A DNA stretch of 35,307 nt from Microcoleus sp. GA_180221_E-2-1-MAG-45_12. Lineage in GTDB: Bacteria; Cyanobacteriota; Cyanobacteriia; Cyanobacteriales; JAAUUE01. The position numbers and the translations under genes were made by a program. Positions 1 through 35,307 of the stretch are shown in pieces. Location of the stretch: assembly GCA_020692245.1 (NCBI GenBank), contig JAIMKT010000014.1:25905-61211 (forward strand), written 5' to 3'. The notes under the pieces were generated by a model. It saw only the letters and a list, made by a program, of their open reading frames with translations. It was not told the DNA's origin and searched no databases. Within the stretch, counting starts at the first letter, position 1; each line of letters begins with the position of its first letter.

Positions 1-1
1 G

Positions 2-634
<633 letters not shown>

Positions 635-897
635 AAGGAGGAGGTAAAGAAGGTAAAGGAGGTAAGGGGAGATAAAGGAGTTAGGAAATTTAGCTGGTTA
701 GCAATATTTAGGTGTTGTTAAGGCTGTTGTTAATTCAGAAGAATATTATTCTGGGTTGTGTAACTAAGCAAAGACCAAATAACCATACTTCTCCTTCAAA
801 ACTCCCTAAACCCTCCTTACTCATTATTCTTTACCTTCCCTTACCTCCTGCTTCCTTCCTCCCCCTTACCTCCTTATTCATCATCCCCCTTACCCCA
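635..897. repeat. rpoB-rpoC1 intergenic region with complementary purine and pyrimidine arms
   Basis: The 266-nt gap between rpoB and rpoC1 starts with a purine-rich tract (about 635-685) built from GGAGGTAAAG-like units and ends with a pyrimidine-rich tract (about 788-897) built from TTACCTCC-like units. The arms are partly reverse complements. Positions 656-669 (AAGGAGGTAAGGGG) pair perfectly with 862-875 (CCCCTTACCTCCTT), and 637-657 pairs with 830-850 at about 18 of 21 positions. The transcript could therefore fold into a long imperfect stem closing a loop of roughly 150-190 nt just before the rpoC1 start. No Shine-Dalgarno sequence precedes rpoC1. Whether the structure acts as an attenuator, processing site or mere repeat is unknown. 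Confidence 0.7.
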
Positions 898-900
898 AGT

Positions 901-2778
901 ATGAGAAACCAGCTAGAACAGCGCTTTGACTATGTGAGAATTGGCATCGCTTCCCCGGAACGCATCCGGCAGTGGGGCGAACGTACCCTACCTAACGGAC
1001 AAGTAGTAGGGGAAGTTGTTAAGCCCGAAACGATTAATTACCGGACGCTGAAGCCAGAAATGGATGGCTTATTTTGTGAAAGGATTTTTGGTCCAGCGAA
1101 GGATTGGGAATGTCATTGTGGCAAGTACAAACGAGTCCGCCATCGGGGAATTGTCTGTGAGCGCTGTGGTGTAGAAGTTACAGAGTCTCGTGTCCGCCGT
1201 CACCGGATGGGCTTTATTAAATTAGCGGCTCCCGTTGCCCATGTGTGGTATCTCAAGGGGATTCCCAGCTACCTGAGTATCTTGTTAGATATGCCCCTGC
1301 GGGATGTGGAGCAGATTGTATACTTTAATTCCTACGTGGTTTTAGATCCGGGGAATGCCGAAAATCTGACCTATAAGCAACTCCTGACGGAAGACCAGTG
1401 GCTGGAAACTGAAGAGCAGATCTACAGTGAAGACTCCCAAATGGAAGGGGTAGAAGTGGGGATCGGGGCAGAAGCAATCCAACGTCTCCTGCAAGACTTG
1501 CAACTAGAGGCAGAAGCTGAAAGACTCCGGGAAGAAATTCTGGGGGCAAAGGGGCAGAAAAAAGCAAAGTTAATTAAGCGCCTCCGGGTGATTGATAACT
1601 TCGTGGCGACGGGTTCCAAGCCAGAATGGATGATCTTATCGGTGGTTCCGGTAATTCCTCCAGACCTGCGACCTATGGTGCAACTAGATGGTGGACGTTT
1701 TGCTACCTCTGATTTGAACGATCTGTACCGCCGGGTGATTAACCGGAATAATCGTCTTGCTCGGTTGCAAGAAATTATGGCGCCGGAAATTATTGTCCGC
1801 AATGAAAAACGGATGCTCCAAGAGGCGGTGGATGCCCTGATTGATAATGGTCGCCGGGGTAGAACTGTGGTGGGTGCGAATAATCGTCCCCTAAAATCTC
1901 TGTCGGATATTATCGAAGGGAAGCAGGGAAGATTCCGGCAGAACTTGTTAGGGAAACGGGTAGATTACTCCGGTCGATCGGTCATCGTTGTCGGCCCAGA
2001 CCTGAAGATTCATCAGTGTGGCTTGCCTAGGGAAATGGCGATCGAGCTATTCCAACCCTTTGTGATTCACCGTTTAATTAGCCGGGGCTTGGTCAACAAT
2101 ATCAAAGCTGCCAAGAAAATGATTCAACGCAATCATCCAGAGGTGGTGGAAGTATTGGAAGAAGTGATCACCGGGCATCCAGTCCTCCTCAACCGAGCGC
2201 CGACTTTGCACAGATTAGGAATTCAAGCTTTTGAACCCTTGCTGGTGGAAGGGAGAGCCATTCAACTCCATCCCCTTGTGTGTCAGGCTTTTAACGCTGA
2301 CTTTGATGGAGACCAAATGGCAGTACACGTGCCGTTGTCGATCGAGGCTCAGGCAGAAGCCCGGATGTTGATGTTGGCATCCCATAACGTCTTATCTCCA
2401 GCCACCGGGAAGCCGATCGTTCATCCTAGCCAAGATATGGTCTTGGGTTGTTACTACCTCACCGCCGAAAACCGAGATGCGACCAAGGGAGCCGGAGTTC
2501 ATTTCAGCAATCTTGAAGATGTAGTCCGAGCCTACGAGCAGCGAGAAGTTGATCTCCATGCTTACGTCTGGGTGAAGTACGACGGACAGGTACGGACGCT
2601 GAAACCTGATGAAGAGGTACTGGAACAGCGAGAAAGTGAAGATGGAAGTGTAACTAAGATTTACCGGGAACGCCGAGTCCGAGAAGATGCGGAAGGCAAT
2701 ATTATCTCGCAATTTGTCCGCACCACACCGGGGCGAATTATCTACAACCAAACCATCCGTGAGGCTCTCATCAGCTAA
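901..2778 (+). CDS. rpoC1: RNA polymerase gamma subunit (N-terminal part of beta')
   Basis: This encodes the cyanobacterial gamma subunit, equivalent to the N-terminal part of bacterial beta', at 625 residues, the normal length. The ATG at 901 was chosen because the protein then begins MRNQ and runs into [20 protein letters not shown], as in other cyanobacterial RpoC1 proteins. The frame stays open back to GTG 712, but that extension is translated pyrimidine repeat and looks non-coding. Visible motifs are the zinc-binding cysteines in CHCGKYKR and CERCGVEV, and the catalytic [12 protein letters not shown] with the three Mg-binding aspartates. It lies 266 nt after rpoB and 41 nt before rpoC2, almost certainly in one operon. 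Confidence 0.98.
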
Positions 2779-2819
2779 TTTACTGAATAACCATCAATCA
2801 CCACACCAACCACAGAATC

Positions 2820-5800
2820 ATGAGTAAAGAACCAACTTTTTACAACCGGATTGTAGATAAGGGACAGCTACGGAAACTAGTCTTTTGGGCTTTCACCAAC
2901 TACGGCAGTATTCGAGCTTCGCAATTAGCAGATAAATTAAAAGATTTGGGCTTCAAATTCGCCACCAGAGCCGGGATTTCCATTAGCGTGGATGACCTGC
3001 AAGTACCACCGATTAAGCGGCAGATGCTAGAGGAAGCAGAAACCAAGATTCGGGATACAGAGGATCGTTTTTCCAAGGGAGAAATTACCGAGGTAGAGCG
3101 GTTCCAAAAGGTAATTGATACTTGGAATAGTACTTCTGAATCTCTCAAGGATGAAGTGGTGAAAAACTTCCGGGCGACGGATCCCCTCAACTCGGTGTAT
3201 ATGATGGCGTTCTCTGGGGCGCGGGGAAATATCTCCCAAGTGCGGCAGTTGGTGGGGATGCGGGGCTTGATGGCAAATCCCCAGGGGGAAATTATTGACT
3301 TACCCATTAAGACCAATTTCCGAGAAGGCTTAACGGTGACGGAATATATTATTTCCTCCTACGGGGCGAGAAAAGGGCTGGTAGATACGGCGTTACGGAC
3401 AGCGGACTCTGGCTACCTCACCCGACGATTGGTGGATGTGTCTCAGGATGTGATCATCCGGGAAGTGGATTGTGGCACCACGAGAGGGCTGTTGGCTCAA
3501 CCCATGCGGGATGGCGATCGAGTCCTGATTCCCTTAGCCGATCGCCTGTTGGGCAGAGTTTTGGCGGAAGATGTGATCGATCCCAAAACTGGGGAAGTGA
3601 TTGCCACGCGGAACCAAGCCATTGATGATGATCTAGCTCAAGTCATTGGGGCAGCGGTGGAGACGGTGGTGTTGCGATCGCCCCTCACCTGTGAAGCCTC
3701 CCGGTCTGTGTGCCAAAGATGCTACGGTTGGAGCTTGGCTCACGGCAAAATGGTGGATATGGGCGAAGCAGTGGGGATCATTGCTGCTCAATCCATCGGT
3801 GAACCCGGAACCCAGCTTACCATGCGGACTTTCCACACTGGGGGTGTATTTACTGGAGAGGTCGATCGCCAAGTTTTAGCTGAGTTTGCTGGAACAGTTA
3901 AATTCTCCGATAGCCTGAGAACTAGAGGGGTACGGACTCGCCACGGGGATGAGCGGGAGCAGGTGGAAGTCGCTGGGGATATTTTGATTGTGCCTTTGAC
4001 GGGCAAACAGATAGCTCAACCCATCGGGGTCACTCCCGGTTCTCTCTTGATGGTTCAAAATGGACAACAGGTAGTAGCAGGGCAGTTGTTGGCAGAGGTG
4101 ACTCAAGCCAAATCCCGACGCTCTACGGAACGGGCAGTAAAAGATGTGGCTTCGGCTCTAGCCGGGGAAGTGGTCTTTGCGGATCTAGTCCCCGAAGAAA
4201 AAACCGATCGCCAAGGAAACACGACCCGCACGGCTCAACGGGGTGGTTTGTTGTGGATTCTCTCTGGGGAAGTTTATAACCTACCGCCAACGGCAGAAGC
4301 AGTGGTCAAGAATGGCGATCGAGTAGCGGCAGGAGATATCTTAGCGGAAACCAAACTGATCTCCGTAAATGGAGGAACAGTACGCCACACGACCGGACAA
4401 CGGGAAATTGAAATTATCACTGCCTCTGTCCTTCTAGATCAGGCTTCAGTATTTACCGAAAGCACGGGAACCGCCGATCAGTACGTGATCCAAACTGCCG
4501 GGCATCAACGCTTCCTCCTCAAGGCTGCCCCCAGCACCAAGGTTCAAAGCGGTCAAGTGGTTGCCGAACTCATCGACGATCGCTACCGCACGCCTACGGG
4601 GGGGATTGTCAAGTATGCGGGGATTGATGTCAGCAAACGCAACAAAGCCAAGCAGGGCTACGAAGTGATCAAGGGCGGCACGATCCTCTGGGTTCCCGAA
4701 GAATGCCACGAAGTCAACAAAGATATCTCCCTTTTGCTAGTAGAAGAAGGGCAGTATGTGGAAGCTGGGACGGAAGTAGTTAAAGATATCTTCTGTCAGA
4801 GTGCGGGGATTATTGAAGTCGTGCAGAAAAATGATATTTTGCGGGAGATTGTGATTAAGCCCGGAGAATTGCACCTCGTGGACGATTTCCCTGATCCAAC
4901 CCAGAAACCAGAAGGGAAAATTGCCAATCCTGGTACAGAAGTAGTCCCCGGCACCGTGATCACCGAAATGCGCTACTGCGAATACGTAGAAACCCCTGAA
5001 GGCGGGGCGATGCTCCTACGTCCAGTGGTGGAATATCCTGTTGCCGATGAACCCAGTGTCCCTTCCCAAGCTTCCGTCAATGCTTCGGGGGCGATCGATA
5101 TCGAACTCCGGGCAGTCCAACGGATTGCCTTCAAAGATGGGGAACGGGTGAAATCTGTCCACGGGGTAGACTTGCTACGGACGCAGTTAATCTTGGAAAT
5201 GAGCCAAGAGCGCACCACCGAGCATGTGGCCGCTACGCAGCTAAGTGCGGATATTGAATTGATTCCTGCTGATGATGACAGTGAGGTGAAGCGTCTCCAG
5301 TTGGTGATTTTGGAATCTTTGGTAATTCGCCGGGATAGTAGTGCTGACCCTCTTGGTGGCTCTACCCAAACTCGTCTCCTAGTTGAAGATGGCGATAAAA
5401 TTCCCCCCGGAGCCGTGGTCGCCCGCACCGAGATCCAGTGTCATCAAGCTGGACAAGTGCGAGGCATCAAGGCAGATAGTGAGGCAACTCGGCGGGTGCT
5501 AATCATGCGAGAGACTGACCAATTTACCGTCCCCGTCACTGGCAAAGTTCTGGTCAAAGAGGGAAGCTTGGTAGTAGCTGGTACTAAACTTACGGCAGAC
5601 ACGATTGCTCAACAGTCTGGACAGGTTATCGAAGTTACCCCCAAGGCGATTACTCTCCGCCTAGCTCGTCCCTACCGGGTATCAGCGGGTGCGATCCTGC
5701 AAATTGACCAAGGAGACTTGGTACAACGGGGGGATAACTTGGTACTGCTGGTGTTTGAGCGATCGAAGACCGGAGATATTATCCAAGGTTTACCGAGAAT

Positions 5801-6815
5801 TGAAGAACTCCTCGAAGGCAGAAAACCCAAGGAAGCTTGTGTGTTGGCGCGGCGACCCGGTGAAGCGCAGGTGATCTATGAACAGGATGAGACGGTGGAT
5901 ATCAAAGTTATTGAAGCCGACGGCACAATTTCTGACTATCCCCTCTCTCCTGGCCAGAACGCCCTAGTTTCTGATGGACAAAAGGTGACAACCGCCGAAC
6001 CCCTCACCGATGGCTTGGCAAACCCCCACGAAATTCTGGAAGTGTTTTTTAACCTCACCAGAGAAACCGAAGGTGTGTATGAGTCTGCTTTGCTCGGTTT
6101 ACAGAAGGCGCAAGAGTTTCTTGTGAACGAAGTCCAATCGGTATATCAATCCCAAGGGGTGGAAATTTCCGATAAACACATTGAAGTGATTGTCCGGCAG
6201 ATGACCAACAAAGTCCGGGTAGATGATGGCGGCGATACCACGATGCTACCGGGAGAACTGGTGGAATTGCGGCAGATCGAGCAGGTCAACGAAGCCATGG
6301 CGATTACTGGGGGCGCTCCGGCGCAGTACACTCCTGTATTATTGGGGATTACCAAGGCTTCTCTGAACACCGATAGCTTTATCTCGGCAGCAAGTTTCCA
6401 AGAAACTACTAGAGTCCTCACAGAGGCTGCGATCGAGGGTAAATCTGATTGGCTGCGGGGCTTGAAGGAAAACGTGATCATTGGTCGCTTGATCCCTGCC
6501 GGGACTGGCTACAATGCCTACGAAGAGCCGATGCTGCATAGTATTGACCCCATTGACCTCTCCAACAGTAGTGATAACTTTGTCTATGGGGAAATGGGTC
6601 TGACTGCTGATCTCACCGATGACGATTCCCTCGTGGATATGGTGCTGGACGATCGTACTGCCAGAGCCTATAGCCTCGAAGAACGGGCTGCCTTTGGGAT
6701 GACTCCTGCTAGTCCTTCGGTATTAGATACTGATCTCGAAGCGGATGATGATTATGGAGATGATTTTGAAGATGACGGCGATGAATTTGAAGATGATTTT
6801 GAGGATGATGCTTAG
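2820..6815 (+). CDS. rpoC2: RNA polymerase beta' subunit (C-terminal part of beta')
   Basis: At 1,331 residues this is the cyanobacterial beta' subunit, corresponding to the C-terminal half of bacterial beta'. The start, [18 protein letters not shown], is typical. The trigger-loop region includes [20 protein letters not shown], and zinc-type cysteines occur in [15 protein letters not shown]. The long central part, with its repeated beta-sandwich-like segments, fits the large SI3 insertion of cyanobacterial polymerases (family knowledge). Near the C-terminus [16 protein letters not shown] and [19 protein letters not shown] are conserved beta' motifs. The last 25 or so residues form a strongly acidic tail of Asp, Glu and Phe. 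The gene follows rpoC1 by 41 nt and is closed by an intrinsic terminator. Confidence 0.98.
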
Positions 6816-6862
6816 AACTAGCTTGGCAACTCAGAATTAACTTTAAGTTTCAGTCTAATTTT

Positions 6863-6890
6863 AGGGGGATCTGCGGATCCTCCTTTTTTT
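6863..6890 (+). terminator. Intrinsic terminator of the rpoBC1C2 operon
   Basis: A 9-bp stem (6863-6871 AGGGGGATC with 6876-6884 GATCCTCCT, one G-U pair) closes a TGCG tetraloop. It is followed by a run of seven T at 6884-6890. It lies 48 nt after the rpoC2 stop and has the classic Rho-independent form. Confidence 0.9.
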
Positions 6891-6905
6891 CAGTGAACAG
6901 TTATC

Positions 6906-6943
6906 AGGAGGTATAGGGAGGTACAGGGAGGTACAGGGAGGTA
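6906..6943 (+). repeat. Tandem decamer repeat GGGAGGTACA
   Basis: About four head-to-tail copies of a 10-bp unit GGGAGGTAYA occupy this stretch, directly after the terminator and a CAGTTATCAG motif. The units share the GGAGGTA core seen in the purine arm after rpoB at 638-665, so both ends of the rpoC1C2 block carry related purine-rich repeats. Similar short tandem repeats are common in cyanobacterial intergenic DNA. No function is evident. Confidence 0.8.
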
Positions 6944-7077
6944 GGGAAACCAGTTCTCATATCAAATCTGGTTATAAGGTAGGGGTGTAGGGCTTGCACC
7001 CAAGAGATTTAAGTATAAATTGATTAGTTAATTAGTCTAGATAAAGTGGATTTGATATTTAAGGGGATGAGTTAAAG

Positions 7078-8232
7078 GTGAATCAACGGGATCAATTAGG
7101 GCAATCAAGACAATATTTTGCGACGGTGGCACGGGGGTTGGAGAGTCTGGCAGCCCAGGAGTTGGAGGGCTTGGGGGCTGAGTCTGTGCCTGAGGGGTTT
7201 TGTGGGGTGAGTTTTCGGGGCGATCGATCCCTGCTCTACCGAGTTAACCTGTGGGCAAGATTACCCTTTAGGATTTTGATGCAAATTCACCAATTTCCCT
7301 GTCTTAATACCCAAGCTCTCTATCGAGGAATTCAAACCATTGATTGGCAACAGTACCTCACTCCGAAACATAGTCTGGCGGTTACGGCTACTGGGGGAAA
7401 TAGCCAACTCAACCATACCCACTTCACAGCCTTGCAGGTGAAAAATGCCATCGTCGATCAACAGCAACGGGCGTGGGGCGATCGATCTCCGGTGGATACC
7501 CAAGAGCCAGATCTACGAATTAACGTATTTATCGATAAAGAAGATATTTGTACTGTCAGCTTAGATAGTTCTGGTAGTAGCCTCCATCGGCGGGGTTATC
7601 GTCCAGCAGTGGGACAGGCTCCCCTTAAGGAATCCTTAGCGGCGGCGTTGGTACAACTATCGGGCTGGTCATCGGATTTACCTTTTCTAGACCCCCTCTG
7701 TGGTTCGGGAACTCTGCCCCTCGAAGCCGCTCTCCAAGCCCTAGATATGGCTCCGGGATTATTTCGAGAACGCTTTGGCTTTGAAACTTGGACAGATTTT
7801 GATCCTCAACTACTCGATCGACTCCTAGAGGAAGCGTCTACTAAGCAAAAATTCCTGTTGCCTGCGCCAATTCTGGGGAGTGATATAGACTCTAGGGTAA
7901 TTAAGCAAGCGATTACCAACGCTGAGAACTGTGGGGTCGATCGCCAAGTCCAGTTTACCTGTACCGAACTTGCTCACCTTGAAGCTCCAGCAACTCAGGG
8001 ATTTTTGGTGTGTAATCCACCCTACGGAGAACGCATTGGTCGAGATCAAGAATTGGGACAGCTTTATAAACTCTTGGGAGATGTGATGAAACGCAGGTTT
8101 AAGGGCTGGACAGCTTTTGTTTTGAGCGGTAATCGAGAACTCACGAAGGCGATCGGGCTGAAACCCAGTCAACAAACCCAAATTTTTAATGGTAGTCTTC
8201 CCTGCCAGTTCCTCAAGTACGAATTGTATTAA
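7078..8232 (+). CDS. THUMP-domain class I SAM-dependent RNA methyltransferase (RlmL/YpsC-like)
   Basis: This 384-residue protein resembles the RlmL half of E. coli RlmKL and Bacillus YpsC, enzymes that methylate guanine N2 in 23S rRNA using S-adenosylmethionine. Residues about 12-160 fit the ferredoxin-like plus THUMP RNA-binding region (YFATVARGLESLAAQEL at the start; LRINVFIDKEDICTVSLD later). The methyltransferase domain has the SAM-binding motif FLDPLCGSGTLPLEA (about 203-217) and the catalytic NPPYGERIG (about 313). The GTG at 7078 is the only good start before the domain begins. The exact methylated base cannot be told from sequence. It is a single gene, with a possible promoter in the 190 nt upstream. 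Confidence 0.9.
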   Translation: MNQRDQLGQSRQYFATVARGLESLAAQELEGLGAESVPEGFCGVSFRGDRSLLYRVNLWARLPFRILMQIHQFPCLNTQALYRGIQTIDWQQYLTPKHSLAVTATGGNSQLNHTHFTALQVKNAIVDQQQRAWGDRSPVDTQEPDLRINVFIDKEDICTVSLDSSGSSLHRRGYRPAVGQAPLKESLAAALVQLSGWSSDLPFLDPLCGSGTLPLEAALQALDMAPGLFRERFGFETWTDFDPQLLDRLLEEASTKQKFLLPAPILGSDIDSRVIKQAITNAENCGVDRQVQFTCTELAHLEAPATQGFLVCNPPYGERIGRDQELGQLYKLLGDVMKRRFKGWTAFVLSGNRELTKAIGLKPSQQTQIFNGSLPCQFLKYELY

Positions 8233-8282
8233 ACCATCTGGGAGTAGCCGTAAAACTCTCTAACGCCTCTAGAAGTTTTAGG

Positions 8283-8438
8283 TCAGCTATAGGATCAGGG
8301 ATAAAAATTTGTTAAGGTTGTTAAGCATCATAATTTTGCAAATATTTATAGTGAATCTATTTAGTTAATCTCACCTCCTATGGCAACAGAAATAATTGAA
8401 CTTTTATCGAGTCGGGAAATTGCCAAAATGCGATCGGC
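8283..8438 (+). repeat. Left copy of 156-bp direct repeat (map promoter region plus first ~20 codons)
   Basis: This stretch matches 9998-10153 at 152 of 156 positions; the four differences are all transitions. It covers about 97 bp upstream of map and the first 59 bases of the map coding sequence. The methyltransferase 3' flank runs into it without a break, so this copy is probably at the ancestral position. The copies are 1,715 bp apart. Confidence 0.95.
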
Positions 8439-8469
8439 TCTAAAGAGCGTGGGATTCTTCCTTCATTGA
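8380..8469 (+). pseudogene. map: Truncated copy of map (first 20 codons, then foreign sequence)
   Basis: ATG 8380 starts a frame whose first 20 codons equal those of the intact map gene at 10095 (MATEIIELLSSREIAKMRSA). After GCGATCGGC at 8438 the sequence departs from map and enters the GCTCTAAAGAGC hairpin. The frame adds nine unrelated residues and stops at 8467-8469. No metal-binding residue is included, so the product cannot be an aminopeptidase. Because the upstream 97 bp are also copied, this stub may still be transcribed and its promoter could reach the next gene. Confidence 0.9.
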
Positions 8470-8501
8470 TACAACTTGCCCTGATTGGATTACTCCAATC
8501 A
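8437..8501 (-). mobile_element. Probable IS200/IS605-type right-end remnant (hairpins; possible omega-RNA relic)
   Basis: Two hairpins lie just at the edge of the truncated map copy: GCTCT-AA-AGAGC (8437-8448) and TGATTGGA-TTAC-TCCAATCA (8482-8501, perfect 8-bp stem). A short subterminal hairpin next to a junction, downstream of a tnpB reading the same way (the fragment at 9698-9994 is on the minus strand), is the arrangement expected of an IS200/IS605 right end, where the TnpB guide RNA is also made. Assignment rests on position and structure, not on a database match. I could not identify the left end. Confidence 0.5.
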
Positions 8502-8610
8502 AAGTAGAGGTCACATCATCAAGAGATTTTTGGAGGTACAGAAATTTAAAGAAATATTCAGAATGTTATATGGCTTGTTTCTGTTATCGTAGTGTGATAA
8601 TTCTATTACT

Positions 8611-8642
8611 ATTGTACATATCTATCCCCATTGCACATATCT
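8611..8642 (+). repeat. Pair of 13-bp direct repeats upstream of the zinc-ribbon gene
   Basis: ATTGTACATATCT (8611-8623) and ATTGCACATATCT (8630-8642) differ at one base and are spaced 19 bp apart. They lie 51-82 bp before the ATG at 8693. They could be a repeated operator for a regulator, but no partner is visible. Confidence 0.5.
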
Positions 8643-8692
8643 GAACTCATTCGGGTATTAGCGTCACAAAAAAATTATGGAGGAATATAGTC

Positions 8693-9682
8693 ATGAGTAC
8701 TTTAATACAGTGTCTAAATTGTGGTAAATCAGTAAGTTCGGCGCAATCCTTATGTATTCACTGTAAAGCTAAGCGTTGTCGTATTTGTAACCAAAAATTT
8801 GATAAATCTTCTGGTAGGTTAGTAGATGTTTGTCGTGAATGTTCCCCAGCTATTGAGTCAGCTAAATTACCACAGGACTCTTCTTTTTCTTACCAAATGA
8901 AATGTAGTCTTTGTGGACATGATAATAAATTATCAAGCAACGACAGTTCCAGTCCTTTTCAAAGGCAAAAGCCATACTCTTCCAAGAGTAAACTCTCTCC
9001 CAACTATGGAGTGAAGCAAGAGGAAAAATATCTGAACAGAGAATACGGTTTTCTATCAAAAAGGGCTGCTAGCAACAAACTTTTTGGTACATTAGGGCTG
9101 GGATCAGATGGACAAAATAACCACTATCGAAAACATCCTAATCAGGATATTAAAAAATTCCTTGGAGATTCTATCCAACGAGTATATTTTTCCTGCTCTA
9201 GTTGTGGTCATCATGAATATAGTAGCGAATTAGTTTTTCCTGTTAAATTTAAAGAGTTTAAATGTGCTTTTTGTAGAGAATATGGAAAGTTAGAAGCGAT
9301 GGATGCTTTAGTATATCATTGTCAAAGTAGGAAGGATGTTCTGTATGAATATTATGAAGAAATCCAATTAGCGCATAGAAGCTGCTTGAAATACCGCAAA
9401 CACTTAACAAATTATGAAGAAACTTACTCATACTCAATAAACAAACAAAATGTTTCTCGTGAAATTTGGTCTATTGAACAAGTTTTAAACCAAGCTGATT
9501 TAATTGAGCCAATAATAAAAAATCGGGTTAAAATAAGCAATTTTCTCGGTTCAAAAGAATTGCTTTTTTTATTGATTTTAATCATCATTCTTATAATTAT
9601 TGTCGGGGGTTGGATAGGAGTTTTAATTTCTTGTCTCGTAGTCGCTGTTTACATTCTGTTAATGACATCTAATTTGGTATAG
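8693..9682 (+). CDS. Orphan multi-zinc-ribbon protein with two C-terminal membrane helices
   Basis: I do not recognise this 329-residue protein. It has seven CxxC knuckles: C7/C10, C21/C24, C29/C32, C47/C50, C71/C74, C168/C171 and C191/C194. The last pair of pairs is flanked by SCGHHEY and looks like a separate zinc ribbon. A serine- and lysine-rich linker spans about 80-155. Residues about 287-325 are almost entirely Leu, Ile and Val and should form one or two membrane helices, leaving the ribbons in the cytoplasm. GGAGG at 8679-8683, nine bases before ATG 8693, is one of the best Shine-Dalgarno sequences in the window. The gene is AT-rich, lacks the HIP1-like octamers of its neighbours and sits inside the insertion, so recent transfer is likely. 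Function unknown. Confidence 0.85.
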   Translation: MSTLIQCLNCGKSVSSAQSLCIHCKAKRCRICNQKFDKSSGRLVDVCRECSPAIESAKLPQDSSFSYQMKCSLCGHDNKLSSNDSSSPFQRQKPYSSKSKLSPNYGVKQEEKYLNREYGFLSKRAASNKLFGTLGLGSDGQNNHYRKHPNQDIKKFLGDSIQRVYFSCSSCGHHEYSSELVFPVKFKEFKCAFCREYGKLEAMDALVYHCQSRKDVLYEYYEEIQLAHRSCLKYRKHLTNYEETYSYSINKQNVSREIWSIEQVLNQADLIEPIIKNRVKISNFLGSKELLFLLILIIILIIIVGGWIGVLISCLVVAVYILLMTSNLV

Positions 9683-9697
9683 ATTGTACTTGATAAA

Positions 9698-9994
9698 TTA
9701 CAGGAAAAGGACTAATTGGACAGTTCTGATAGTCCGGTAGGTAGGTTCAATAATTTTATGTCGCTCTACTTGAATACAAAACTGAGCATAGTAACCATCA
9801 GCCCGTCTGACTAGCCTCACCCGCTTAATTTGCTCAGGCTGGTAAAAGTTCAGGTCACGTGTTCCTTTCATTTTCAATCTGCCAATCCCGTATTTGTCGG
9901 TAAAGGTGAGAGATTTTCTATCAGGAGCTAGTTTCCATCCAGAGGTTTTGGACTTTACTGACCTATAATCTTTCTGAAATTGAGGATATCCTTC
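9698..9994 (-). pseudogene. tnpB: Internal fragment of IS200/IS605-family TnpB
   Basis: The minus strand encodes 98 residues that read like the middle of a cyanobacterial TnpB (RNA-guided nuclease of IS200/IS605 elements), with YPQFQKDYRSVKSKTSGWKL, FTDKYGIGRLKMKGTRDL and IKRVRLVRRADGYYAQFC. Similarity ends after IEPTYRTI, just where the first RuvC catalytic motif (GxDxG) should follow; nine unrelated residues and a stop come instead. The N-terminal half is also missing, because the frame meets a stop at the junction with the second map copy (9995-9997). No catalytic residue remains, so it is dead. It faces the zinc-ribbon gene convergently with 15 bp between the stops. Confidence 0.85.
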
Positions 9995-9997
9995 TCA

Positions 9998-10153
9998 TCG
10001 GCTATAGGATTAGGGATAAAAATTTGTTAAGGTTGTTAGGCATCATAATTTTGCAAATATTTATAGTGAATCTATTTAGTTAATCTCACCTCCTATGGCA
10101 ACAGAAATAATTGAACTTTTATCGAGTCGGGAAATTGCCAAGATGCGATCGGC
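9998..10153 (+). repeat. Right copy of 156-bp direct repeat (upstream region and start of intact map)
   Basis: This is the second copy of the segment at 8283-8438 and carries the upstream region and start codon of the intact map. On its left it directly abuts the TnpB fragment, so position 9997/9998 is an insertion junction. Continuity of the map coding sequence beyond 10153 shows that this copy keeps map complete. Confidence 0.95.
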
Positions 10154-10889
10154 CGGGGAGCTTGCCTATGAACTCCTCAATTACCTAGAACCGATGGTCA
10201 AGCCCGGTGTTAATACCCTAGCCCTCAATGATGCCGCCGAGCGCTGGACTCAGCAACACGGAGCTAAAAGTGCACCATTGGGTTATCACGGCGGGGGACA
10301 GGTTCCCTTCCCCAAATCCATCTGTACCAGCGTGAATGAAGTCATTTGTCACGGTATCCCCAATGCCCGACAGATTCTCCGAGATGGGGATATTATCAAC
10401 ATTGATGTGACTGTGATCGTCGATGGCTATCATGGGGACACTTCCCGCACCTTTTTTGTGGGGACTCCTTCGCCCGTTGCCAAGAAACTGGTAGAAGTTA
10501 CCAAGGAATGTTTGTACCGAGGGATTGCCGCCGTGAAACCCAACGCCCGCATTGGAGATATTGGCGCAGCCATTCAAGAGTATGCTGAACCCCACGGCTT
10601 TTCTGTCGTCCGGGATTTTGTTGGTCATGGGATTAATCGGATTTTCCATGCGCCGCCCCAGATTCCCCACTACGGCGATCGAGGCAAGGGGAAAAAACTC
10701 CGCCCCGGCATGGTGTTTACCATTGAACCCATGATTAATGAGGGGACTTGGGAAGTAGAACTGCAATCTGACCAGTGGACAGCCCTGACCAAAGACCGGA
10801 AACTTTCTGCCCAATTTGAACACACGATCGCCGTCACCGAATCGGGAGTAGAAATTTTGACTCTGCCCCTCCACGCCTCCACTCACTAA
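10095..10889 (+). CDS. map: Type I methionine aminopeptidase
   Basis: This enzyme removes the initiator methionine from new proteins. The five metal ligands of the pita-bread fold are visible: D104 (in NIDVTV), D115 (in HGDTSR), H178 (in VGHGIN), E211 (in FTIEPM) and E242 (in FEHT). The substrate-site histidine in CHGIPN is also present. At 264 residues it is the usual length for the bacterial type I enzyme. The ATG at 10095 is confirmed by an identical start in the truncated copy at 8380 and by TCACCTCCT just before it. Its upstream 97 bp are duplicated in the insertion. fabI follows after 48 bp on the same strand, so the two may be co-transcribed. Confidence 0.97.
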   Translation: MATEIIELLSSREIAKMRSAGELAYELLNYLEPMVKPGVNTLALNDAAERWTQQHGAKSAPLGYHGGGQVPFPKSICTSVNEVICHGIPNARQILRDGDIINIDVTVIVDGYHGDTSRTFFVGTPSPVAKKLVEVTKECLYRGIAAVKPNARIGDIGAAIQEYAEPHGFSVVRDFVGHGINRIFHAPPQIPHYGDRGKGKKLRPGMVFTIEPMINEGTWEVELQSDQWTALTKDRKLSAQFEHTIAVTESGVEILTLPLHASTH

Positions 10890-10937
10890 ACTTAACTAAA
10901 CCTTATTCAACTTACTTAATTTTATTTTTAGAAGCAA

Positions 10938-11714
10938 ATGCTCAACTTAGCCGGAAAAAAAGCCCTCGTTACAGGAATTGCTAATAATCGCTCGATCGCC
11001 TGGGGCATAGCCCAACAACTCCACGCCGCCGGAGCCGAAATTGGCATCACCTACCTCCCCGATGACAAAGGCAAGGCCGAACGCAAGATTGCCGAACTCA
11101 CCGAACCCCTAAGCCCATCTTTATTTGTGCCTTGCAATGTCCAAAATGATGAGCAGTTGGAGGCAACTTTTCAGACGGTGAAAGATAAATGGGGCAGCTT
11201 GGATATTTTAATCCACTGTCTGGCGTTTGCTAGGAAGGAGGAACTTACGGGGGATTTTAGCAAGACTTCCCGCGCTGGTTTTAGCCAAGCCCTCGAAATT
11301 AGTACCTACTCCCTGAGTCAAATGGCGAGTTTTGCCAAACCCCTGATGACCAACGGCGGCAGTATTGTTACTCTCACCTATCTGGGGGGTGTGCGCGTCG
11401 TCCCAAACTACAATGTCATGGGGATTGCCAAGGCGGGCTTAGAAATGACGGTGCGTTACCTAGCAGCAGAACTGGGGAAAGAAAATATCCGGGTAAATGC
11501 GATCTCGGCGGGGCCCATTCGGACTTTGGCTTCTTCGGCGATCGGCGGCATTCTCGATATGATCCATCACGTAGAAGAAGTTGCTCCCCTGGGCAGAACC
11601 GTTACCCAAACTGAAGTCGGCAATGCTACAGCGTTTCTCTGTAGCGATCTTTCGAGCGGGATCACTGGACAGGTGCTTTATGTAGATGCAGGCTACGCCA
11701 TTATGGGCATGTAG
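10938..11714 (+). CDS. fabI: Enoyl-[acyl-carrier-protein] reductase (NADH)
   Basis: FabI reduces trans-2-enoyl-ACP in the last step of each fatty-acid elongation cycle. The 258-residue protein is a short-chain dehydrogenase of the FabI type. It has the N-terminal nucleotide site VTGIANNRSIAWGIA, DILIHCLAFA in the core, and the active-site Y-x6-K as Y158 and K165 (YNVMGIAK), with the additional FabI tyrosine Y148 in TYLGG. The C-terminal SGITGQVLYVDAGYAIMGM is characteristic. ATG 10938 gives the normal start MLNLAGKKALVTG. It follows map by 48 bp. Confidence 0.97.
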   Translation: MLNLAGKKALVTGIANNRSIAWGIAQQLHAAGAEIGITYLPDDKGKAERKIAELTEPLSPSLFVPCNVQNDEQLEATFQTVKDKWGSLDILIHCLAFARKEELTGDFSKTSRAGFSQALEISTYSLSQMASFAKPLMTNGGSIVTLTYLGGVRVVPNYNVMGIAKAGLEMTVRYLAAELGKENIRVNAISAGPIRTLASSAIGGILDMIHHVEEVAPLGRTVTQTEVGNATAFLCSDLSSGITGQVLYVDAGYAIMGM

Positions 11715-11827
11715 GAGAGGCAAAAATTGTATAAGGGGGATTTAATAGGAGGGATTTGCAGAGTAAATTTACGGATAACCTTGCCGAAGTTAAGATTAAC
11801 CATTAAGCTGGGTTTATGAAACTAAAT

Positions 11828-11855
11828 GTTTAGAATAATAAAGTTTAGAATAATA
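11828..11855 (+). repeat. Two 13-bp direct repeats GTTTAGAATAATA before cytM
   Basis: GTTTAGAATAATA occurs at 11828-11840 and again at 11843-11855, a 15-bp period, about 47-74 bp upstream of the cytM start. They could be tandem binding sites or promoter elements. No regulator is suggested by the sequence. Confidence 0.5.
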
Positions 11856-11901
11856 CCGTAAGTTTTATAAAATTTATAAAAGTAAATGTTCAGGTGTAAC
11901 T

Positions 11902-12318
11902 TTGCTTAAGAATACTCTCCCTACTATTAACCTCCTAGACGACTCCCCCCACCCGATCGAGCAAGCTGCACCCAATTTTAAAAGATGGCTAGTCGCAGTT
12001 TTCGGATTTTGCTTAGTAATTACGGTGACTTTCTTTGGCGTCTACTGGCTAGAAACCTCTGACCCCTATGTTCAAAGTGTTTTGGTCAAGACTGGGGATA
12101 TCCAACGGGGAAATGGTATCTTCCAAATAAATTGTGCAGGCTGTCATGGTTGGCAAGCGGAAGGCAATGTTGGCCCTAGTCTTTACAATGTCTCCCGCCG
12201 CAAATCCACAGCCCAGTTAATTCATCAGGTAGTGAGTGGTTCCACACCACCGATGCCAAAGTTTCAACCCAGTCCCCAAGAAATGGCAGATTTATTAAAA
12301 TACTTAGAGAAACTTTAA
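11902..12318 (+). CDS. cytM: Membrane-anchored c-type cytochrome, CytM-like
   Basis: The 138-residue protein has a cytoplasmic N-terminus, one membrane helix (about 29-49, WLVAVFGFCLVITVTFFGVYW) and a small cytochrome c domain with a single haem site CAGCH. The distal methionine ligand is probably in PPMPKF. TSDPYVQSVL followed by GNGIFQINCAGCHG is typical of cyanobacterial CytM, a low-potential cytochrome linked to repression or rerouting of respiration and photosynthesis. TTG 11902 is used because no ATG or GTG lies in frame upstream of the helix and the frame has no better start. No clear ribosome-binding site is seen. It is convergent with htrA, with 24 bp between the stops. Confidence 0.85.
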   Translation: MLKNTLPTINLLDDSPHPIEQAAPNFKRWLVAVFGFCLVITVTFFGVYWLETSDPYVQSVLVKTGDIQRGNGIFQINCAGCHGWQAEGNVGPSLYNVSRRKSTAQLIHQVVSGSTPPMPKFQPSPQEMADLLKYLEKL

Positions 12319-12342
12319 ACATTTCTCATTTTTATTGTCTTT

Positions 12343-13629
12343 CTATTCTTCCTTCGGTAGGGTTCCTACTTGGACAGCTACATTTTGAGTCTGACCCCCA
12401 CGGATGATTTCTACGGTGAGATTCGTGCCAATTTGACTCTTTTCCACTGCCCGGCGGACTTCGGTACTGTTAGTGACTGCTTGATTGTTGACCTTAGTGA
12501 TCACATCGCCACTCCGCAGCCCTGCTTTTTGTGCTGGAGAATTAGCGACAATTTCCATCAACAAAACGCCCTGATCCACCGTTAACTTCACCGGAGCATT
12601 GGGATCGCCGTTAACCTGTTGCTTCATCTCTGGGGTAATATCTAACATTTGCACCCCCAAGTAGGGATGGTCGACCCTGCCGTTTTGGACTAGTTGGTCA
12701 GCAATCACCTGAGCACTATTAATGGGAATTGCAAAGCCGATCCCTTGAGCACCCCGGATAATGGCTGTATTAATGCCAATTACTTCCCCTTTAGCATTGA
12801 GGAGGGGCCCGCCGGAGTTGCCGGGATTGATGGCGGCATCAGTTTGGATAAAGTCAATTCGCTTGTTACCTTCCCCAATATCGCTGCTCGATCGACCGAT
12901 CGCACTAATAATTCCCTTAGTCACGGTATGGTCTAATCCCAAGGGGTTGCCGATGGCGATCGCCCATTCTCCCGGTTGGAGTTGATCAGAGTCTCCCATA
13001 ACCACGGTGGGCAGGTTGGTTGCGTCTACTTGCACCACGGCCAAATCAGTCACGGAGTCACTTCCCAAAACCTTGCCTTCAAAGCTCCGCCCATCATTGA
13101 GGGTAACGACCACTTTGTCGGCTCCATCTACTACGTGGGCATTGGTGAGAATCCGCCCGTTGGCATTGACAATAAAACCAGAGCCACTTCCCCGCTCTAC
13201 TCGGCTCCCACTATCGGGGGTCGGCAGGCCAAAAAACTGTCTCAATCGGGGATCGCCAAAGCTATCTCCGCCCTGACTAGCCACGGTGCGAGAAGAGTTG
13301 ATTTTGACTACTGCGGGGCTGACCTGCCCTGCCACATCCGCAATAAAGTTCAGCCCGTTGGGAACTGCGGAGGGTTGGCTGGGGCTGGGGTTGACAACTC
13401 GATTAGCTCCACTGACAACTCCGGGGTTTGTGGGGCTGGGGAGGCTATAGGTACGGGAGGTTAGATAGCCAGTCCCTAGGGTAATACCTGCACCAAGAAG
13501 AATTAGGGAAACGTAGGTAACAGATTTTTGCATAGAACGAAGGGGGCTAGGGGTAAATTTTCTGGGCAGGTTTTCTGAGTGCTGATCTGATTTTAACTGA
13601 ATATCTGAGGCTTGGGGTTTATTTTTCAT
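12343..13629 (-). CDS. HtrA/Deg family periplasmic serine protease with PDZ domain
   Basis: This is a trypsin-like protease of the HtrA group, which degrades damaged proteins in the periplasm or thylakoid lumen (cyanobacterial HtrA, HhoA or HhoB; I cannot tell which). Residues about 35-55 form a signal-anchor helix and are followed by a Pro/Ser-rich linker. The catalytic triad is H165 (TNAHVV), D195 (TDLAVV) and S272 (GNSGGP). One PDZ domain spans about 320-425, including GVLLMEIVANSPAQKAGLRSGD. Length is 428 residues. An internal ATG at residue 33, just before the helix, is a plausible alternative start, since the first 32 residues are polar and weakly conserved in appearance. Confidence 0.95.
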   Translation of the reverse strand: MKNKPQASDIQLKSDQHSENLPRKFTPSPLRSMQKSVTYVSLILLGAGITLGTGYLTSRTYSLPSPTNPGVVSGANRVVNPSPSQPSAVPNGLNFIADVAGQVSPAVVKINSSRTVASQGGDSFGDPRLRQFFGLPTPDSGSRVERGSGSGFIVNANGRILTNAHVVDGADKVVVTLNDGRSFEGKVLGSDSVTDLAVVQVDATNLPTVVMGDSDQLQPGEWAIAIGNPLGLDHTVTKGIISAIGRSSSDIGEGNKRIDFIQTDAAINPGNSGGPLLNAKGEVIGINTAIIRGAQGIGFAIPINSAQVIADQLVQNGRVDHPYLGVQMLDITPEMKQQVNGDPNAPVKLTVDQGVLLMEIVANSPAQKAGLRSGDVITKVNNQAVTNSTEVRRAVEKSQIGTNLTVEIIRGGQTQNVAVQVGTLPKEE

Positions 13630-13879
13630 GGGTTTATCAACTTTTGGGGGTTTCTAATTAATTTCGGGTCAACTCTCGATCGCCTTTCGCCTCGATCGAC
13701 TTCGTTAGTAATCAATGTAGATAATCCCTATGACATTCCTGTGACAAACCTATGCCAAGGTGATGAATTTTTTTCTAGAATCCCATACTGCTAAATCAAA
13801 CTCTTACCTATTTGCCAACTTGAGAAATCTTGTAGAGCTACTTTTGACAACAAATATATCTAATAGTTCATACTACTAA

Positions 13880-14743
13880 TCAGCAAAGCCAATTTTTGTT
13901 TATTAAGCCAATTGCCCAGTCAATAGCTTCTGGGTAATCATCGCAATCCAAAACGAATTCTTGTCCACGTCCAACAGTGCGGAGTAAAGCATAACCATCA
14001 GATTGATTCCATCGCTTCATATTTGAATGATAGCTGAGTATAGAGTTTTTATCTGTAGGATGAATCCAACTTGGAAGCCGCCAATTACTTCTGGATTTGC
14101 CTTTATCTGTCAGGCATAAACTCGGATGGAATTTATCGAATATTCCGCCGCCTGATTGATCGAAGACTCTATTATTCAATCGTAGATTATCCGTTGAAAT
14201 GTAAATAGAATCTAATCCACGATATTTTTCTCTTTTGTAATGTGGATGTGAGTATGCCCATTGAGGGATATTTTCTAAATTGTCAACTGGCAGACGTTGC
14301 TCAATTTGAAGCCAACCAAAAATGATGTGCTGATCGGGTGATCCCTGGACGTACTTCCAACTTCCGTCAATTATTTCAACTTTTTTGAACCAACCATAAA
14401 ATAGAAATATATCGCCTACACCCACGCCCTGACTTTGTAGATGTTTTTCTGCTGCTCCTGCCTGACCAAAAAGTGGCTTCCAGTTTGTGAGCCTGTGAAT
14501 ACTTGTGTAATTTAAGTCTGGATCAAGATGAGCCGTAGAATTAGCTAGAACCCTACCTCTCGATAAATCTGCCACGATTTTTCCGAGCGAATAATTACCT
14601 AATTTAATGTCAGAGTATTTTATACCATCATAAAGAACGGATTCAGGAATGGGCAAGGAGTACATTTCCCCACTTGGGAAAATTGGGCTAGGAACCCTAC
14701 CTGTAGAAGAATCAAATCCTTTGCGACTGAGAATAATTTTCAT
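13880..14743 (-). CDS. Nmad3-type putative nucleotide modification-associated protein
   Basis: This 287-residue protein begins MKIILSRKGFDSSTGRVPSP and contains FGQAGAAEKHLQSQGVGVGD, FLFYGWF, a KFHPSLCLT segment and RTVGRGQEFVLDC. These match my memory of the Nmad3 family, a domain found beside DNA base-modification and restriction genes. Its biochemical activity is not established. Here it stands alone: no methylase, hydroxylase, nuclease or phage gene is nearby. The gene is AT-richer than its flanks and lacks GCGATCGC octamers, suggesting acquisition. The ATG at 14743 is the first in frame and gives the family's usual N-terminus. Identification rests on recall, not on a search. Confidence 0.75.
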   Translation of the reverse strand: MKIILSRKGFDSSTGRVPSPIFPSGEMYSLPIPESVLYDGIKYSDIKLGNYSLGKIVADLSRGRVLANSTAHLDPDLNYTSIHRLTNWKPLFGQAGAAEKHLQSQGVGVGDIFLFYGWFKKVEIIDGSWKYVQGSPDQHIIFGWLQIEQRLPVDNLENIPQWAYSHPHYKREKYRGLDSIYISTDNLRLNNRVFDQSGGGIFDKFHPSLCLTDKGKSRSNWRLPSWIHPTDKNSILSYHSNMKRWNQSDGYALLRTVGRGQEFVLDCDDYPEAIDWAIGLINKNWLC

Positions 14744-15058
14744 CGCTTTATATTATTACATTCGACCAAGCTGCACGCAAAGATTTAACTATGTACTAAA
14801 CGGCAATAATTCCATCCAATCTTCTATTTTTCGGTGCTGCGATCGAGAACCAGAGAAACTCCTTCTACAACAGGGATTGATGGAAAAATCTGGCTAGTTC
14901 GGGAGCTAATATACTTCCCATTCTCTATTGGCAGGTACTCCTGATATTGTTAGTATTTATGGTACTGGACAGTTACAATCTAGGGAATTTGCAAAAAAAT
15001 TGTAGATATTGTAGATAATGATTGCAATAACTTTCAATAACCAAACTACCAGCCGCCC
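14744..15058. other. Gene-free gap between the Nmad3 gene and the PotA-like gene
   Basis: I see no complete gene in these 315 bp. Near 14908-15005 the plus strand has a short open stretch ending in QLQSREFAKKL and a stop, which could be the tail of a decayed gene, but I recognise no family. The promoters of the two divergently placed neighbours must lie here. No terminator or RNA gene is apparent. Confidence 0.5.
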
Positions 15059-16213
15059 ATGCCTAATGCTGCCGTTGAACTCAGGGATGTTTGTAAGTCT
15101 TTTGCCAAGGATCGTCACCAAGAATTGCTAGTGGTGGATCATGTGAACTTGGAAATTCAAGAGGGGGAATTTTTCTCGCTTTTGGGCCCGTCAGGCTGTG
15201 GAAAAACCACCAGTTTACGGATGATGGCCGGGTTTGAGCATCCTAGCTCTGGGGAGATTTATATTCATGGAGAACCCATGGGCGATCGACCCCCGTTCCA
15301 TCGTCCCGTAAATACCGTATTCCAAAACTATGCTCTATTTCCCCACCTCACTGTTAGCCAAAATGTTGCCTTTGGTTTAGAAATGGAAAACCTGCCCAAG
15401 GCAGAAATTCAACAGCGGGTTGCCGAAGTGCTGGAGCAGGTGCAGCTAGAAGGTTTAGCCAAGCGTTATCCTAAGCAAATGTCTGGAGGACAGCAGCAAC
15501 GGGTTGCCCTCGCCAGAGCCTTGGTAAAACAGCCCGCCGTCTTGTTATTTGATGAACCCCTAGGGGCGCTGGATTTGAAACTGCGTAAGGAAATGCAACT
15601 AGAACTGAAGCGGATGCAACAACGCCTAGGGTTAACTTTCATTTATGTCACCCACGACCAAGAAGAAGCCCTCACTATGTCCGATCGCATCGCTGTGATG
15701 TCAAAGGGGCAAGTCCTTCAAGTCGGCACACCCATGGAAATCTATGAGGAGCCTGTGAATCGGTTTGTGGCAGATTTTATTGGCGAGACGAACTTCCTGA
15801 CAGGTCGAGTTGTTTCGCAGCAAGGAGGTAGTGTCGTGGTCTTAATTGATGAAGAAGTTCCCATTACCGTAGATTGTCGGCAGGAAATGCCCATCGGCAA
15901 AATTGTCACCCTCGTTGTCCGTCCCGAAAAAGCGGAAATCTGGAGCAGTAACCACCCGCCCCAATCCACTATTCCCGGTGTGGTGGAGGAAGTTGTTTAT
16001 ATTGGTACAGACACCCGCTATCTAGTCCGGCTTACGCCCCAAAGTATAGTGAGTGTCCGCCGCCAGAATCTCCACCGTCGGGATTTGACTTTGCATCATT
16101 TGGGAGAAAAAGTCCAGGTATTAATTAATAGTGATAGTATCTGCATTCTGGAGGACGATCGAGCCGCTCAAGATAACTATTCAAGACGCATAGCAGAAAT
16201 GGCTGTGTCTTAA
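15059..16213 (+). CDS. ABC transporter ATP-binding protein, PotA-like (polyamine/iron/sulfate type)
   Basis: The 384-residue ATPase powers an ABC importer. It has Walker A GPSGCGKTT (43-51), the Q-loop glutamine in FQNYALFPHL, the signature MSGGQQQR (about 141-148), Walker B LLFDEP followed by LGALD, and the switch histidine in VTHDQEEA. Residues about 240-370 form the C-terminal TOBE-type regulatory domain (LVVRPEKAEIW). FEHPSSGEIYIHGEPMGDRPP and the overall architecture resemble PotA of spermidine/putrescine uptake. No permease or binding-protein gene lies next to it, so the substrate is open. ATG 15059 is the first in frame; no clear Shine-Dalgarno precedes it. Confidence 0.88.
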   Translation: MPNAAVELRDVCKSFAKDRHQELLVVDHVNLEIQEGEFFSLLGPSGCGKTTSLRMMAGFEHPSSGEIYIHGEPMGDRPPFHRPVNTVFQNYALFPHLTVSQNVAFGLEMENLPKAEIQQRVAEVLEQVQLEGLAKRYPKQMSGGQQQRVALARALVKQPAVLLFDEPLGALDLKLRKEMQLELKRMQQRLGLTFIYVTHDQEEALTMSDRIAVMSKGQVLQVGTPMEIYEEPVNRFVADFIGETNFLTGRVVSQQGGSVVVLIDEEVPITVDCRQEMPIGKIVTLVVRPEKAEIWSSNHPPQSTIPGVVEEVVYIGTDTRYLVRLTPQSIVSVRRQNLHRRDLTLHHLGEKVQVLINSDSICILEDDRAAQDNYSRRIAEMAVS

Positions 16214-16264
16214 TTATTAATTCTCATCTTTAAACCCAAATCCTAGTCCCAAATCCCCAAAATC

Positions 16265-17740
16265 ATGCAATTAGAAGAAATAGTTAACCAGAGTTTGACT
16301 GTAGATATTAAGACAAGCAAAACTGATCAAGATTTCGTCAAGCAAATTCAACAAAGGTTAAGTCTATTTCGCCTCTATCCCGGTGGTCGATGGATTGATG
16401 GTTTGTATGGCAATAGAACCGAATCTGCCCTGCTGACCTTTGGGACTACCTTGGGTTTAAATAGCTTTAATTTGGGGAAGATCGATCGCACCTTTGCCCA
16501 GAGTTTATTAAATACTAATCCCGTAGATTTTGCCCTAAGTTTCGCCAAGAATCGCCCCCGGATTTTACAAGATTTTCAGCAACTAACTGTCGGCTTTGAT
16601 TCCCAACGTTTACCGATTTTAGACATTGGCTATCTGAAATCTCCCTATCCCTTAGATATTAATTCCTACAGTCTCCGGCTCAAGGAAAAACCAGACTATC
16701 AAGAAGTGATTTCTCTGGGGGCAACGGCGAAATTAAATAACCCCATTCGATCGATAACTTTTAATCCCTATCCTGCCATTGGACAATTGCCAACTATTGA
16801 TAATAATGGTTTGAATTTTCTCCATAGCGATATTACTGAAGCCTGTGTAGTGGTGGGCAGTTTTGTGGAGGGAGAGGTGCGGACTCGCTGGCTAGGAAAA
16901 TCTGCCATGACTCCGGTAGAACTTTGGAGTAGCACCAAGTTTATTAGTCTTTTATATGCTATTTCTCAAATAAATTCTAAGTTTATTAATTGTGATGTGG
17001 ATAACTGTGTAATTAGAAACCCAAATAATGGGGCAACCTATCCATTTTTTGATGTAGTTAGTGATATTTTCACCTACGATACCAAGATTTCTACTTCTAA
17101 TTCTTTGGCAGCAATGTTTAAACGATTTAATTCTTGGGTGGGGTTAGAAGTTTGGCTAAAAAAAATGACAGGGAATAATAATCTTCAATTTTCGGGTCGG
17201 TATGGGGAACCGCCGTTTATTAATACGCCGGAGTTGGTCGATCGCAAGCTCAATCAAACGGTATTAAAATCTGTAGCCGAGGGTAATATTGGCAGTAATT
17301 CTGTCTCTACCTATGACCTGACCCGAATGATCACTAAACTTGGTTGGCATTATCACATTCCAGCCAATGCGCGGCTGCCGGGGGCACAGTGGGATAGTTT
17401 AGAGAGTTTGACCCGGGCGATGGGGAAAGATACGGCGAGACATCTAGATTTTGCGATCGATAAATTAGCTCTCACCAGTGTAATTAGTTCCCCAGTTGTC
17501 CTCTCAAAAATGGGTTTTGGCCGCAGCACCATCAGAAACCGTAGCGAGCTAGTTTATACGGGCTTAATTCGCTTTATTGACAAACGCACGAAACCCGGCA
17601 AACTCAGAACCATGGCGCTCACTCTCCGGGCTGCCAAAGGGCTGAACAATGAAGATGAAGAAGCAAGGCAGCTAGATGCCCGCATGGGGGCAGAAATCAC
17701 AGAAATTCTCAGGCGTTTAGTCACAGAAGAGCTAGGATAA
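16265..17740 (+). CDS. Peptidoglycan-binding and serine beta-lactamase-like protein
   Basis: I recognise no named family for this 491-residue protein, but the parts are suggestive. Residues about 24-85 resemble a peptidoglycan-binding type 1 domain (DGLYGNRTESALLTF). The rest, about 185-440, has marks of the beta-lactamase/penicillin-binding fold: an SxxK motif (SSTK, 222-225) at the start of a helix, an S-T-Y-D-L-T-R-M segment as found before the omega region of class A enzymes, and KMGFG (from 415) where KTG is expected. The KTG threonine is replaced by Met. No signal peptide is visible, which is odd for a wall enzyme. It ends with a 9-bp convergent overlap with the MFS gene. Confidence 0.7.
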   Translation: MQLEEIVNQSLTVDIKTSKTDQDFVKQIQQRLSLFRLYPGGRWIDGLYGNRTESALLTFGTTLGLNSFNLGKIDRTFAQSLLNTNPVDFALSFAKNRPRILQDFQQLTVGFDSQRLPILDIGYLKSPYPLDINSYSLRLKEKPDYQEVISLGATAKLNNPIRSITFNPYPAIGQLPTIDNNGLNFLHSDITEACVVVGSFVEGEVRTRWLGKSAMTPVELWSSTKFISLLYAISQINSKFINCDVDNCVIRNPNNGATYPFFDVVSDIFTYDTKISTSNSLAAMFKRFNSWVGLEVWLKKMTGNNNLQFSGRYGEPPFINTPELVDRKLNQTVLKSVAEGNIGSNSVSTYDLTRMITKLGWHYHIPANARLPGAQWDSLESLTRAMGKDTARHLDFAIDKLALTSVISSPVVLSKMGFGRSTIRNRSELVYTGLIRFIDKRTKPGKLRTMALTLRAAKGLNNEDEEARQLDARMGAEITEILRRLVTEELG

Positions 17741-18994
17741 TGGCTCGATTACTTTGCTGGGGGACGATCGCTTCAGCAGCAAACTTGCCACAATAATACC
17801 AAAAATTGCCAGCCCCGCCATGGGATAAAAAACGTAGGTGTAATTGCCAAACAAATCACGAATTTGTCCAGTAACCAGAGTCCCAATCAAAGCACCCACC
17901 CCGTAGGCTGTAAACACAATCCCATAATTTTGAGCATACTGATTGGGGTTGAAAAATTGCAAAGTAATTGTGGGAGCCATGGCTAACCAGCCGCCAAGAT
18001 TGAACCAATAAAGACAAAAGGCGATGAGGTAGGTGGCGACCTGTCCCTTTTGAGCGCCGATCATCATTATGGAGGCAATCAAGATCAAAGTGTAGGAAGC
18101 GATCGCTACATAGCAGGGTTTCAGGCGATCGCACAGCCAGCCAAATAGAGGGCGACTCAGACCATTGAACAAGGCAAATAGCGAAACACTGCTAGCAGCT
18201 AAAGCCGGATTAATTTCAATCACTTCCTGCCCCACAGAACTAGAAATGCCGATCGCACTCAAGCCCACCAAACTCGCGATCGCATAACAAATCCATAATC
18301 CATAAAAAGCTCGATTTTTTAAGATTTGTGGGGGGTAGTTAATAGCTTGAGCCGGTGCTGAACTAGTTAAAGTTTGTCGGGGCTGCCAGTCCTTGGGGGG
18401 TGGTTTGAGCAGGGTGGCGATCGCCAGAATAATGATCATAAAAGCCAGACCCAAAATCCGCAAGGTGGGCTGAATCCCATAAGAGGCAATTAATTGATTA
18501 GCGAGGGGAGCAGTGAGCAAAGGAGAAAGCCCAAAACCGATAATTGTCAACCCTACCGCCAAGCCCCGTTTATCGGGAAACCATCTCGCCACCACTGCCA
18601 TCGGTACACCATAGGCGATCCCCACCCCTGTCCCTGTTAATACCCCATAGGAGAGGATCATCATCTCAACGTTACTTGCCAAGCTAGAGAGAATGTATCC
18701 CAAGCCAACGATAATTCCGCCAATAGCAGCGATCGGGCGCAGACCAAGACGGGGCATATAAAAACCCGCGATCGGCATTAGGAGAGCATAAAAAACTAGG
18801 GCTACAGTGTAGGGAAATAGGCTCTGGGTGGCGGTAATTCCCAACTCATCTTCCAGGGGTTTTCTAAATACACTCCAAGTATATAAATTTCCCAAACAGA
18901 GCAGAATTATCATTCCCAAGGGAATCAGCAGCCATCGCCCTGTTTCGGCGGGGATTCCCAATACAGTTACCTTTGAAGGATCGTTGTCAAGCAT
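17732..18994 (-). CDS. MFS transporter, OFA (oxalate/formate antiporter-like) type
   Basis: The 420-residue protein has twelve predicted membrane helices. The MFS features include LYTWSVFRKPLE in the first helix region, GVLTGTGVGIAYG in helix 4 and the loop WFPDKRGLAVGLTIIGFGLSP, all as in the OFA group (oxalate/formate or monocarboxylate transporters). The GWLCDRLKP loop marks the second half. The substrate cannot be deduced. ATG 18994 gives a short hydrophilic N-terminus before helix 1. A partial, broken relative of this gene lies beyond the neighbouring ATPase at 22284-22407. The 3' end overlaps the convergent beta-lactamase-like gene by 9 bp. Confidence 0.92.
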   Translation of the reverse strand: MLDNDPSKVTVLGIPAETGRWLLIPLGMIILLCLGNLYTWSVFRKPLEDELGITATQSLFPYTVALVFYALLMPIAGFYMPRLGLRPIAAIGGIIVGLGYILSSLASNVEMMILSYGVLTGTGVGIAYGVPMAVVARWFPDKRGLAVGLTIIGFGLSPLLTAPLANQLIASYGIQPTLRILGLAFMIIILAIATLLKPPPKDWQPRQTLTSSAPAQAINYPPQILKNRAFYGLWICYAIASLVGLSAIGISSSVGQEVIEINPALAASSVSLFALFNGLSRPLFGWLCDRLKPCYVAIASYTLILIASIMMIGAQKGQVATYLIAFCLYWFNLGGWLAMAPTITLQFFNPNQYAQNYGIVFTAYGVGALIGTLVTGQIRDLFGNYTYVFYPMAGLAIFGIIVASLLLKRSSPSKVIEPLS

Positions 18995-19117
18995 AAGTTA
19001 TCAGGCAAAGTTTGCTAATCTCCATCATGACCCATGGCAGTACTCAGATATCGCTCCCCAGCACTAGGGTTGAATGATCATAATGTGTTGATTTTGATAT
19101 TACGATCGCACTCCAAA

Positions 19118-22042
19118 TCATAGCGATCGCGAATGTTTCCGTTTTCTAGTACGCAAAAACAACTTACGCAATTCTTCCAAACCAATCAAAATCGGTGGAC
19201 AGGTTAGCAACAGCAACCAATGCCAATTAGTTAAGGAAGCAGTTCCGAATACTTGTCTAAAGGGAGGGAAGTCGATAAAGGCGAAGAGAGCCACACATTC
19301 CACCGTAATTCCTAACCAGAGCAAACTATTATTTGACAAGGATTGACGGAAAATGGAACCCCAAGACGAACGGCAGGCGAATAAATTGCCGACTTGACAA
19401 GCGACGATCGCTGCTAGAGTCATAGTTGTCGCTTGGCGATAGATGCCTGTCACCGTAGGGTCAGCAGTATGATTAAGAATCATCGGTGTGACCTGTTGCA
19501 AATCTGCTAAGGAATAGCCATAGCTCCACCAGACAATAAAGAATCCTAACATTGATAGAACTGCTTCAATTACACCTAGAAATAGATAGGCACGAATCAG
19601 TAAGGGAACATTGAGTAAAAATTCCTGTTTGGGACGGGGTGGACGATCCATAATTCCTGCTTCGGGAGTTTCTGCTCCGAGCGCAAGGGCTGGAACCATG
19701 TCCGTACCCAAATCCACCGCTAGAATTTGTAAAATCGTCAGCGCAGGCGGAATCCTAAAAGCAACCATTCCTAAAAACGGTACAATTTCTGGGACATTTG
19801 AGGCAAGGATATAGGTCATAAACTTGCGAATATTCTGATAAATTGCCCGACCCTGCTCGATCGCCACCACAATCGTCGCAAAGTTATCATCGGTTAACAC
19901 AATATCCGCCGCTTCCCGCGCCACATCCGTACCATTTTGTCCCATGGCAATGCCGATATTCGCCGCCCGTAAGGCAGGAGCATCATTTACGCCATCCCCT
20001 GTCACCGCTACGATTTCACCAATATTTTTATAGGCTTGTACCAATCGCAATTTATGCTCAGGCGACATCCGCGCAAATACTAAGCCGTGCCGATATTTCA
20101 CCACCTGTTTTAGTTGTGCGTCCGAGAGATGTCCCATTCCTTCACCCGTGACCACCCGCACTTTATCGCCCACTAAGCCGATCTGACGGGCGATCGCTTC
20201 AGCAGTCAGTCCATAGTCACCCGTGACCATCGTTACTTTGATCCCCGCTTGATGACATTGGGCGATCGCCTTAGGTACTTCTTCACGGGGAGGATCGAAC
20301 ATGGCAACTAATCCGATGAAGATCAGATCCTGCTCCAAATCCTGAGCCTTTAGATCCAGCAGTTCCTGTCCTCCCTGACGCGCTGCCAGTCCTAACACCC
20401 GAAATCCTTGTCTAGCCAAGTCATCATTAGCTCTGACAACTTCATCCCAATAGTCATGGGTCAACTCCTGCGATTTGCCATCACGCAAAATCCAATGGCA
20501 ATGTTTGAGAACTTCCAAAGGTGCACCTTTAGTGAAAGCAAGATTGGGCGATGGACTTGACCATAGTTTGGAATCTTGCCAATGCAAAACCACGGTCATC
20601 ATTAAGCGGCGTGAATCAAAGGGAAGTTCCCGTAAGCGGGGATACTGCTTTTGTAACTCTTCTAAATTTAGTTCCGCTTTTCCCGCCGCCACTAAGAGAG
20701 CCGCCTCAGTGGGATCGCCAATTTCTTGCCAACGACTTGGAGAATTAAGATGCACTAATTTGGCATTCGAGCAGAGTGCTGAACCAATTAATAAAACCTT
20801 GGCTTTCCAAGCAATTTCCGCATCATTAGGAAGATTCACTTTGCCGCTACTGGGATCGTAACCAGCACCTGTCACCTCAATTAGCCTGTTGGTCAGCACG
20901 TCATCAGCATGATCAGCTTGTGTTGGCTCTGTTGGTAGCCAGAGATAACGTACCGTCATTTCGTTTTTAGTTAATGTGCCAGTCTTATCGGTACAAATTA
21001 CCGTAGTCGCACTCAGAGTCTCTACTGCTGAAAGCCTTCTAACAAGGGCATTACGCCGCGCCATTCTCTTCACCCCAAGGGCTAGGGCAAGGGTTACGGT
21101 CGGCAATAAACCTTCAGGGACATTAGCAACGATAATCCCGATCGCAAAGATAAAACTCTCAGTCACATCCATCCCAATCAGCAAGTAACTCAGGGCAAAT
21201 ACCGTTGCACCCATACCAAGGGCGATCGCGGTAATCAGCCGCACAATCCGCGCCACTTGAATTTCTAACGTACTGGGTTCGCGCTTTACTACCGTAGTTA
21301 AATGTGCTACCTGTCCAAACTCAGTTTCGGAACCCGTCGCATAGACCACCGCTACAGCTCGACCTGCGGCTACGGTCGAACCTGCCAACACAAGATTAGC
21401 GATTTCCGAGGGATTTACTTTTTCTTGCATCGGTTGTTCGCCTTGACGCAGCATGGTTTTACCGCCACGAATAGAAACTGCTTCACGTAGTCTTACGGGG
21501 TAAGGACTTCGAGCCACAGGCAAGGATTCCCCTGTCATTACGGAGACATCAAGATATAAACTTTCGGCGGAGATTAGCCGCGCATCTGCGGAAATGCGAT
21601 CGCCTTCTTCCAATTGCATGACATCGCCGCGCACCAGTTCTCTCGCAGGAATTTGCTTTAATTCACCATCTCGATAAACCTTCACCTGCATCGGCAAGAC
21701 TTTTTTCAACGCTGATAGTGCTTTCTCTGCTTGAAACTCTTGCCAAAAGCTGAAGATCGCGTTAATCCAGATCACAGACCAAACTGCCCACCCCAGTTCA
21801 GGGGTACGGGAAATAAATGCAAGAATTCCTGCTACCCACAGCAACAGAGCCATAAAATGCGTCAATTGGTCGGCAAACCTGAGCCACAGAGGACGATGGG
21901 CGGGTTCAGGTAATTCATTTGCACCAAATTTTTCTAGTCTCTGTTGGGCTTCATTTTGAGACAATCCATTGGCAGTAGTACCAAGAGATTGATAGACCTC
22001 TTCAAAGGACAAAGCCCATAGTGGTTGATGTGATTGTGGCAT
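19118..22042 (-). CDS. P-type cation-transporting ATPase, Na,K-ATPase-like (type II)
   Basis: This 974-residue pump has the N-terminal cation-ATPase domain (about 5-75), the actuator motif TGES (about 170), the phosphorylation site DKTGTLT with Asp 352, the nucleotide-binding KGAP, and the hinge TGDGVNDAPAL. Ion-site helices point to the animal Na,K/H,K-like branch: ANVPEGLLPTVTLAL in helix 4, SNVPEIVPFL in helix 5 and DLGTDMVPALALGAE in helix 6 closely match that subfamily. The C-terminal cation-ATPase domain contains about four more helices. The transported ion may be Na+ or Ca2+; sequence alone cannot decide. It carries normal HIP1-like octamers, so it looks native. ATG 22042 is preceded by GGAACAAAAAG. 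Confidence 0.93.
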   Translation of the reverse strand: MPQSHQPLWALSFEEVYQSLGTTANGLSQNEAQQRLEKFGANELPEPAHRPLWLRFADQLTHFMALLLWVAGILAFISRTPELGWAVWSVIWINAIFSFWQEFQAEKALSALKKVLPMQVKVYRDGELKQIPARELVRGDVMQLEEGDRISADARLISAESLYLDVSVMTGESLPVARSPYPVRLREAVSIRGGKTMLRQGEQPMQEKVNPSEIANLVLAGSTVAAGRAVAVVYATGSETEFGQVAHLTTVVKREPSTLEIQVARIVRLITAIALGMGATVFALSYLLIGMDVTESFIFAIGIIVANVPEGLLPTVTLALALGVKRMARRNALVRRLSAVETLSATTVICTDKTGTLTKNEMTVRYLWLPTEPTQADHADDVLTNRLIEVTGAGYDPSSGKVNLPNDAEIAWKAKVLLIGSALCSNAKLVHLNSPSRWQEIGDPTEAALLVAAGKAELNLEELQKQYPRLRELPFDSRRLMMTVVLHWQDSKLWSSPSPNLAFTKGAPLEVLKHCHWILRDGKSQELTHDYWDEVVRANDDLARQGFRVLGLAARQGGQELLDLKAQDLEQDLIFIGLVAMFDPPREEVPKAIAQCHQAGIKVTMVTGDYGLTAEAIARQIGLVGDKVRVVTGEGMGHLSDAQLKQVVKYRHGLVFARMSPEHKLRLVQAYKNIGEIVAVTGDGVNDAPALRAANIGIAMGQNGTDVAREAADIVLTDDNFATIVVAIEQGRAIYQNIRKFMTYILASNVPEIVPFLGMVAFRIPPALTILQILAVDLGTDMVPALALGAETPEAGIMDRPPRPKQEFLLNVPLLIRAYLFLGVIEAVLSMLGFFIVWWSYGYSLADLQQVTPMILNHTADPTVTGIYRQATTMTLAAIVACQVGNLFACRSSWGSIFRQSLSNNSLLWLGITVECVALFAFIDFPPFRQVFGTASLTNWHWLLLLTCPPILIGLEELRKLFLRTRKRKHSRSL

Positions 22043-22170
22043 CTTTTTGTTCCTATTTAGGCAGTATATTAAAGTAGCAATTTTCTCTTCTCATTCAAAA
22101 AATAGGTATGGATACTTAAGGATTAATTATGGTGGAGCATGTTCTTGATTTTTTGCTTAACAAAATTCTC

Positions 22171-22200
22171 TTGACAAACTCTGATTGAAGTCAATCTAAT
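22171..22200 (+). promoter_or_regulatory. Candidate sigma70-type promoter or operator in the ATPase upstream region
   Basis: TTGACA (22171-22176) and TCTAAT (22195-22200) are separated by 18 bp, and TTGAC with GTCAA (22190-22194) makes a short inverted repeat within the same element. It points toward the cytochrome b561-like gene 320 bp away and lies 128 bp upstream of the ATPase start on the other strand. It could be an operator for the ATPase or a promoter for the rightward gene. Confidence 0.35.
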
Positions 22201-22283
22201 GGTAATGCGATCCTTTCAGGATTTAGCGAGATTCATACCTTCCATTTTCAAAACAATTTCGGCAACGCAACCCATTTCCTGCG

Positions 22284-22407
22284 GCGAGGGGAGCAGTGAG
22301 CAAGGGAGAAAGCCCAAAACCGATAATTGTCAACCCTACCGCCAAGCCCCGTTTATCGGGAAACCATAGGCGATCCCTACTCCAGTCCCCGAAAGTACAC
22401 CAAAAGT
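22284..22407 (-). pseudogene. Broken mosaic fragment of an OFA-type MFS gene
   Basis: Positions 22284-22367 match 18501-18584 of the intact MFS gene at 83 of 84 bases and encode the same FPDKRGLAVGLTIIGFGLSP region. Next to it, 22368-22407 encodes GVLSGTGVGIAYG, the same protein region as helix 4 but with only about two thirds nucleotide identity. The 28 bases between these parts in the intact gene (18585-18612) are missing; the break lies at a repeated ACCAT, and the loss shifts the frame. All other parts of the gene are gone. The fragment flanks the ATPase on the side opposite to the intact MFS gene. Confidence 0.9.
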
Positions 22408-22523
22408 TGATCAGGCATAAATTACTTGTCAATCATAGGACTTGGGATAACTTCCTTAAAATTTGCAAATCCTTGAAGACTGCTATAAGATCGTAGAGAA
22501 AAAATTGAGAGAAGAATAGATTT

Positions 22524-23129
22524 ATGGCTCGATCGCACCCCTATCAACCCCTACCCCTGCGTGTATTTCACGGGATCAATGGCTTAGTTGCCCTAGGGGC
22601 GATCGTCACTGGTTTTTTGGTCTACAACAGGTTTGATGGCAGATTTGGGGAACTACCCCTGCCCAGAATTAATGACATTATTGGTCTACATGGGACTTTG
22701 GGCTTAACCCTAATGTTTGTGTTCCCGGTGTTTGCCCTCTACAGTTTCCACGCTGGACAAAAACGCCTAGTCCAAGCAGATTCCCTCAGCAAGTTATCAC
22801 AGTTTGGAAAGCCCATCTGGTGGTATAGTCTTCATCGCCTTGTCAATACTCTATTTTTGGTTGGTATCGGTTGCGCTCTTCTCTCTGGCAGAATGATGCA
22901 GGAATCATGGCTTCCCTTGGGAGAATTAAATCACGTTTGGTACTCTGCTCACCTCATAGCTTGGGCAGTAATAACTCTAACTGTGCCTATCCATTTATCA
23001 ATGATTATTAAGGTCGGTGGTGTGCCTCTGCTCTTGTCGATCGCTAGTTTTTCTAACCGTCCGGGAGATAATTGGCAGGACTGGAGGCGAAAATTTGCAT
23101 CAATGTTCGATCGACGCTCCCGCCCTTAA
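22524..23129 (+). CDS. Cytochrome b561-like membrane protein
   Basis: The 201-residue protein has four to five membrane helices and histidines placed as haem ligands in FHGINGL (helix 1), GLHGTLGL, LHRLVN, SAHLIAW and PIHLSM. This fits the cytochrome b561 / Ni-hydrogenase b-type cytochrome superfamily, which passes electrons across the membrane between quinones and partner proteins. The partner is unknown. The ATG at 22524 is preceded by GAGAGAAGAATAG, a weak ribosome-binding site. The next feature is a small membrane protein 47 bp downstream on the same strand. Confidence 0.8.
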   Translation: MARSHPYQPLPLRVFHGINGLVALGAIVTGFLVYNRFDGRFGELPLPRINDIIGLHGTLGLTLMFVFPVFALYSFHAGQKRLVQADSLSKLSQFGKPIWWYSLHRLVNTLFLVGIGCALLSGRMMQESWLPLGELNHVWYSAHLIAWAVITLTVPIHLSMIIKVGGVPLLLSIASFSNRPGDNWQDWRRKFASMFDRRSRP

Positions 23130-23176
23130 CATCCCTTAAATGCTCGAAATACTTACAAATTCTTAAATTCTAACTA

Positions 23177-23320
23177 ATGGCAAAGAAATCAAACTCTAAC
23201 CCACTATTATTAACTGCTGAAATTTTGGTTCTAACCTTAATTGTTGTTGCCTTCATTGCTCCAGTTTTTGTCTCTGCAACCCAAACCCAGAGTACAACAA
23301 CCAAAACTAGAGTAGCTTAG
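23177..23320 (+). CDS. Small single-helix membrane protein, 47 residues
   Basis: A short frame starts at ATG 23177 (MAKKSNSNPLLLTAEILVL) and contains one clear membrane helix, about residues 9-34 (rich in Leu, Ile, Val and Phe), followed by a Thr/Gln/Ser-rich tail ending at TAG 23320. The lysine-rich N-terminus suggests a cytoplasmic start. It lies 47 bp after the b561-like gene on the same strand and opposite to petG. It is not a photosystem subunit that I recognise. Composition and helix make a real gene likely, though no Shine-Dalgarno is visible and a membrane helix can arise by chance in AT-rich sequence. Confidence 0.55.
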   Translation: MAKKSNSNPLLLTAEILVLTLIVVAFIAPVFVSATQTQSTTTKTRVA

Positions 23321-23407
23321 AGGATTCCTGAAGATTTTCCAGCGACTAAATTAGTTACTACGTAGGCTAGGTTTAGAAACATAACCCAACCTACACTTAC
23401 AAACTAA

Positions 23408-23521
23408 CTACATACCTAGGGTGTTGCCCCGTTTGTATTGTTCATAGGCTTTGAAAAATAATCCGCCGAGGGTGACAAAAATCAGACCCAAAACGATCCC
23501 AGAAAGTAGAGGTTCAACCAC
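23408..23521 (-). CDS. petG: Cytochrome b6f complex subunit 5
   Basis: The minus strand encodes 37 residues beginning [20 protein letters not shown] and ending with [14 protein letters not shown], the standard PetG sequence and length. PetG is a single-helix subunit needed for assembly or stability of the cytochrome b6f complex in the thylakoid membrane. The start is GTG at 23521-23519, supported by AAGGAG about seven bases upstream. As often with this gene, it stands alone, away from petA/C and petB/D. Confidence 0.95.
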
Positions 23522-23652
23522 AATAAAACTCCTTATTATCTTTATATACTTATTGCCTAATGCTTCTTCCATAATATAGCAGTCTCAAGCAATTTCCAGC
23601 AATTCCACAGTTCCCAATATCGCCGTACCAACAGTTTTTCCACTTCTCAAAT

Positions 23653-24546
23653 CTACTCAAGTAATGGCAAAATCTGGCGAATTAGCCCGATCGTGACCGC
23701 AGGTTGTTCTAGTTGGGGAGTAAATCCCACATCATCCAGATAGTAAAAGCGCCGAATGACTTGAGGATTCATGGCTGCGAGCTGCCGCCCCATTTCAGGG
23801 CTAGTGAACTGAGAACCTTTACCCCAAATCATGGCGGTAGGAACCGTTAATCTGGCGATATATGGGGACAAGTCAAAGCACAAATCACCCCGCACGAAGG
23901 AGAGCGCTGCATACTCTGCATTTTCCTGTTGCGCCGATCGCAAGTACGCTTCAACAATTTCTGGGTAAATTCGCTCTGCCTTAGCAAACTGGCGTTGTTC
24001 CAAAAAGCTCCGAATCCCCAAGCTATTGGCCACCCCTGTCCCGTAGAGTAGTTGATTGAGAAAGGGGGCATTCACAGCCTGAGCAAACTGGGCAAAACCG
24101 CTCTGGCGATAGTCCTGTCCAAACTCACTCAAACCAGAGGCTGTGGTGACAATTAAGGACTTGAATAACTCTGGTCGATCGATCGCTGCCCGAATCGTAA
24201 ACGCTGCTGTCAAAGATGAGGCAATTACCGTGGTTGGTCTAGAGCAAGTCTGCTCCATGAACTCGATGATAGTTTCGATATAATCTTCGGCTTGGTAGCT
24301 GCGAGGGGGATGATCCGATCGCCCCCAGCCAATCAAATCGGGAGCCAAGACTTGATAATCTGCGGCAAAAGCTGGATATACTTTTGACCATTCGTAAGCA
24401 GAGGAGCCACCACCAAAGCCGTGGAGAAATACTAATGTTTCTGTTGGGGTAGGTTCATTCCATGGTTCTCCTTGAGCCGTGTAATAGATCATCTTGCCAA
24501 GTTTGGTCACGATCGAGCGTTCACCAAAACCACGGGGGATAAACAT
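23653..24546 (-). CDS. Alpha/beta-hydrolase fold protein with degenerate catalytic triad
   Basis: The 297-residue protein has the alpha/beta-hydrolase oxyanion motif FLHGFGGGSSAYEW and the strand-turn LAPDLIGWGRSDHP. The nucleophile elbow is ASSLTA with Ser 111. The acid position that normally reads WGxxD is WGKGS here, and the expected GH before the last helix is GF (DDVGFTPQLEQP), so Asp and His of the triad seem to be missing. Either other residues serve, or the protein has a non-enzymatic role, as in some cyanobacterial relatives. No signal peptide is seen. ATG 24546 is preceded by TAGGAGAAATT (GGAGAA), a good ribosome-binding site. Confidence 0.85.
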   Translation of the reverse strand: MFIPRGFGERSIVTKLGKMIYYTAQGEPWNEPTPTETLVFLHGFGGGSSAYEWSKVYPAFAADYQVLAPDLIGWGRSDHPPRSYQAEDYIETIIEFMEQTCSRPTTVIASSLTAAFTIRAAIDRPELFKSLIVTTASGLSEFGQDYRQSGFAQFAQAVNAPFLNQLLYGTGVANSLGIRSFLEQRQFAKAERIYPEIVEAYLRSAQQENAEYAALSFVRGDLCFDLSPYIARLTVPTAMIWGKGSQFTSPEMGRQLAAMNPQVIRRFYYLDDVGFTPQLEQPAVTIGLIRQILPLLE

Positions 24547-24638
24547 TTAAATTTCTCCTAATTAATCTTAATTAATCCTAATTGAATACTGGGATTTGTG
24601 TCGACTAATTGCAGATTATTAAGTGTGACATCCCGATC

Positions 24639-25007
24639 CTAACTACCACAACTAGTTTGTCTCAGGAAATCTGCTCTAATCCAGCCTCTGGTGCGACTAG
24701 GAAGATATTCGACTTGCCGCCATGTGTTCCCTTGGTTATCTTGGCGAACGATTCTTGAAGCCGGACCAGTTAAGTTATTGACAATTTGACCTACTAATAC
24801 GTAGCCTCTAATTTCAAAATCTGTGCCGGGTCCCGATCGCATATTGATTTGTGATCCTTGCTCTTCTCCAATCACCCTGGAATAACATTCACCATTTCGG
24901 ATACTGACTTCTTCTTGGGCTGTGGCTGGAGGGGTAAGTGTTGGAAAAATGGTCAGTAGGGGAGCGATCGTAGCTACAGTAGCAATGAAAATATTTTTAA
25001 GCTTCAT
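24639..25007 (-). CDS. Secreted bacterial SH3 (SH3b) domain protein
   Basis: The 122-residue protein has a clear signal peptide: MKLKN followed by a hydrophobic stretch, with likely cleavage after ATA (about residue 30). The mature part is one SH3b-type domain, marked by INMRSGPGTDFEIRGYVLVGQ and WRQVEYLPSRTRGWIRADFL. Cysteines at both ends (NGECYS and QTSCG) could form a disulfide. Such domains bind peptidoglycan or other envelope components; the ligand is not known. It is divergent from chlP, with about 396 bp between. Confidence 0.85.
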   Translation of the reverse strand: MKLKNIFIATVATIAPLLTIFPTLTPPATAQEEVSIRNGECYSRVIGEEQGSQINMRSGPGTDFEIRGYVLVGQIVNNLTGPASRIVRQDNQGNTWRQVEYLPSRTRGWIRADFLRQTSCGS

Positions 25008-25403
25008 GATTGTCTTGATAGATTTTGAGTAATTTACAGAGTTATAGATAGCGATCGCCTGAGAGAATAATTTAGAGGTAAGAGTTTGCTTGGACTTTCT
25101 AAAACTAGAAAACTTCCTAAGTATTAATCTCTATTAACCATAACATCGAAAAAATAAGGATTCCCTCAAAAATAGTACGATTACTAAAAATATTTGATTT
25201 TAGGGATTACCGGAAAAAGTTCGCAAAATGACTGATTATCAAGAATAATTTACATTTTCTTTAGCATTAATCTAAAAGTTATTAAGCATTGTTACTGCCT
25301 TGTTAAGGTCTGTTGCAAATTTACCTAGGACAGAGCAAATTTCGGAGGTAGCCGTGATACCATAACCATCCATAAGGATAAAAAGAGATACGGGAGAAAA
25401 ACT
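25008..25403. promoter_or_regulatory. Divergent intergenic region upstream of chlP
   Basis: No gene is visible in this AT-rich 396 bp. It must hold the divergent promoters of the SH3b gene and chlP. GCAAATTT occurs twice (25313-25320 and 25335-25342), a 22-bp period or two helical turns, about 60-90 bp before the chlP start. That could be a paired regulator site. CGGGAG at 25391-25396 is the chlP ribosome-binding site and supports the TTG start at 25404. Confidence 0.45.
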
Positions 25404-26624
25404 TTGGTTCTAAGAGTTGCTGTGGTAGGGTCTGGTCCGGCTGGTTCTTCGGCGGCGGAAACGTTAGCAAAAGCTGGAATTGAGACTTTTTTGTTTGAGC
25501 GCAAATTAGATAACGCCAAACCCTGCGGTGGAGCGATTCCCATGTGCATGGTGAGTGAGTTTGACCTCCCCCCCCACATTATCGATCGCAAAGTCCGCAA
25601 CATGAAAATGATCTCCCCTTCCAATGTTGAAGTGGATATTAATATTACAAAGCCCGATGAATACATTGGCATGTGCCGCCGGGAAGTTCTCGATGGTTTC
25701 CTCCGCGATCGAGCCGCCAAATTTGGGGCAAAATTAATTAACGGGACTGTGCATCAGCTAGATATTCCTTCTAAGAATACTGATCCCTACACTCTCCACT
25801 ATGCCGATCATTCCAGCGGCAGCCTCGAAGGAGAAGCCAAAACCCTACAGGTAGATGTGGTGATTGGAGCCGATGGAGCTAATTCCCGCATTGCTAAAGC
25901 CATTGATGCTGGAGACTATAACTATGCGATCGCCTTCCAAGAACGCATCCGTCTCCCAGAGGACAAAATGGCTTACTACGAAAACCTTGCCGAAATGTAT
26001 GTCGGTGATGATGTCTCTACAGATTTCTACGCTTGGGTATTCCCCAAATATGACCACGTAGCTGTCGGCACTGGCACCATGAAAGTCCACAAAGCTACTA
26101 TCAAGCAACTCCAAGCTGGCATCCGCACCCGGGCTGCAAGAAAATTAGCTGGTGGTGAAATCATCAAAGTTGAAGCGCATCCGATTCCTGAACATCCTCG
26201 TCCTCGGCGGGTTGTGGGTCGAGTTGCCCTCGTGGGTGATGCCGCCGGAACCGTTACCAAATCCTCTGGAGAAGGCATCTACTTTGCAGCGAAGTCGGCT
26301 CGGATGTGTGCCGAAGCAATTATTGAGTTTTCTAACCAAGGCACTCGGATTCCTACGGAAGAAGAACTAAAAATCTACATCAAACGTTGGGATCGCAAGT
26401 ATGGCTTGACCTACAAGGTCTTGGATATTCTGCAAACTGTCTTCTATCGCTCCAATGCGACCCGGGAAGCCTTTGTGGAAATGTGCTCTGATAAAGATGT
26501 GCAGAAACTAACCTTTGATAGCTATCTCTACAAAACTGTAGTTCCAGCAAATCCTTTGATTCAAATGAAGATCACGGCGAAGACGATCGGCAGCCTCCTC
26601 CGGGGTCACGCTCTAGCTCCCTAA
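25404..26624 (+). CDS. chlP: Geranylgeranyl diphosphate/chlorophyll reductase
   Basis: ChlP uses NADPH to reduce the geranylgeranyl chain to phytyl for chlorophyll a and tocopherol. The 406-residue flavoprotein begins with the Rossmann FAD motif VVGSGPAGSSAAE (8-20) and then KPCGGAIP, a ChlP hallmark. The second FAD motif is GRVALVGDAAGTVTKSSGEGI. Length and sequence match cyanobacterial and plant ChlP. The start is TTG 25404 (MVLRVAVVGSG), eight bases after GGGAG. The first in-frame ATG would remove the FAD motif. An intrinsic terminator follows at 26666. Confidence 0.97.
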   Translation: MVLRVAVVGSGPAGSSAAETLAKAGIETFLFERKLDNAKPCGGAIPMCMVSEFDLPPHIIDRKVRNMKMISPSNVEVDINITKPDEYIGMCRREVLDGFLRDRAAKFGAKLINGTVHQLDIPSKNTDPYTLHYADHSSGSLEGEAKTLQVDVVIGADGANSRIAKAIDAGDYNYAIAFQERIRLPEDKMAYYENLAEMYVGDDVSTDFYAWVFPKYDHVAVGTGTMKVHKATIKQLQAGIRTRAARKLAGGEIIKVEAHPIPEHPRPRRVVGRVALVGDAAGTVTKSSGEGIYFAAKSARMCAEAIIEFSNQGTRIPTEEELKIYIKRWDRKYGLTYKVLDILQTVFYRSNATREAFVEMCSDKDVQKLTFDSYLYKTVVPANPLIQMKITAKTIGSLLRGHALAP

Positions 26625-26665
26625 AATTCTGCTAGCATCATTCAAAATTGTTTGCTAAATAGATG

Positions 26666-26690
26666 TCCCCCAATTCTAGGGGGATTTTTT
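26666..26690 (+). terminator. Intrinsic terminator after chlP
   Basis: A stem TCCCCC (26666-26671) pairs with GGGGGA (26679-26684) over a 7-nt loop, followed by six T (26685-26690). It lies 42 nt after the chlP stop. Confidence 0.85.
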
Positions 26691-26734
26691 ATTGCTTCTA
26701 CTTTCTATCAAAATCATCTACTACTTAGCAAAAT

Positions 26735-26986
26735 CTACTTGCTCGTTAGTTGCCAACAATTCTCTAAAAACTTTCCCAATTTTGCTGGGGAAATAGTAAC
26801 CTGCCGAGTCACACTCCATATCTGTATAAGTTGGGTGGGATTGGTGACTTGAACCTTGATGGGTTGATAGAGGCTGCATTGACAAGGAATATCTAACTCT
26901 TGGAGGCGTTGGTATACTTGCCATCGGTCTAATCCGGGGAGGTCGATCGACTGAGATGTCGATGAGGGCAAAGGGGACGGATTCAT
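26735..26986 (-). CDS. Small conserved cyanobacterial protein, 83 residues
   Basis: The frame encodes a soluble 83-residue protein with DLPGLDRWQVYQRLQELDI followed by PCQCSLYQPIKVQV and a C-terminal helix ending FLENCWQLTSK. I recall similar short proteins annotated as hypothetical in many cyanobacteria, with the DRWQVYQRLQEL core and a CxC-like pair. Function is unknown. The two cysteines four residues after EL and the conserved Trp might bind something, but that is a guess. ATG 26986 is the first in frame. It is convergent with chlP and divergent from dps. Confidence 0.7.
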   Translation of the reverse strand: MNPSPLPSSTSQSIDLPGLDRWQVYQRLQELDIPCQCSLYQPIKVQVTNPTQLIQIWSVTRQVTISPAKLGKFLENCWQLTSK

Positions 26987-27135
26987 AGTTGCATTAGGCT
27001 ATTAGGCTAAATTTTTAGGACAGAAATCTGGGAAATTCATAGAAATTAGTATAGCATTATCATCTAATTAATTGCTAACTATTCTCAATTACTTTTTAGG
27101 TTAATAATAAATTAAGACTAAAAAACAGCAGATTT

Positions 27136-27154
27136 TAGAATGGTAATCATTAAT
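27136..27154 (+). promoter_or_regulatory. Candidate Fur-type box upstream of dps
   Basis: The 19-mer at 27136-27154 contains AATGGTAATCATTAAT, which matches 13 of the 16 corresponding bases of the classical Fur consensus GATAATGATAATCATTATC, including the central dyad. It lies about 134 bp before the dps start. Iron- or peroxide-responsive control of dps would make sense, but a lone match in AT-rich DNA is weak evidence. Confidence 0.4.
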
Positions 27155-27287
27155 TAACCTGTGTTATTGTTTGATCAGTTCTACCTAGAAATCTTCAAGT
27201 CAAGTTGATTTGCAAATCTTTTGTTAGGAGCTTTTCTTGAATTTCTTAGTAGTTATCTATATCTATTAAGAGAGAACACTAAAATTT

Positions 27288-27839
27288 ATGGCTACTACTC
27301 AGGGTTTAGTTCGGGCTTTCGGCGAAATCGGGGATAATCCGGTTTTACTGGAAAAGAGTGTCACCACACCAATCTGCGAAGGCATGAATGTTTTGTTGGC
27401 AAGTTTTCAGGCATTGTATCTGCAATACCAAAAGCATCATTTTGTGGTTGAGGGTTCTGAATTTTATTCCTTGCATGAATTCTTTGCGGATAGCTCCAAA
27501 GCTGTTCAAGGTTATGTCCATGACTTGGGGGAACGCCTCAATGGTTTGGGCGGAGTTCCCGTAGCTAGTTTTACCAAATTGGCAGAGTTGTGCTGTTTTA
27601 CTCCAGAGGAAGATGGCATCTATAACTGTCGGCAAATGCTAGAACATGATCTGGCAGCAGAAAAAGAAGTCATTCAAATTCTCCGCCGTCAAGCTGCCCA
27701 AGCAGAAAGTCTCGGCGATCGAGCCACTCGCTACCTCTACGAAAAGTTTCTCCTCGAAACGGAAGATCGGATGTTCCACCTTGACCACTTCCTCGCCCCC
27801 GACAGTCTCACGAAAAGTTTTGTTGGAGTTAATAATTAA
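27288..27839 (+). CDS. dps: Dps-family ferritin-like protein, probable His-type ferroxidase centre
   Basis: Dps proteins form 12-subunit shells that oxidise and store iron and protect DNA. The 183-residue protein shows the ferroxidase pattern: His in KHHFVVEG, His 12 residues later in LHEFF, and Glu 19 after that in GERL. At the position of E. coli Asp78 (15 after the second His) it has His (YVHDLGE) instead of Asp. This agrees with the His-type ferroxidase class described for Nostoc punctiforme Dps4 and reported as common in cyanobacteria. Length and the helical pattern fit Dps. ATG 27288 is preceded by a 300-bp AT-rich leader with a Fur-like site. Confidence 0.9.
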
Positions 27840-28063
27840 TTGATGTTAATTAGCGCATTTAATTAATTAGCATAATTAGCGTTGGATGGAATATACTAGC
27901 CATATTTTGTTGGTGTTGTTGGATTAAGAGATAGTAATTATTGATGCAAAAAGTGGGAATAATGCAAAAATTTAGCGGTCTTACCCTAACTATTTTCTCC
28001 AATCTGCATGTTTAACAATTTATACTGCTAATCAGCAACACCACAATATTTTTTTAATACAAA

Positions 28064-28996
28064 ATGACTGAATATCTATCAAAATATTTGCCAGAGATTC
28101 TTGCCCTAGACTTTGATGGGGTGATTTGTAATGGGCTGCGGGAATATTTTGAGATTGCTTGGCGGGTTTATCTCCAAGTTTGGCAGGGGCAGGGAGCTAA
28201 AGAAAATTGGCGGCAGGCTTTTTATAATTTGCGCCCCGTGGTAGAAACTGGTTGGGAAATGCCTCTAGTGTTGCGGGCGTTGGAGTTGGGTTTTAGTGAG
28301 GCAAATATTCTAGCTGATTGGGGGTCGATCGCTTCCCAGATAGTAACTACGGAGAATATTGATCCCAAATTAATTGCCCAGTTAGTAGACAGTTTACGAG
28401 ATCAATGGATTGCTGAAGATGTGGCAGATTGGCTAGGCTATCACGAGTTTTATCCCGGCGTGATTGATGTTATCCAAGGCACTCAAGCCCAAGGTATCGA
28501 AGTGTTAATTATTAGTACCAAAGAAGGGCGATTTATTCAAGAGTTGCTGGAGCAAGCGGGGGTTAATTTATCAAGGCAAGCAATTTTTGGGAAAGAATAT
28601 CAGCGTCCCAAGGCAGAAATTTTACAAGAATTATTAGAGGCTGATTCTCGATCGAGCAATATCTCCAGCAATATCTCTAACAACCCCTCAAGTAATCTCT
28701 CCAGCAATACACCTAAAAATATTTGGTTTGTGGAAGACCGCCTCAAAACCCTAGAGCAGATTGCCAAGATTCCAGCCCTCAAAAGTGTAAGATTATTTCT
28801 CGCTGACTGGGGTTACAATACCCAAGCTATGCGCGATCGAGTAGTAAATCAAGTAGGGAATTTTGCAGGAGATCGATCGCTAGATCAACCTTTAGATGAT
28901 TCTCCAGCTCATGATTACAGCAGTTGCTTTAGTGACTCTTCAATCAAGCTAATTTCTCTAGAAACTTTTGGGCAAAACTTAGGAAATTGGCTATGA
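28064..28996 (+). CDS. HAD-superfamily hydrolase
   Basis: The 310-residue protein has HAD motif I LDFDGVIC (nucleophile about D16, acid D18), motif II IISTKEG, the lysine of motif III probably in QRPKAE, and motif IV FVEDR. It is therefore a probable phosphatase of the phosphoglycolate-phosphatase-like subgroup. The substrate is unknown. Between motifs III and IV lies a low-complexity insert (about residues 195-220) of repeated Ser-Ser-Asn units encoded by related 15-bp stretches (28650-28710). A disordered Asp/Ser-rich stretch follows near the C-terminus (about 270-290). Confidence 0.85.
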   Translation: MTEYLSKYLPEILALDFDGVICNGLREYFEIAWRVYLQVWQGQGAKENWRQAFYNLRPVVETGWEMPLVLRALELGFSEANILADWGSIASQIVTTENIDPKLIAQLVDSLRDQWIAEDVADWLGYHEFYPGVIDVIQGTQAQGIEVLIISTKEGRFIQELLEQAGVNLSRQAIFGKEYQRPKAEILQELLEADSRSSNISSNISNNPSSNLSSNTPKNIWFVEDRLKTLEQIAKIPALKSVRLFLADWGYNTQAMRDRVVNQVGNFAGDRSLDQPLDDSPAHDYSSCFSDSSIKLISLETFGQNLGNWL

Positions 28997-29070
28997 GCAG
29001 GTTGAGTCGATCATTTTGCCAATGGCATCGGATCTCTGGGATTATTTGCAGGGTTGAGCAGGTTGTTGAG

Positions 29071-29769
29071 CTAATCTGGATTCACCCCTAGAGCTAGGAG
29101 TTGGGCTAATAGCTTGTCGGCACGTTGGCGTTCCTGCTCAGCACGTTGGAATTCTTGCTCGGCGCGTTGGAATTCCTGCTCGGCACGTTGGCTGAGTTCA
29201 AGGGTGGTGAGGAATTTTTGACCATCCGGGCGATAAATCTCAAGGGTTTCTTCGTTCAAAGCAAATCTGATTTGCAGTCTGGGGCTAACCCAATTACCGA
29301 CATCCTCAATGACATTTAGACGTTGGTTTTGTCGATACAAGCCATGGAAGTCATTTCTGTCAGGGTCGTAGATGTAGTATTCCTCTACGCCATAATTGTC
29401 ATAGAACTGGAGCTTTTTGGTCATTTCCTTCAGGCGATTACCGGGGGAAAGAATTTCAAAGACGACTTGGGGGGGAATGTTGCTTTCTCTCCATTGCTGA
29501 TAGGAGCCACGATCGCCCTTAGGACGGGCAAAGGCAACCATCACATCAGGGGCGACCCGAATTTCTGGTTTACCTTGGACAGGGTACCACAGCAGATCGC
29601 CAGCCACAAATACGTTAGCATCATTGGCGAAGAGTAGTTCTAGGTTTTCTTTGATGAAGACAATCCAACGGAATTGCTGGGTGTTATCTGCCATGGGCTG
29701 ACCGTCACTGTCGGGATAAACGATTTTCTGATTGGTTAATGGTGCATTGGTCATTGTCTTAACTCGCAA
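29071..29769 (-). CDS. Uma2-family endonuclease (DUF820) with C-terminal coiled coil
   Basis: This 232-residue protein belongs to the Uma2/DUF820 family of restriction-endonuclease-like fold proteins, very abundant in cyanobacteria. Catalytic-type residues appear in VAPDVMVAF (Asp), VFEILSP (Glu) and the YGVEEYYIYDP stretch. The C-terminus (about 195-222) repeats QRAEQEF heptads, a short coiled coil that varies in length among relatives. The biological role of these proteins is unclear; transposon-associated activity has been suggested. The first ATG (29769) or the one five codons later could be the start; the second gives MTNAPL. Confidence 0.88.
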   Translation of the reverse strand: MRVKTMTNAPLTNQKIVYPDSDGQPMADNTQQFRWIVFIKENLELLFANDANVFVAGDLLWYPVQGKPEIRVAPDVMVAFARPKGDRGSYQQWRESNIPPQVVFEILSPGNRLKEMTKKLQFYDNYGVEEYYIYDPDRNDFHGLYRQNQRLNVIEDVGNWVSPRLQIRFALNEETLEIYRPDGQKFLTTLELSQRAEQEFQRAEQEFQRAEQERQRADKLLAQLLALGVNPD

Positions 29770-29887
29770 TTAGTGTCACCTAGTCTCTAATTTAACATAG
29801 TCAAAAAATAGTTAAAAATATTAACTTGTGGCAACAAAAAATATGGCGTTTAGCTTCACTATATACTTTGCAAACAACTTCTTAGGC

Positions 29888-30742
29888 TCAATCGCTAGAA
29901 GTAGCCCTAGCAGAAAGTTTGAGATTGAGAATCGAGAGAAGAAAAATAGCCAAAAACATCACCAGCCCGATCGCACAGGCATAGCTAATTTCTAGATTAT
30001 TAAAAGCCTGTTCGTAGAGATAATAAACCAAGGTTTTCGAGCTATTCAGGGGGCCACCTTGGGTCATAATAAAAACTTCTTCAAATACTTTAATCGCCGA
30101 AATTGCCGAAATTACTCCTACCAGTAGAAGATAGGGACGCATCAACGGCAGGGTAATACTCCAATGTTTGCCAATTCCATCCACCCCATCGATCGCCGCC
30201 GCCTCATACAATTCCTGTGGAATAGATTGCAAGCCTGCTAAGTAAATGAGCATGTAATAACCCAATCCTTTCCAGATAGTTACCCCCATCACACTAAAAA
30301 GCGCCCACCGGGGACTAGTCAACCAAGGGATTGCTTCTAAATTAATTGTTTTTAAGAATTGATTAAACAGCCCATTGGAACTATAAAGCCACCGCCACGC
30401 AATCCCTGCCACGACCATGGAGATCACTACCGGGGTATAAAAAGCTGCCCGAAACCAATTTACTCCCCGTAATTTCCGGTTAATGAGGATTGCTAACAGT
30501 AGAGGAATAATGACCAAAATGGGAACCACCACAACTAAATAAAGCAAACTATTGCCGAGGGTTTTCCAAAACACAGGATCGACCCACAATCTTTGGAGGT
30601 TGGCAGCACCGACCCACTGCGGAGCTTGAGTCAAGTCGTATTCATAGCGGGTAAAGCTGAGAAAAAAAGCTTGTCCAGCAGGTAAAAATACGGTTAACAA
30701 CAAAATCAAAAAAGCTGGGAGGAGAAATAAATAGGGAATCAT
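29888..30742 (-). CDS. Carbohydrate ABC transporter permease (MalF/UgpA-like)
   Basis: The 284-residue protein has six membrane helices and the EAA loop of ABC importer permeases (EAAAIDGVDGIGKHWSITLPLM, about 183-204), which docks on the ATPase. The sequence near FTRYEYDLTQAPQWVGAANL and the C-terminal helix resemble MalF/UgpA-type sugar permeases. No second permease or binding protein lies in the window. The MalK-type ATPase starts 4 kb away at 34916 on the other strand. The substrate could be a sugar or glucosylglycerol-like solute; this is not decidable here. Confidence 0.92.
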   Translation of the reverse strand: MIPYLFLLPAFLILLLTVFLPAGQAFFLSFTRYEYDLTQAPQWVGAANLQRLWVDPVFWKTLGNSLLYLVVVVPILVIIPLLLAILINRKLRGVNWFRAAFYTPVVISMVVAGIAWRWLYSSNGLFNQFLKTINLEAIPWLTSPRWALFSVMGVTIWKGLGYYMLIYLAGLQSIPQELYEAAAIDGVDGIGKHWSITLPLMRPYLLLVGVISAISAIKVFEEVFIMTQGGPLNSSKTLVYYLYEQAFNNLEISYACAIGLVMFLAIFLLSILNLKLSARATSSD

Positions 30743-31066
30743 GGGCTAAAATCTTGAGTATAAATTTCGAGGATAAATTTGCTTTTATTATTAACCTTCT
30801 AGTAACTTCTAGGAGGGCTTAATAATTTCTAGTAATTTTTAGCAAAATAGGGTGATAGTGCTAAATATGAACGGATTTTTCTCCAGGCTGTGAGGAATAT
30901 ACTTACTCAAGAGTAGCTATCTTTTTAGAACTACCAAAAGAGACTAAATTATAGTCTAAATAATCTTTAATTTGGTAATTGATTTAACCGTTTATTAGAT
31001 GAATTTTAGCTACTCTTAGAACTATATCTCTAGTATATAAAATATTATTTCGTGAATAACTAATTG
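30743..31066. other. AT-rich gap between the permease and the GGDEF-EAL gene
   Basis: No gene is visible. TTCTAGTAA occurs at 30797-30805 and 30827-30835 with a related TTCTAGGAG at 30807-30815. These lie 55-95 bp upstream of the permease start and could be a repeated operator. The promoter of the rightward gene must also be here. Confidence 0.4.
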
Positions 31067-34000
31067 ATGGATTCTGTGATGGATTCTTTAGAATTGACAG
31101 TAGAATTAGCGATGAATCAAAAATCCTCTAGTCTTTTCTCTAGTGAGAATGCTAATACTAGTGAGAATACGGAGAAAGGTGAAGACTACTTGTGGCAAGA
31201 TAGGGAATACTGGTCAGATTTGCTGGCATTTCTAAATCTACTTCCAGAAGCGGCAATTCTTTGGGATTTACATAGTGGATCGATCGCCTATGGCAATCAG
31301 CATTGGTGTAAAATTGTCGGTGCTTCTGCTCTAGAGATTACTAATTACAGGTTGCAAGATTTCATCCAAACAGAGGAGCAATATCTCCTGTGGTCTGATC
31401 AGCCTTTGGCAAATACTCAGGTGTGTCTGCGGCGATCGTCCAAATCTACTTCAATGACCACTCTCATGACTATGGTGAGGAGTAAGTTGATCACTCTACA
31501 TCAGAGAGAACTGGTCTTGAGCATGTTCACCTTAATTTCTCCTAAACTAACCTCTACCCATGCATCACTGTCAGTCTTGATGCATAATTTACAGGGCATG
31601 ATTTATACGAGCGACAATGATCCTGATTATACTTTAACCTTTGTTAGTGATGGCTGTGAAAAGCTGACTGGTTATACTTCAACAGAATTAATGGGGGAGA
31701 TGGTCACGGGACTTGATGATATTACCCATCCCGAAGATCGAGAATACGTGGATCGAACCATCAAAGATGCAGTGGCAAATCAACGCCCCTACGAATTGCA
31801 CTATCGAATTGTGACTCGATCGGGAGAGATTCGATGGGTTTGGGATCAAGGCATTGGCATTTTTAATCCCCAAGGCGAACTCCTGACCCTAGAGGGTTTT
31901 ATTAGCGATATTTCGGCGGTGAAACAGGCAGAGGCAAAGGTTTCTCTGTTGCAGGATTTGACCCAAGTGATTGGAGAGGCGGTGGATTTTTCGGGGGCAA
32001 TGACGGCGACCCTGCGGCGGGTGTGTCAAGCAACCCATTGGCAGTATGGAGAGGCTTGGGTTCCTAGGGCTGATGGCAAAGTTCTACAAGCAAGTCCGGC
32101 TTGGTATGTCCAAATCAAAGATCCAGCCCAACAAGCCCTTGAAAAAAAGTTTCTATTAGCTCGGAGAGAGATTCAAGAGTTTACCTTTCAGAAAGGGGAA
32201 GGTTTGGTGGGGCAGGTGTGGTTGGGTCGATCGAAGTGGATTGATAATGTTTCGACTTCTGAAGATTTTAAGCGGCGGGAGGTAGCCCAAGAGTTGGGGC
32301 TGAAGGCAGCTGTCGGAGTACCGATCTTGGCTGGGGAAGAGGTCGTAGCCGTGTTAGTATTTTTTATGCTGCAATCCCGTCCTGAAGATGAGTCTTTAAT
32401 GCAATTAATTAGTGCGGTGGCAGCCCAGTTGGGAGTAGCCCTGCAACGCAAGCAAGCTATGGCAGATTTAGAAGAGAGTCAACGCCGTTTGAGTACCTTG
32501 ATTGATTCCCTGCCGGGAATTGCCTTTGTCTGTCGTAGTGAGCCTTTTTGGGCAACCACCTACATGAGCGAAGGCTGTTTAGAACTGACGGGTTATGGCA
32601 GTGAAGAATTGCTGGGCAGTATCTCTGCTTATCAAGATTTAGCCTATACCCACGATCGAACTAGAATTGACAATGAAATTGCCGAAGCCCTTGCCCAACA
32701 ACAACCCTACGTAGTGGAATACCGAATTCATACTAAAACTGGCATAACAAAATGGGTCTGGGAAAAGGGACACGGGGTTTTTGATGAGACGGGAGCAGTG
32801 ATTGGCATTGAGGGTTTTATTACTGATATCACCGATCGCAAAAATGCCGAAATGATCCAAGATCAGCTATTTCTAGCCCTCAAACAAGCGGAGGAAAGCT
32901 ACCGGAGTATTTTTGAAAACGCCCTAGAAGGTATCTTCCAAACCACTCCCCAAGGTAACTATATGCGGGTTAATCCTGCCCTTGCTAAAATCTACGGCTA
33001 TCCTTCGACCACTGCTTTGATTAATAGCCTGACCAATATCGAACAACAGCTCTATAAAGATCCCCAACGTCGTCAAGAATTTCGGGATTTATTGCAGGAG
33101 CATGATTTTGTTGCAGATTTTGAATCGGAAGTATACCGTTATGACGGCTCTTTGATCTGGATTTCGGAAAATGCTAGAGCGGTGCGAGACGAACTGGGAA
33201 GTTTGTTGTACTACGAAGGCACGGTGCAAGATATTACTGATCGCAAGCGGGACAAGGAACAACTCCAAAAACAAGCCCTCTACGATCCTCTCACGGGGCT
33301 GCCCAACCGAGCCTTATTTCACCGTCGCCTCAGCCAAGCCCTCGAAAAACTTCGTCTCTCTCCTAACTACAAATTTGCGGTGTTATACATTGACCTCGAT
33401 CGCTTCAAGGTCGTCAATGATAGCCTAGGGCATGGGATTGGGGATTTATTGTTACAGGCTATTTCTAGGGTTTTGGAAAGTTGTGTCCGCAATGGAGACA
33501 CCGTGGCTCGCTTAGGGGGAGATGAATTTACTATTTTACTGGAGGGTATCAAAGATATTGGTTATGCTACCCAGATCGCTGAACGCATCCACCGGAGTTT
33601 GCGATCGCCCTTTAATCTCGAAGGTAATGAAGTCTTTAGTGGCGCAAGTATTGGGATTATCATGAGTTCGGAGGTGACAGAAAGCCCCGATGCTCTGTTG
33701 CGGGATGCAGACACGGCTCTTTACCGGGCGAAGGCTTTAGGGAAGGGACGTTATGAGGTGTTTGATCAGGAAATGCACAAAACTGCGGTGGAGTTGTTGC
33801 AGCTAGAAACTGATATCCGGCGGGCAGTGGAGACGATCGCAGTCCAAGAGCGCCAGTATGGGGAAGAGATCACTGGGATCAATTGGCAAATTCCCAAGGA
33901 ACACGATCGCAACTGCAACGGCAAATCAGAGGATCTGGTTCCCAAGCAATTTCAAGTTTATTACCAACCCATTATTTCCCTGACTACTGGCAAGATCAAG

Positions 34001-34900
34001 GGATTTGAAGCTCTCCTCCGATGGCAACACCCGACCCGGGGCTTAGTACATCCAGATAAGTTTATTCCCCTTGCCCAAGAAACGGGATTGTTGATTCCCA
34101 TCGGTTGGTGGCTCCTCCGTCATGCCTGCTGGCAACTCCGCATCTGGCAGTTGGAGTTTATGGTCAAAAATAGTACCTTCGAGCATTTCGATCATGTTGA
34201 TCATACTGCCCACAACCAGACCTACAATGCTCCCAATTCTCGGAATCAGAGCCTGATGGCAAGCCCAGAAAAAACTTTGCCATTTCCCCCGTGGACAATT
34301 AGTGTCAATATCTCTGCCCACGAGCTTGTCCACCCGGAGCTAATTAATCGGATCGATCGCATCCTCGAAGAAACTGGATTGTTGGGTAAGTATATCAATC
34401 TGGAGATTACCGAAAGTACCCTCTTAGAGAAGCCGGAGCTAGCCAACCAAGTTTTAGGGCAGTTGCAGGCACGGGGGATTGAGCTTTCCATTGATGATTT
34501 TGGGACGGGCTATTCTTCCCTAAGCTATCTTTATCAATTTCCCATTAATACCCTGAAGATCGATCGATTCTTTATTAGTCCTCGGCAGGGCAACAATTTA
34601 GATGTAGGTTTGATGGCTCAATCTCCTCTCTTCGACAAGACGCAGCGACCCCTCAAATCTGCCCCTGACCAATCTCCGATGCAGTCTTCTAAGATGCCTA
34701 GCTCGATCGTCAAAACTATTATCCTCCTTGGCAAAAGTTTGGGGATGGAAGTTGTAGCCGAGGGAATTGAAACCCATGAACAGTTGAAAAACCTCCAAGA
34801 TTTGGGCTGTGATTATGGGCAGGGCTTCTGGTTTACCAAGCCTCTAGATGTGATTGAGGCAACGAACCTAGTAAGATCAAATTTAGATTTCTCTCTTTAA
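31067..34900 (+). CDS. PAS-PAS-GAF-PAS-PAS-GGDEF-EAL cyclic-di-GMP protein
   Basis: The 1,277-residue protein combines sensing and both c-di-GMP turnover domains. In order (approximate residues): a weak PAS (55-130), a PAS (170-285), a GAF (294-460), a PAS (475-594), a PAS (610-733), GGDEF (737-895) and EAL (960-1275). The PAS domains end in ITDRK/ISAVK linkers. The cyclase signature LGGDEF near 816 is intact, and the EAL domain keeps FEALLRW, LEITEST, DDFGTGYSSL, LKIDRFF and AEGIET, so both activities are possible. The EAL domain contains two low-complexity insertions, one rich in His and Asp (about 1040-1075). No membrane helix is seen. ATG 31067 is preceded in frame only by TTG 31064. Confidence 0.93.
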   Translation: MDSVMDSLELTVELAMNQKSSSLFSSENANTSENTEKGEDYLWQDREYWSDLLAFLNLLPEAAILWDLHSGSIAYGNQHWCKIVGASALEITNYRLQDFIQTEEQYLLWSDQPLANTQVCLRRSSKSTSMTTLMTMVRSKLITLHQRELVLSMFTLISPKLTSTHASLSVLMHNLQGMIYTSDNDPDYTLTFVSDGCEKLTGYTSTELMGEMVTGLDDITHPEDREYVDRTIKDAVANQRPYELHYRIVTRSGEIRWVWDQGIGIFNPQGELLTLEGFISDISAVKQAEAKVSLLQDLTQVIGEAVDFSGAMTATLRRVCQATHWQYGEAWVPRADGKVLQASPAWYVQIKDPAQQALEKKFLLARREIQEFTFQKGEGLVGQVWLGRSKWIDNVSTSEDFKRREVAQELGLKAAVGVPILAGEEVVAVLVFFMLQSRPEDESLMQLISAVAAQLGVALQRKQAMADLEESQRRLSTLIDSLPGIAFVCRSEPFWATTYMSEGCLELTGYGSEELLGSISAYQDLAYTHDRTRIDNEIAEALAQQQPYVVEYRIHTKTGITKWVWEKGHGVFDETGAVIGIEGFITDITDRKNAEMIQDQLFLALKQAEESYRSIFENALEGIFQTTPQGNYMRVNPALAKIYGYPSTTALINSLTNIEQQLYKDPQRRQEFRDLLQEHDFVADFESEVYRYDGSLIWISENARAVRDELGSLLYYEGTVQDITDRKRDKEQLQKQALYDPLTGLPNRALFHRRLSQALEKLRLSPNYKFAVLYIDLDRFKVVNDSLGHGIGDLLLQAISRVLESCVRNGDTVARLGGDEFTILLEGIKDIGYATQIAERIHRSLRSPFNLEGNEVFSGASIGIIMSSEVTESPDALLRDADTALYRAKALGKGRYEVFDQEMHKTAVELLQLETDIRRAVETIAVQERQYGEEITGINWQIPKEHDRNCNGKSEDLVPKQFQVYYQPIISLTTGKIKGFEALLRWQHPTRGLVHPDKFIPLAQETGLLIPIGWWLLRHACWQLRIWQLEFMVKNSTFEHFDHVDHTAHNQTYNAPNSRNQSLMASPEKTLPFPPWTISVNISAHELVHPELINRIDRILEETGLLGKYINLEITESTLLEKPELANQVLGQLQARGIELSIDDFGTGYSSLSYLYQFPINTLKIDRFFISPRQGNNLDVGLMAQSPLFDKTQRPLKSAPDQSPMQSSKMPSSIVKTIILLGKSLGMEVVAEGIETHEQLKNLQDLGCDYGQGFWFTKPLDVIEATNLVRSNLDFSL

Positions 34901-34915
34901 AATTTGTTCGATATT

Positions 34916-35307
34916 ATGGCAACTGTCAAGCTCGAAGGTATCAACCGCAGATTTAATCAAACTACCGCGATCGAGAATATTACCTTTACCGTTCCCGATG
35001 GGGAATTTTGGGTACTGGTGGGGCCTTCTGGTTGTGGCAAATCCACAATTTTGAGGACGATCGCCGGGCTGGAAACCGCCACTGATGGGGATTTATATAT
35101 TGGTGAGACGCTGGTGAATCAAGTTCCGGCGAGGGCGAGAGATGTGGCGATGGTGTTTCAAAACTATGCCCTCTATCCCCACATGAACGTTGCCGAAAAT
35201 CTTGCCTTTGGGCTAAAAATGCGGAATTTAGACCCAGATACTCGCCAAGCACGAGTCCAACAGGTAGCCGAGATTCTCAATATTGCCCATCTCCTCGATC
35301 GCAAACC
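34916..35307 (+). CDS. MalK/UgpC-type ABC ATP-binding protein (3' truncated by window edge)
   Basis: The first 130 codons of an ABC ATPase are present. They have Walker A GPSGCGKST, the Q-loop segment MVFQNYALYPHMNVAENLAFGL and RARDVAMVF before it, typical of the MalK/UgpC group that works with MalF-type permeases. The signature and Walker B motifs lie beyond the window. It starts 16 bp after the c-di-GMP gene on the same strand, so the two are probably co-transcribed. It is a plausible partner for the permease at 29888-30742. Confidence 0.93.
   Translation, partial: MATVKLEGINRRFNQTTAIENITFTVPDGEFWVLVGPSGCGKSTILRTIAGLETATDGDLYIGETLVNQVPARARDVAMVFQNYALYPHMNVAENLAFGLKMRNLDPDTRQARVQQVAEILNIAHLLDRK

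What the first reader, a model, noticed from the sequence alone, without database searches (positions are those of the whole stretch)
8283..10153. Insertion that duplicates and restores the start of map
A 1,715-bp unit (about 8439-10153) splits the ancestral map gene after codon 20, yet its right end carries the missing upstream 97 bp and the first 59 coding bases, so map is whole again. The 156-bp copies match at 152 positions. A transposon target duplication of 156 bp would be far too long; single-crossover integration of a circle carrying a map 5' segment, or an element that carries such a segment as an attachment module, would give this pattern. Gene-end-restoring integration into an essential gene is known for tRNA genes and some coding genes, but I know of none for map with this cargo.
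Basis: partly seen in the sequence, partly recalled or inferred. Interest (0 to 1): 0.75.

Follow-up and report, generated by a model that had tools for sequence, protein, structure and literature searches.

The report
Insertion-sequence debris beside duplicated gene start
In one cyanobacterial genome, 1.6 kb of broken mobile-DNA debris plus one unknown gene was pasted into a methionine-aminopeptidase gene together with a second copy of the gene's start, so the gene still reads; it looks like a one-off recombination accident rather than a new kind of mobile element.

Summary
The 156-bp direct repeat is real: 8283-8438 and 9998-10153, four mismatches, 1715 bp apart. Map is whole from 10095. The congener G001 and 101 other testable map loci lack a second map start, so the insertion is private to this genome as far as could be tested. 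At all four mismatches the left copy matches the congener and the right copy differs, and conserved upstream sequence extends further (to 8270) on the left copy. So the left copy is the resident start and the right copy belongs to the inserted 1715 bp. The insert is not a self-contained element. It is a tnpB gene (IS200/IS605 type) with both IS ends missing: RE is cut inside its hairpin, LE and codons 1-94 are absent, and the middle is replaced by AT-rich DNA with one orphan ORF (329 aa, CxxC knuckles, hydrophobic C-terminus). It has no integrase and no second example. Most likely route: single-crossover integration of a circularised fragment carrying a map 5' segment; an E. coli study produced 109-950 bp duplications by that route. 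Homology-facilitated illegitimate recombination and template-switch duplication remain rivals.

The parts
7078..8232 (+). RlmL/Trm14-like RNA methyltransferase gene, left neighbour
   Evidence: NCBIfam NF008748 E 1.4e-114, below the curated cut-off; adjacent to map only in this genome among loci examined
8283..8438 (+). Left (resident) copy of map start: 97 bp upstream plus 59 coding bases, truncated
   Evidence: Direct repeat D1; agrees with congener G001 at all four mismatches, and homology to G001 extends left to 8270
8439..8524 (-). 3' end of tnpB with stop codon; RE lacks its last ~16 bp, cut at the hairpin loop
   Evidence: 93% to L024 3071-2987; five other copies continue past this point through the stem arm CCCACG; hairpin -8.3 kcal/mol, z -4, when complete and lost at this junction
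8525..9740 (.). AT-rich segment (33% G+C) replacing ~595 bp of tnpB
   Evidence: Collinearity with intact tnpB copy L024; G+C
8693..9682 (+). Orphan ORF, 329 aa, seven CxxC knuckles, hydrophobic C-terminus
   Evidence: knuckles; no convincing relative
9666..9697 (+). Possible remnant of an ISAs1-like IS end, overlapping the last codons of the orphan ORF
   Evidence: ~91% over 30-32 bp to copies in G002, G024, G025; transposase beside these copies has DDE_Tnp_1_assoc/DDE_Tnp_1
9741..9993 (-). tnpB fragment, codons ~95-180
   Evidence: 87% to L024 2391-2139; listed with 1 TGA and 1 TAA
9994..9997 (.). Junction bases between the tnpB fragment and the right copy
9998..10153 (+). Right copy of map start, continuous with the functional gene; differs from G001 at all four mismatches
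10095..10889 (+). map, type I methionine aminopeptidase, intact
   Evidence: TIGR00500 E 2.5e-102, above cut-off

Best explanation
A one-off integration of IS debris. A DNA fragment carrying a map 5' segment (-97 to codon 20) next to a gutted tnpB/orphan-ORF segment circularised, or was already circular, and integrated by one homologous crossover in the map start. The product is resident start - 1559 bp - second start - map, with map kept whole by the second start. A crossover in the 102-bp perfectly identical tract (8325-8426) would suffice. Shown: the duplication, the left copy as resident, the composite nature of the insert, and the absence of other cases in the loci tested. Inferred: the circle, the donor and the crossover.
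For: Left copy resident, right copy carrying the four changes. Both outer junctions lack appreciable shared sequence, as expected if they were made when donor pieces were joined rather than by homologous exchange. The insert lacks both IS ends, so transposition did not place it in its present form. In E. coli, 56 of 60 unusual integrants gave the PCR product of a duplicated homologous locus, 109-950 bp in the 14 sequenced, ascribed to a single crossover with a circle that had lost part of its homology (PMC3240628). No Ku gene was found, which disfavours Ku-dependent end joining; ComEC is present.
Against: No donor or circle was found. It is a single event. Only one congener is held, so the four changes are polarised on a single outgroup and 4:0 is weak statistically. 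A one-sided crossover of a linear donor, or a template switch, gives the same final sequence.
Confidence: 0.5

Rival explanations
1. Homology-facilitated illegitimate recombination: linear DNA from a strain with the tnpB/orphan segment just upstream of map recombined homologously within map on the right and joined illegitimately at codon 20 on the left.
For: All four changes are in the right copy, which would then be donor DNA; ComEC present; 3 of 4 HFIR joints in E. coli had no homology. Map's upstream neighbour differs between the two congeners, so different upstream neighbours of map do occur.
Against: In E. coli the duplicating outcome was ascribed to the circle route (56 of 60, against 4 of 60 HFIR), and the HFIR clones there had deletions. 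No donor-like arrangement found.
Confidence: 0.25
2. Tandem duplication with templated filler: a replication fork left map at codon 20, copied a decayed tnpB locus, and returned at -97; the RE hairpin may have marked the switch point.
For: Left junction lies at the loop of the RE hairpin; one event explains both junctions; junctions show little or no shared sequence.
Against: The source locus should remain in the genome, but the only other same-subfamily tnpB (C57) is intact and lacks the orphan segment; four substitutions in fresh synthesis are many. The assembly is about 95% complete, so a missing source is possible.
Confidence: 0.15
3. A site-specific mobile element that carries the map start as attachment module, restoring the gene on entry.
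For: The gene is restored exactly in frame.
Against: No integrase, no complete ends, one case only in 103 testable map loci, and orphan cargo.
Confidence: 0.04
4. Assembly artefact: map is uninterrupted and 8439-10153 is a separate 1715-bp circle or strain variant joined through the 156-bp repeat.
For: A short-read graph can take either path through the repeat; coverage and reads are not available here (inference).
Against: Mismatches at positions 3, 14, 42 and 145 of the repeat let reads of about 105 bases or more phase it; both outer junctions lack overlap that an assembler could misuse.
Confidence: 0.06

Closest known systems
Partial locus duplication by single crossover of a recircularised molecule (E. 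coli pJA2/lacZ, PMC3240628)
   Same: Foreign DNA flanked by a direct duplication of part of the homologous locus, 109-950 bp there, 156 bp here
   Different: Laboratory plasmid with selection there; natural event with unknown donor here, and no circle observed
Homology-facilitated illegitimate recombination
   Same: Would leave one illegitimate joint next to foreign DNA and one homologous joint
   Different: The four E. coli HFIR clones had deletions at the locus rather than a duplication
IS200/IS605-family elements (TnpB subgroup)
   Same: tnpB sequence and part of the RE hairpin in the insert
   Different: Both termini incomplete, tnpB gutted; the family inserts without target duplication (general knowledge)
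Integrative elements that replace the end of a target gene (tRNA genes, prfC; from general knowledge)
   Same: Target gene is restored by element-borne sequence
   Different: No integrase, no att core shown, no second case

Membership tests
IS200/IS605-type insertion sequence | TnpB-family gene | tested here: met
   Fragments 87-93% to the C57 tnpB, which matches guided_TnpB NF040570; only fragments remain
IS200/IS605-type insertion sequence | Complete LE and RE with subterminal hairpins | tested here: not met
   RE cut in hairpin, LE and codons 1-94 absent
IS200/IS605-type insertion sequence | No target duplication | tested here: not met
   156-bp flanking duplication
Integrase-driven gene-end-restoring element | Encodes a site-specific recombinase | tested here: not met
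   Only one intact ORF of size in the insert, with no recombinase match
Integrase-driven gene-end-restoring element | Recurs at the same site with different cargo | tested here: not met
   None of the other testable map loci carries a second map start; the only congener has none
Single-crossover (Campbell-type) integration | Foreign DNA flanked by direct repeats of the homologous segment | tested here: met
Single-crossover (Campbell-type) integration | Circular donor carrying that segment | not testable with these tools
   No strain collection or reads; no match to the orphan ORF in phages, plasmids or viral contigs

The most novel reading that the evidence does not exclude
The 1715-bp unit is a small excisable circle that lives by homologous single crossover at the map start, carrying a map 5' segment so that its entry keeps map working while its orphan membrane/zinc-knuckle gene gains a copy of the map promoter region.
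Probability: 0.04. Interest if true: 0.6.

Novelty: new member of a known kind. Interest (0 to 1): 0.25.

Why it matters
It is a natural example of a gene surviving an insertion because the incoming DNA brought its own copy of the interrupted start, a signature I know mainly from laboratory integrants. It also shows how an orphan ORF can land downstream of a copied promoter region. It does not point to a new mobile element.

Tried and rejected
Clean IS605 insertion or unequal crossover between two IS copies: rejected because neither IS end is present. Gene-restoring integrase element: no integrase, no second case. Relatives of the orphan ORF: none in 149 relatives, 390 class members, phages, plasmids or viral contigs, nor in a GTDB pattern scan; the few hits at E 4.5e-4 to 0.003 are short and unconvincing. 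Structure of the orphan from one sequence: pLDDT 46, unusable. RNA families: only a match far below the family's gathering score. Paper search for integrative elements at methionine aminopeptidase found nothing relevant. One search was an empty accession probe and carries no information.

Full report
Observation. The 156-bp direct repeat is present as described: 8283-8438 and 9998-10153, 152 of 156 identical, start-to-start 1715 bp. It is the longest direct repeat in the window. The left copy holds 97 bp of upstream sequence and 59 coding bases of map and then leaves the gene. The right copy runs into an intact 264-codon map, which is a type I methionine aminopeptidase (TIGR00500). The foreign DNA proper is 8439-9997.

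Which copy is resident. In the only congener held (G001) map is uninterrupted. Its upstream sequence agrees with the left copy back to 8270, 13 bp further than with the right copy, which stops at 9998. At the four mismatches G001 has the left-copy base each time. So the left copy is the resident start, and the right copy either arrived with the insert or was changed when the insert formed. With one outgroup and four sites this is suggestive, not proof.

What the insert is. The ends of the insert are pieces of one tnpB gene on the minus strand, in order, matching an intact copy elsewhere in the same genome (G000:C57, L024): 8439-8524 is the 3' end with its stop, 9741-9993 is codons ~95-180. That copy is a guided-TnpB family protein. 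Neither IS end is complete. Five other copies continue past the left junction with CCCACG and further bases that close a hairpin, whereas here the sequence switches to map at the loop; the complete hairpin folds well and the hybrid does not. On the other side the first 94 codons and LE are missing. The middle ~595 bp of tnpB is replaced by 1216 bp of 33% G+C DNA holding one intact ORF of 329 aa with G+C at third positions of 0.25, against 0.53 for map. Thirty-two bases at 9666-9697, overlapping the end of that ORF, resemble the end of ISAs1-like elements in three other genomes; this last point is suggestive only.

The orphan ORF has seven CxxC knuckles and a hydrophobic C-terminus. No convincing relative was found, and a single-sequence structure was unusable. 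Its function is open; a membrane-bound zinc-knuckle protein is the only inference I make.

Is it recurrent? Map start regions were compared with their own surroundings in 110 loci (30 from the genome search, 80 named GTDB loci; the window's own locus and the congener's are among them, and some species may occur in both sets); 103 had at least 400 bases upstream, so the reach differs between loci. None showed a second map start; the hits found were short repeats within the upstream region or a 19-bp match. The methyltransferase is not beside map in any of the other loci, though short loci limit that test. In G001 the two lie on different contigs with different neighbours, a HepT/nucleotidyltransferase pair before map and a CHAT gene after the methyltransferase. 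So the neighbourhood itself was rearranged near -110 of map, which is an observation without an explanation here.

Mechanism. Transposition is excluded as the last step because the termini are missing. The pattern of foreign DNA between two copies of part of a homologous locus is what single-crossover integration of a circle gives. In E. coli conjugation, 56 of 60 unusual integrants gave the PCR product diagnostic of such a duplication; the 14 sequenced had 109-950 bp duplicated, which the authors ascribe to circles that had lost part of their homology (PMC3240628). Here the crossover could lie in the 102-bp identical tract 8325-8426. One-sided homologous plus illegitimate joining gives the same final sequence if a donor strain carried the segment upstream of map. 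Template switching is possible but the expected source locus was not found. Ku was not found, which argues mildly against end joining; ComEC is present, which permits DNA uptake but does not show it.

Selection. The genome holds two further type I MetAP-like genes at 68% and 44% identity, so survival of the event need not have required that map be restored; the restoration may or may not have been selected.

Verdict. The attachment-module half is not supported. I regard this as a private, one-off rearrangement of a known kind.

Noticed in passing
18501-18584 and 22284-22367 (also 18600-18647 / 22355-22402): An 84-bp piece of the MFS transporter gene (17732-18994) recurs at 99% about 3.8 kb away, beyond the cation-ATPase gene, next to a 79% piece: an apparent MFS paralogue remnant, perhaps patched by gene conversion.
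   Followed up: partly
L025 4142-4787: In congener G001 a nucleotidyltransferase/HepT-like pair lies directly upstream of map where this genome has the methyltransferase.
   Followed up: partly
L026 2447-3514: In G001 the methyltransferase is followed by a convergent CHAT-domain gene overlapping its stop codon.
   Followed up: partly
L027, L028, L029, L030: G001 carries several degraded fragments of the same tnpB family, with a short repeat block near the 3' end.
   Followed up: partly
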